Of a stretch of DNA of 54,544 nucleotides, positions 1-54,544 are shown piece by piece. Positions within the stretch are counted from its first letter, which is position 1, and each line of letters opens with the position of its first letter. Source of the DNA: Candidatus Binatia bacterium. Its GTDB lineage: Bacteria > Desulfobacterota > Binatia > UBA12015. A program made the translations under genes and the position numbers. The stretch lies in the NCBI GenBank assembly GCA_019749875.1, contig JAIEPK010000021.1, forward strand, positions 1 to 54,544, in the 5' to 3' direction. Below the pieces are notes generated by a model. It worked only from the letters and a program-made list of their open reading frames with translations. It was not told the origin of the DNA and made no database searches.

Positions 1-2
1 GG

Positions 3-563
3 CCGAACAGCGCGTCCGCGAGCGGGGCGGCGGCTGCGCCCGCGATCGCACGAGCGCCGCTCGCGGCGGCTCCGTCACGCGGGGAGAGCAGCGCACCGCC
101 ACCATCGATCCCGCCGGCGGGTGCGCGTGCCGCCGAGCCACCCCTGCCGTCAGCGGCAGAGCGCTCGACCAGCGCCGCCCCCGCGGGTGAGCAAGCACGC
201 TGGAAGGCGGTGGTCGACGCCCTGCAGCGCGCGAGCGCGTCGCGGTTTTTCCGCTTGTCGTACTCGAAGGTGGTCTCGGTCGGCGACGATGCGATTCGCG
301 TCGCGCTCACCGGTCGGGAGGCGGTGGCCGCGCTGTCGGCGGCGGAGCTCAAGTCGGCGATCGAGGAGGCGGTCGAGCGGGAGTTCGGTCGCAGGCTCGC
401 GTTCGAGCCCGTCGTGCAAGGGGACGGGAGCGTGCCCTCGACGCAGGGCAACCACGCTGCCCTCGATCGGCAGGCACGCGAGGATCCGGTCGTGCAGCTC
501 ACGGTCGAGATCCTCGAAGGCCGTGTGGAGGGCGTGCTGCCACGGGCGCGGCGCGAGGTCTGA
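3..563 (+). CDS. dnaX: DNA polymerase III subunit gamma/tau, C-terminal part (runs off left edge)
   Basis: The reading frame is open from the left edge to a TGA at 561-563. A stretch rich in Ala, Pro and Ser, typical of the tau linker, is followed by a folded tail of about 115 residues that begins near GEQARWKAVVDALQ. Clamp-loader gamma/tau assembles the replicative polymerase. The catalytic AAA+ part lies outside the window. The identification rests mainly on the linker-plus-tail pattern and on the order dnaX-ybaB-recR, which is one of the most conserved bacterial gene triplets. The start is not visible. Confidence is high because of context; the tail itself is poorly conserved in the family. 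Confidence 0.85.
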   Translation, partial: PNSASASGAAAAPAIARAPLAAAPSRGESSAPPPSIPPAGARAAEPPLPSAAERSTSAAPAGEQARWKAVVDALQRASASRFFRLSYSKVVSVGDDAIRVALTGREAVAALSAAELKSAIEEAVEREFGRRLAFEPVVQGDGSVPSTQGNHAALDRQAREDPVVQLTVEILEGRVEGVLPRARREV

Positions 564-588
564 GCGCAACCCCGGAGGACTGCAGGAC

Positions 589-912
589 ATGGCGAATCCA
601 TTCGAAAGCATGGGCGACCTGATGAAGCAGGCGAAGCTCATGCAGGAGAGGCTGACGAGCCTCCAGGAAGAAGTCGGCGCGCGCACCGTGGAGGCGTCGG
701 CCGGCGGCGGCATGGTCACCGTCAAGGTCACGGGCAGGCTGCAGGTGGTTTCGGTCACCATCGATCCCGAGATCCTCAAGAGCGGCGACCGCGAGATGCT
801 GCAGGACCTGGTCGCCGCGGCGGTGAACGAGGCCATCCGTCAAGCGCAGGCCATGATGAGCGACGAGATGTCGAAGCTCACCGGCGGACTGCGCATCCCC
901 GGCCTCGGCTGA
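589..912 (+). CDS. ybaB: YbaB/EbfC family nucleoid-associated protein
   Basis: A 107-residue protein of the size and pattern of YbaB/EbfC: MANPFESMGDLMKQAKLMQE at the N terminus, a central beta hairpin carrying VTVKVTGRLQVVSVTIDPE, and a C-terminal helix ending in MSDEMSKLTGGL. Family members form dimers that bind DNA and are encoded between dnaX and recR, as here. The ATG at 589 is preceded by GGAGGA at 573-578, a good ribosome binding site that fixes the start. It lies 25 bp after dnaX and is probably co-transcribed with it. Its exact role (nucleoid structure or recombination) is not fixed even in model organisms. Confidence 0.93.
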   Translation: MANPFESMGDLMKQAKLMQERLTSLQEEVGARTVEASAGGGMVTVKVTGRLQVVSVTIDPEILKSGDREMLQDLVAAAVNEAIRQAQAMMSDEMSKLTGGLRIPGLG

Positions 913-934
913 ACGATCTGCCACGCACGCACCG

Positions 935-1537
935 ATGCCGACCGCTCTCACACCGTCCATGCAGCGCCTCGTCGAGGAGCTGAAGCGTCTGCCCGGCATC
1001 GGCGAGAAGACGGCGACGCGGCTCGCGTTCTACGTCCTGCGGTGCGACCACTCGTTCGCCGCCGACCTCGCGCAGGCGTTGCTGAGCGTGAAGGAGCAAA
1101 GCCGTCTGTGCTCGCAGTGCTTCGGCCTGACCGAGCAGGATCCGTGCAGGATCTGTGCGGATCCGCGGCGACACCCCGAGGAGGTCTGCGTCGTGGAGGA
1201 GCCCGCCGACATGCTGGCCCTCGAACGTGCGCAGGAGTACCGCGGCCACTACCACGTGCTCGGCGGAGCGCTGGCCCCGCTGGACGGCATCGGTCCCGAG
1301 CATCTGCGCTGTGCCGAGCTGGTGGAGCGGGTGAAGCGCGGCGGGCTGTCGGAGATCATCGTCGCCACCAACCCGACCGCCGAGGGCGAGGCGACCGCGC
1401 TGTACATCGCACGTCTGGTGAAGCCGCATGGGGTGCGCGTGACGCGGATCGCGCGCGGCCTGCCGGTCGGTGGCGACCTCGAGTACACCGACGCCATCAC
1501 GCTCTCGAAGTCGCTGGAGGGCCGGCGCGAGATGTGA
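935..1537 (+). CDS. recR: Recombination mediator protein RecR
   Basis: A 200-residue protein with the full RecR layout. An N-terminal helix-hairpin-helix (about 12-35, RLPGIGEKTATRLAFYVL) is followed by a four-cysteine zinc finger (C59, C62, C71, C74) and a Toprim domain (about 82-175) containing the acidic EGEATALYI segment. RecR works with RecF and RecO to load RecA on gapped single-stranded DNA. The length matches the family (about 200). The start at 935 gives the normal N terminus, although no strong Shine-Dalgarno is seen. It lies 22 bp downstream of ybaB, so dnaX-ybaB-recR look like one transcript. Confidence 0.96.
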   Translation: MPTALTPSMQRLVEELKRLPGIGEKTATRLAFYVLRCDHSFAADLAQALLSVKEQSRLCSQCFGLTEQDPCRICADPRRHPEEVCVVEEPADMLALERAQEYRGHYHVLGGALAPLDGIGPEHLRCAELVERVKRGGLSEIIVATNPTAEGEATALYIARLVKPHGVRVTRIARGLPVGGDLEYTDAITLSKSLEGRREM

Positions 1538-1626
1538 GTTGCGGGCGGCGGCGCAGCGCCGGCCCGGCCCCGATGGCGGTTGTTCGCGTTTCCGGGGGGT
1601 GTTACAGGGAGCAGACCGGGTATTCT

Positions 1627-2625
1627 ATGGCAGAGCCGCAGACGAAGACCTCCACCGCGCGCAAGACGGCCGGCAAGGGCCCCGAGCCCCAGGCCGCGGC
1701 GCAGAATCTCCACTTCCGCGAGCTCGTGCCGCCGACGATGAACATCGATTTCGTCGGCAAGCGCTACGCGTTCATCATCGGCTCGTCGATCCTGAACGTG
1801 CTGGCGATCGTCCTCTTCGTGACGATCGGCCTCAACTACGGCGTCGACTTCCGGGGCGGCACCGACATGCGTGTCCGTTTCGCCGATCCGACCACCGCCT
1901 CCGCGGTGCGCGACGAGCTGTCCGGCCTGAGCCTGCGCGACCTCGCGGTGCAGGACTTCGGCTCGACCGGCAAGGAGTTCCTGCTTCGCTTCGAGATCGA
2001 CGAGGGCGAGCAGATGAGCTCGATCACCCAGACGATCTCCGGTGCGCTCGCGAAGACCCACACCGGCGACAAGGGCTTCGAGATCCTCAGCACCGAGAGC
2101 GTCGGTCCCAAGGTCGGCGCGCAGCTCCGCCAGCAGGGCTTGATGGCGGTCGCCTTCGCGACCATCTGCATGGGCATCTACATCGCGCTGCGCTTCCAGT
2201 GGAGCTTCGGCATCGGTGCCGTCGTGGCCCTCGCGCACGACGTCCTGATCACGATCGGTGCGCTGGTGCTGACCCGCCTCGCGTTCGATCTGACGACGCT
2301 CGCAGCGCTCCTGACCGTCGTCGGTTTCTCGGTCCACGACACCATCATCGTGTCGGACCGCATCCGTGAGACGCTGCGCCGCAATCCCAAGATGGATCTC
2401 GCGGACGCGATCAACCGCAGCATCAACGAGACCCTCTCCCGTACGCTGCTCACCACCGGGACCGTGCTGCTCGTGCTCGTCGCGATGGCGCTGTTCGCCG
2501 GCTCGACGCTGCGCCCGTTCGCGGTGACGCTGATCGTCGGATTCATCACCGGAACGTACTCGAGCATCTACATCGCAGCGCCGATCGTCCTGCTGTGGAC
2601 GGATCGCTCGAAAGTCGCGGCGTAG
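1627..2625 (+). CDS. secF: Protein translocase subunit SecF
   Basis: A 332-residue SecF. After a charged cytoplasmic N terminus come a first membrane segment (about 47-68), the family motif NYGVDFRGGTD at the start of the periplasmic P1 domain, and a five-helix C-terminal block with VGFSVHDTIIVSDRIRE. SecF pairs with SecD to help proton-driven release of exported proteins at SecYEG. ATG 1627 is chosen because it starts the usual N terminus and follows AGGGAG at about 1607-1612. An in-frame ATG at 1573 would add 18 residues. The SecF signature is usually VGFSINDTIVVFDRIRE; His for Asn and Ser for Phe are small departures. No secD lies next to it. Confidence 0.93.
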   Translation: MAEPQTKTSTARKTAGKGPEPQAAAQNLHFRELVPPTMNIDFVGKRYAFIIGSSILNVLAIVLFVTIGLNYGVDFRGGTDMRVRFADPTTASAVRDELSGLSLRDLAVQDFGSTGKEFLLRFEIDEGEQMSSITQTISGALAKTHTGDKGFEILSTESVGPKVGAQLRQQGLMAVAFATICMGIYIALRFQWSFGIGAVVALAHDVLITIGALVLTRLAFDLTTLAALLTVVGFSVHDTIIVSDRIRETLRRNPKMDLADAINRSINETLSRTLLTTGTVLLVLVAMALFAGSTLRPFAVTLIVGFITGTYSSIYIAAPIVLLWTDRSKVAA

Positions 2626-2734
2626 CAGATCACGCGGCCTCGTTCGCGGCCGTCACCCCTGAATCCCGACCTGTGCACGCGACGCTCGCCGTCGCGGACC
2701 TCCTCGGGTATGGGAGGAGTCGGACGAGCTTCGT

Positions 2735-2808
2735 GCCCCCGTAGCTCAGGTGGATAGAGCACAGGATTCCTAATCCTGGGGCCGCGTGTTCGAATCACGC
2801 CGGGGGCA
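2735..2808 (+). tRNA. tRNA-Arg, anticodon CCT
   Basis: A complete cloverleaf can be drawn. The 7-bp acceptor pairs GCCCCCG (2735-2741) with CGGGGGC (2801-2807), followed by discriminator A2808. The D arm is GCTC/GAGC. The anticodon stem is CAGGA/TCCTG with loop TTCCTAA and anticodon CCT at 2769-2771. The T arm is GCGTG-TTCGAAT-CACGC. CCA is not encoded. CCT reads AGG, a rare arginine codon in GC-rich genomes. The gene stands alone between secF and the glycosyltransferase. Confidence 0.97.
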
Positions 2809-3043
2809 TTGCATCATCCGCCGAGCGGGCATGTCCGCGCCGACGTCTCGCGGGCGGCTTCCTTGTGGTGCCCCGAGGAACGAATCGGTACGTCCGGCGA
2901 AGCGCCGGCCCGCCGGCCGATCAGCGGGATCGCGCAACGCCGCGTAAGGCGAACCGCGCCCCGCCGGCGGTGCGCGGGCGTGCGCGTTCAGCTAGAGCCG
3001 CCGCGCGCGCGGCCGAGCGCGGACGCGTGGGGCAGGCACGATC

Positions 3044-4186
3044 GTGACGAGTCGAAAAAAGGGCCTACGCGACAGCGGTATGCGCCGACGGGCGTCGCGC
3101 ATCGGCAGCGCGCTGAGCCCGCTCGGACGACGCCTCCTGCAGCGCACGCTCGATCTGTTTCTGCCGATCGAGCGCAACGTGCCGCTGTCGGATCTCGGCG
3201 AGGTGCGCAGCATCCTGCTCGTGCGTCCCAACTTTCGTCTCGGCAACGCGCTGATCACCAGCCCGCTGATCGGCGCGCTGCGAGCGCGCTTTCCCGATGC
3301 CCGGCTGGATTATCTGGGCGGGGAGGGCACGCTCGCGGTGCTCGACCACCTGCAGCTCGATCAACGCATCGTGATGTCGCGCGGCTTCGTCCTGCGGCCG
3401 TGGCGCTTCGTCGCGCTGTTCTTGGAGCTCCGCCGGCGCAAGTACGACCTTGCGGTCGAGGGCGCGATGGGATCGTTCTCGGGCGGGCTCTACACCTGGC
3501 TGTGCGGGGCGCGCCACCGGCTCGGCGTACCACGGCGCAACGAGCGCTTCCTGGACGTCCGGCTGCCACCGACTCCGGTGGCCCATGCCTACGACGGTCC
3601 GGTCGCGTTCGCAGCGCACCTGGGTGTCACGTGCGCGGACCGTCCGGTGTACGTCGTCGCGCCGCTGGAAGAGCGCGCTGCCCGCGACTTGCTGACGGCT
3701 CGTGGCCTGGTCACGCCGGAGGGGGACGTCGCGTCCTTCGTCGCGCTGTTCGTCGGCGGCCACGGCAGGAAACGCTGGCCGGTCGAGCGCTGGGTCGCGA
3801 TCGCCGAGGCTCTGCATGGCGACGGCGTTCGGGCGGTCGTCCTGGTCGGACCGGAAGAGGCGGATTCGTTGCCACAGCTGCGGAACGCGCTGGTGGGCCA
3901 CGCGGAAGTCATCGAGCCGCAGGCGCTGCGAACGTTCGCCGCCGTGCTCGCCGCAGCGGCCCTGGTGGTGACGCCGGACTCGGGACCGATGCACCTCGCG
4001 GTCGCCGTGGCGACCCCGGTCGTGGCCGTGCTCGCGAGCCGCGGCTCGTCGTTCTTCCGGCCGCGTGGTCCCTCCGACGTGGCACTGGTCGAGCCGGGCG
4101 TCGCGGACGTCATCGAGGCGCTTCGTCGCCATCCGACGTACGGCCGTCTCACGGACGTGACGCGGCCCGCGGCAGCGACCGCCTGA
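3044..4186 (+). CDS. Glycosyltransferase family 9 (ADP-heptose:LPS heptosyltransferase-like)
   Basis: A 380-residue GT9 protein. The N-terminal Rossmann half begins IRSILLVRP-type (SILLVRPNFRLGNALITSPL), and the C-terminal nucleotide-sugar half carries VVTPDSGPMHLAVAVATPVV, the GT9 signature for holding the donor. Relatives transfer heptose from ADP-heptose to the inner core of lipopolysaccharide on the cytoplasmic face. The actual donor and acceptor here cannot be read from sequence. The GTG at 3044 is the first start. An ATG at 3080 in the same frame is an alternative and removes a 12-residue basic leader. No other LPS genes are adjacent, so this is an isolated core-sugar gene. Confidence 0.8.
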   Translation: MTSRKKGLRDSGMRRRASRIGSALSPLGRRLLQRTLDLFLPIERNVPLSDLGEVRSILLVRPNFRLGNALITSPLIGALRARFPDARLDYLGGEGTLAVLDHLQLDQRIVMSRGFVLRPWRFVALFLELRRRKYDLAVEGAMGSFSGGLYTWLCGARHRLGVPRRNERFLDVRLPPTPVAHAYDGPVAFAAHLGVTCADRPVYVVAPLEERAARDLLTARGLVTPEGDVASFVALFVGGHGRKRWPVERWVAIAEALHGDGVRAVVLVGPEEADSLPQLRNALVGHAEVIEPQALRTFAAVLAAAALVVTPDSGPMHLAVAVATPVVAVLASRGSSFFRPRGPSDVALVEPGVADVIEALRRHPTYGRLTDVTRPAAATA

Positions 4187-4271
4187 GCGGCTTGCCGGGG
4201 TCCGAGGCCGCCGATATGACCACGGCAGACGGCAGCGTCCTCTGCGAGGGCTGCCATCGGGAGCGGATGCC

Positions 4272-5423
4272 GTGAAGCGAGAGGAGTACGAGGCCCGCGA
4301 GGCTCAGCTGCTCGCGCCGTGGGCGATGCGGAGCGCGGACTCGCGTGGCCGTGCCCATCCCGAGCCGGAGCATCCGCTGCGCACGGCGTTCCAGCGCGAT
4401 CGCGATCGGATCATCCACTCGGCGGCATTTCGCAGGCTCGAGTACAAGACCCAGGTCTTCGTCAATCACGAGGGGGACTACTACCGGACGCGCCTCACGC
4501 ACACGATGGAGGGCGCGCAGATCACGCGGACCATCGCGCGTGCCCTGCGCCTCAACGAGGATCTCGCCGAGGCCGTGGTGCTCGCGCACGATCTGGGACA
4601 CACGCCGTTCGGTCACGCCGGCGAGCGCGTCCTGAACGGCCTCATGGAGCCCTTCGGCGGCTTCGAGCACAACGCGCAGAGTTTGCGCATCGTCGAGCTG
4701 CTCGAGGAGCGCTATCCCGACTTTCCAGGGCTGAACCTCACGTGGGAGGTGCGCGAGGGCATCGTCAAGCACTCCTCGGAGTACGACCGCCCGCTGGTGC
4801 AGCTCTTCGATCCGTCGGTCGCGCCGTGCCTCGAGGCCCAGATCGCCGACTTCGCCGACGAGATCGCCTACAACTGCCACGACATCGACGACGGCCTTCA
4901 GTCGGGCATGCTGCTGCCCGAGGAGATGGACGCCGTCACGCTGTGGCGCGAGCACCACGCGGCGACGCGCGAGCGCTGGCCCGACGCGCCGTTCTCGATC
5001 CTCCGCTACCAGACGGTGCGACGCATCCTCGACGCGATGGCCTCCGATCTGGTGGCCTTCGTCGAGAGCGAGATCGCGCGACGCGGCATCCGCTCGGTAG
5101 CGGACCTGCGCGCCGTGCGACCGCGCCTGGTCGAGTACAGCCCGCACATGGCGCCGCGCATCCGCGAGCTCAAGGACTTCCTGATGGACCGCCTGTACAT
5201 GCACGTGCGTGTGACGCGCATGGGCGTCAAGGCTAAGACGGTCATCACCGGGCTGTTCCACACGTACTTCGACGAGCCGCGCCAGATGCCGCCGCACGTC
5301 TATGCCCAGGTCGACCGCGGCGAGGACAAGGCGCGCGTGATCGCCGATTACATCGCCGGCATGACCGATCGCTTCGCGCTCGACGAGTACAAGAAGCTCT
5401 TCGATCCCCTCGAGAAGGTATGA
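4272..5423 (+). CDS. dgt: dGTPase-like HD-domain triphosphohydrolase
   Basis: A 383-residue protein of the bacterial dGTPase-like family. The HD metal site is evident as H77 (RLTHTMEG), the H106-D107 pair in AVVLAHDLGHTPFGHAGE, and a later Asp in IADFADEIAYNCHDIDDG. Family members split dNTPs into deoxynucleoside and triphosphate and help control dNTP pools. The N-terminal LRTAFQRDRDRIIHSAAFRR is the conserved opening of the type 2 subfamily. The GTG at 4272 is the likely start. The stop overlaps the ATG of the next gene by four bases (ATGA, 5420-5423), so the two are translationally coupled. Substrate preference is not shown by the sequence. Confidence 0.92.
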   Translation: MKREEYEAREAQLLAPWAMRSADSRGRAHPEPEHPLRTAFQRDRDRIIHSAAFRRLEYKTQVFVNHEGDYYRTRLTHTMEGAQITRTIARALRLNEDLAEAVVLAHDLGHTPFGHAGERVLNGLMEPFGGFEHNAQSLRIVELLEERYPDFPGLNLTWEVREGIVKHSSEYDRPLVQLFDPSVAPCLEAQIADFADEIAYNCHDIDDGLQSGMLLPEEMDAVTLWREHHAATRERWPDAPFSILRYQTVRRILDAMASDLVAFVESEIARRGIRSVADLRAVRPRLVEYSPHMAPRIRELKDFLMDRLYMHVRVTRMGVKAKTVITGLFHTYFDEPRQMPPHVYAQVDRGEDKARVIADYIAGMTDRFALDEYKKLFDPLEKV

Positions 5424-6025
5424 AGCGCCGCGTCGCCCTCGAGATCCACCGCGAGGATCACAAGATCGATGCGCTGGGACGGATCTTCCTCGGTGCCACG
5501 GAGCGCGACGAGACGCTGTCGCTGCTGCGCGGCTACCTCGGTCCGCAGGCGACCTTGCGCCACGTCGAGCTGGACGACGCCATCTTGCGGGTCGAGGCCG
5601 ACGTGCGCGAGTTCGCCGACGAGAGCCGCAACCTGGTTCTCATGGCGCGCGAAATGCTCCGTGCAGGTCGTGTGAAGGCAGCCCTCGGCCAGCTCCAGGA
5701 AGCGCTCCGTCTGGCGCCGCTCAGCCCGGATGCCCTCAAGACATTGGGTCGGGTGTACTACCGCCACCGGGAGCGCGAGATGGCCCGACGTTACTTGACG
5801 CGAGCGCGAGAGGTCGCTCCGGCGGACCTCGAGGTGCTCCGGCTGCTCGCCGAGATCGCGCTGCACGAGGACCGCCGGCTCGCGGCGCGCGAGTATCTGG
5901 AGCAGGTGCTGATCGTGAACCCGAACGATCGTCGTGCGCGCACCGCGCTCGCGCGGCTGCAGCCGGAGGACGCCGAGCACATTCGCGCCGCCTTGCGGCG
6001 ACGCGCCGAGACGGACGGGGAGTAG
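5420..6025 (+). CDS. Tetratricopeptide-repeat protein coupled to dGTPase
   Basis: A 201-residue soluble protein with no signal peptide. About 75 residues of mixed alpha/beta character (EIHREDHKIDALGRIFLGAT...) are followed by three or so TPR-like helix pairs, for example GRVKAALGQLQEALRLAPLS, then MARRYLTRAREVAPADLEVL, then AAREYLEQVLIVNPNDRRAR. TPR arrays bind other proteins. Its start overlaps the dGTPase stop by ATGA, which suggests the two products are needed together, perhaps with the TPR protein as a scaffold or regulator of the hydrolase; that link is inference. I do not recognise a named family for the N-terminal part. Confidence 0.75.
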   Translation: MKRRVALEIHREDHKIDALGRIFLGATERDETLSLLRGYLGPQATLRHVELDDAILRVEADVREFADESRNLVLMAREMLRAGRVKAALGQLQEALRLAPLSPDALKTLGRVYYRHREREMARRYLTRAREVAPADLEVLRLLAEIALHEDRRLAAREYLEQVLIVNPNDRRARTALARLQPEDAEHIRAALRRRAETDGE

Positions 6026-6109
6026 CGTCCCGAAGACCGCGTGCTGCGCGTTCGCCGAGAGTTTCCCCGGAGGGTGCGCGGCCATCCTAGACCGCATCGC
6101 ATGGCGCTG

Positions 6110-6133
6110 GGTGTCGAGTCCGGCATAATCCCC
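6110..6133 (+). repeat. Extra outward copy of the IS end sequence
   Basis: These 24 bases (starting GGTGTCGAGTCC and ending GCATAATCCCC) are identical to the right end of the insertion element at 8418-8441, in the same orientation. They face the left inverted repeat at 6141-6164 across a 7-base spacer, forming a near-perfect palindrome with one mismatch. It may be the right end left behind by a second element copy. Confidence 0.85.
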
Positions 6134-6164
6134 AATAGCGGGGGATTATGCCGGACTTGACACC
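6134..6164 (+). repeat. Left terminal inverted repeat of the IS1595-type element
   Basis: AATAGC, five G, ATTATGCCGGACTTGACACC read inward. It pairs with the right end at 8418-8449. Together with the outward copy at 6110-6133 it can fold into a hairpin with a stem of about 24 bp, which lies 29 bp ahead of the transposase start and could affect its expression. Confidence 0.85.
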
Positions 6165-6192
6165 AAGCCTCAGATGAGCCATCTTCCCTGTC

Positions 6193-7155
6193 ATGGCGAA
6201 CGTCGAGACCACGCATCCGAGCCGTAGCCTCAAGGAATTGCAGGAGCAGTTCGGCACCGAGGAAGCCTGCAAGGCGTATCTCACCAAGCTGCGCTTCGCG
6301 CACGGTGTGTTCTGCCCGCGCTGCGCCTGCACCGAGCGCGTCTATGCGCTCAAGGCTCGCCCGCATCACTGGGTCTGCAAGAACTGCGCGCCGAACGGCT
6401 ATCGGTTCTCGGTGCTCACGGGGACCATCTTCGAGAACACCAACATCCCGCTGCGCACGTGGTTCCAGGTCGTCTACCTGATGTGCCAGAGCAAGAAAGG
6501 CATCTCTGCCCTTCAGGTCTGGCGCATGATGGAGCCCGTCCGGGGCAAGCGCGGCAGCTACCGCACGGCTTGGTACATGTGCCACCGGATTCGCGCTGCG
6601 ATGATGGACGAGAACGGCCCTCTCGGCGGTATCGTCGAGGTCGATGAGACGTACATCGGCGGCTCGGATCGGAACCGCCACAAGGGCAAGAAATCCATCG
6701 ACGTGCGCAAGAAGCAGCAGAAGTCCGAGTACCGGAAGCCCGGCGAGTCCGTGGGCTTTCTGAAGGTCGGCGTGATCGGCGCCATCGCCCGCAAGGGCAA
6801 CGTCGTGGCTCGTGTGATCGGTTCGCTCGACGCGCCGACCAAGCAGGAGTTCGTCCGCCGTCTCGTCGGCAAGGGCAAGTTCAAGATGCTCTTCACCGAC
6901 AAGGACCACGCCTATCGCTACGTGCAGCGCGGCCTGCATCATGAGGCCGTCGACCACTCGCGCGGCGAGTATGTTCGCGGGTTGGTTCACACCAACACCA
7001 TCGAGTCGTTCTGGTCGCTGCTGAAGCGCGGCGTGATGGGCTCGTTCCACCACGTGAGCAAGGAATATCTCCCGCTGTACCTTCAAGAATTCACCTTCCG
7101 CTTCAACCAGCGGAAGAATCGGGACATCTTCGAGCGTGTGCTCGCAGGATGCTGA
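6193..7155 (+). CDS. IS1595 family (ISXO2-like) transposase
   Basis: A 320-residue transposase. It has an N-terminal zinc ribbon (C41, C44, C62, C65) and then the DDE_Tnp_IS1595 catalytic core. D151 lies in IVEVDETYIGG, D236 in KMLFTDKDHAYRYV, and N268/E271 in VHTNTIESFWSLLKRG, where K278 completes the DDNK-type pattern of the family. The C-terminal EFTFRFNQRKNRDIFERVL is the usual end. The length (about 300-320) is normal and the frame is intact, so the enzyme is probably functional. ATG 6193 directly follows the left inverted repeat. Base composition is slightly lower in GC than the neighbouring housekeeping genes, consistent with transfer. Confidence 0.95.
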   Translation: MANVETTHPSRSLKELQEQFGTEEACKAYLTKLRFAHGVFCPRCACTERVYALKARPHHWVCKNCAPNGYRFSVLTGTIFENTNIPLRTWFQVVYLMCQSKKGISALQVWRMMEPVRGKRGSYRTAWYMCHRIRAAMMDENGPLGGIVEVDETYIGGSDRNRHKGKKSIDVRKKQQKSEYRKPGESVGFLKVGVIGAIARKGNVVARVIGSLDAPTKQEFVRRLVGKGKFKMLFTDKDHAYRYVQRGLHHEAVDHSRGEYVRGLVHTNTIESFWSLLKRGVMGSFHHVSKEYLPLYLQEFTFRFNQRKNRDIFERVLAGC

Positions 7156-7165
7156 GGACGCGCCC

Positions 7166-7354
7166 ATGGCCAAAAAGCCGAAAGGGAAACCGCCCGCGAG
7201 GCAACGCGACTCAGCCGACGGCGTAGGCGACGACAAGAAGCCTCGCGGAAAGCCGGTGAGCCTGTTTCCGCTGACATTCGATGAAGCGATGCGAAGGCTC
7301 GTCAAGGAGAAACCCCCAGCGAGCGGCCCGGATCGCGGAGAGCGCGATCCTTGA
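7166..7354 (+). CDS. Small basic passenger protein of the IS1595-type element
   Basis: A 62-residue, lysine- and arginine-rich protein (MAKKPKGKPPARQRDS...) with a short conserved-looking segment SLFPLTFDEAMRRLVKEKPP near its end. It starts 10 bp after the transposase stop, and its own stop overlaps the next start by TTGA, so it appears to be translated as part of the element operon. Small ORFs with an SPL-FEEAL-LL-PP type ending are, from memory, frequent beside transposases and on plasmids; I know no function. The size and charge suit nucleic acid binding, but that is a guess. Confidence 0.6.
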   Translation: MAKKPKGKPPARQRDSADGVGDDKKPRGKPVSLFPLTFDEAMRRLVKEKPPASGPDRGERDP

Positions 7355-8376
7355 CGCCAAGAGAACGTGGACTGATTGCACTGTTCCTGGTCGGCGCAGT
7401 TGCGATCGGACATCTTGCTTCACAACCACCAGCCCCACGTATCAGGGAAGACGCTCAACCAGAGCAGCAGCATCGCCAATGCGACACCAAGTTGGCCGAA
7501 AAGCCAGGCGCGACTGCTCCCGTTCACTCCAGCGTGGGTGGCCCACCATCCAGCTCCCAAAGCGAGCGCCAGTCGTCGACCTATGGGTGGGGCATGATGG
7601 CGGATTGGTGGATGGTGATCCTGACTGCGATCCTCGTGCTGATCGCCTTCCTCCAGTGGCGGGCTTTCGTCAAACAGCTGCGCGCGATGAGCGATGGGCT
7701 CAAAGTCGCCAGCGCTAATGCTCAAGCCGCCGCTGAAGGCGCGAAGGCGGCTCAAACGAGCGCCGACGCAATGGTCGCATTTGAGCGCCCGTGGGTAGTC
7801 TCGCGCGCAGAGGGCCCACCGCGTCATGCCTTTAGCGAGACCATTCGCAAGGCCATCGGTCTCGGGGGTGAAGTTGACACGTCCGAACCCGACATCGAAC
7901 CCACTGCAAATTCCGAGTTCAGAATATCGGTCCGCTTGCGGGACTACGGGAAAAGCCCGGCTTGGCTCATCGATATCGGATGTAGCTGCGGGGTTGTGCC
8001 CATGCCGGTATCCGAACCCGCGCCAGCCGTAAGCCCGCCGTCGCACGGAAGCCGTCTGCTCACGCCGGGGGGGAAGGGGCATCGGGTGACGGTATCCGTC
8101 GAGCTGTCCCCGGCTGACCGTCAGGCGATGACAACGGGACCATGCGCGATTGCGGTGATTGGAAGTTACCGCTACCGCGATCCTCGTGGGGTCGTTAGCC
8201 GGAGCGGCTTCTGCTACCTCTATTCGCGGATCGGCGGACTCCATGCTCCTCGGGGCGAAGACCCCTGGAAGTGGAGTTCTTGGTTCGTGACCGACGGCCC
8301 CGCTCACTACTTCAGGACAGAGACCGAGAACGAGAACGAGGGCGAGGCCGCCCAGAAGGGCAGCCGACACTCGTAG
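7351..8376 (+). CDS. Passenger membrane protein of unknown function
   Basis: A 341-residue protein starting with TTG at 7351, overlapping the previous stop. A first hydrophobic segment (about 8-24) is followed by a Pro/Ser/Gln-rich stretch, a second membrane helix (about 84-104, WWMVILTAILVLIAFLQW), and an alanine-rich coiled coil (about 107-140) ending in VAFERPWVV. The last 190 residues look like a soluble beta-rich domain with little resemblance to anything I can name. The layout of membrane helix, heptad coil and E/RPWV strand is common in uncharacterised proteins near mobile DNA. It lies wholly inside the element, 41 bp from the right end. A function in anchoring, sensing or defence cannot be argued from sequence. 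Confidence 0.6.
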   Translation: MTPRERGLIALFLVGAVAIGHLASQPPAPRIREDAQPEQQHRQCDTKLAEKPGATAPVHSSVGGPPSSSQSERQSSTYGWGMMADWWMVILTAILVLIAFLQWRAFVKQLRAMSDGLKVASANAQAAAEGAKAAQTSADAMVAFERPWVVSRAEGPPRHAFSETIRKAIGLGGEVDTSEPDIEPTANSEFRISVRLRDYGKSPAWLIDIGCSCGVVPMPVSEPAPAVSPPSHGSRLLTPGGKGHRVTVSVELSPADRQAMTTGPCAIAVIGSYRYRDPRGVVSRSGFCYLYSRIGGLHAPRGEDPWKWSSWFVTDGPAHYFRTETENENEGEAAQKGSRHS

Positions 8377-8417
8377 CCGCCGGCCTGTCGGGGTCACAGA
8401 TAACCCCGCATCCGCTC

Positions 8418-8449
8418 GGTGTCGAGTCCGGCATAATCCCCCCGCTATT
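8418..8449 (-). repeat. Right terminal inverted repeat of the IS1595-type element
   Basis: Read inward (minus strand) it gives AATAGC, six G, ATTATGCCGGACTCGACACC, matching the left end apart from one base and one extra G. Just outside, reading inward from about 8461, another AGATTATGACA motif repeats the ATTATG core, so the functional end may extend beyond 8449. Confidence 0.85.
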
Positions 8450-9094
8450 TGTCATAATCTATCTTATCGGACATTGATGGTGGCGGCGCCCTGTAGGAAG
8501 GAGCCGAGAGAGGACAGCGGCGCTCGTTCGAATCCACCGCAGAGCGCGTACGCCCTGGGAACCGTAGAGCGCGTACGCCCTGGGAACCGTGCCTCCGTCT
8601 GGCTGGGCTCTCGCCGTCGGTTCTGGGAGATCACGAAGCAATCCGACTCGAGGACTGGAGCGGCCGCCGGGATGGCGTGGATCACAGGGACGCCGAATCC
8701 CATCGCGCTAGCATCGCGGGCGGGCGTCTGAATCAGATCGCACGTGGTGCTTCGTGCGATTGCGTCGGACGGCGCCGACGATTCGCGCGTACGTGCGTGG
8801 TTCGAACGGGCCGCGCCGCCGGCTGGGCGGTCGTCGACAGCCACAGCGACAGCACTCTGCTGGTCGCCGGGGTTGGCGGCGCGGGCCAACCCGACGATCG
8901 GGGCTGCGCCATGACGCGAGATCGCCCGCGTGGAGGGACGCTCGCATCCCTTGGCGGAGCACCCGACGAACGCCGCTCGGTGATCCTCGGTCCGTCCCAT
9001 GACCCGGCGGACGCCAGCACGAACCGTGCCGGGCGTGCGTCAAGAGCAAGATATGGGCCGCCCTGGTGCGGACAGGCGCCCTTCCCCGGTCCGA
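8450..9094. other. Gene-free stretch to the right of the IS element
   Basis: Between the right end of the IS and the TPR gene I see no credible gene on either strand. The open frames here have arginine/serine-rich translations with no motif, no ribosome binding site and no family resemblance. The stretch holds a perfect 25-bp tandem duplication (8541-8590) and otherwise unremarkable GC-rich sequence. It may be decayed DNA brought in with, or disrupted by, the mobile element. Confidence 0.6.
8541..8590. repeat. Perfect 25-bp tandem duplication
   Basis: Two identical 25-base units, each starting AGAGCGCGTACGCC and ending GGGAACCGT, lie head to tail at 8541-8565 and 8566-8590. No mismatch separates them, so the duplication is recent or maintained. 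Confidence 0.95.
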
Positions 9095-9853
9095 CTACTC
9101 GATCTGAATCGGGGAGCCGGCCCCGCCGAGCGGCAGCGACATCGGATTCGGGCTCGCCGGCGGCTGGACCCCGAGCGCCGTCAAGCGCATGCGCACCTGT
9201 GCCGCCGCCGCTCCATCGGGCTCGTCTGCGAGATACTGCTTGTACAGCTCGATCGCCTTTTCCTTGCTGCCGTCGGTCTCTTCGATCCGCGCCAGACGGA
9301 CGCGAGCTTCGGGACCGAGCGGACCGTCGAGCAGGACGGCACGATCGAGCTGCTCACGAGCTCCACTGGCATTGCCGGTTTCGGCGAGTGCCCGTCCGAG
9401 CGCGACGCGGCCGATCTGCTCGAGCGCGGGGCTCGGTGCGGAGCTCACGAATTCGGTCAGGAGCGGAACCGCGTCCGCTGGCTTGTTCGCATTGAGCGCC
9501 GCGCGTCCGGCGTAGAGCTTCGCGAGGGTTCCGTACGGCGTGCTGCCGTACGAGCTTGCGAGGGTCGAAAAGTCCTTCTGCGCCTGGTCCCACTGCTCAC
9601 GCTTGAAGAGCTCGTTGGCACCGTAGAATTGCCGCGCGGCAGCTTCGGCGCGCGACTGCATGTACCAGCGGATGCCGGCTGCCAGCAGGACGAGCGCGAT
9701 CGCTGCACCGATGACGATGGCGACGGTGGTCTGATTCTTCTGCGCCCAATCGATGGCGCGCGTGGTCAGCGAGATGAACTCGTCCGGCTGCTTCAGGTCC
9801 TTGTGGCGAAGCTTCTTGCCGTGCGCCGGTGTGTGCGTCGTGGCCTGGGTCAT
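9095..9853 (-). CDS. Membrane-anchored TPR protein (YfgM / TPR_21-like)
   Basis: A 252-residue protein. A cytoplasmic N terminus (MTQATTHTPAHGKKLRHKDL) is followed by one membrane helix (about 45-66, TVAIVIGAAIALVLLAAGIRWY) and several TPR-type helix pairs such as AAARQFYGANELFKREQWDQ and GRVALGRALAETGNASGARE. This single-helix-plus-TPR plan matches YfgM-like proteins, which sit at the translocon and assist envelope protein biogenesis; that role is inferred from the architecture. ATG at 9853 is preferred because it starts the hydrophilic leader; upstream in-frame codons overlap the nuclease gene. It is the last gene of the minus-strand run from 12932. Confidence 0.78.
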   Translation of the reverse strand: MTQATTHTPAHGKKLRHKDLKQPDEFISLTTRAIDWAQKNQTTVAIVIGAAIALVLLAAGIRWYMQSRAEAAARQFYGANELFKREQWDQAQKDFSTLASSYGSTPYGTLAKLYAGRAALNANKPADAVPLLTEFVSSAPSPALEQIGRVALGRALAETGNASGAREQLDRAVLLDGPLGPEARVRLARIEETDGSKEKAIELYKQYLADEPDGAAAAQVRMRLTALGVQPPASPNPMSLPLGGAGSPIQIE

Positions 9854-9885
9854 TGGCGTTCCCGTCGTCCTCGTCCCCTGCCCCG

Positions 9886-10377
9886 TCACATTTTGTATTT
9901 GAAGTCCTCGGGAACCATCTTCTCGAGGATCTCCGCCCACTTGTCGCGCGAGACGTTGGAAAGGTTCTGCTCTTTCTCGTCATCCGCCTGCTGGAGGACG
10001 CTCGACTGCTCGAGGACCTTCTTGGCGACGTAGATCGGGCTGTTGGTGCGCAGCGCCAGCGAGATCGCGTCACTCGGACGCGAATCGATGGACAGGAGCT
10101 GGTCGTGGCGCCGCAGACGAACCGTCGCGAAGAAGGTGTTGTCCTTGAGATCGGTCACCTCGATCGCCTCGACGGCCGCTCCGAGCTCGTTGATGACGGT
10201 GTTCAAGAGGTCGTGCGTCATCGGACGCGCCATCTTGACCCCTTCGAGCTCGGTGGCCATCGCGGTCGCCTCGAGGAGGCCGATCCAGATGGGCAGGTTC
10301 AGCTTGTTGTCTGCGTCGCGCAGTACCACGATCGGCGTCTTGGTCACCGGATCGAGGGTCAAGCCACCCACGCTCAT
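9886..10377 (-). CDS. Bifunctional nuclease family protein (DUF151/BFN)
   Basis: A 163-residue protein with the DUF151 hallmarks: LTLDPVTKTPIVVLRD, then NLPIWIGLLEATAMATELEG, then RPMTHDLLNTVI, then LKDNTFFATV, and SIDSRPSDAISLALRTNSPIYV. The family includes Thermotoga TM0160, and plant members show DNase and RNase activity; the bacterial role is poorly known. ATG at 10377 gives the usual N terminus just before the first strand; in-frame ATGs at 10401 and 10410 would add 8 or 11 residues. It lies 32 bp upstream of the TPR gene and 101 bp downstream of the VWA gene. Confidence 0.9.
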   Translation of the reverse strand: MSVGGLTLDPVTKTPIVVLRDADNKLNLPIWIGLLEATAMATELEGVKMARPMTHDLLNTVINELGAAVEAIEVTDLKDNTFFATVRLRRHDQLLSIDSRPSDAISLALRTNSPIYVAKKVLEQSSVLQQADDEKEQNLSNVSRDKWAEILEKMVPEDFKYKM

Positions 10378-10478
10378 CTGTATGAAATCTCCGCGGGTCA
10401 TCCGACCCATACCTATCCACCGGCGGGGTGCGGGTCAACGTCGCCGGAAACGCGCAAACGGCCGTCCAGAGAGGGTTT

Positions 10479-11906
10479 TCAGGACAGTACGAGCCGGTCG
10501 ACGACGCGGTAGAGCTGGTTCAGGTTGCGGCACTCCTCGACCACGTCGCAGAAGGCCATGTAGCGGTCCATTTCACTGTCGCCGAAGCCCCACGTCGTCT
10601 TGTTCTCGGGGTTCAGCCAGATCACCTGCTTCGCCTTGCGCTGCACGTCGCGCAGCACCCACTCGTGCGGCAGGTTGTAGTTGTTGCGGGCGTCGCCGAG
10701 CACGATGACCGTCGTGCGGCGGTTGATCGACGCGAGATGATCGCGATGGAACATCTTGAACGCCCGCCCGAAGTCGGAGTGGGCGAAGACGTTGATCACG
10801 TCGCCGCGCAGCGCGAGCTCGATCGCCTCGTTGATGTCGTGATCCTCGAACAGCTTCGTGACCTCGCCCATGTCGCTGACGAAGATGAAGCTGCGCACCT
10901 TCGAGTAGAGGTCCTGGAGCGAGTAGACGAACTGCAGCATGAAGCGCGACACGTTGCGCACCGAATCCGACACGTCGCAGAGGACGACGATCTGCGGGCG
11001 ATTCTTCTTGCGCCGGTCGAACTGGACGTCGAACGGCACGCCGCCGAACTGCGTATTGTGGCGCAGCGTCCGCTGCAGGTCGAATGCGCCGCGCTTCGCG
11101 CGCTGCCGCTTGATCGACACGACGTGCTTCAGGCGGTGCGCGAGGCGCGCCACCGCGTCCTTCATCTTCCGGATCTCGTCCTCGGTGAGATAGTAGAAGC
11201 TCTTCTCGCCGAGCGATTGGAGACCGGTCGCGTCCTTGGGCTTCGGGTTCTCGCGTGCGGCCTCGAGTCGCGCCGCACGCTTGATGATGTCGGCGAGATC
11301 GGCGAGGCGCCGCTTGATGAGCTCGCGCAGCTTCGCCGCCGTCTCGGCGTCGGCGCCGAGCTGCTCGAGCTCGTCGGACAGGCCCTCGAGCTCACGCACG
11401 ATCTCGCCGAGCCGCAGCTGCTCGCCGATCGCGTGTCCGAGCTGACCCTCCTGCTTGCCGCTCTGCCCGGATCCCTCGCGCATGCTCTCGGACGCTTCGC
11501 GCATGCGACGCTGCAGTGTGCCGTCGTCGTGTCGCAGCAGCGCGCGCGCGAGCTCCGAGAGCTCGTTTCCACCCTGCTGCTCCTGACGCTTCTTCAGCAG
11601 CTCCTCGAGCTGCTCGAGCAGCTTCTGGTAGTCGGCGAGCGTCGTGCCGAGCGCCTGCGCCGCCTGCTCGCCGCTCTCGCGGATCGCCTCGCCGAGTGCC
11701 GAGAAGTAGAGGTCGAAGACCTCGTCGAAGGTGGGCAGATCGGAGCTGCGCTTGACCATGGTCGCGCGCAGGACCTCCTTGACGGTGTCGCGCGTTCCGA
11801 GGCCGGTGCTCTGCAAGGCGAGCAGCGAGTCGAGGGACTCGGCGGGGGAGATTCGCATGCCGTGCTTGCGCAGCAGGGCCGCGAACTCGAGGATGCGCGC
11901 CTCCAT
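10479..11906 (-). CDS. CoxE-type VWA domain protein
   Basis: A 475-residue protein. The N-terminal half is helical and highly charged (glutamine- and glutamate-rich coiled coil, about 90-240). The C-terminal half is a von Willebrand A domain with the MIDAS start CDVSDSVRNVSRFMLQFVYS, a following FVSDMGEVT and a late VIVLGDARNNYNLP. This is the layout of the CoxE family, which acts with a MoxR-type AAA+ ATPase in maturing metalloenzymes or complexes. The MoxR gene is the next one upstream (57 bp). No cox dehydrogenase genes are in the window, so the client is unknown. Confidence 0.88.
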   Translation of the reverse strand: MEARILEFAALLRKHGMRISPAESLDSLLALQSTGLGTRDTVKEVLRATMVKRSSDLPTFDEVFDLYFSALGEAIRESGEQAAQALGTTLADYQKLLEQLEELLKKRQEQQGGNELSELARALLRHDDGTLQRRMREASESMREGSGQSGKQEGQLGHAIGEQLRLGEIVRELEGLSDELEQLGADAETAAKLRELIKRRLADLADIIKRAARLEAARENPKPKDATGLQSLGEKSFYYLTEDEIRKMKDAVARLAHRLKHVVSIKRQRAKRGAFDLQRTLRHNTQFGGVPFDVQFDRRKKNRPQIVVLCDVSDSVRNVSRFMLQFVYSLQDLYSKVRSFIFVSDMGEVTKLFEDHDINEAIELALRGDVINVFAHSDFGRAFKMFHRDHLASINRRTTVIVLGDARNNYNLPHEWVLRDVQRKAKQVIWLNPENKTTWGFGDSEMDRYMAFCDVVEECRNLNQLYRVVDRLVLS

Positions 11907-11963
11907 CAGCCGCGTCCTCGACGGGTGCGGCGGCTCAGCCCGCGTCGCGCGCGGACGGCGCGC

Positions 11964-12932
11964 TCAGTGCAGCACATCCTTGTCGGCCGGATCGGGCTGT
12001 CCGTCGGCGCGGGTACGGGCCTTCTGTCGCGCCATGAAGTCGCGCAGCTCGGTCTGCGCCTTGCGGACGTCGCCCTCGTACTTGAAGATCGTGGTCAACG
12101 TGTCGTTGACGGTGTCCTCGCCGAGCGACTCGACGTTCAGCAAGGCGAGCGCGCGCGCCCAGTCGAGCGTCTCACTGATGCTCGGCGACTTCTTGAGATC
12201 GAGCTTGCGGACGCTCTGCACGACGCTGACCACGTCGGCGGCGAGCGCGTCGGCGACTTCGGGGACCTTGAGCTTGACGATCTCGAGCTCGTGCGCCTGC
12301 GACGGGTAGTCGATGAAGAGGTGCAGGCAGCGGCGCTTCAGCGCGTCGGAGACCTCACGGCTGTTGTTCGAGGTGAGGATCACCAGCGGGATGTTCTTCG
12401 CGGAGATCGTGCCGAGCTCCGGCACGCTCACCTGGAAGTCGCTCAGGATCTCGAGCAGGAACGCTTCGAACTCGCTGTCGGACTTGTCGATCTCGTCGAC
12501 CAGCAGGACAGCGGGCTTCTCGGACGTGATCGCACGCAGCAGCGGGCGCGGCAGGATGAAGCGTTCGGAGAAGAACACGCCGTCCTGAGCCGAGATGCGG
12601 TCGACCGCCTCGCGCAGGGTGCCCGTCCCCGCGAGTACCTCGCCGATCTTGTCCTTCAGGATCTGCGTGTAGAGGAGCTGCTTGCCGTACTCCCACTCGT
12701 ACAGCGCCTTGGCCTCGTCGAGGCCCTCGTAGCACTGCAGGCGGATCAGCTCCTGGTCGAGGCAGCGCGAGATGACCTTCGCGAGCTCGGTCTTGCCGAC
12801 GCCGGCCGGCCCCTCGACCAAGATGGGCTTGCCCATCTTCGACGCCAGGTACACGACGGTGGCAATGGAGCGGCTGCAGATGTACTTCTGCCCCGCGAAC
12901 TGCTGAACGACGTCGTCGATGCTGGAGAACAT
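11964..12932 (-). CDS. MoxR family AAA+ ATPase
   Basis: A 322-residue AAA+ protein with Walker A GPAGVGKTEL (41-50), Walker B VLLVDEIDK, sensor 1 IPLVILTSNN and an arginine-containing box ALKRRCLHLFIDYPS. MoxR ATPases remodel protein complexes together with a VWA partner, here the adjacent CoxE-type gene. ATG 12932 starts the expected MFSSIDDVVQQF N terminus. A GTG at 12971 preceded by a G-rich stretch would add 13 residues and cannot be excluded. The gene is divergent from the NRDE gene at 13022. Confidence 0.9.
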   Translation of the reverse strand: MFSSIDDVVQQFAGQKYICSRSIATVVYLASKMGKPILVEGPAGVGKTELAKVISRCLDQELIRLQCYEGLDEAKALYEWEYGKQLLYTQILKDKIGEVLAGTGTLREAVDRISAQDGVFFSERFILPRPLLRAITSEKPAVLLVDEIDKSDSEFEAFLLEILSDFQVSVPELGTISAKNIPLVILTSNNSREVSDALKRRCLHLFIDYPSQAHELEIVKLKVPEVADALAADVVSVVQSVRKLDLKKSPSISETLDWARALALLNVESLGEDTVNDTLTTIFKYEGDVRKAQTELRDFMARQKARTRADGQPDPADKDVLH

Positions 12933-13021
12933 AGGCAGGCCCGGAACGGTCGAGAGCTTCGGGGGTACCACAGCCCCCCTGGCAAGACAACGCGCGCAGC
13001 GCCGCGCCTGACGCCACGATC

Positions 13022-13774
13022 GTGTGCACCCTCGCCGTCTTCACGCGGACGTTGCCCGGCCTGCCGCTCGTGGTCGCAGCGAATCGTGACGAGTTCTATG
13101 CGCGACCCGCGGAAGGTCCGCGCGTGCTCACGACCGATCCGTGCGTGGTCGGCGGCCGCGACGTGGTCGCCGGTGGCTCGTGGCTCGCGACCAGCGAGCA
13201 CCGGCTGGTGGTCGGCATCCTGAATCGGCGGACGGGCGAGCCGCCCGATCCGTCCCGCGCGTCGCGCGGCGCGCTCTGCGTGACGCTGGCGCAGCTCAGG
13301 TCGGTGCAGGAGGCGGTGGACCTCTTGTCACGACTGCGCGTCGACGAGCACAACCCGTTCAACGTGCTGGTGGCCGACCGTGCGCGCGCGGTGGTGGCGC
13401 AGAACCGCGCCGACGGGATGGCGCTCCAGGAGCTTCCGCCGGGGACGCACCTGCTCACCAACCTCGATCTCAACGACGCGACCTGTCAGCGCATCTCGCG
13501 TTCGTCGCAACGCTTCCAGGATCTCGCGACGCGCTTCGCCGACACGCGAGACCGGAGCGATCTGGTCGCGGGGCTGCACGCGGTGCTCGGGGACCACTTG
13601 ACGGCCGTGGACGACCGCGCGCCGACCGACCAGCTCTGCATCCATACCGAAGCCTTCGGCACGCGCTCGTCGAGCATCGTGCTCGCCGACGAGCACGGGC
13701 GTGTCGAGTATCTGCACGCGTCCGCAGCGCCGTGCCGCGGTGCCTACCGGCGCATCCCCCTGCCCTGGCAATGA
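13022..13774 (+). CDS. NRDE family protein (TANGO2-like)
   Basis: A 250-residue protein opening MCTLAVFTRTLPGLPLVVAA followed by NRDEFYARP, the family-defining Asn-Arg-Asp-Glu motif. The conserved block GGRDVVAGGSWLATSEHRLV comes next. The start is GTG at 13022, which places the conserved Cys as residue 2, as in Ntn-type relatives and TANGO2. TANGO2 family proteins occur from bacteria to humans and have been tied to heme or lipid handling, but the biochemical activity is not settled. The length matches the family (about 250). It is divergent from moxR with an 89-bp gap and convergent with the spermidine synthase-like gene. Confidence 0.9.
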   Translation: MCTLAVFTRTLPGLPLVVAANRDEFYARPAEGPRVLTTDPCVVGGRDVVAGGSWLATSEHRLVVGILNRRTGEPPDPSRASRGALCVTLAQLRSVQEAVDLLSRLRVDEHNPFNVLVADRARAVVAQNRADGMALQELPPGTHLLTNLDLNDATCQRISRSSQRFQDLATRFADTRDRSDLVAGLHAVLGDHLTAVDDRAPTDQLCIHTEAFGTRSSSIVLADEHGRVEYLHASAAPCRGAYRRIPLPWQ

Positions 13775-13784
13775 CCGACTGGCG

Positions 13785-15332
13785 TCACTCGGCGAACAGA
13801 ACGTCCCGCGGCCACATGTCCATCGCCGCCTTGCGCCAGGTCTCCGAGGCGTCGACGGCCCACAGGTCGAGCGGGTTGTAGTCGTCGCTCAGCACGATGG
13901 CGTCACCGCTCACGTCGAGCGGCTCCTGCAGCGCGACCTGCGCTTCCATCCACGGCGGCACCGGGAACGGTCGTGGCCCGCGACGGAGCCGGATCGGCTC
14001 ACGCGCGGCGAGCACGATGTTGTTGCCGTAGTCGCCCGCCGGAAAGCTCGGGTACACCACGACGTAGGGGAAGCGGGTCGCGATCGTGCGCACCACGCTG
14101 CGCAGCGGCCGCGCACGCTCTCCCTCGCGATAGCCGAGGTAGTTGAGGACCAAGAGCCCGTGCTTGGCGAGCCGCTGCTCGATCAGCGCGACCATCTCCT
14201 CGGTCAGGAGATGGATCGGGACTGCCTCGCCGGCGAACGCATCGAGCACGACGTAGTCCCAGGTCTCGCTGCTCGAGGCGAGCAGCTGGCGACCGTCGCC
14301 CACCGTGACCGGGTAGCGCTGCGGGTCGAAGGCGAACCAGTCCCGCGCGACGTCGACGACTTCCTGGTCGACCTCGACCGAATGCATCCGCGCGCCGAAC
14401 GAGGCGAACAGCGGCGGCAACACGCCGCCGCCGAGGCCGATCAGCAGCGCGCGCTTGCCTTCGGGCTTCGCCCGCCACGCGAGCTCGGCCATGACCGGAA
14501 TGTAGGCCGCCAGCGGAACGTTGGTCCCGGCGATGGCCTGCGTCTGGATGGTGTTGTTCGCGAGCAGCGTGCGCGCTCCGCCGCCGTCGAGCACCTTGAG
14601 CTGGGCGAAGTGCGTGTCGACCATGTACTTGACGCTCGGGTCGCCGCGCAGCGGGCGGCTCGCGACCAGCGCCGAAGCGGCGCCGACGAGCAGAAGGACC
14701 GCCAGATGACGTCGCGCCGCGAGCACCTGCCAGGCGACCGCGGGCAGGATCAGCACCAGTGCGGTGCCGACGAAGATGGTGCGCAGCCGGAAGCTCGGGA
14801 TCAAGTAGAAGCCGGCGCACAGCGTACCGAGCAGCGAGCCGGCGGTGGAGAGCGCGTAGAGGCGGCCCGTGGTCCGGCCGAGGTCGGTGATGAGGTGGGC
14901 CGCGAGCCGCACCGCAAAGGGCGAGATCGTGCCCAGCAACGTGAGCGGCAGACCGAGGAACAGCACGGCCGACGCGAGCGCACCGCCACGGAGCCCGAGC
15001 GGCTTGGTGATCGTCAAGACCGGCTCGCGCAGCAGCGGCAGGACGACGATCAGGACCGCGGCGATCTCGAAGACGAGAAAGTACGTCGACGCGTGCGGGA
15101 AGCGGTCGGCGAAGCGTCCGCCGAGCCAGTAGCCCACCGACAGCGACAGCAGCGTCACGGCGATGATCGCCGACCAGACGTGCAGGCTCGTGCCGTACAC
15201 GGGGGCGATCAGACGCGTACCAAGGACCTCGAGGACCATCACCACGGCCCCCGACACGAAGACGCTCACCGGGAGCAGCACACGGAGCAGCCACTCGTCG
15301 CGCGTCACGACACCTGCGGGATCTGCCTGCAT
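13785..15332 (-). CDS. Fused membrane/spermidine synthase-like protein
   Basis: A 515-residue protein. The first 230 residues hold about seven hydrophobic helices, starting with VLLPVSVFVSGAVVMVLEVL and the conserved GTRLIAPVYGTSLHVWS. The C-terminal half is a Rossmann methyltransferase-like domain: ALLIGLGGGVLPPL, then SVEVDQEVVDVAR, then VTVGDGRQLLAS, then DYVVLDAFAGEAVP and LSDDYNPLDLW. Fused proteins of this type are annotated as spermidine synthase-like, but the membrane part argues against plain polyamine synthesis, and substrates are unknown. It ends the long minus-strand run that begins at guaB, 135 bp after the IMPase-like gene. Confidence 0.85.
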   Translation of the reverse strand: MQADPAGVVTRDEWLLRVLLPVSVFVSGAVVMVLEVLGTRLIAPVYGTSLHVWSAIIAVTLLSLSVGYWLGGRFADRFPHASTYFLVFEIAAVLIVVLPLLREPVLTITKPLGLRGGALASAVLFLGLPLTLLGTISPFAVRLAAHLITDLGRTTGRLYALSTAGSLLGTLCAGFYLIPSFRLRTIFVGTALVLILPAVAWQVLAARRHLAVLLLVGAASALVASRPLRGDPSVKYMVDTHFAQLKVLDGGGARTLLANNTIQTQAIAGTNVPLAAYIPVMAELAWRAKPEGKRALLIGLGGGVLPPLFASFGARMHSVEVDQEVVDVARDWFAFDPQRYPVTVGDGRQLLASSSETWDYVVLDAFAGEAVPIHLLTEEMVALIEQRLAKHGLLVLNYLGYREGERARPLRSVVRTIATRFPYVVVYPSFPAGDYGNNIVLAAREPIRLRRGPRPFPVPPWMEAQVALQEPLDVSGDAIVLSDDYNPLDLWAVDASETWRKAAMDMWPRDVLFAE

Positions 15333-15467
15333 GGAAAGGCCCGAACCGCGGGCGCTGGATCCTTGCCCGCCCGTCGCGTCACGCGCAAGAGCCGGAGCGC
15401 CCTCGGTCGTCCGTCGGTGCGCCGGAGTCCGTGGCGGGCGTCGTCCAGTGCCATGTCGACCGGCCCC

Positions 15468-16271
15468 TCAGGCGCGGCGGCGGATGCGCTGGCGAATCTT
15501 TTCTGCCGAGCCCGCGCGCGCGGCGAGCATGAAGTCGCGTGACGCCGCGCCGCCGAGGAGCGTCGCGAGATCGACCGGCTTGCCGCTCTTCAGGTAGACG
15601 AGCTCGCCGCCGACGGCATCGAGCAGGGCCTTGCCAGCCGCGATGTCCCAGAGATGCACGCGGCCGACGATCGCGGCCTCCGCGGCACCGCGCGCGACCA
15701 GGCTCAGGTGGTACGCGGTCGAGCCGAGAGCGCGCACCTTTCCGCGCAGGCGGAGCAGCGGCCGACGGTGGAACTCCGAGTAGGCGAGAACGAAGCCGTC
15801 GTGCTGTGGCGTCACCCCACCGTGCGGCACCTCGGCGCCGTTCCAGCGCAGCACGCCACCGTGCGCGAGGTAGAGGTCGTCGAAGCTCGGCAGGTAGACG
15901 ACGCCCGCGACCGGCGTGCCGGCATGCAGCAGGCCCAACGAGATGCACCACGTCGGCAGCCCGGCGACGTAGGCGTCGGTGCCGTCGATCGGGTCGACCG
16001 CGAGCGTCCAGCCCGCTGCGACGTCGCCGGTGGCCGGCAGCTCCTCGCCGATCACCGCCACGCCCGGCGCGATCGCCGCCACCTCGGCCCGCACCTGGCG
16101 CTCGATCGCGCGGTCGGCCTCGGTGACGATCGAGCCGGCGTGGCTGCGCTCCGCGCTCACGCGACGGAAGCTCGCGAGCCCGATCGCACCGGCACGTCGC
16201 GCGAGCCGGGTCAGCGCGCGCGCGTCGAGCGGCTGGCGGATGCGTCCCCGCCCTGCCCGCTCATTCGGCAT
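15468..16271 (-). CDS. Inositol monophosphatase family protein
   Basis: A 267-residue member of the IMPase/FBPase/CysQ superfamily. The metal-binding motifs are present: SIVTEADRAIE at the N terminus, VIGEELPATG, motif A LAVDPIDGTDAYVAGLP, and motif B HLWDIAAGKALLDAVGGELV. The enzymes remove phosphate from inositol phosphate, sugar phosphates or phosphoadenosine phosphate using two or three Mg ions. The particular substrate is not predictable; the Tyr after DGTDA differs from the usual DGTxNF/DGTSNF and suggests a divergent subfamily. The ATG at 16271 overlaps the upstream gene stop by 11 bases, so the two genes are coupled. Confidence 0.85.
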   Translation of the reverse strand: MPNERAGRGRIRQPLDARALTRLARRAGAIGLASFRRVSAERSHAGSIVTEADRAIERQVRAEVAAIAPGVAVIGEELPATGDVAAGWTLAVDPIDGTDAYVAGLPTWCISLGLLHAGTPVAGVVYLPSFDDLYLAHGGVLRWNGAEVPHGGVTPQHDGFVLAYSEFHRRPLLRLRGKVRALGSTAYHLSLVARGAAEAAIVGRVHLWDIAAGKALLDAVGGELVYLKSGKPVDLATLLGGAASRDFMLAARAGSAEKIRQRIRRRA

Positions 16272-17175
16272 CGAGCGCACCGCGCTCGAGCGCGCGTGTG
16301 GTGAACAGATCCTCCGGAATGTTCTGGTTGTACTTGACGTCCACCACGGTGACGTCGGTCTTGCTGTTCAGCGGCGGCTGCAGCATCTCGAGCGTGAACG
16401 CCGTCGGGATGCCGGACACGTCGCGCAGGGCGTCGAGCTTGAGGCGCTTCTTCGGCGTGTCGCCGCTGCCGTAGAACTCCATGCGCCGCAGCACCAGGGC
16501 GTCGCGCTCGAGCAGCAGGCGAATCCGTTGGTAGCCGACGTCCTTCTTCTTCGGCACCAGCTCGATCAGCACGGCGTCCTTGCCGTCGACCTGCTCGCTG
16601 CCGACCACCTTCGCGGGCGCCTCTTCTTCCGTCCATTCGAAGACGTCGGTGAGCAGCTCCAGATCGCGGTAGCTGAAGTCGGTGCCCATGAAGCTCTCGT
16701 TCTTCGACTGCCCCGAGATCTGTCGAATGCGTCCCAGCGCCGGCAGCCAGAGCCACTGCTCGGCGTCGCGATCCTTGTGCGCGAACTGGAGGAACGCGGT
16801 GCCCCGGACCTCGGGGGGGACCAGAAACACGGTCGTCGTCTTGTCCTCGCCGTCGGGCTGCTTGAGCGTCCGCATGATGAGCTCGCGGTTGCGCTCGATG
16901 CCGCGTCCGTCGACGATGTGCAGCTTCAAGCGCTGCATGCGATCGGACCAGTTGCGGGTGGTGTCGTCGAGCTTGTCGACGGCGTCGAGCAGCGCGCGCG
17001 CCTCGTTCGGCGACTTCGCGCCCGTGACCGGCGCTGCGGCGCCACTCTGTCCCGCCTCTGCGGGCGGCGCCGTGGGCGCCGGCTCCTGCCCGGCGGCGGG
17101 CGACGCCGGTCTCGCAAGCAGGAGCATTCCGAGCGAGAGGATGCGAGCGATCGGGAGTGCGCGGGTGGCAGTCAT
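16261..17175 (-). CDS. Outer-membrane lipoprotein-sorting (LolA-like) protein
   Basis: A 304-residue exported protein. The signal peptide (MTATRALPIARILSLGMLLL, cleavage near ASPAAGQ) is followed by an Ala/Pro-rich linker and a LolA-like beta domain containing TTTVFLVPPEVRGTAFLQFA, then WLWLPALGRIRQISG and FMGTDFSYRDLELL. The last set is characteristic of the outer membrane lipoprotein-sorting proteins often encoded near RND transporters. Such proteins are thought to carry hydrophobic cargo across the periplasm. ATG 17175 is chosen because it begins the signal peptide; an ATG at 17205 is in frame. No transporter partner is adjacent. Confidence 0.85.
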   Translation of the reverse strand: MTATRALPIARILSLGMLLLARPASPAAGQEPAPTAPPAEAGQSGAAAPVTGAKSPNEARALLDAVDKLDDTTRNWSDRMQRLKLHIVDGRGIERNRELIMRTLKQPDGEDKTTTVFLVPPEVRGTAFLQFAHKDRDAEQWLWLPALGRIRQISGQSKNESFMGTDFSYRDLELLTDVFEWTEEEAPAKVVGSEQVDGKDAVLIELVPKKKDVGYQRIRLLLERDALVLRRMEFYGSGDTPKKRLKLDALRDVSGIPTAFTLEMLQPPLNSKTDVTVVDVKYNQNIPEDLFTTRALERGALDAE

Positions 17176-17236
17176 CGTCGACGAACGTAGCAGGACGACG
17201 TCCATCGGGGGAACGGTCGAGGGCGCGGCGCGACGG

Positions 17237-17785
17237 TCAGGTCGGCCGCGTCTGATACCAGCGCAGTCCGCGACCGACGTACTGGATGCCCGCGATCGCG
17301 GTCGCGACCGCGGCGCCGGCGAAGATCGCGTCGGCCGGTACCGCACCGGCGAGGTCCGGGTACGCGAGCACCACCAGCGTGACCGCGAGACCGCAGAGCT
17401 GGAGAAAGGTCGCGAGCTTGCCGACCAGGGTCGGCAGGATCTCGAGCCGCTCGCCGGTCAGGAAGAACAGCAGCACGTAGCCGGTCAGACAGACGATGTC
17501 GCGCGTCAGGATGATCGTCAGCGCCCACTGCGGCACGAGGCCCATCCAGGTGAGCTTCAGCAGCAGGCTCAGGACCAGGCCCTTGTCGGCGAGCGGATCG
17601 AGGTACGCGCCGAGGTCCGTGCGGGTGTTGGTGAGCCGCGCGATCGCACCGTCGACGCTGTCGGTGATGCCCGCGGCGACGAAGAGCGCGAACGCGAGCC
17701 CGAAGTGTCCCTCGTCGAGCGCGATCAGCACCGCGGGGATCGCCGCGATGCGCAGCAACGTGAGCGTGTTCGGCAGGTTGAGCAT
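17237..17785 (-). CDS. CDP-alcohol phosphatidyltransferase (PgsA-like)
   Basis: A 182-residue membrane enzyme with the complete CDP-alcohol motif DSVDGAIARLTNTRTDLGAY followed by LDPLADK, matching D-x2-D-G-x2-A-R-x8-G-x3-D-x3-D. It opens LNLPNTLTLLRI, as PgsA does, and has about five or six hydrophobic helices. The family joins CDP-diacylglycerol to an alcohol, most often glycerol 3-phosphate to make phosphatidylglycerol phosphate. PgsA is the best guess given size and N terminus, but cardiolipin-type synthases of this fold cannot be excluded. It starts 23 bp after hflX and is probably co-transcribed with it. Confidence 0.85.
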   Translation of the reverse strand: MLNLPNTLTLLRIAAIPAVLIALDEGHFGLAFALFVAAGITDSVDGAIARLTNTRTDLGAYLDPLADKGLVLSLLLKLTWMGLVPQWALTIILTRDIVCLTGYVLLFFLTGERLEILPTLVGKLATFLQLCGLAVTLVVLAYPDLAGAVPADAIFAGAAVATAIAGIQYVGRGLRWYQTRPT

Positions 17786-17808
17786 CGCTCGTCCGTCGTG
17801 CGCGGCCG

Positions 17809-19128
17809 TCAGTCGCGGCTGCTCAGCGCCTTGCGGATCTGGCCGGCGAGCTTGGGCGTGACCAGCGCGGTCACCAGCGTCGCGTGGTCGTCCTGGCGCG
17901 ACTCGAGCACCGAGCCGTGTCGATGCAGGCGGGCCAGGACCTCGCCACGATCGAAGGGCACACGGAACTCGGCGCGTGTCATGCGCGCGTCCAGCAGATC
18001 GTCGATGCGCGCACGGAGCGCCGCGATGCCCAGGTCCTCGGCGGCGGAAACCGCGACGCCGTCGTCGCGCTCGGCCTCGAGCAGCACCGCACGCCGCGCG
18101 GCTTCGTCGAGCCGGTCGATCTTGTTCAGCACCAGCAGCGTCGGCCGCTCCGCGGCGCCGATCTCCGTGAGCACGTCGCGCACGACGGCCATGTGGCTCG
18201 CGCGCGCCTCGTTCGACGCATCGACCACGTGCAGCAACAGGTCCGCGGTTCGGACCTCTTCCAGCGTGCTCTTGAACGCCTCCACGAGCTGGTGCGGCAG
18301 CTTGTGGATGAAGCCGACGGTATCGGACAGCAGCGCCGTGCCGGAGCGCGGCAGCTCGATCCGCCGTACCGTCGGGTCGAGCGTCGCGAACAGCATGTCG
18401 TCGATCAGGACGTCCGCGCCCGTGAGGCGGCGCATCAGGGTGGACTTGCCGGCGTTGGTGTAGCCGACCAGCGCCACGGTCGGGAACGGAACTTCTGCGC
18501 GCTCGTCGCGGTGCAGGCGGCGCGTGCGCGACACCTCGGTGAGTCGCTTGCGCAGCATCGCGATGCGCTCGCGGACGCGCCGACGGTCGACCTCGAGCTG
18601 GGTCTCGCCCGGACCGCGCATCGCCACGCCGGCCTTGATGCGCGACAGGTGCGTCCAGTGCCGCGTCAAGCGCGGCGTCAAGTATTCGAGCTGCGCCAGC
18701 TCGACCTGCAGCTTGCCCTCGAGCGAGTGGGCGCGCTGCGCGAAGATGTCGAGGATGAGCTGGCTGCGGTCGATGACCTTGACCTTCGGATCGCCGCCCG
18801 GCCCGAGGCCGATGTCCTTCTCGAGATTGCGCTGCTGTGCCGGTGCCAGGGGATCATCGAACACCACGACGTCGGCCTCGAGCTCGCCGACCAGGTGCTG
18901 GATCTCCTCGACCTTGCCCTTGCCGACGAACGTGCGCACGTCGGGAACGGTGCGCCGCTGCGTCGTCTGGCCGACGACCGTCACGCCCGCGGTTCGACAG
19001 AGCTGCGCCAGCTCGGCGAGCGAGCCTTCGAGACCCTCGTAGCCGTCCTTGGATCGGCCGAGCTCGATCCCGACGAGCAGCGCACGCTCGCGCGGGCGCG
19101 TGACCTCGTGTGTCCCGCCGCGACTCAT
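17809..19128 (-). CDS. hflX: Ribosome-splitting GTPase HflX
   Basis: A 439-residue HflX. The N-terminal HflX domain holds [17 protein letters not shown] and [15 protein letters not shown] coiled linker with [14 protein letters not shown] follows, and then the G domain with G1 [21 protein letters not shown]2 [15 protein letters not shown]3 [20 protein letters not shown] and G4 LNKIDRLD. HflX binds the 50S subunit and splits stalled ribosomes, notably after heat shock. ATG 19128 follows GGAAGGAG within 8-15 bases, a strong ribosome binding site. The gene lies 28 bp after dnaE. Confidence 0.96.
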
Positions 19129-19156
19129 GCGTGCTCCTTCCGGCCCGCCCCCGCGC

Positions 19157-22100
19157 TCACGAGACGAAGCGCGCCTCGGCGGCGGCGACGCGCTCGGCCA
19201 GTGCGGCGATGACCTCGTGCGAGGTCGCGACCCCGAGCTTCTCGAGCGCGATGCGCGTCTCGTACGCCTCGCGCACGACGTGCAAGAACGTCGGGCACGG
19301 GCCGGGGTAGCGCGCCAGCGTCTGCTGGATGCGCTCCATGTCCTCGCGGGTGACGCGGCGTGCGTCGAGCGAGATCTGCAGCTCGCGGATCGAGCGCGCG
19401 CGCGCGTCCTCGAGTCGTGTGAGGTCCTCGGCGATGATCTGCCGACGCTCCTCGCTGACGTCGAGGCGGCCCGAGAGACAGATCGGGTCGCTGCCGGTGA
19501 TCAGGGGCTCGTTCTTGCGGAAGGTATCGGGCCACGCGATGACCTCGACGATACCGTGTTTGTCCTCGAGGAAGAAGGTCGCATAGCGGTCGCCCTTCTT
19601 GCTGTTCTTGAGGCGCAGGCCCTGCACCACGCCGGCGAGTGTGACCTTGTTCTGACCGGGCAGATTGCGCAGATCGACGGTCTTGCACGTCACCAGCTTG
19701 GCGAGCTGCTTCTCGAAGCGGTCGAGCGGGTGCGCGGTGATGAAGAAGCCGAGCGTTTCTTTTTCGGCCGCGAGCAGCTCCTGCTGCGACCAGTTGGTCG
19801 CGGCCGGGAAATTGTAGCGCTCCGGCTCGCCGTTCGCGCCGCCGCCGAAGAGGTTGTGCTGGTCGAGGTTGCTCGCCGCGTTGTTCGCCCAGCGCATCAC
19901 GTCGTCGAGCCCGGCGAGCAGGCTCGCGCGATCGACGCCCGTGGAATCGAGAGCGCCGCACTTGATCAGGCTCTCGAACACGCGCCGGTTCGCGTGCGCC
20001 GAGCGCACCCGGCGCACGAGATCGTCGAGGCCGAGGAAAGGACCGTTCGCGTCGCGCTCGGCGAGGATCGCCTGGATCGCCTTCGCGCCCACGCCCTTGA
20101 TGCCGCCGAGGCCGAAGCGGATCGAGCCGTCGACCACCGTGAACGTGTCGCGGCTCTGGTTGATGTCCGGCGGCAGGACCGGGATCTTCCGCTCGCGCGC
20201 CTCCGCGATGTTCTTGTGCGTGCGGTCGGCGTCGTCCATTTCGAGGGTCATCAGGGCGGCGATGAACTCCTCGGGGTAGTGCGCCTTCAGATACGCCGTC
20301 TGGAACGAGACCAGCGCGTAGGCCGCCGCGTGCGACTTGTTGAAGCCGTAGCCGGCGAAGGTCTCCATCTGATCGAAGATGTCGCCGGCGAGCTTCTCGG
20401 TGAGCCCGTTCTTGACCGCACCTTCGACGAAGCGGAGGCGCTCGCGCGCCATCTCCTCCGCCTTCTTCTTGCCCATGGCGCGACGGAGATTGTCGGCGTC
20501 GCCGAGCGAGTAGCCGCCGAGCACCTGCGCCGCCTGCATGACCTGCTCCTGGTAGACCATGATGCCGTAGGTCTCGCGCAGGATCGGCTCGAGCTTCGGG
20601 TGCAGGTTCACGATCTCCTCGCGCCCGTGCTTGCGCTGCACGTACGAGTCGACCATTCCCGAGTCGAGCGGTCCCGGGCGGAAGAGCGCGTTGATCGCGA
20701 CGATGTCCTCGAAGCAGGTCGGCTTGACGCGCACGGTGAGGTCGCGCATGCCGCTCGATTCCATCTGGAACACGCCCACCGTCTCGCCGCGGCTGAGGAT
20801 CTTGAAGGTCTTCTTGTCGTCGAGCGGCAGCGCCGACACGTCGGGTGCTTGACGCCCGCTCGCGGTGATGCGGTTCAGCGTGTTTTGGATCAGGGTCAGG
20901 TTCTTCAGACCCAGGAAGTCGAACTTGATGAGCCCGATCTTCTCGATGTCGGTGCCCGAGTACTGCGTGAGGACGTTGCCGTCCTTGTCGACGCACAGCG
21001 GGCACGACTCGACCAGCGGCTTCGAGCTGATGACGATGCCGGCGGCGTGCTTCGAGTGGTGCCGCATCAGCCCTTCGAGCTTCAGCGCGTAGGTGAAGAG
21101 CTTCGCGTCGCGCTCGCTCTTGTCGCGGATCTCGCGCAGCTTGGGCTCCATCTCGAGCGCCTTGTCGAGCGGGAAGTCCTTCCCCTGGCGCGGCGCGGGA
21201 TAGAGCTTCGCGAGCCGATCGGTCTCGCCGAAGGTGAAGTCGAGCACGCGGCCGACGTCCTTCAGCGCGGCCTTCCCCTTCAGCGTCCCGAAGGTGATGA
21301 TCTGCGCGACGCGGTCGTCGCCGTACTTCTGGCGGACGTACTGGATGACCTCGTCGCGGCGCTCGAAGCAGAAGTCGACGTCGATGTCGGGCATCGACTT
21401 GCGCTCCGGGTTGAGAAACCGCTCGAACAGGAGCCCGTGCTGGATCGGGTCGAGGTCGGTGATCGACATGACCCAGGCGACCAGGCTGCCGGCCGCGGAG
21501 CCGCGTCCCGGACCGACCGGGATGCCCTGCCGCTTCGCCCACGTGATGAAGTCCGACACGATCAGGAAGTAGCCGGCGAAGCCCATCCGGTTGATCACGT
21601 CGAGCTCGATGCGCAGCCGCTCGAGGTAGTCGGGGACGCGCTCCTCGCGCCAGTTCTTGTCGTGCGTCCGCAGCGCGCGCAGGCGGTTCTCGAGGCCCTC
21701 GCGCGCTTCCTTTTCCAGGACGGCCTCGAGGGTCTCGGTCTCGGGGACGGCGTACTCCGGGAACTGGTACTGCCCGAAGCTCATCTTGAAGTCGCAGCGC
21801 TTGGCGAGGTCGACGGTGTTGTCGATCGCCTGCGGGAACTCGGCGAACGCGGCGCGCATCTCCTCGGGCGACTTGACGTAGAGCTGGTCCGTCCCGAACT
21901 TCCAGCGCTTCGGATCGGACAGCGTCTTGCCGGTCTGGATGCACAGCAGGGCCTCGTGCGCCTCGGCGTCGCCGCTGTGCAGGTAGTGGCAGTCGTTGGT
22001 CGCGACCAGCGGCAGCCCGAGATCCTTTGCCAGCGACGTGAGCTCGCGGTTCGCCGCCACCTGCTCCGGCAGATGATTGTCCTGGATCTCGATGTAGTAG

Positions 22101-22621
22101 CGGTCGCCGTTGAAGATCTGCGCGAACTCGCCCGCGACCTCGCGCGCCTTCGCAAGATCGCTGCGCATGATCGCCTGGTTCACCTCGCTGGCGAGGCAGC
22201 CCGACAGGCAGAAGAGCCCCTCGTTGAGCTCCTTCAGCAGCTCTCGGTCGATGCGCGGCTTGTAGTAGAAGCCCTCCTTGTAGCCGGCGGTGACGAGACG
22301 GCAGAGGTTCCGGTAGCCCTTCTCGTTCTGCGCGAGCAGGATGAGATGGTAGTTGCCGCCCGCTTCCGGATCGTCCGCGCGCGCCGAGCTCTTGTCGAAG
22401 CGGCTCTTCGGCGCGACGTACACCTCGCAGCCGATGATCGGCTGCACACCGGCGTCCTTCGCCTTGGTGTAGAACTGGACCGCGCCGAACATGTTGCCGT
22501 GGTCGGTCATGGCCACGGCGGGCATGCCGAGCTTCGCGATCGTCGGCAGCAGCTCGCCGATCTTGTTGGCGCCGTCGAGCAGCGAGTACTGCGTGTGCAG
22601 GTGCAGATGCACGAACGACAT
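19157..22621 (-). CDS. dnaE: DNA polymerase III subunit alpha
   Basis: A 1154-residue DnaE1-type replicative polymerase. The N-terminal PHP domain begins [16 protein letters not shown] with the metal-site [12 protein letters not shown]. The catalytic aspartates lie in [19 protein letters not shown] preceded by [15 protein letters not shown]. Then come the fingers/thumb, a helix-hairpin-helix region ([15 protein letters not shown]) and an OB-fold ([18 protein letters not shown]). The length is normal for DnaE1 (about 1160). ATG 22621 gives the standard N terminus. It sits between guaA and hflX in the same direction, but the hairpin cluster upstream suggests it may be transcribed separately from guaBA. 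Confidence 0.97.
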
Positions 22622-22624
22622 TGG

Positions 22625-22755
22625 CTATTCCCTCGAGGGGGCACGCGCCCCCTCGCCCCATCGGGCACGGCCCGATGGGGCCCCACTCCCCGCGCTCGCT
22701 TTGCTCGAGCGCGCGCTACGCGCGCGCAATCGGTCGCGAACGCTCGACCGCCTCA

Positions 22756-22763
<8 letters not shown>
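22625..22763 (-). repeat. Hairpin cluster flanked by 8-bp direct repeats between guaA and dnaE
   Basis: Between the guaA stop and the dnaE start lies a series of perfect inverted repeats: a 9-bp stem at 22634-22655 with loop ACGC, a 12-bp stem at 22655-22681 with loop ACG, and further GC-rich palindromes around 22694-22735. The 8-bp word CTATTCCC occurs at 22625-22632 and again at 22756-22763, where it includes the guaA stop codon. That arrangement looks like an inserted palindromic element with a target duplication. It could also act in transcript termination or processing. Confidence 0.7.
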
Positions 22764-24285
<1,522 letters not shown>

Positions 24286-24292
24286 GGTGTGC

Positions 24293-25910
<1,618 letters not shown>

Positions 25911-25935
25911 GGTTGTGCCGGAATGGGAGGTCGAG

Positions 25936-26454
25936 GTGATCGCGGCCTTCGGAGAGCGCGCGCCGCGGCTCGATCCGAGCGCGATCGTGCTCGACGGTGC
26001 CACCGTCGTCGGTCGCGTGATCCTCGGCGCCCAGTCGAGCATCTGGTTCGGCGCGATCGTCCGTGGCGACGTCGACGACGTGACCATCGGGGCACGGAGC
26101 AACGTCCAGGACCGCGCCGTGATCCACGTGACGACGAAGAAGTTCTCGACCGTGATCGGCGACGACGTCACCATCGGCCACGGTGCGATTCTGCACGGCT
26201 GCACCGTGCACGATCGCGTGCTGGTCGGCATCGGCTCGATCGTCCTCGACGGTGCCGAGGTCGAGTCCGACTGCATGATCGGTGCCGGGGCGCTGGTCAC
26301 GCCGGGCACGAAGATCCCGTCGGGGCATCTCGCCGTGGGATCACCCGCGCGCGTCAAGCGTCCACTCACGGCGGGCGAGATCGAGCACCTGAAGCGCTCG
26401 GCCGCGAACTACGTCATGCTGTCGGCGCACTACCGGCAGCTCGGCATCGCCTGA
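25936..26454 (+). CDS. Gamma-carbonic anhydrase family protein
   Basis: A 172-residue left-handed beta-helix protein with hexapeptide repeats (for example ATVVGRVILGAQSSIWFGAI). The three zinc-binding histidines of the gamma class are in place: H64 in AVIHVT, H82 and H87 in IGHGAILHGCTV. It ends with the usual C-terminal helix SAANYVMLSAHYRQLGIA. Many family members (YrdA/PaaY-like) have weak or no carbonic anhydrase activity, so hydration of CO2 is possible but unproven. GTG 25936 is chosen because GGGAGG at 25924-25929 is well placed; no in-frame ATG is nearby. Confidence 0.9.
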   Translation: MIAAFGERAPRLDPSAIVLDGATVVGRVILGAQSSIWFGAIVRGDVDDVTIGARSNVQDRAVIHVTTKKFSTVIGDDVTIGHGAILHGCTVHDRVLVGIGSIVLDGAEVESDCMIGAGALVTPGTKIPSGHLAVGSPARVKRPLTAGEIEHLKRSAANYVMLSAHYRQLGIA

Positions 26455-26486
26455 CCGCCGCGCGCGGCTCGACAGGGAGAGGCTCC

Positions 26487-27512
26487 ATGCGACAGGTCTG
26501 GATCACCAAGGTCGGCGCGCCCGACGTGCTGCAGGTCCGCGAGGCACCCGATCCGCAGCCCGGTCCGGGCGAGGTCCGGATCCGGGTCGAGGCGAGCGGC
26601 GTCAACTTCGCCGACATCTCGGCCCGCCTCGGCTTCTACCCCGATGCACCGAAGGTCCCGTGCGTGGTCGGCTACGAGGTCGCGGGGCGCATCGACGCGG
26701 TCGGGGCCGGCGTCGCCGAGGCGCGCATCGACGAGGACGTGCTCGGCCTGACCCGCTTCGGCGGCTACTCGGACGTCGTCGTCGTGCCCGACGGGCAGGC
26801 GACCAGGCGTCCCGCGGGGCTCGACGCGCAGACCGCGGCGGCGATCCCGGTCACCTACCTCACGGCGTACCAGATGCTGATCGAGATGGGCCGCGTCCGT
26901 CCCGGCGACCGCGTGCTCATCCACCAGGCCGCGGGCGGCGTCGGGCTCGCGGCGATCGACCTGTGCGCGCTCACGGGCAACGTCGAGACCTTCGGCACGG
27001 CGTCGGCGAGCAAGCACGACTTCGTGCGCGCGCGCGGCCTCACGCACCCGATCGACTACCACACGCGCGACTACGAGCAGGAAGTCCGCCGCCTGACCGG
27101 CGGTCGCGGCGTCGATCTGATCCTCGATCCGATCGGCGGCGACTCGTGGCGCAAGGGGCTGCGACTGCTCGCACCGACCGGCCGGCTGCTCTGCTTCGGC
27201 ATGTCGTCGGCGAACCAGACCATGGACCGCTCGATCCTCGCTGGCCTGAAGGCGATCGCGTCGATCCCCTGGCTCAAGGTCAACCCGATCACGCTGATGA
27301 ACGAGAACAAGGGCGTGTTCGGCGTGAACCTCGGCCGCATGTGGGACGAGGCCGAGCGGCTCAGCGGCTGGCTCGAGCGCATCCTCGGCTGGTGGGCCGA
27401 GGGAAAGGTCCGGCCCCACGTCGACCGGGCGTTTCCGTTCGCCGAGGCGGCGGCGGCGCACACCTACATCCAGGAGCGCCGCAACGTGGGCAAGGTGCTG
27501 CTCGTGCCGTGA
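26487..27512 (+). CDS. Quinone oxidoreductase-like MDR family protein
   Basis: A 341-residue medium-chain dehydrogenase/reductase. The GroES-like N-terminal half is rich in the usual turns (VRIRVEASGVNFADISARLG), and the Rossmann half has the cofactor loop VLIHQAAGGVGLAAIDLCAL. No structural-zinc cysteine cluster is seen, which fits the zinc-free NADPH:quinone reductase branch (similar to VAT1/zeta-crystallin). RVDLILDPIGGDSWRKGL and the C-terminal VGKVLLVP are typical. ATG 26487 follows AGGGAGAGG. The stop codon lies inside a strong hairpin (27497-27525). The substrate is unknown. Confidence 0.88.
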   Translation: MRQVWITKVGAPDVLQVREAPDPQPGPGEVRIRVEASGVNFADISARLGFYPDAPKVPCVVGYEVAGRIDAVGAGVAEARIDEDVLGLTRFGGYSDVVVVPDGQATRRPAGLDAQTAAAIPVTYLTAYQMLIEMGRVRPGDRVLIHQAAGGVGLAAIDLCALTGNVETFGTASASKHDFVRARGLTHPIDYHTRDYEQEVRRLTGGRGVDLILDPIGGDSWRKGLRLLAPTGRLLCFGMSSANQTMDRSILAGLKAIASIPWLKVNPITLMNENKGVFGVNLGRMWDEAERLSGWLERILGWWAEGKVRPHVDRAFPFAEAAAAHTYIQERRNVGKVLLVP

Positions 27513-27525
27513 CGGCACGAGCAGC
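27497..27525. terminator. Strong hairpin between convergent genes
   Basis: A perfect 13-bp stem (27497-27509 with 27513-27525) with the 3-base loop TGA, which is the stop codon of the MDR gene. It lies between two convergent genes ending at 27512 and 27538. No T-run follows on either strand, so it may act as a bidirectional terminator or transcript-end stabiliser. Confidence 0.6.
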
Positions 27526-27537
27526 CGCGTTCCGGAG

Positions 27538-28173
27538 CTACTTCTTCACGGTCACCGACTTGATGACCACCGGCTCGACCGGAACGTCCTGGTGCATGCC
27601 CTTGTTGCCGGTCGAGACGTTCTCGATCTTCTGCACGACGTCCATGCCCGAGATCACCTTGCCGAAGACCGCGTAGCCGTAGCCTTGCGGCGTCTTCGAC
27701 TTGTGATCGAGGAACGCGTTGTCCTTGACGTTGATGAAGAACTGCGAGGTCGCGCTGTCGACGACGCTCGTGCGCGCCATGGCCAGCGTGCCGTTCAGGT
27801 TCTTGAGCCCGTTGTCGGCCTCGTTCTTGATCGGGGCCTTGGTCGGCTTCTGGTTCATGTCCGGCGTCATGCCGCCGCCCTGGATCATGAAGCCCTTGAT
27901 GACGCGGTGAAAGACCGTGCCGTTGTAGTGGCCCGACTCGGCGTAGGCGAGAAAGTTCTTGACGCTCTCCGGCGCCTTGTCCGCGTACAGCTCGGCTTCG
28001 ATGTCGCCCATCGAGGTCGAGATCACGACGATCGGGTTCTTGCCCGTCTGCTCCATCTTCGCTCCTTCCTTGGCCGGTGCGGCCGCCGGCGCCGGATCGG
28101 CGGCACGGGCCACCGCTGTGGTGAGAAGCAACGTCAAGGCGAGCGTCACGGGGGTCAGCGAGCAGCTTCTCAT
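27538..28173 (-). CDS. Secreted cyclophilin-type peptidyl-prolyl isomerase
   Basis: A 211-residue protein with a Sec signal peptide ([20 protein letters not shown], cleavage near ARA-AD), an Ala/Pro-rich linker, and a cyclophilin domain. The active-site region is [20 protein letters not shown], followed by [20 protein letters not shown] and [15 protein letters not shown]. It speeds proline isomerisation in periplasmic proteins, like PpiA. ATG 28173 is fixed by the upstream AGGAGG in the context CCAGGAGGACTCG. It stands alone, convergent with the MDR gene and divergent from the LLM gene. Confidence 0.93.
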
Positions 28174-28310
28174 CGAGTCCTCCTGGTACGGCGTTAGCGG
28201 TCGGCGTGTAGCGAGCGTCCGCGCGGTGGTCAACGCGTCGGCCGGCTTGCCTCCATGACGTGTGCGGCATACGCAGAGGCGCCGCTTTCCCCATCAGGAG
28301 GAGTCCACGC

Positions 28311-29315
28311 ATGCCGCGCAAGATCTGCATCGCCCTCGACTGGCAACAGCTTTCGGACCGCGAGCGGCTGCTGCGCCAGGTGGAGATCGCCGACCGCGCC
28401 GGCGTGGACACCGTGTGGGTCGCCGAGGCCTGGGGACGCGATGCGTTCACCATCCTGACGCTGCTCGCGACCCGCACCAAGCGCATCAAGCTCGGCACCG
28501 GCATCGTCAACGTGTACTCGCGCACGCCGGCGGCGCTCGCGCAGCACTTCGCGACCCTGGACGAGATCTCCGAAGGGCGCGCGGTGGCGGGCTTCGGCAC
28601 GAGCGGCCCGCAGGTGATCGAGCACTTCCACGGCGTGCCGTTCAAGCCCGCGGTCACGCGCATGCGCGAGACCATCCAGATCATGAACATGCTGATCGCG
28701 GGCGAGCCGCTGAACTTCGACGGCAAGCTCTTCAAGCTCGGGCGCGGCTTCAAGCTGCGCTTCGAGCCGATCCGGCCGCACATCCCGATCTGGGTCGCGT
28801 CGCTGAACCCGGCCGCGCTCAAGATGACCGCCGAGCTGGCCGACGGCTGGATGCCGATCATGATCCCGGCCGACCACCTCGCGGCCGAGATCACGGCCTT
28901 TCGTGAGCGCGTGACCGCGGCCGGACGTCCGGCGCACGCCGTCGCCGTGCGCGCGCCGGACCGCGTCGTCGTCGCGCTCGACGATGCCAAGCGTGCGCGG
29001 CGCCAGGCGGCGGGAACGCTCGCCTTCTACATCGCGCGCATGGGGACGTTCTACGGCGCGCAGCTCGAGCGCTTCGGGCACGGCGACGCGGTCGCGGCGG
29101 TGCGCAAGGCGTGGAACGAGAAGGGCTCGGAGGCCGGCATCGATGCCGTTCCCGACAGCCTGCTCGACCAGACCACGACGGTCGGAACCGTGGCCGAGTG
29201 TGCCGCACGCCTCGACCACGAGGCCAAGGCCGGCGTCGACCTGCACAACGTCACGGTGCAGACGCGCGACGAGGCGCTGCTCGAGCGCACGCTCGGCGAG
29301 CTGGTCGGCGCTTGA
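28311..29315 (+). CDS. LLM class (F420/FMN-dependent) flavin oxidoreductase
   Basis: A 334-residue TIM-barrel protein of the luciferase-like monooxygenase class: KICIALDWQQ at the first strand, GVDTVWVAEAWGRDAFTILT, then RIKLGTGIVNVYSRTPAALA, LDEISEGRAVAGFGTSGPQV and a late IPIWVASLNPAAL. Such enzymes use F420 or FMN; methylene-tetrahydromethanopterin reductase-like and F420-dependent dehydrogenases are the closest patterns. Cofactor choice cannot be read with confidence. ATG 28311 follows CAGGAGGAG. The stop overlaps the next start by TTGA, so the HIT-like protein is translationally coupled. Confidence 0.88.
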   Translation: MPRKICIALDWQQLSDRERLLRQVEIADRAGVDTVWVAEAWGRDAFTILTLLATRTKRIKLGTGIVNVYSRTPAALAQHFATLDEISEGRAVAGFGTSGPQVIEHFHGVPFKPAVTRMRETIQIMNMLIAGEPLNFDGKLFKLGRGFKLRFEPIRPHIPIWVASLNPAALKMTAELADGWMPIMIPADHLAAEITAFRERVTAAGRPAHAVAVRAPDRVVVALDDAKRARRQAAGTLAFYIARMGTFYGAQLERFGHGDAVAAVRKAWNEKGSEAGIDAVPDSLLDQTTTVGTVAECAARLDHEAKAGVDLHNVTVQTRDEALLERTLGELVGA

Positions 29316-29617
29316 CGGAGGCGTCGAAGCCCTGCGAGCTGTGCGAGCTCGCGCGCACGACGAAGTGGTTCGCGCAATTCTTCGAGCCCTTCGCGTTCAC
29401 GGTCCTCGAGTGCGACTCGTGCGACGTGCCGATGGCGGTGCTCGGCGAGCACCGCAAGTCGGTGACGGCGGACGAGCGCAAGGTCATGGAGCGTGCGCTG
29501 CAGTGGGTCGCCGACACCCATGAGCTCGGCGAGCTCTTCTTCGACGACCGGATGCGCCAGATCCCGGAGCACTATCACCTGCACGCGCGGGTCCGGCCGA
29601 GGTGGTGGCCGAAGTAG
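29312..29617 (+). CDS. Miniature HIT-like protein with two CxxC motifs
   Basis: A 101-residue protein starting with TTG at 29312, overlapping the LLM gene stop (TTGA). It has C8-x2-C11, C34-x2-C37, an isolated H47 in MAVLGEHRKSVTADE, and a terminal EHYHLHARV in which H87, H89 and H91 form a histidine-triad-like pattern. HIT proteins hydrolyse or transfer nucleoside phosphates and often bind zinc through CxxC plus His, but are usually 110-150 residues. This looks like a shortened HIT family member. That reading rests on the motif and the GEHRKSVTADE segment, which matches the HIT strand before the helix. Confidence 0.65.
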   Translation: MTEASKPCELCELARTTKWFAQFFEPFAFTVLECDSCDVPMAVLGEHRKSVTADERKVMERALQWVADTHELGELFFDDRMRQIPEHYHLHARVRPRWWPK

Positions 29618-29654
29618 CGCCGACGAGCCGACGACCGCCCTGCCCGCCGTCCGG

Positions 29655-29957
29655 CTAAGCGGCAGCCGACAAGCCGTTGCCCGTGTGCGCGAAGCGGCTG
29701 CGCGGGTTCGCCTGCTTGATCGCGTGCAGCATGTCGAGGTGCTCGGCGACACCGGTGAGCGTCGAGATCAGATCGCCGATCTCGCGGCGCGCCCAGTCGA
29801 GCTGCTCGGTGCTGACCTCGTCGAGTCCGCGCAGCAGCTCCTCGAAGCGCTCGACCACGCCCGTCACACCGCCGAGCCCGCGGTCGGTCAGGCGGCGCTC
29901 GAGGTCGGCCGAGAAGCCGAGAAGGGCTTCGGTCTGCGTCATGAGATCGTTCATCAC
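29655..29957 (-). CDS. Small helical protein of unknown function
   Basis: A 100-residue, probably all-helical protein with no signal peptide or membrane helix (MTQTEALLGFSADLERRLTD ... TEQLDWARREIGDLISTLTG). Two ATGs in a row (29957 and 29954) follow GGGAG by a suitable distance. It lies 62 bp downstream of the GspE-receiver gene on the same strand, so the two may be co-transcribed. I do not recognise a family. The heptad-like leucine spacing suggests a coiled coil or helical bundle that could bind a partner. Confidence 0.55.
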   Translation of the reverse strand: MMNDLMTQTEALLGFSADLERRLTDRGLGGVTGVVERFEELLRGLDEVSTEQLDWARREIGDLISTLTGVAEHLDMLHAIKQANPRSRFAHTGNGLSAAA

Positions 29958-30019
29958 ACCACTCCCGTTTCGAGCCGCTGCGCGGCGGTTCGTTCACCTC
30001 GGCCGCGAACGGCCGGACG

Positions 30020-32641
30020 TCACTGTGGCCGCGAGCGGCCGAGGAACTTGCTCCAGGCGTTCTGGCGCGCGGTCGACGCGCTCGCCGGCGGCGGGGCAGA
30101 AGTCTCCCGCACGGCAGTCGGGCGGCTCGCAAGGAACGCCGGCGGACCCGGCTCGCTGCTCGCCGGGCCGAGGATCGGCGGCACCGATGGCGGTACGACG
30201 GCCGCCGTCACCACGGGCGGCGGTGCGGCGCGCACGACGCTTGCCTCCGGCAACGGCGCTTCCAGCGGCAGCGGGGCCGCGACGTGCGGCGACGGCTCGT
30301 CGAGCGCGATGGTGTCGGCAGACTCGGACGTCGCGTCGGCGCCCGCATGCGCGGTGTCCGGCGACGACGCGCTCGGCGCCTCGCCCGAGATCGCCGCGGC
30401 GGACGCTTCCCGGGCGTGCTCCGTCGCAGCCTCCGACACGGTGCCCGCGGCGGCTTCCGCACGCCGCACGGTCGGGCGCACGCCGTAGTTGCGCTCGAGT
30501 GCCCGCACGGCGCGCGCGACCAGCTCCTCGGGCACGATCGGCTTCACCAGGTAGTCGTCGGCGCCCGCCCGGAATGCCTCGGACTTCGCATCGACGTCGC
30601 CGCGGCCGGTGAGCATGAAGATCGGCACCGACATGAGCCTTTCGTGCGCCCGGATCCGCATGCACAGCTCGAAGCCGGACGTGTCGGGCAGCTCGACGTC
30701 GAGCAGCACCATGTGGATCGTCTCCTGGTCGCAGAGGCGCAACGCTTCCGCACCGTCCGCCGCGACGATCGTCTCGACCGCGATCGGCGCCTTCTTGAGC
30801 GCGAAGCACAACACCTTGCGGATCAGCGCGTCGTCGTCGACAACGAGGACGCGCAGGGCCCCGGCGCTCGCCGACACGGGACGCGCGGGTGGCGCGAGCG
30901 CGACGCCGCGCAGCGCGGGATCGCCGGCGCCGTCGACCGCGGACGCGTCCTGCGAGGACTCCTCGGGCGGAACGACGCGCAGGACCTCGTCGACCGTGGT
31001 GATGCCAAAGTTGATCGCGCGGATCGCGGCGGCCGGCATCGACGAGACGCCCTCCGAGCGTGCCTGCTGGCGCAGCAAGGTTTCCGGCTCGTGCCGCTCG
31101 AGCATCGCGCGCAGCTGGCGCGACACCGGCAAGATCTCGAAGATGCCGATCCGGCTGGTGAACCCGGTGTCGCGGCAGGAGGTGCAGCCGGGGGCGCTGG
31201 CGACGCTGTCCAGGCCGCGACCGTGACGGCTGAGGCGAGCGATGTCGAGCTCGGTCGGCGGCGTCGGTGGACGCTTGCACGCCGGGCACAGCGAGCGCAC
31301 GAGGCGCTGCGCGATGACCAGCCGGAGCGACGCCGAGATCAGCCCCGGGTCGATGCCGAGGTCGAGCAACCGCGTGATGCTCGCGGTCGCGTCGATGGTG
31401 TGTACGGTGCTGACCACGAGATGGCCGGTCTGCGCGGCGCGCAGCGCGATGCGTGCGGTCTCTGCATCGCGGATCTCGCCGACGAAGATCACGTCGGGAT
31501 CCTGGCGCAGGATCGAGCGCAGCGTGTCCGCGAAGCCGAGCCCGGCCTTCTCGTTCACCTCGACCTGCGAGATGCCCGCGAGGCGATGCTCGATCGGATT
31601 CTCGATGGTGACGATGTTGAGGTGCGCGTCGACGATGTCCTGCAGCAGGCTGTGCGCGGTGGTGCTCTTGCCGCTGCCGGTCGGGCCGCTGATCAGGATC
31701 ATGCCCTCGGGGCGGCGGATCTCGCGGCGCAGCAGCTCGAGCTCGCTCGGCTGCAAGCCGATCTTCTCGAGATCGTGGCCCTTGGCGGTCGGGTCGAGGA
31801 GCCGCAGCACGACCTTCTCGCCGAACTGCGTCGGCAGCACGGAGACGCGGACGTCGGCCTTGCGATCCTCGTAGGTCACGCGGATGCTGCCGTCCTGCGG
31901 GCGGCGGCGCTCGGTGATGTCGAGCGTCGCCATGACCTTGATGCGCGCCACCACCTGACCGTGCAGCGTCCTCGGGATCACCACACCGCGCTCGAGCACG
32001 CCGTTGATGCGGTAGCGCACCGGGGTCGCGTCGGAGCCGGGCTCGATGTGGATGTCGCTCGCGCCGAGGCGCAGTCCGTCGACGAGCAGCAGCTCGACCA
32101 GGCGGATGACGGTCGCCTTGTCCTTCCCTTCGCCGAGCTGCGTCTCCGCGACCTCGTCCTCCCGCTTCTCGATGACCTCGACCAGCCCTTCCTGCTGCTT
32201 GTTGGCCAGCATGCTGCTGATCTCGTCGCCGAAGTAGAAGTGGTGCTGGATCGCGGCCCGGATCTGTGAGGTCGGCGCGACCACGATCGCGACCTTGCTG
32301 CGGGTCGAGAACTCGACGGCCTTGACCGCCTCGGTGTCGAGCGGATTGGCGAACGCGATCAGGACGCGCCCACGCTCGAGGCGGAGCGGCATCGCGTCGT
32401 AACGCTTCGCGAGCTCCTTGCTCAGCAGGCGAAGCGCGTCCGGATCGATCGTCGCACTCGCGAGATCGATCAGCGGGAGCCCGAGGTGCTCCTTCAGTTG
32501 CTCTGCGAGAACCCTACCGTCGATGCGCTGCAGGAGGACGTCGATGGGGCGCTGACCGGTCTCCTGGGTGGTGCGACGAAGCGCATCCGCTTCCGTGCGA
32601 TCGAGCAATCCGACGCTGTGCGAGAACCGAAAGAGTGCCAA
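30020..32641 (-). CDS. GspE/PilB-type secretion ATPase fused to a response-regulator receiver domain
   Basis: An 873-residue protein with four parts. First is an MshEN/T2SSE N-terminal domain (about 35-135). Second is the secretion ATPase (about 170-560), with Asp box GASDIHIEPG, Walker A GPTGSGKST (319-327), Walker B DPDVIFVGEIRD, His box STVHTIDATASI and a four-cysteine zinc finger (C452, C455, C486, C489). Third is a receiver domain (about 596-717) with phospho-acceptor D648 in MVLLDVELPD, MLTG and a conserved K in YLVKPI. Last is a disordered Ala/Pro tail of about 135 residues ending WSKFLGRSRPQ. GspE/PilB ATPases power pilus or type II secretion assembly. The TTG at 32641 follows GGAGGG; a TTG at 32665 would add 8 residues. 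Confidence 0.88.
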   Translation of the reverse strand: MALFRFSHSVGLLDRTEADALRRTTQETGQRPIDVLLQRIDGRVLAEQLKEHLGLPLIDLASATIDPDALRLLSKELAKRYDAMPLRLERGRVLIAFANPLDTEAVKAVEFSTRSKVAIVVAPTSQIRAAIQHHFYFGDEISSMLANKQQEGLVEVIEKREDEVAETQLGEGKDKATVIRLVELLLVDGLRLGASDIHIEPGSDATPVRYRINGVLERGVVIPRTLHGQVVARIKVMATLDITERRRPQDGSIRVTYEDRKADVRVSVLPTQFGEKVVLRLLDPTAKGHDLEKIGLQPSELELLRREIRRPEGMILISGPTGSGKSTTAHSLLQDIVDAHLNIVTIENPIEHRLAGISQVEVNEKAGLGFADTLRSILRQDPDVIFVGEIRDAETARIALRAAQTGHLVVSTVHTIDATASITRLLDLGIDPGLISASLRLVIAQRLVRSLCPACKRPPTPPTELDIARLSRHGRGLDSVASAPGCTSCRDTGFTSRIGIFEILPVSRQLRAMLERHEPETLLRQQARSEGVSSMPAAAIRAINFGITTVDEVLRVVPPEESSQDASAVDGAGDPALRGVALAPPARPVSASAGALRVLVVDDDALIRKVLCFALKKAPIAVETIVAADGAEALRLCDQETIHMVLLDVELPDTSGFELCMRIRAHERLMSVPIFMLTGRGDVDAKSEAFRAGADDYLVKPIVPEELVARAVRALERNYGVRPTVRRAEAAAGTVSEAATEHAREASAAAISGEAPSASSPDTAHAGADATSESADTIALDEPSPHVAAPLPLEAPLPEASVVRAAPPPVVTAAVVPPSVPPILGPASSEPGPPAFLASRPTAVRETSAPPPASASTARQNAWSKFLGRSRPQ

Positions 32642-32849
32642 CGAGCCCTCCGTACCCGGGGACAAGACCCCCCCCCGGATTCGGCCGGCCCGGCTGAAAG
32701 CTTTACAGCGGCGCGCGTCGAATCAGCCGTCGGCGCCGCGCAGTCGAACGCGCCGTCGCCAGCGCATTCGCGCAGGCGACGCGCAAGGCGAAAAGTGGCA
32801 GTGGCGTGGCGCGTCGCTTCGGCGAGCCGCACACGTGCCCTGCCGTTGC

Positions 32850-34697
32850 TCAGTCTTCCTTGCGACGCTTCGGCCGGTGCACCTGCGCGAGCACGCGCTT
32901 GCGCACACGGATGGACTCCGGCGTGACCTCCACCAGCTCATCGTCGGCGATCCAGTCGAGCGCGTCCTCGAGGCCCATCTGCTTCGGCGGCGTCAACCGG
33001 ATCGCCTCGTCGTGTCCCGACGCGCGCATGTTGGTGAGCTTCTTCTCGCGCACGATGTTCACGTCGAGGTCGCCGGCACGCGAATACTCGCCGATGACCA
33101 TGCCCTCGTAGACCTTCGTCCCGGGCGCGATGAACATCTGGCCGCGCTCCTGCAGGTGGAAGATGGCGTACGGCGTCGCGACCCCCTCGCGATCGGCGAC
33201 CATGGCGCCGTTGGTGCGGCGCTGGATGTCGCCGGCCCACGGCGCGTAGCCGTTGAACATCGCGTTGATGATGCCGGTGCCGCGGGTGTCGGTCAGGAAC
33301 GACGAGCGAAAGCCGATGAGGCCGCGCGACGGCACCGAGAACTCGAGGCGCACGCGGCCCGACGCCGGCGGGCTCATCTTGGTCATGACGCCCTTGCGCA
33401 TCGCGAGCAGCTGCGACACGACGCCGATGAACTCCTCCGGCAGATCGATCACGGCGAGCTCCATCGGCTCGAGCGTCTGGCCGTCCTTCTGCTGCGTCAC
33501 GACGTCGGGCTTCGAGACCTCGACCTCGTAGCCCTCGCGGCGCATGGTCTCGACCAGGATCGCGAGCTGCAGCTCGCCGCGACCCGAGACGCGCAGGCGA
33601 TCGGGCTGATCGGTGTCCTCGAGCCGGATCGAGACGTTGCGCTTGGACTCGTTCTCGAGCCGCTCGCGCAGCTTGCGCGACGTCACCCACTGCCCTTCGC
33701 GCCCCGCCCACGGCGACGTGTTGACGCCGAAGATCATGGTGATGGTCGGCTCGTCGATGCGCAGCCGGGGCAACGGGACCGGGTTCTCGCGATCGGCGAC
33801 GGTATCGCCGATCTGGATGTCCTCCATGCCGGCGACCGCGACGATGTCGCCCGCGGTGGCGCGCTCGAGGTTGATGCGCTTGAGCCCGATCCAGCCGTAA
33901 AGGTTGGTGAGCTTCGCATTCTTGACGCCGGTCGCGCCGCACAGCGCGTAGGTCTGTCCCGCGACCAGCTCGCCGCTCACGACGCGACCGAGCGCGAGCC
34001 GCCCGACGTAGTCGTCGTAGTCGAGGTTGTTCGCCTGGAACTGCGTCGACGCCCCCGGCTGCACCTCGGGACCCGGCAGGTCGCTCAGGATGACGTCGAA
34101 CAGCGGGCGCAGGTCCACGCCCTCATCCTCGAGGTTGCGCTTCGCGATGCCGTCGCGCGCGACGGTGTAGACGACGGGGAACTCGAGCTGCTCCTCGGTC
34201 GCGTCGAGGTCGATGAAGAGCCCGTAGACCTCGTCGAGGACTTCCGCGATGCGCGCATCGGGCCGGTCGATCTTGTTGATGCAGACGATCGGCGTGAGAC
34301 CGCGCTCGAGCGCCTTGCGCAGCACGAAGCGGGTCTGCGGCAGCGGTCCTTCCGACGCGTCGACCAGCAGCAGGACGCCGTCGACCATGGCCAGCGTGCG
34401 CTCGACCTCGCCGCCGAAGTCGGCGTGGCCGGGCGTGTCCATGATGTTGATCTTCACGTCGTGGTACGTGACCGCGGTGTTCTTTGCGAGGATCGTCAGA
34501 CCGCGCTCGCGCTCGATGGCGTTCGAGTCCATGACCCGGTCCGCGACCTGCTCGTTGGCGCGGAAGATGCCGCTTTGACGCAGCAGCGCATCGACCAGCG
34601 TGGTCTTGCCGTGATCGACGTGCGCGATGATCGCGATGTTGCGGATGTCCGGCCGGCGCTCGACCGACGGTGCTGCGGAGACGGCTTCCAGATTCAC
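32850..34697 (-). CDS. typA: Translational GTPase TypA/BipA
   Basis: A 615-residue elongation-factor-like GTPase: G1 [20 protein letters not shown], switch region [21 protein letters not shown]3 [16 protein letters not shown] and G4 [11 protein letters not shown]. The EF-G-like domains III and V ([41 protein letters not shown]) and the TypA-specific C-terminal domain with [17 protein letters not shown] follow. TypA binds 70S ribosomes and helps 50S assembly at low temperature or under stress. GTG at 34697 gives the normal N terminus. It sits between the pilin gene and the GspE-receiver gene. Confidence 0.96.
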
Positions 34698-34723
34698 CCG
34701 CCAGCGGCTAGCAAAGGGGTGCG

Positions 34724-34747
34724 CGCGCCGCTATGGCGTGCGGCGCG
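34724..34747 (-). terminator. Candidate terminator hairpin after the pilin gene
   Basis: An 8-bp GC stem (34724-34731 with 34740-34747) and an 8-base loop lie just downstream of the pilin stop. Read on the minus strand the stem is followed by CACCCCTTT, so the U-run is weak. It would separate a highly expressed pilin message from typA. Confidence 0.35.
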
Positions 34748-34768
34748 GGAAGGCAGCGAATCGGATCT

Positions 34769-35122
34769 TCATTGCTGCAGCCCGCCCTGGCTCGAGTCCC
34801 AGCGGAAGCGCTTCGAGCCCAGCGGGTGGTAGGACTCGGCGGTGAAGTCCTGATTGGTCACTGCCGTGACCGTCAGGACGACGCCGTTCGGGGGGTAGTA
34901 CGGCGGCAGCTGCGTGATGTTGGTGGTGTAGCGGCCGGAGGAGATGAAGTAGGCTTCCTCCGCCTTGGCGAGGCTGTTGAGCGCGGCCGACGCGTGCGCG
35001 TCGTAGCCGTCGGCGCGGTAGGCCGAGAAGGCCGGGATCGCGATCGCCGCGAGGATGCCGATGATGGCGACCACGACCAGAAGCTCGATCAGCGTGAAGC
35101 CGTCTTGTCTTGCGTTCGTCAT
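34769..35122 (-). CDS. Type IV pilin-like protein (PilA family)
   Basis: A 117-residue prepilin. The class III leader MTNARQDG is cut before F9, giving the mature N terminus FTLIELLVVVAIIGILAAIA with the essential Glu at +5, followed by a helix and a short globular domain. ATG 35122 gives an 8-residue leader, within the normal 5-8. The mature protein (about 109 residues) is short, like the reduced pilins of Geobacter-type deltaproteobacteria, or it may be a minor pilin. It is transcribed toward typA and the GspE-receiver gene. The leader carries a riboswitch-like structure. Confidence 0.9.
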   Translation of the reverse strand: MTNARQDGFTLIELLVVVAIIGILAAIAIPAFSAYRADGYDAHASAALNSLAKAEEAYFISSGRYTTNITQLPPYYPPNGVVLTVTAVTNQDFTAESYHPLGSKRFRWDSSQGGLQQ

Positions 35123-35220
35123 GCCCGTCCGCGACCGGGTACTGCGTCGCGGCCTCCCATCCCTGTCCGGCGCTCGTGGCGCTCCTCCCGCGGCGAAGCC
35201 CCGCAAGAGGTGTGCCGCCG
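35123..35220 (-). promoter_or_regulatory. Structured, riboswitch-like leader of the pilin gene
   Basis: The minus-strand leader can fold into a closing helix P1 (GCGGC at 35218-35214 with GCCGC at 35153-35149). P1 encloses a 10-bp hairpin with a 7-base loop (35210-35184) and a small GCGC/GCGC hairpin. The 3' strand of P1 overlaps the 5' strand of a second hairpin (CCGCGAC 35152-35146 with GTCGCGG 35135-35129), which ends 7 bases from the ATG and covers the G-rich site where ribosomes would bind. The two folds exclude each other, as in a riboswitch. Position and three-helix plan recall the c-di-GMP-I class, but its GCAAAG-type consensus is not present. Confidence 0.4.
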
Positions 35221-35423
35221 GAGCAGCGCATTGCGGTGTGGTGCGGGGATGCGACGAACGGCCCGCGCATCGGGCCAAGCACCGCACGTCGTGCCTCACG
35301 AGTGACGCAATCGTGACGGGCGTGGCCGTGATTCGTCATCGTCGTCACGCCGTGGCACTCGCGGTCGTTGCGCTGGCGAAACCGTTGCGCAACGCCTAAA
35401 CGGCGCGACGGGAGGGGGTGGGC
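35221..35423. other. Intergenic region upstream of pilin and parC
   Basis: No gene is seen. The region must hold the divergent promoters for the pilin (minus) and parC (plus) genes. A perfect 10-bp palindrome GTTGCGCAAC at 35384-35393, with a second GTTGCGC half-site at 35367-35373, lies 31 bp ahead of the parC start and is a possible operator. No clear -35/-10 pair could be assigned. Confidence 0.4.
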
Positions 35424-37774
<2,351 letters not shown>

Positions 37775-37775
<1 letters not shown>

Positions 37776-38173
37776 TGCGTGCCGCCGCCCGCATCGCGGC
37801 GACGCTCGTCGTCGTGGCCTGCTGGTCCCTCGTCGCGTGCGACGTGCCGCTCGGCAATCCGCCGCGCGACGGCAAGGGGGAACCCGTGATCGACGACGCA
37901 GCCGGGCCGCGCCTGCAGGTGATCGTCCGCCTGCGCTTCGACCCACCCGACGGTGCGGCGCCGGACGGCGAGCCCTACCAGGCCGCGCTCCGCGCGACGC
38001 GGGAGAAGTTCTTCGCCGAGATCGATGCTCTCCCGCACCGCGTCGTGCGCACCTACGACACGCTGCCGCTGGTGGTACTGTCGATCGCGCCGGCGGATCG
38101 CGCGGTGCTCGAGAAGATGCCATCGGTCGCGAGCGTCGAGGAAGATCGCCTGAACGCCCCGCTCGCGAACTGA
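37775..38173 (+). CDS. Lipoprotein with a subtilisin-propeptide (inhibitor I9)-like domain
   Basis: A 132-residue exported lipoprotein. The signal peptide ends in the lipobox LVAC with C22 as the modified residue. The rest resembles an I9/S8 propeptide domain on its own: LQVIVRLRFDPP at the first strand, a helix (YQAALRATREKFFAEIDALP), then VVRTYDTLPLVVLSI, a second helix and a closing MPSVASVEEDRLNAPL. This last part matches the P-V-x-x-VEED end seen in subtilisin propeptides. Free-standing I9 domains act as protease inhibitors or chaperones. The ATG overlaps the parC stop (TGATG). No subtilase is in the window, so the target is unknown. Confidence 0.7.
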
Positions 38174-38233
38174 GCCCGTCGAGGTGGCCGCGACTTTTGC
38201 ACTGTCGTCGTCGTCCGCTAATCGCAGGCGACC

Positions 38234-39496
38234 ATGTCCCGTGCGTCACGTCCGCTCCTGACGAGCCTCACCCTGCTCTGCCTCGCGCTCGCGCCATGCG
38301 CCGCGGCGAGCGACACAGCACCTCCCGCCGCGGTACCGCGCGGTGCGTCCCGCGAGACGCAGCTGCGGCTCGAAGCGCTGGGCTACAGCGAGAATGCGAC
38401 GGACGACCCGGATCCCTCACGTCGCGGGGTGACGCGCAACGACCCCGACGCCATGCCGGGCGTCAATTACTACTGCACGAACGCGTCCGTGCGCTTCGTC
38501 GCGATGGACGGCGCGATTCTGCACGAGGTTCCTCTCGAGCTGGCCGCTTCGCCGGGAAGCGGCTGCCTCGCGGAGCTCTACCGCGACCGAGAGGTGGTCA
38601 CGGTCGGCAGCCCGCTGCTGTCCATGCTGCGGCTCGGTGGTCAGCCACGCTGGAGCAAGCTCGGCCCCTACCACCACGACGTGGGGATCGACGCCACCGG
38701 CCTGCTCTATGCGCTGCGCCGTTTCGATTCCGTGCTGACGCGCGGCGACGCGAAGCTGCCGATCACCGGGCAGGCGATCGACGTGCTCCACGGCAAGGGG
38801 CGCGCGCAGCGCTCGATCGATCTGACGCCGATGCTCGCGCCGATGATCCCCGAGGAGCGCGTCCGCCGCATCGCGGAGGCCGTGGCGAGCCGCGGTCGCA
38901 TCGGCAAAGAAGAGTTCGCGCACGCGCTCGACGTGTTCCACCCCAACACGGTCGAGGTCGTCGACTGGCCGCACGCGCCGGGCGGCGGCCGACGCGTCCT
39001 GATCGCGGTCCGCCAGCTCGATCGCATCATGGTGATCGATCTCGACGAGCGGCGCATCGTGTGGGAGTGGGGCGCCGGCCAGATCGTCGGGCCGCACGAT
39101 CCTTGGCTGCTGCCGAACGGCAACGTCCTGCTGTTCGACAACGGAGTGCGGCCGACGCAGGAGCCGGCGCCGTCGGTGCGCATGTTCTCGCGCGTGGTCG
39201 AGGTCGATCCGCGCACCGACCGGATCGTGTGGGAGTACCGCGGCGATCCACCACAGTCGTTCTTCAGCCCGAGCCGCGGTGGTGCCCAGCCGCTGCAGAA
39301 CGGCAACGTGCTGGTCACGGAGACCACCAAGGGGCGCGCCTTCGAGGTGACCCGCGCAGGAAAGATCGTCTGGGAGTACTGGAATCCCGACTTCCATGAC
39401 GGCGCGCGCCGCGCCCTGTATCGCATGCACCGGATCGGGCTCGACGAGTACCGCGCCCTGCGCGGCTGGCGCGAGGGCAACGCGCCCGCAGATTGA
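38234..39496 (+). CDS. Arylsulfotransferase-like periplasmic beta-propeller protein
   Basis: A 420-residue protein with a Sec signal peptide (LLTSLTLLCLALAPCAAASD). The mature part carries repeated blade-like segments of the ASST family: HHDVGIDATGLLYALRRFDS, then IVWEWGAGQIVGPHDPWLLP followed by NGNVLLFDNG, then RIVWEYRGDPPQSFFSPSRG and NGNVLVTETTKGRAFEVT. Arylsulfotransferases move sulfate between phenols through a histidine intermediate. Several histidines are present, but I cannot assign the catalytic one, and many family members may have other functions. No Dsb partner is adjacent. Confidence 0.8.
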   Translation: MSRASRPLLTSLTLLCLALAPCAAASDTAPPAAVPRGASRETQLRLEALGYSENATDDPDPSRRGVTRNDPDAMPGVNYYCTNASVRFVAMDGAILHEVPLELAASPGSGCLAELYRDREVVTVGSPLLSMLRLGGQPRWSKLGPYHHDVGIDATGLLYALRRFDSVLTRGDAKLPITGQAIDVLHGKGRAQRSIDLTPMLAPMIPEERVRRIAEAVASRGRIGKEEFAHALDVFHPNTVEVVDWPHAPGGGRRVLIAVRQLDRIMVIDLDERRIVWEWGAGQIVGPHDPWLLPNGNVLLFDNGVRPTQEPAPSVRMFSRVVEVDPRTDRIVWEYRGDPPQSFFSPSRGGAQPLQNGNVLVTETTKGRAFEVTRAGKIVWEYWNPDFHDGARRALYRMHRIGLDEYRALRGWREGNAPAD

Positions 39497-39599
39497 CTCG
39501 CAAGGGTGCTCCGCTACGACTGTCGGTCGCCGGCAGGTCGAGAGCGCCTCGTCGGGCACGTGGGCGGCGACGTTCGGAGCGTCGCGGCAAGGAGAGCAC

Positions 39600-40748
39600 A
39601 TGGACTTCACCTTGAGCGACGAGGACCGCCAGCTGCGCGACACCGTGCGCGAGTTCGTGGAAGAAGTGGCGAATCCGGTCTGGCAGCAGATCGAGAAGGA
39701 CGACCGCCTGCCGCAGACCGTGATCGACCGCGCCAAGGAGCTCGGCCTCTTCGGTCTCACGATCCCGCCCGAGTACGGCGGGCTCGGCCTGTCCGTCGTG
39801 CAGAAGGCTCTGGTGCACGAGATGCTCGGCCGCGGCCCGTGGGGTCTCGCGAGCTACGTCAGCGTGCACACCGGCATCGGCTGCACCGGCATCAACCTGT
39901 TCGGCACCAAAGAGCAGAAGGAGCGCTACCTGCCGAAGATGGCGAGCGGCGAGTGGCTCGGCTGCTTCGGCTTGACGGAGCCCGGCGCCGGCTCCGACGC
40001 GGGCAACCTGCAGACCCGCGCCGAGCGCGACGGCGACCAGTGGGTGATCAACGGCCACAAGATCTTCATCACCAACGCCCCGTACGCGCACCACGTGCTG
40101 GTGTTCGCGCGCGCGCCCAAGGGCATCAGCGCGTTCATCGTCGACACCGACACCAAGGGCTTCCAGATCGGCCAGGTGTTCGACACGCTCGGCCACAAGG
40201 GCTCGGCGATCAGCGAGCTGGTGTTCGAGGACTGCCGCATCCCGGCGAGCAACCTCGTCGGCGAGGAGGGCAAGGGCTTCGAAATCGCCAAGCGCTCGCT
40301 TTCCGAAGGTCGCACGATGCTGTCGGCGCGCTCGGTCGGCGCGGCACAGAAGGCGATGGAGCTCGCGATCGAGCACGGCGAGCAGCGCCACACCTTCGGC
40401 AAGGCGCTGCTCGACCACCAGGCGCTGGCGTTTCGCCTCGCGCAGATGAGCGCGCGTACGGAAGCCGGCCGCCTGCTGGTCTACAGATGCGCCTGGATGC
40501 TCGACCACGGCAGCCCCGCGATCCGCGAGTCGTCGACCGCCAAGTTCTTCTGCGGCGAGGGCCTCTGGCAGACGGTCGACGACGCGATCCAGATGCTCGG
40601 CGGCTACGGCTACATCAGCCACGAGTACATGATCGAGCGCATCTGGCGCGACGCGCGTGTCGTGCGCGTCTACGACGGCTCGTCCGAGGTCCAGCAGATC
40701 CTGATCGCGCAGCGGCTCCGAAAGGGCGACGTCGAGACGAAGTGGTGA
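39600..40748 (+). CDS. Acyl-CoA dehydrogenase
   Basis: A 382-residue acyl-CoA dehydrogenase with all three domains: the N-terminal helical part (MDFTLSDEDRQLRDTVREFV), the middle beta domain (GCFGLTEPGAGSDAGNLQTR; INGHKIFITNAP) and the C-terminal helical part with QRHTFGKALLDHQALAFRLA and MLGGYGYISHEYMIERIWRD. It oxidises an acyl-CoA to the 2-enoyl-CoA using FAD and passes electrons to ETF. Chain specificity is unknown. ATG 39600 follows AAGGAGAGCAC. It is the only acyl-CoA dehydrogenase here and lies next to no other beta-oxidation gene. Confidence 0.95.
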   Translation: MDFTLSDEDRQLRDTVREFVEEVANPVWQQIEKDDRLPQTVIDRAKELGLFGLTIPPEYGGLGLSVVQKALVHEMLGRGPWGLASYVSVHTGIGCTGINLFGTKEQKERYLPKMASGEWLGCFGLTEPGAGSDAGNLQTRAERDGDQWVINGHKIFITNAPYAHHVLVFARAPKGISAFIVDTDTKGFQIGQVFDTLGHKGSAISELVFEDCRIPASNLVGEEGKGFEIAKRSLSEGRTMLSARSVGAAQKAMELAIEHGEQRHTFGKALLDHQALAFRLAQMSARTEAGRLLVYRCAWMLDHGSPAIRESSTAKFFCGEGLWQTVDDAIQMLGGYGYISHEYMIERIWRDARVVRVYDGSSEVQQILIAQRLRKGDVETKW

Positions 40749-40789
40749 GAGGGTTCCGAGAGCAGCGCGGCACCATATAGAAGCGGGGT

Positions 40790-41272
40790 ATGGGAGCTCG
40801 CGAGTCCGTCTTCTCTTTTCCGGGAGACCCACCGCTGCCCGACATCCTCTTCGAGCTGTCCACCATCGTTCTCGTCGTCCTGATCGTTGCGAGCGCGCTC
40901 ACTGCAGTCGTCCGATCATCCACCTGGAGGGTGTGGCTTCGTCGCGCGCTCCTCGCGTTGGCGATCCTCCCGCTCGTGGGACTTCTTGCGGGCGGGTGCG
41001 TGATCGCAAATCGGCATTTCGGTGAGTGGCGTCAGCTGCGACGGCAACTGCGACTGAGCCACGATTTCGCGAGGGCCGCGGCCGACGAAGGACGGAGTGT
41101 CCTTGCGGCGGACCTGCCGCCGCAGCTGGCGGAGTTCCGGTTCTCGGGCCTGCAGAAACCCGTACGAATCCGGATCATGAGCGGACGTGAGCCCTACGTG
41201 GGGGTCGACTTCGGCGAGGGTGCGAACGCCATGTTCGATCCGGTCACCATGCTGTGCACGTATTCCGACTAG
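40790..41272 (+). CDS. Small membrane protein of unknown function
   Basis: A 160-residue protein with two hydrophobic segments (about 20-42, LFELSTIVLVVLIVASALTA; and about 52-72, ALLALAILPLVGLLAGGCVI) followed by a soluble C-terminal domain (about 75-160) containing FRFSGLQKPVRIRIMSGREP. The start is ATG 40790, 41 bp after the acyl-CoA dehydrogenase stop. The gene has a slightly lower GC content and less biased third positions than its neighbours, which hints at recent arrival or weak constraint. I recognise no family. Confidence 0.55.
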   Translation: MGARESVFSFPGDPPLPDILFELSTIVLVVLIVASALTAVVRSSTWRVWLRRALLALAILPLVGLLAGGCVIANRHFGEWRQLRRQLRLSHDFARAAADEGRSVLAADLPPQLAEFRFSGLQKPVRIRIMSGREPYVGVDFGEGANAMFDPVTMLCTYSD

Positions 41273-41299
41273 AGTCTCGTCTCGTTCGCCGCGCCCCGC

Positions 41300-41587
41300 C
41301 TACCGCGCGCGACCTGGCACCAGGTTCGCGCTGCGCGACGCCGGGTCGAACACGATCTTGACCTCGCCGCGCTCGAGCTGCCGCGTCACGTCGCGGACCT
41401 TCTCCTCGACCGTGCGCTCGCGCACGCCGTAGTCGGTCCCATCGCGGGTCACAAATTCTTCCACCAGCCCGCGCAGCGCGTCCGCCGACAGCGCCGTGTA
41501 CGGGACGTCGAGCGGCTCGAGCTCGGGATCGGCACCGTCGTCGCGCTCGACGCGCGGCTTCTCTTCTCGATCGCGATCGCGTGGCAC
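41300..41587 (-). CDS. YheU/UPF0270-like small protein
   Basis: A 95-residue protein whose last 70 residues follow the UPF0270 (YheU) pattern closely: VPYTALSADALRGLVEEFVT, then RDGTDYG, then VEEKVRDVTRQLERGEVKIV and FDPASRSANLV. The N-terminal 25 residues are charged and less typical. GTG 41587 is preferred because GAGAGAGGG lies 8 bases upstream. It follows the fused CoA-transferase by 35 bp on the same strand. No biochemical role is known for the family. Confidence 0.8.
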   Translation of the reverse strand: MPRDRDREEKPRVERDDGADPELEPLDVPYTALSADALRGLVEEFVTRDGTDYGVRERTVEEKVRDVTRQLERGEVKIVFDPASRSANLVPGRAR

Positions 41588-41622
41588 GGTGTCAGCCCTC
41601 TCTCGCCCGGCGGTGCGCCGGC

Positions 41623-43035
41623 TCAGAACTCCATCTCGCGGCAGTCGCTCGCGACGCGCAGCGGCGCACCGGTTGCGGCCTTCACCTCGTCCACCGTGAC
41701 ACCCGGAGCGATCTCGCGCAGCAGGAAGCCGTCGGTATCGACGTCGAAGTACGCGAGGTCGGTGACCACCGCCTTGACGCAGCCGAGCGCGGTCACGGGA
41801 TACGTGAGCTTGTCGACCAGCTTCGAGCGCCCGTTGCGCTCGAGCTGGTAGCACAGCGCGATCACGCGGGCGCCGCCGGCGGCGAGGTCCATGGCACCGC
41901 CGATACCGCCGCCGCCCGACGGGATGCTCCAGTTCGCGAGGTCGCCGTTCTGCGCGACCTGGAACGCGCCGAGAACGATCGTCGACACGCGCGCCGTGCG
42001 CGCCATCGCGAACGACACGGTCGAGTCGAAGTACGACGTCTCGTCGAGCGGCGTGATGAGCTGGCCGCTCGCGTTGTAGAGGTCGACGTCCTCGCTGCCC
42101 TCCTCCGGAAACGGACCGTAGCCGAGGATGCCGTTCTCGGCGTGCAGCGTGACGTCGCGGCCCGCGATGAAGTTCGACACCATGGTCGGCAGGCCGAGGC
42201 CGAGGTTCACGTATTCGCCGTCGCGCAGCAGTGCCGCGGCGCGCATCGCCATCAGGTCGGGCGGCAGCCCGGTGGGCCCGCTCTCGCGGACCACGCGTCC
42301 TTCCATGTTGTTCTGGCGACCCACCGCCAGCAGGATCTTGCGCAGGATACCGATGTCGAGGTGCGTCGTGGTCTTGACGATGCGATCGACGAAGATGCCG
42401 GGCGTGACGATCGCCTCGGGGTCGAGCGCTCCGGTGTCGACGATCTCGCTCACCTCGGCGATCGTCGTGCGCGCGGCACTCGCCATCCATGGCCCGAAGT
42501 TGCGCGCGCCGCGACGGTAGACGAGATTGCCCGCCCGATCGGCTCGATCGGCCTTCACCAACGCATAGTCGGTGCGGATGGCGCGCTCGAAGAGGTACGG
42601 CTTGCCGTCGATCTCGCGCAGCTCCTTGCCCTTCGCCATCTCCGTGCCGACGCCGGTCGGCGTGAAGAAGCCCGCGAGGCCCGAGCCGCCGGCGCGGATG
42701 CGCTCGATGAGCGTCCCCTGCGGCACCATCTCGAGCTCGATCGCGCCGGCCTTCACCTGGTCGCCGATCGGCGTCACCAAGGTCGGCGACGTGACGTACG
42801 TGCAGACGAGCTTCCGGATCTGCTTCTTCTCCGCGAGCACGTTGACCGACGTCGGTCCGCCCCCCGGCGTATTGCAGACGATCGTCAGGTCCTTGACGCC
42901 GCGCTCGGCGAGCGCCAGCAGGCAGTCGGTCGGCCACGCCTGCGGCGGGCCGAAGCTGTGCACCAGGATCGACGCGCCGTCGTGGACGTCGGCCACGGCG
43001 TCGCGGGCGGAGTCGCAGATCTGCTTGGTTGCCAC
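41623..43035 (-). CDS. Fused two-subunit CoA-transferase (3-oxoacid CoA-transferase type)
   Basis: A 470-residue protein in which the alpha-type and beta-type halves of a class I CoA-transferase are joined. The N-terminal half has TIVCNTPGGGPTSVNVLAEK and GSGLAGFFTPTGVGTEMAKG. The C-terminal half has NLGLGLPTMVSNFI and the catalytic glutamate in TLHAENGILGYGPFP. The mammalian SCOT enzyme and some bacterial enzymes share this fused plan; they move CoA between succinyl-CoA and 3-oxoacids. The true acid pair is unknown. GTG 43035 gives the conserved N terminus; the only start further upstream in this frame (43086) would be TTG. It is co-directional with the YheU-like gene. Confidence 0.9.
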   Translation of the reverse strand: MATKQICDSARDAVADVHDGASILVHSFGPPQAWPTDCLLALAERGVKDLTIVCNTPGGGPTSVNVLAEKKQIRKLVCTYVTSPTLVTPIGDQVKAGAIELEMVPQGTLIERIRAGGSGLAGFFTPTGVGTEMAKGKELREIDGKPYLFERAIRTDYALVKADRADRAGNLVYRRGARNFGPWMASAARTTIAEVSEIVDTGALDPEAIVTPGIFVDRIVKTTTHLDIGILRKILLAVGRQNNMEGRVVRESGPTGLPPDLMAMRAAALLRDGEYVNLGLGLPTMVSNFIAGRDVTLHAENGILGYGPFPEEGSEDVDLYNASGQLITPLDETSYFDSTVSFAMARTARVSTIVLGAFQVAQNGDLANWSIPSGGGGIGGAMDLAAGGARVIALCYQLERNGRSKLVDKLTYPVTALGCVKAVVTDLAYFDVDTDGFLLREIAPGVTVDEVKAATGAPLRVASDCREMEF

Positions 43036-43117
43036 CGTCGAGCGCTTTCCACGCCGCCACGGCGCGCGCAAGGTTCGCCGCGTCAAACCGCGCGTGGATC
43101 GAGGAACCGCTGCCCCG

Positions 43118-44422
43118 TCAGGCTTCGGGGGGACGCTCGAGGAGTGCCACCGCCTCGACGTGCGGCGTCTGCGGCATCATGTCGAAGCCGCGCACGCGCG
43201 TCGTCCGGTAGCCGCGCCGCGCGAGCAGCGCGAGGTCCCGCGCCAGCGTGGTCGGATCGCACGAGACGTACACGATGCGTCGCGGCGCGAGGTCGGCGAG
43301 GGTCGCGAGGACGGCCGCGGACATGCCCTTGCGCGGCGGGTTGACGCTCGCGACCGTGACCGTGTCGATGCCGAGCTCGGCCAGCACGCGCGGCGCGTCC
43401 TCCGCCGGTGCGGCGACGAACTGCGCGTTCGCGGCACCCGCCCGGCGCGCGTTCGCGGCCGCGCACGCCACCGCCGACGCCTGGGACTCGATGCCCACCA
43501 CGCGCCCCACGTCGGGCGCCACGTGCAGCGCGAGCGCGCCCACGCCGCAGTAGAGGTCGAGCGCCACGTCGTCCCGGGTCGCGGCGAGCCAGCGGCGCGC
43601 GGTCGCGTAGATGCGCGCGGCGATCCCGCTGTTGGCCTGCAGGAAGGCGTCGGGACGGCTCTCGAGCTCGAGGTCCCCGAAGCGCTCGATGAGTGCTGCG
43701 CGTCCGAAGAGGACGCGCAGGTCGTCGGACAGGATGGTGTTGCCAGGCGTGGGATTGACGCACAGGAACGCGGCCGTCAGCTCGCGGTGCGCGCGCCGCA
43801 GGCGACGTACCAGCTCGTCGAGCCCGGGCGGATCGGCAACCGCGGACACCAGCGTCAGGTGCACCTCGCCGCGCGCCGTCGACGCACGCGCCAGCGCGTA
43901 GCGCAGCGCGCCGGTGCGGTTGCGCTCGTCGAAGATCGGGACACGGAGGCGCTCGACCTCGGCGCGCAGGTCGCGCAGCACGGACTGCAGGAGCCGGTGG
44001 TGCACGATACACGCGTCGGCCGGCAGCACGCTGTGCGTGCCCGGCCGGTACACGCCGAGCAGCACCTCGCGACGGCCGCTCTCGCGCACCAGGCGGCTGC
44101 GGAACACGAGCTTCGCCTGGTTGCGGTAGCCGAATGCGCCCGGGCTGCCTGCCGGCGCGTCGATGCGGGCGTCGGCCAGCTCGGGATGCTCGGCGAGGGC
44201 CGCGCGCAGCCGCTCGGCCTTGGCCGCGAGCTGGGCCGGGTACGGCTCGCCGACCAGCGGGCAGCCGACGCAGAGCGGGAAGTGCGCGCACGGTACGGCC
44301 CTGCCCTCGTGACGACGGCCCGCGTGCGCGTGCGCCGCACCCTTGCCGCGACCGGCCGGCGGGCGCGGCTTTGCGTGCTGCTTCGGTCGTCGGCCGGAGG
44401 GGCGTGGGTCGCGGAGCGTCAC
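43118..44422 (-). CDS. TrmA/RlmD-type RNA (uracil-C5) methyltransferase
   Basis: A 434-residue class I methyltransferase. An N-terminal cysteine cluster (CAHFPLCVGCPL) would hold the iron-sulfur cluster seen in RlmD. The SAM domain has DLYCGVGALALHVA and GRVVGIESQASAVACAAANA, then VASVNPPRKGMSAAVLATLA. The catalytic Cys lies in IVYVSCDPTTLARDL with the terminal base region FDMMPQTPHVEAVALLER. The enzymes methylate C5 of a uracil in 23S rRNA or tRNA. GTG 44422 is the likely start; the upstream open frame has a composition unlike a protein. No TRAM domain is obvious, so it may be RlmC/RlmCD-like in specificity. Confidence 0.88.
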   Translation of the reverse strand: MTLRDPRPSGRRPKQHAKPRPPAGRGKGAAHAHAGRRHEGRAVPCAHFPLCVGCPLVGEPYPAQLAAKAERLRAALAEHPELADARIDAPAGSPGAFGYRNQAKLVFRSRLVRESGRREVLLGVYRPGTHSVLPADACIVHHRLLQSVLRDLRAEVERLRVPIFDERNRTGALRYALARASTARGEVHLTLVSAVADPPGLDELVRRLRRAHRELTAAFLCVNPTPGNTILSDDLRVLFGRAALIERFGDLELESRPDAFLQANSGIAARIYATARRWLAATRDDVALDLYCGVGALALHVAPDVGRVVGIESQASAVACAAANARRAGAANAQFVAAPAEDAPRVLAELGIDTVTVASVNPPRKGMSAAVLATLADLAPRRIVYVSCDPTTLARDLALLARRGYRTTRVRGFDMMPQTPHVEAVALLERPPEA

Positions 44423-44586
44423 GGCGGGACACGGTAACGGTCGCGCGCCGCACCGCCAGCCGCGGACGGGGCGTACGACCGCCTGGCCGACGTCGCGAGC
44501 TCTGAACCGGTGACCGAGCGCATCGCAGCGGCGGAGCGCGGATGCGTGCTTGCGGCCTCGCCCCAAAGCGCCTATCGCCGCGGTCG

Positions 44587-45882
44587 ATGGCTGCCGCGGC
44601 CGAGCGCTCCAGCGGGCGACCGCGCGGCTACGTCGCGCTGCTGCGCGACAACGCCGACTTCCGGCGCCTGTGGTTCGGCCAGATCGTGAGCCAGCTCGGC
44701 GACTGGCTCGACTACGTGGCGCTGTTCACGCTGCTGCTGCAGCTGACGGGATCCGGAACCGCCGCCGCCGGCATGCTGGTCGCGCGCTTCCTGCCCGGCT
44801 TCTTCGTGAGCCCGCTCGCCGGTGTCGTCGTGGACCGTTTGAGCCGCAAGCGCGTGATGATCGCCGCGGATCTCGGACGCAGCGTACTGGTGCTCGGCCT
44901 GCTCACCATCGCGACCGCGGACGACGTCTGGCTGGTGTACGTCGTGGTCGCGTCGGTCGTCGTCTTGACGTCGTTCTTCGAGCCCGCGCGTACGGCAACG
45001 ATCCCGAACGTGGTCGCGCCGGAAGATCTCGTGATCGCCAACGCGCTCAGCTCGATCACCTGGTCGGTGAATCTCGCGATCGGTGCCGCCATCGGTGGAT
45101 TCCTCACGGCGGCAGCCGGCTACCGCACGGCGATCGTCATCGATGCGGCGAGCTTCCTCGCCTCGGCGGCGTTCATTGCGCGCGTGACCGTGCCGCCGAT
45201 CACGCTGCCCACGGGTGGCGTCGCGAGCGTCCCGGCGGGCGTCGCCGGTTGGCTCGGGATCGCGGACCTGCTCGAGGGCATCCGCTGGCTGCGCGCGCAT
45301 CCACCGGTCGCGCTGCTCGGTCTCGCGAAGGGGCTGTGGTCGCTCGCCGGCGGCGTGGTGCTGCTGCATGCGATCTTCGGCGAGCGCGTCTATCCGATCG
45401 GCGGCAGCGCAGCAGCCGGCATCGGCCTGCTCGCAACGGCGCGTGGCCTGGGCACCGCGCTCGGACCGGTTGTCTCGCGGCGACTTGCCGGGCCGTCGTC
45501 GGCGGCGATGGCACGTGCGATCGGGGCGGGGTTCTTCCTGGCCGGCGCGTCGTACCTGGCGTTCGCGTGTGCGACGTCATGGCCGGTCGCGTCCGCGATG
45601 CTGGTCGCGGCGCACATGGGCGGCAGCACGATCTGGGTGTTCAGCACGGTGCTCCTGCAGCGTCACGTGCCCGATGCGCTCCGTGGCCGCGCGTTCGGCG
45701 CGGAGCTCGCGCTGATGACGCTCGCGATGACGCTGTCGAATCTCGCGACCGGGGTGGCGCTCGATCACGGGTGGTCGCCGCGCGCGCTCGCGGCAGCGCT
45801 CGGCGCATGGTGCTTCGTGCCGGGTGCGGCGTGGCTCGTCGCGCAGGGCTCGCACGCGCTCGGCCTGCGCGAGCGGTCCTGA
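44587..45882 (+). CDS. MFS transporter (enterobactin-exporter-like, MFS_3)
   Basis: A 431-residue transporter with about 11-12 hydrophobic helices. The first carries RLWFGQIVSQLGDWLDYVAL. The loop between helices 2 and 3 has VVDRLSRKRVMIAADLGRSV, the MFS signature, and later comes SSITWSVNLAIGAAIGGFL. The pattern matches the MFS_3 branch, which includes the EntS siderophore exporter and macrolide exporters. The substrate is not known. ATG 44587 begins the usual short cytoplasmic leader. The FAD oxidase gene follows after 49 bp on the same strand. Confidence 0.88.
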   Translation: MAAAAERSSGRPRGYVALLRDNADFRRLWFGQIVSQLGDWLDYVALFTLLLQLTGSGTAAAGMLVARFLPGFFVSPLAGVVVDRLSRKRVMIAADLGRSVLVLGLLTIATADDVWLVYVVVASVVVLTSFFEPARTATIPNVVAPEDLVIANALSSITWSVNLAIGAAIGGFLTAAAGYRTAIVIDAASFLASAAFIARVTVPPITLPTGGVASVPAGVAGWLGIADLLEGIRWLRAHPPVALLGLAKGLWSLAGGVVLLHAIFGERVYPIGGSAAAGIGLLATARGLGTALGPVVSRRLAGPSSAAMARAIGAGFFLAGASYLAFACATSWPVASAMLVAAHMGGSTIWVFSTVLLQRHVPDALRGRAFGAELALMTLAMTLSNLATGVALDHGWSPRALAAALGAWCFVPGAAWLVAQGSHALGLRERS

Positions 45883-45931
45883 ACCCCACGATCGCCTGCG
45901 GCAAGCGGCCCGCACTGCTAAGCGAGCGGCG

Positions 45932-47062
45932 ATGACGGGGCGTCGCGAGTTCGAGTTGATCGTCGTGGGCGCGGGCATCGCGGGCGCCTCGCTCGCCTAC
46001 TTCCTGGCCGAGCAGGGCTGCGGCGACGTGCTGCTGCTCGAGCGCGAGACGCAGCTCGCCGTGCACTCGACCGGACGCAGCGCCGCGACGCTGTCGAGCG
46101 CCGACGCGAACCCGACGCTCTTGCGCATCAAGCAGGCGGCCAAGCCGTTCTTCCTGTCGCCGCCCGACGGCTTCTCGGAGAACCCGTTGCTGCGTCGGAC
46201 CGGCGTGCTCGGGGTCTACCCGGAGCCGCTCTGGAGCACGCTGCGCGCAGCACTGCCCGCGCTGCGCGAGACCGGCCTCGACGGCGAGCTGCTCGACCAG
46301 GACGAGGTGCTGCGGCGCGTGCCGGTGCTCGACCCGGCCGAGCTCGCGGGCGGGATCCTGATCGCCGACGACGGGCGCCTCGACGTGCACGAGATCCTGT
46401 CGAGCTACCTGCGCCACGCTCGCGCGCGCGGGGCGACGCTGCGCCTCGGCGCGGAGATCATCGGCGTGATCGTCGAGGGCGGGCGCTGCCGTGGCGTGCG
46501 CACGCGCGACGGCGACTTCCGCGCGCGTCTCGTCGTCGACGCGGCGGGTGCGTGGGCCGGCACGATCGCGCGCCTCGCGGGTGCGATGGACATTCCGCTC
46601 GTGCCGCACCGCCGGACCATCGTGACGTTCGCGCCGCCGCCCGGCCTGCCGATCGCGGACTGGCCGATGATCGCGAGCGACACGCACCACCTCTACTTCC
46701 AGCCCGAGGCCGGCGACCTGATGCTGAGCCCGATGGACGAGGACGCGATGGCGCCCTGCGATCCGTCGCCCGACGAGGCGGTGGTCGCGGACGGTCTCGC
46801 GCGCTTCGCGAAGCTCGCGCCCGCGCTCGCACCGCGTGCGCTCAAGCGGCGCTGGTCGGGGCTGCGGACGTTCGCGCCGGATCGCGTGCACGTGGTCGGC
46901 GAGGATCCGATGCTGCCGGGCTTCTTCTGGCTCGCGGGTCAGGGCGGCTGCGGCATCGAGACCAGCCCGCTGATCGGCCGCGTCGCCGCCGACCTCGTGC
47001 TCCGCGGCCGGAGCGACGCGTTCGACACGCATCTCCTGAGCCCTGCACGCTTCGCCGTCTGA
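45932..47062 (+). CDS. FAD-dependent oxidoreductase (DAO family)
   Basis: A 376-residue flavoprotein of the glycine/D-amino-acid oxidase family. The dinucleotide-binding start is [20 protein letters not shown], followed by an arginine/serine-rich FAD loop ([12 protein letters not shown]), [19 protein letters not shown] and the C-terminal [19 protein letters not shown]. It removes hydride from an amine or amino acid in a substrate pocket that I cannot predict. ATG 45932 is fixed by the start of the Rossmann strand. The gene lies between the MFS transporter and parE. Confidence 0.88.
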
Positions 47063-47086
47063 GCCGTCGCGCGCGCGCCGTCCGGG

Positions 47087-47115
47087 TTGACACGCCGGAC
47101 CGGCCTCCGTACCAA
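47087..47115 (+). promoter_or_regulatory. Candidate sigma70-type promoter for parE
   Basis: A consensus -35 TTGACA at 47087-47092 is followed after 17 bases by TACCAA at 47110-47115, a weak -10. Transcription would begin near 47122, about 24 bases ahead of the proposed parE start. The perfect -35 and spacing support it; the poor -10 keeps confidence low. Confidence 0.4.
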
Positions 47116-47145
47116 CCGCGCAGCAATCCGGTCGGGGGGTGGCGG

Positions 47146-49056
47146 TTGGCGACGAACTACACGGCGAAGGACATCACGGTCCTCGAAGGGCTCGAGCCGG
47201 TCCGGAAGCGTCCGGGCATGTACATCGGCGGCGTCGATGCCGCGGGCCTGCACCACCTGCTCTGGGAGATCGTCGACAACTCGGTCGACGAGGCGATGAA
47301 CGGCCACTGCGACCGCATCGACGTGACGCTGCACAAGGACGGCGAGACCCTCACCGTCAAGGACAACGGCCGCGGCATCCCGGTCGACATGCACGGCAAG
47401 TACAAGAAGCCGGCGGTCGAGCTCATCCTCACGACGCTGCACGCGGGCGGCAAGTTCGAGTCGAAGAACTACTACCACTCGGGTGGTCTGCACGGCGTCG
47501 GCGCATCGGTCGTGACCGCGTTGTCGGACCGCTTCGTGGTGCGCGTCAAGCGTGACGGCGCCGAGTGGGAGCAGAGCTTCTCCCAGGGCAAGGCGTCGTC
47601 GAAGCTCAAGAAGCTCGGCAACGCGCGCGGCACCGGCACCACGATCGAGTACCACCCCGACCGCGAGATCTTTCCCTCGATCAAGCACGACGCGAAGCTG
47701 ATCGCCGAGCGTCTCGAGGCCAAGGCGTATCTCCACAAGGGCCTGACCGTCACGTTCGCGGACGAGGCCAAGGGCGGCGAGTCGTTCACCTGGCACTACG
47801 AGGACGGCATCCGCGCCTACCTGGACAAGCTGCTCACCAGCGGCACCAAGAAGCGCGTCCCGGCCGAGATCTTCTACGCCGAGCGCGAGGGGGACGGGCC
47901 GCGCATCGAGTGCGCGCTGGCATGGACCGAGGACACCAGCGAGGGCGTGTCGTCGTTCGTGAACAGCATCCCGACCAGCGCCGGCGGCACGCACGAGAAC
48001 GGGCTCAAGAGCGGCATGGTCAAGGCGGTGCGCAACTACCTCGACGTGCACAACCTGATCCCGCGCGGGCTGCAGATCGCCGCCGAGGACGTGCGCGAGG
48101 GGGTGGTCGGGCTGCTCTCCTGCTTCATCCCCGAGCCGCAGTTCCAGGGCCAGACGAAGGAGCGCCTCAACAATCCGGAGCTGACGCCGGCGGTCGACGG
48201 CTTCGTGCGCAGCGCGCTCGAGAACTGGCTCAACGGCAATCGCTCGTCGGCGGAGGCGATCTCGGCGCGCGTCATCCTCGCGGCGCGGGCGCGCACGGCG
48301 TCGCGCGCCGCGGCGAAGGAGGTCCAGCGCAAGACCGCCGTCTCGCATCGCCTCAACCTGCCCGGCAAGCTCGCCGACTGCTCGTCGACCGATCCGTCGG
48401 AGTCCGAGCTGTTCCTGGTCGAGGGCGACTCCGCGGGCGGGTCGGCGAAGCAAGGGCGCGACCGGCACTTCCAGGCGATCCTGCCGCTGCGCGGGAAAGT
48501 CCTGAACACCGAGCAGGCGTCGCTCAGCAAGGTGCTGTCGAACAACGAGCTGTCCGACATCGTGAAGGCGCTCGGCTGCGGGCTGGGAAAAGATTTCGAC
48601 GCGAGCCGGCTGCGCTACCACAAGATCTGCCTGCTGATGGACGCCGACTCGGACGGCAACCACATCGCGACCTTGCTGATGACGTTCTTCTACCGGCACA
48701 TGCCGCAGCTGATCCAGGGTGGATTTCTCTACCTCGCCGTGCCGCCGCTCTACCGCATCGACATCGGCAAGGAGACCTACTGGGCGCGCGACGACGTGCA
48801 GAAGGACCAGATCCTGGGCAAGCACAAAGGCCGCGCGACGCCGCAGGTGCAGCGCTTCAAGGGCCTCGGCGAGATGAACCCGTCGACGCTGAAGGAGACG
48901 ACGCTCGATCCGAAGAAGCGCACCATGCTGCGCGTGACGATCGACGACGCGCTCGCGACCGACAGCATGATCCAGACGCTGATGGGGAAAGAGGTCGCGC
49001 CGCGTTTCCAGCTCATCATGGAGCGCGCGGTCGGGGTCGCGGACCTCGACGTCTGA
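47146..49056 (+). CDS. parE: DNA topoisomerase IV subunit B
   Basis: A 636-residue type IIA topoisomerase B subunit. The GHKL ATPase site has [29 protein letters not shown] and [16 protein letters not shown]. The Toprim part has [20 protein letters not shown], then [20 protein letters not shown] and a [13 protein letters not shown] metal motif. [13 protein letters not shown] matches ParE (QTKERL) rather than GyrB (QTKTKL). It partners ParC (35424) to unlink chromosomes. The length (about 630) is that of ParE. The start is TTG 47146, preceded by GGGGGGTGG; no ATG or GTG is in frame nearby. Confidence 0.9.
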
Positions 49057-49137
49057 CGCTCTCCGCGCGCAGCCGCGCGACGGCGAGGCCCGCCCAGGGC
49101 CGCTCGGTCGCGCTCGCCCGCGAGCCCGGTAGCAATC

Positions 49138-50508
49138 TCAGTCGCCGCTCGCGGCGGCGTGTCCCTGCGTCGCGCTGCCCGAAGGGCCGGCGCTCGCCTC
49201 CCCGGCCCACAGCGCGCGCCACGAGTCGTAGATGCGCTCCGTGATCAGCCGCGCGCCGCGCTGGTACGTGAAGTACGCCCACGACCACTCGAACAGCACC
49301 AGCGCGCGGTTCCGGAAGCCGATCAAGAAGAAGATGTGGATGCCGAGCCAGGCGAGCCACGCGAGCAGCCCGGACAGACGGAGCCAGCCGATCTCCGCGA
49401 CCGCGGACGCGCGACCGATCGTCGCGAGCGAGCCCTTGTCCCAGTACGTGAACGGAACGGTCGGCTTGCCGTCGAGCAGGCGAAGCACGTTCGCCGCTGC
49501 GTGGTCGCCCTCCTGCATCGCCGCCGGCGCGACCCCGGGCACGGCCTTGCCGTCCTGCGTGAACGCGCACAGGTCGCCGACCACGAACGCCTCGGGATGG
49601 CCCGGCACCGAGAGGTCGCGCTCGACCACGATGCGTCCCGCGCGGTCGAGCGGCACGCCGAGCGAGCGCGCGAGCGGCACGCCGCGCACCCCGGCGGCCC
49701 ACAGGACGGTGCGCGCCGCCACGTGCTCGTCGCCGATGCGCACGCCGGTCGCATCGATGCCCGCGACCATCGCCGACGTCCGGACGGTCACGCCGAGCCG
49801 CTCGAGCTGGCGCTGCGCGCTCGCCGACGACGCTTCGGAGTAGGCGGCCAGCACGCGCGGTCCGCCCTCGAGCAGCAGCACGCATGCTTGACGGGGATCG
49901 AAGCGGCGGAAGTCGCGCGCCAGAGTGTGGCGTGCGATCTCGCTCAGCGCACCGGCGAGCTCGACGCCCGTCGGGCCGCCGCCGATGACGACGAAGGTCA
50001 GCCACTCGGCGCGCTCGCGCTCGTCGGCCGCGCGCTCCGCGGCCTCGAACGCGAGCAGCACGCGGGTGCGGATCTCGACCGCGTCGTCGAGCGATTTCAG
50101 GCCCGGCGCGTGCGGCGTCCAGGCGTCGTGGCCGAAGTAGTTGTCGGTCGCTCCGGCAGCGAGGATCAGGTAGTCGTACGCGACCTCGCCCTCGGTGAGC
50201 CGAACGCGCTTCGCCGCGAGGTCGATCGAGGTCACCTCGGCGAGCAGCACCGTGGTGTTTGCCTGCCGGCGCAGGATGCGGCGGATCGGCGCGGCGATGT
50301 CGCTCGGGTTCAGGCCGGCGGTCGCGACCTGGTAGAGCAATGGCTGGAACAGGTGGTGATTGCGCCGGTCGAGCACGGTGACGTTTGCGCTCGCGCGCTT
50401 CAGGCGCTTGGCGGCTCGGAGGCCGCCGAAGCCCGCTCCGACCACGACGATCTGCGGCGCCGCGGACGGTTGGCCATCGAGCCGAGGCGGTCGGGCTTCG
50501 TCGGACAC
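49138..50508 (-). CDS. ndh: Type II NADH dehydrogenase (NDH-2)
   Basis: A 456-residue flavoprotein with two dinucleotide sites: FAD at IVVVGAGFGGLRAAKRLKRA and NADH at FVVIGGGPTGVELAGALSEI. The quinone-site-like QVATAGLNPSDIAAPIR comes early, and VVGDLCAFTQDGKAVPGVAP later. The C terminus carries a membrane-anchoring stretch (WLAWLGIHIFFLIGFRNRAL) of the NDH-2 type. The enzyme passes electrons from NADH to quinone without pumping protons. It is divergent from the rhodanese gene (152 bp spacer) and convergent with parE. Confidence 0.92.
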   Translation of the reverse strand: MSDEARPPRLDGQPSAAPQIVVVGAGFGGLRAAKRLKRASANVTVLDRRNHHLFQPLLYQVATAGLNPSDIAAPIRRILRRQANTTVLLAEVTSIDLAAKRVRLTEGEVAYDYLILAAGATDNYFGHDAWTPHAPGLKSLDDAVEIRTRVLLAFEAAERAADERERAEWLTFVVIGGGPTGVELAGALSEIARHTLARDFRRFDPRQACVLLLEGGPRVLAAYSEASSASAQRQLERLGVTVRTSAMVAGIDATGVRIGDEHVAARTVLWAAGVRGVPLARSLGVPLDRAGRIVVERDLSVPGHPEAFVVGDLCAFTQDGKAVPGVAPAAMQEGDHAAANVLRLLDGKPTVPFTYWDKGSLATIGRASAVAEIGWLRLSGLLAWLAWLGIHIFFLIGFRNRALVLFEWSWAYFTYQRGARLITERIYDSWRALWAGEASAGPSGSATQGHAAASGD

Positions 50509-50660
50509 CTCCCGACGCTACCACCATGCGCAGCCTTGTCGAAGGTGGCCCCGCGACGGACGTACGGTCGTCGAAAGCCGCGCGAGGCGGCCCCCGGACC
50601 CGCGGGAGGGCCCATGCGGACACCCTTGTCGTCGCGCGCTCCGACGGGTAGCCCGTTGCC

Positions 50661-50981
50661 ATGGTTTCCGAGATCAGCGTGACGGACCTGAGCCGGCGCA
50701 TCGCCGAGCCGAATGCACCCGTCGTCCTCGACGTGCGCGAGCCGCAGGAGATCGCGATCGCGCGCTTCCCCGGGGCGCTCGAGATCCCGATGCAGTCGGT
50801 GCCGTCGCGCATCGCCGAGCTCGACCCGAACGCCGAGGTCTTCGTGCTCTGCCATCACGGCATGCGCAGCGCGCACGTCGCGGAGTACCTCGCCGAGCAG
50901 GGCTTCACGCGGGTCGGCAACGTCACGGGCGGCATCGACGCCTGGGCGCTGATGGTCGACCCGAGCGTGCCGCGCTACTGA
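50661..50981 (+). CDS. Single-domain rhodanese
   Basis: A 106-residue rhodanese domain with VVLDVREPQEIAIARFPGAL at the first strand, the active-site cysteine in VFVLCHHGMRSAHVAEYLAE, and FTRVGNVTGGIDAWALMVDP at the end. The loop CHHGMRS is the six-residue type seen in sulfur-carrier rhodaneses such as GlpE-like proteins. It moves a sulfane sulfur through a cysteine persulfide. ATG 50661 begins the domain. The alpha/beta hydrolase gene follows closely. Confidence 0.93.
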   Translation: MVSEISVTDLSRRIAEPNAPVVLDVREPQEIAIARFPGALEIPMQSVPSRIAELDPNAEVFVLCHHGMRSAHVAEYLAEQGFTRVGNVTGGIDAWALMVDPSVPRY

Positions 50982-51043
50982 GCCCGCACGACGACAGCAC
51001 GACGGGCGCGCCGGCCGCGCCACCGGGACGCTCGCTCCGCCTG

Positions 51044-51883
51044 GTGGTCGCCGACGTGACGCTGCACGTGGTCGATTACGGCGCGGCGAGCGAGGCCGCG
51101 GCTGCGCGCCCGCTCTTGCTGCTCCACGGCGGCATGGGCCATTCGCGCTGGTGGGACCTCGTCGCGCCTCGGCTGACGGGGGTCGCGCATCCGTTCGCCT
51201 TCGATCGGCGCGGACACGGCGACAGCGACTGGGCGGATCCCGAGCGCTACGGCTGGGAGCTCGACCTGCGCGACGTCGAGGAGGTCGCGCGTCGCCTGAG
51301 CCCGCTCCCGTGGAGCATCGCGGGGCACTCGCAGGGTGGACTCCTCGCCGTCCATCTGGCGAGGCGCGGCAACATCCCGCTGCGCGATCTGATCCTGCTC
51401 GACGTGCCGCTCGAGCCGCAGAGCCCGAGCCTGCAGCGCGCCGGGCAGGCGTTCCGGCGCATGCCGCAGATCCGCTATCCATCGCTCGAGGCGGCCCTGC
51501 AACGCTTTCAGCCGTTCCCGCCGGTGCACCACGTGCCGCCCGACGTGCTCGAGTATCTCGGGCGCCACAGCTTCAAGCCGGCGGACGACGACAGCGGCGA
51601 GCTGGTGTCGAAGTTCCACTGGAAGTCGTATCAGCGCGACCGCAGCCGCGAGGCCAACCCGCTTCAGGACCACGACGCACGGCTGCGCGCGATCGACGTG
51701 CCGGTGCTGAGCGTTCGGGGCGGCGACTCGACGATCCTGTCGCGCGAGGACCAGGCGGAGCTGCTGCGTCGGCTGCGCGACGGCCGCGGTGTCGAGGTGG
51801 CGCGCGCGACGCACAGTCTGCACGCCGAGCAGCCGGCGCTGGTCGCGGCCGCGATGCGCGAGTTCCTGTCGCGGCATGCTTGA
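51044..51883 (+). CDS. Alpha/beta hydrolase
   Basis: A 279-residue hydrolase. The oxyanion strand LLLLHGGMGHSRWWD is followed by FAFDRRGHGDSDWAD, the nucleophile elbow WSIAGHSQGGLLAVHLA, an acid in VLSVRGGDSTILSRED and the catalytic histidine in ARATHSLHAEQP, so the triad is complete. The substrate is unknown. No ATG is in frame near the N terminus. GTG 51044 (or GTG 51056) is the best start; the open frame extends up to the rhodanese stop, and a CTG at 50978 overlapping it is a less likely option. Confidence 0.85.
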   Translation: MVADVTLHVVDYGAASEAAAARPLLLLHGGMGHSRWWDLVAPRLTGVAHPFAFDRRGHGDSDWADPERYGWELDLRDVEEVARRLSPLPWSIAGHSQGGLLAVHLARRGNIPLRDLILLDVPLEPQSPSLQRAGQAFRRMPQIRYPSLEAALQRFQPFPPVHHVPPDVLEYLGRHSFKPADDDSGELVSKFHWKSYQRDRSREANPLQDHDARLRAIDVPVLSVRGGDSTILSREDQAELLRRLRDGRGVEVARATHSLHAEQPALVAAAMREFLSRHA

Positions 51884-51940
51884 CGCCCTGCGACAGGCGC
51901 GGTGCGACGATGCCGGATCGCCCTGCCCGCCCGCAGCGTG

Positions 51941-52108
51941 CTAGTGTTCCGTCTCTCAAAGATCCGCGACAGTCAGGCGTCGAGGCGCCCCGACGGCAAG
52001 GCGCGCGACCGCGGCGTAGCCACGTCCTACGCCGCAGGGAGTGCAACGCAGCCGGCGGGGATGCATCGGCGGCTGGATGTTGCGGAGATGTGGGAGACGG
52101 GACACTAG
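51941..52108. mobile_element. Miniature inverted-repeat element flanked by CTAG (IS630-type MITE candidate)
   Basis: A 168-bp element with terminal inverted repeats of about 36 bp (27 of 36 positions match). Both ends read CTAGTGTyCCGTCTCyCA inward, so CTAG stands at each edge, matching the CTAG/TA target preference of IS630/Tc1-mariner elements. The interior has no gene but folds into hairpins, for example GCGGCGTAG with CTACGCCGC. The right end, AGGAG at 52107-52111, forms the ribosome binding site of the kinase gene at 52121. Confidence 0.75.
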
Positions 52109-52120
52109 GAGCACGACGTC

Positions 52121-53134
52121 ATGGAGCTGCACGAACGCCTCGCGCGCTACCTGAGCGGTCGCCTGGGAACGGAAGTCCGCGTCAGCGGCTTCGCGCGCAA
52201 GAGCGGCGGCGCGTCACGCGAGACCTATCTCTTCGACGCCGCCTGGGCCGAGAACGGCGGTACCGTGCAGCGCGGCTACGTGCTGCGCCGCGATCCGGTC
52301 GCGAGCGTGCTCGAGTCCGATCGTACGCTCGAAGTGAACGTCCTGCGCGCGGCGCACGCGCTCGGGCTGCCGACGCCGAAGGTCGCGTTCCAGGAGCTCA
52401 CCGGCGACGCGCTCGAGCGTCCGTTCTGCATCCTGGAGCGCTTGCCCGGCACGCCGACGCCGCCGACGTTCCCCGCTGCGTACCCGGTCGAGATGCGCGA
52501 GCGTACCGCCGAGGACTTCGTGTCGATCCTGGCGCGCATCCATGCCGCCGACTGGCGCAGCCAGGCTCTCGACGTCCTCGACGAGCCGGGCCCCGGCACC
52601 AGCGCCGCGCGCCGCGCGATCGACCTCTGGCGGCGCATCTACGAGCAGGATCGCATCGAGGCGCACCCCATCCTCGAGCGCGGCTTCGGCTGGCTCGAGC
52701 GCAACGTCCCGTCGACCGACGTCGTCACGCTCGTGCACGGCGACTACCGCAGCGGCAACTATCTGCACGACGAGAGCGGACGGATCACCGCGATGCTCGA
52801 CTGGGAGATGGCGCACTTCGGCGATCCGCACGAGGACCTCGGCTGGGCGGCGATGCCGTACTGGTCGTGCGAGGGCCGCGCGGGCGGCCTCGAGCACGAG
52901 GACGCGATGATCGCACGCTACGAGCGCGCCACCGGCACCGTGGTCGATCGCGCCCGCGTCCACTTCTACAAGGTGCTCGGCACCGTCAAGATGGCCGCGA
53001 TCTCGCTGACCGGCGTCAAGAGCTTCTGTGCCGCGCGCAGTGCGGAGCCGACGCTGGCGGTCGTCGGCATCGTCCTCGGGCGCCTGAGCGTGGAGCTCGT
53101 GCAGCTCCTCGGCCTCGACGCCGGAAACGGGTGA
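52121..53134 (+). CDS. APH-fold phosphotransferase (LvaA/ACAD10-kinase-like)
   Basis: A 337-residue kinase-like protein of the aminoglycoside-phosphotransferase fold: GGASRETYLFDAAW in the N lobe, RPFCILERLPGTP at the hinge, the catalytic loop LVHGDYRSGNYLHDESGRIT and the metal site MLDWEMAHFGDPHEDLGW. In this subfamily (with ACAD10/ACAD11 and LvaA of the levulinate pathway) the substrate is a 4-hydroxyacyl-CoA, which is phosphorylated before elimination; assigning that here is inference from the neighbours. ATG 52121 uses a ribosome binding site that overlaps the miniature element. The DUF6285-like gene follows after 4 bp. Confidence 0.85.
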   Translation: MELHERLARYLSGRLGTEVRVSGFARKSGGASRETYLFDAAWAENGGTVQRGYVLRRDPVASVLESDRTLEVNVLRAAHALGLPTPKVAFQELTGDALERPFCILERLPGTPTPPTFPAAYPVEMRERTAEDFVSILARIHAADWRSQALDVLDEPGPGTSAARRAIDLWRRIYEQDRIEAHPILERGFGWLERNVPSTDVVTLVHGDYRSGNYLHDESGRITAMLDWEMAHFGDPHEDLGWAAMPYWSCEGRAGGLEHEDAMIARYERATGTVVDRARVHFYKVLGTVKMAAISLTGVKSFCAARSAEPTLAVVGIVLGRLSVELVQLLGLDAGNG

Positions 53135-53138
53135 ACGC

Positions 53139-53669
53139 ATGCGCCCCGATCTCGACGACGTTCTGTCCGGCGTGCAGAGGCTGCTGCTGAACGACTTCCT
53201 GCCGGCTCTCGCCGCGTCGGCGCCGTTCCTCGCGGAGCAGGCGATGTACGCGAACCTGCTCCTGGAGTACGGCAAGAAGACCTGGCCGACGCTGCATCTC
53301 GCGCTCGCCGAGGAACACGGCGACCTGTGCGCGACGCTCGCGAGCGCCGCGGGCGCGCTGCGCGGCGACACGCGGGCGAGCGAGCTCGTCGGGGCGATCG
53401 ACGCCGCGACGACGAGCGCCGTCACGGACGTCACGCGAACGAGCCTCGACGCGCTCGCGGCGCGCAATCGCACGCTGCGCGAGCTGGTGAGCCGGGTGGT
53501 GATCCTGCTCGACGCGCAGGAGTCCGCCGCGAGCGACCATCCGCAACGAGCGACGCACAGCGCGGCCGACGGTCCACGTCACGCCGCGCGTGCCGCGACC
53601 GATACCTACCTCGTCCGCGCCGCGCGCCGGCAGTACGCGAATCTGCAGCAGCTCGGCCTGATCTGGTAG
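53139..53669 (+). CDS. DUF6285-like partner protein of the kinase (LvaB-like candidate)
   Basis: A 176-residue, mainly helical protein with no signal peptide. The N-terminal part (DLDDVLSGVQRLLLNDFLPA, then APFLAEQAMYANLLLEYGKK) resembles the small proteins encoded next to ACAD10-type kinases (DUF6285). In the levulinate pathway the kinase LvaA needs a small partner, LvaB; the same pairing is likely here, judging by the 4-bp spacing and gene order. The C-terminal third is variable. I cannot show the homology without a profile search. Confidence 0.6.
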   Translation: MRPDLDDVLSGVQRLLLNDFLPALAASAPFLAEQAMYANLLLEYGKKTWPTLHLALAEEHGDLCATLASAAGALRGDTRASELVGAIDAATTSAVTDVTRTSLDALAARNRTLRELVSRVVILLDAQESAASDHPQRATHSAADGPRHAARAATDTYLVRAARRQYANLQQLGLIW

Positions 53670-53693
53670 CGCCGCGCCCGAAGGAGAACGTCG

Positions 53694-54506
53694 ATGTCCG
53701 ATCAGCCCGCCTTCGCGACCATCCGCCTCGAGATCGAGGGCCGCACCGCGATCATCACGCTCAACCGGCCCGATCGCCTGAACGCGATGAACCAGCAGAT
53801 GAAGGACGACCTGCGCGAAGCCTGGACCATCGTGCGCGACGACCCGGAGATCTGGTGCGCGATCGTCACCGGCGAGGGGCGTGCGTTCTCGAGCGGCGCG
53901 GACGTCGAGTCGCTCGACACCGGCGGCTTCAAGAAGATCGACCACTGGCGGAAGCTCGCCATGATCGAGACCATCCGTGCGCTGCCCACGCCGCGCCGCA
54001 TGGGGGTCATGAAGCCGGTGATCGCCGCGGTGAACGGCCTCGTGAACGGCGTGACCCTCGACCTCGTGACGGAGGCCGACATCCCGATCGCGTCGGACAA
54101 GGCGCAGTTCTTCGATTCGCACGTGTCGCTGGGCTACGTATCGTCGCACGAGATGGTGAACATGGCGCGGCGCGTGCCCGTCGCGGTCGCGATGCGCATG
54201 GCGCTGCTCGGCGCGAAGGAGCGCATGAGCGCGGAGCGCGCGCTCGCGGTCGGGCTCGTCACCGAGGTCGTGCCGCACGAGCAGCTCATGGCGCGCGCCC
54301 GCGAGCTCGCCGGCATGCTGTGCGAGAACGCGCCGCTCGCGGTGTGGGGCACCAAGATGGGCATCCTGCGCGGGCTCGGCCTGCCGGTCGAGCAGGCGGA
54401 GGAGATCGCGGCCGGCTACCTCGAGGTGGTCGAGCAGAGCGAGGACCACGCCGAGGGACCGCGCGCGTTCATGGAGAAGCGGAAGCCGGCCTGGAAGGCG
54501 CGCTGA
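53694..54506 (+). CDS. Enoyl-CoA hydratase/isomerase family protein
   Basis: A 270-residue crotonase-fold protein: IRLEIEGRTAIITLNRPDRL at the first strands, the first oxyanion-hole segment GEGRAFSSGADVESLDTGGF, and the second in KPVIAAVNGLVNGVTLDLVT. It ends ARAFMEKRKPAWKAR-like (PRAFMEKRKPAWKAR). The second oxyanion segment has NGLVNGVTL instead of the usual NGxAxGGGxxL, so the fold is sure but the reaction is not. ATG 53694 follows AAGGAGAACG. It completes the kinase/DUF6285-like operon and fits hydration or isomerisation of the enoyl-CoA made after phosphate elimination. Confidence 0.88.
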   Translation: MSDQPAFATIRLEIEGRTAIITLNRPDRLNAMNQQMKDDLREAWTIVRDDPEIWCAIVTGEGRAFSSGADVESLDTGGFKKIDHWRKLAMIETIRALPTPRRMGVMKPVIAAVNGLVNGVTLDLVTEADIPIASDKAQFFDSHVSLGYVSSHEMVNMARRVPVAVAMRMALLGAKERMSAERALAVGLVTEVVPHEQLMARARELAGMLCENAPLAVWGTKMGILRGLGLPVEQAEEIAAGYLEVVEQSEDHAEGPRAFMEKRKPAWKAR

Positions 54507-54544
54507 TCGCGCTCGGCGCGTGGCGCGCGCCGCTGGACGCGCTG

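Follow-up and report, generated by a model that had tools for sequence, protein, structure and literature searches.

An element between a hydrolase gene and a kinase-like gene

The window (the whole stretch of DNA analysed, 54 544 nucleotides of a contig from Candidatus Binatia bacterium, JAIEPK010000021.1) contains, between two genes on the plus strand, a 168-bp element that we assign to the IS630-type miniature inverted-repeat elements (MITEs) on the basis of its copies, its whole-length fold and its empty site. It extends from CTAG to CTAG at positions 51941..52108 and lies on the plus strand, as defined by its core. The upstream neighbour encodes an alpha/beta hydrolase (51002..51883; PF12697, E 4.8e-19; start codon unassigned) and the downstream neighbour a kinase-like protein of the APH phosphotransferase family (52121..53134; PF01636, E 2e-31); both genes are neighbours only. 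The left terminal inverted repeat is CTAGTGTTCCGTCTC (51941..51955, plus strand) and the right one is CTAGTGTCCCGTCTC (52094..52108, minus strand), and the TA at 51942-51943 and the TA at 52106-52107 are the two copies of an apparent target duplication. A first-pass annotation made from the sequence alone had described 168 bp with inverted repeats and CTAG at both edges, which are indeed present at 51941..52108, and both ends match its end pattern exactly. It had put the inverted repeats at about 36 bp; the repeats are real but extend further, as the entire element forms one imperfect hairpin (RNA MFE -116.9 kcal/mol, where shuffled sequences give -70.7 +/- 4.6; z = -10). The longest ORF overlapping the element has 68 aa and enters from outside.

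We searched one genome of the same genus (G001), in which the hydrolase/kinase gene pair is present, the flanks of the site are 79-83% identical and the element is absent. Its empty site reads GTGCTAGGACCGGGGCGTCATGGAGCTG, and the filled site reads GTGCTAG-element-CTAGGAGCACGACGTCATGGAGCTG; the single CTAG of the empty site, the kind of site in relatives that the first-pass annotation had suggested inspecting, corresponds to CTAG-element-CTAG in the filled site. One CTAG turned into two fits insertion at TA within CTAG (a duplication of TA and a duplication of CTAG look the same in this comparison). Other relatives likewise have no insertion at this locus, which indicates that the insertion belongs to the window's own lineage.

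The same annotation held that the right edge of the element forms the AGGAG in front of the kinase gene, and that the element thereby supplies a ribosome binding site and was domesticated in the leader of the kinase operon. An AGGAG is present (52107..52111, plus strand), but only its first two letters lie within the edge CTAG, and both are already found in the G001 empty site, where the motif is AGGAC. The empty site (GTGCTAGGACC..ATG, reading CTAGGA) has AGGA at the same distance from the kinase ATG as the filled site. AGGA thus predates the insertion and the element did not bring the ribosome binding site; on the evidence of the empty site we rejected the supply of this site, and domestication, which has nothing in its favour, as well. 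In a broader form, with the element co-opted as the leader of the kinase gene (as ribosome binding site or regulator), the idea could appeal to an element that stops 12 bp before the ATG and to an AGGAG that spans its edge. We consider it very improbable, given that AGGA and its spacing are already in the empty site, that no relative with this locus has kept the insertion, that copies elsewhere are at unrelated places, and that a search of the 168 bp for a sigma-70-like promoter or a terminator found none. In four relatives (L061, L063, L065 and L066) TANCGT or a near form occurs 7-9 bases before the kinase ATG, with the CTAG target inside the motif; TANCGT upstream of this ATG in several relatives may be the -10 box of a leaderless gene.

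Copies and IS630-type ends

Nine copies of the element (94-99% identity) are found in its own genome (G000; 7.78 Mb in 680 contigs), five of full length and four cut by contig ends, with the other copies at unrelated places. The end pattern, with at most one mismatch, has 16 matches in this genome versus one for the reversed control, so the repeat is not a product of chance; the first-pass annotation had proposed a count of this kind. CTAG borders every copy in this genome, with one CGAG edge as the sole exception. On contig C301, two MITE ends have one CTAG in common.

The same genome has two complete IS630-type elements, whose ends (CTAGTRCACCGCCG) are related to, but unlike, those of the 168-bp element. 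No autonomous partner with the same ends was found in G000, where these two are the only IS630-type genes, and a copy may be missed in such a fragmented assembly; a transposase partner acting in trans need not be in the genome today. Same or near-same ends are found in relatives. In a genome of the same family (G010) and two of the same class (G088 and G090), CTAGTGTCCCGTCTC ends adjoin N- and C-terminal stretches of IS630-like transposases that are cut by contig ends (stretches recognised by eye; a 57-aa piece has no Pfam hit). Another genome of the class (G120) has a complete element of 1149 bp with ends CTAGTGTCCCGTCCC, encoding a 374-aa transposase (DDE_3, E 1.5e-23). Among the assembled transposases, none that is complete has exactly the end CTAGTGTYCCGTCTC; contig ends truncate the copies that match, and the complete element has ends CTAGTGTCCCGTCCC. 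The search for an IS630 transposase with the same ends, as the first-pass annotation had advised, thus gave the same or near-same ends in the family and the class but not in the element's own genome.

Because of its copies, its insertion in CTAG and the matching ends of IS630-type transposases in relatives, the 168-bp element is best read as an IS630-type MITE, presumably mobilised in trans, to judge from sequence comparison. The non-autonomous IS630-type element proposed earlier therefore holds, with the CTAG flanks and the apparent TA duplication in its favour as well. Origin by internal deletion of an IS630 copy was considered and rejected: autonomous copies share little with the element beyond the ends and carry no core.

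A hairpin core with changing ends

A covariance model (R1) matches the hairpin core and the inner part of the outer stem at 51982..52066 on the plus strand (63 bits, E 1.9e-16; the element is itself among the 68 sequences from which R1 was built). Within it, pattern match, fold and alignment place the core pattern CAAGGCGCG..GGAG.GCAACGCAG at 51997..52051 (plus strand), which includes an internal loop AA/GCA (51998-51999 with 52048-52050), an internal loop GC/AA (52001-52002 with 52045-52046) and a tandem GA/GA (52007-52008 with 52039-52040). These three features are recurrent among cores, the letters of the AA/GCA and GC/AA loops being fixed by the search pattern, so that these two loops had no room to vary. 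The search pattern put no constraint on the left spacer and left GA, which fit the right side in 104 out of 130 unique cores, versus a mean of 38.8 and a maximum of 57 in 1000 shuffles. Across 68 diverse cores, hardly any of the outer stem's sequence is conserved, yet it remains paired (86.6% of cells), and the stem covariation is 0.484, compared with 0.152 in shuffles and 0.08-0.16 when slid. No Rfam covariance model matched the 168-bp element, and a search of 16 other core loci returned only one tRNA, located elsewhere.

The core is not tied to one kind of end. A second MITE family in G000 has about 80% identity in the middle and ends CTSAGAGTYTGTGAATCAATCCCC, and a third family, found by the covariance model, is 157 bp long with ends CTAGTGCGCCGTCGTCGAGATCGC; one core thus occurs with three end types in a single genome. 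The third-family MITE of 157 bp abuts one of the two autonomous IS630 copies, which has the same end sequence; at this place (L043:780-2067, contig C662) the two are arranged head to tail and have one CTAG between them. The covariance model finds no core in the autonomous copies. For the second family, which may be of IS5 type, the targets read CTSAG on both sides, and no transposase with its ends GAGTCTGTGAATCAATC was found in six genomes. In one element with second-type ends (L101, G010 contig C40), the core-bearing sequence holds a short tandem expansion of GGCGCCTTGCAGGCGG.

At least 117 stretches match the core pattern CAAGGCGCGN{24,44}GGAGN{1,2}GCAACGCAG, and among the matches listed the core occurs in about 12 phyla. 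These records come from Gemmatimonadota, Planctomycetota, Acidobacteria, Nitrospirae, Eisenbacteria, Omnitrophota, Elusimicrobia, Latescibacterota and Binatia, and also from an actinobacterial MAG and from beta-, gamma- and deltaproteobacteria, including Myxococcota and Desulfuromonadales. Most of the genomes compared are MAGs. One core-bearing MAG record (L114, CAMATZ010000049.1) is titled Bordetella parapertussis; for an environmental MAG, this species assignment may be incorrect. 148 genomes of the same class gave about 40 matches to the core pattern and none to the reversed pattern, and the covariance model has matches in 37 of these genomes, with at least 30 copies in several. 19 genomes reached via other loci have 1-27 core copies each and no control matches. 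BLAST gave no match to the element in plasmids or phages.

Three genomes were also taken by end sequence alone, and contain 19 distinct miniature elements with both ends 120-260 bp apart. The covariance model detects the core in 14 of the 19, and in all 10 of those that are 162-164 bp long; its association with these elements is therefore not only a matter of ascertainment. Other miniature elements have no core or a different one. Shorter siblings of core-bearing MITEs (L056 in G043; L326 and L331 in G010) consist of ends and outer arms with no core. A 166-bp element with IS630-type ends CTAGTGTCCTGTCTC (L301:1350-1515) has a different core (CATTCTGAGCCGTAGGCGAAGAATCTC) and no R1 match, at the same length. 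In an acidobacterial genome (G156), L364 and L376 are core-less or enlarged MITEs with long GC-rich hairpins (CCCCAACGCGGCAGCCGCGTTGGGG), and the end of these MITEs has more than 100 matches in that genome.

Element length and strand polarity

The TA-to-TA length is 163-167 bp in 35 out of 56 core-bearing elements with clear TA ends, which represent more than a dozen end types and several phyla, and in 42 of the 56, from many groups, a C precedes the left TA. Nine elements, mostly of Burkholderiales type, form a second length group of 230-231 bp. When arms were joined across different elements as a control, five such pairs were obtained versus 56. The Burkholderiales-type elements of 230-231 bp that contain the core (e.g. 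L145, L149, L189 and L216) are thus longer, and they are also less symmetric and include a second small hairpin (TCACCCAATGGGTGA).

We aligned the two arms of the elements and scored all mismatches alike. Over all elements, G.T mismatches outnumber A.C (196 vs 25) and A.G outnumber C.T (192 vs 18). The excess persists with one representative for each of 51 arm clusters (G.T 69 vs A.C 13): 28 clusters lean to G.T and three to A.C (p = 5e-6), and for A.G versus C.T the clusters divide 35 to 2. More than 60 bp from the core, outside most elements, the two are balanced (G.T 18 vs A.C 17). A G.T mismatch on one strand is an A.C mismatch on the other, so an excess of G.T means that the ability to fold is maintained on one defined strand; no such bias would be left by a palindrome that decays as double-stranded DNA. 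As an evolutionary signature read from sequences, this points to a core that is preserved in folded, single-stranded form and always with the same polarity. Isolated G.T (28) and isolated G.A (25) are about equally frequent when each cluster is represented once.

In tandem contexts, the two orientations of the core with respect to the adjacent genes are about equally common (28 vs 24), by a rough gene finder that misassigned the hydrolase beside the 168-bp element. We rejected transcript-level tolerance in operons on this count, a weak test. Among the matches listed, a hand count showed no replication-strand bias in G126 (about 12 vs about 12). On contig C1 of G127, 11 of the 13 core copies among the matches listed are on the minus strand.

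What the core may do

Taken as a whole, the locus probably holds a non-autonomous MITE of IS630/Tc1 type, inserted at a CTAG between the hydrolase gene and the kinase gene. On comparative evidence, its ends would be recognised in trans by an IS630-type transposase. Its middle is formed by a hairpin core of single polarity that is widely shared: MITEs with other ends and a similar total length have it in about a dozen phyla. As to what the core does, we propose tentatively that its strand folds as single-stranded DNA, for example at the replication fork or during DNA uptake, and that a widely conserved host factor recognises the folded core or the core draws the two ends together, with the effect that the element would be copied or transposed more often. 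The core would then act in cis for the element itself and not for the kinase gene.

It is also conceivable, if in our view somewhat less likely, that the core acts as RNA: read-through transcripts or transcripts of its own would fold and bind a protein (for instance RNase III, the ribosome or a transposase), protecting or regulating the element or the transcript. The excess of G.T is what RNA wobble pairs would be expected to leave, the stems covary, transcribed Correia and ERIC MITEs are known RNase targets (PMC10969869), and at 51941-52108 the core strand is the strand transcribed with the flanking genes. Against this stand the even orientation in tandem contexts (rough as that count is), the lack of any detected sigma-70-like promoter in the element and of any matching Rfam family, and two features that RNA wobble alone does not explain, i.e. 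isolated G.A about as frequent as G.T and a constrained end-to-end length. Orientation, promoter, mismatch frequencies and length lead us to favour single-stranded DNA over RNA, but they are weak discriminators. Inheritance with no function, in which one ancient MITE of about 165 bp is ancestral to all core-bearing elements, the ends changed along with their transposases, and core and length remain as relics, would account for a length and layout that are alike across families; most ends start with CTAG, and a single transposase superfamily may account for them all. We find this decidedly improbable, since the arms change completely across about a dozen phyla, and a sequence of no function would not have retained a core, covarying stems and a one-strand mismatch bias over such a span. 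A selfish module not described so far, in which a structured, fixed-polarity single-strand hairpin sits on different transposon ends at near-constant element length across about a dozen bacterial phyla and influences, in cis, how any carrier spreads, seems to us close to an even prospect.

Relation to known elements and significance

REP/RAYT palindromes are multicopy imperfect hairpins with a defined strand, and have these properties in common with the core-bearing elements; to our knowledge, they have neither transposon-type ends nor a TA duplication. Among MITEs, the 168-bp element is itself a further member of the known IS630-type group. A close parallel is RUP (repeat unit of pneumococcus), an intergenic MITE, about 100 bp long, that inserts at TA and has ends matching those of the IS630-family element IS630-Spn1 (PMC2229807). 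Both are MITEs with IS630-type ends at TA, but RUP is found in one species, and no core common to MITEs of other ends is described in that paper. IS630 of Shigella sonnei and ISY100 insert at TA, IS630 preferentially in CTAG (PMC2170065); these are autonomous elements with a transposase gene, which the 168-bp element does not have, and the IS630 copies examined in this analysis have no core. Correia/NEMIS (from Neisseria) and ERIC (from enterobacteria) are intergenic MITEs with transcripts that fold and can be RNase targets, and PMC10969869 reports no core across different ends for them. The Chunjie MITE of Geobacter uraniireducens, with copies of 178-235 bp (PMC10969869), is comparable to our element by its description.

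What is apparently new is a strand-polar core that crosses phyla while the ends change: it has no Rfam match, and the literature covered, in which few subscription journals are included, gave no account of a core common to different ends, the sequence strings leading only to unrelated papers. A prior description of a cross-phylum core may nevertheless exist.

MITEs are usually viewed as decayed insertion sequences with an arbitrary interior, whereas here the interior is conserved and the ends change. About a dozen phyla have one and the same strand-polar core, in elements whose length is nearly fixed, and some genomes contain 30 copies or more. If the fold is functional, it would be a general means, acting in cis, by which non-autonomous DNA spreads, and this role is directly testable, since a matching transposase of the IS630 type is available. 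A core with no function would still serve as a marker for annotating many intergenic repeats that are currently unannotated.
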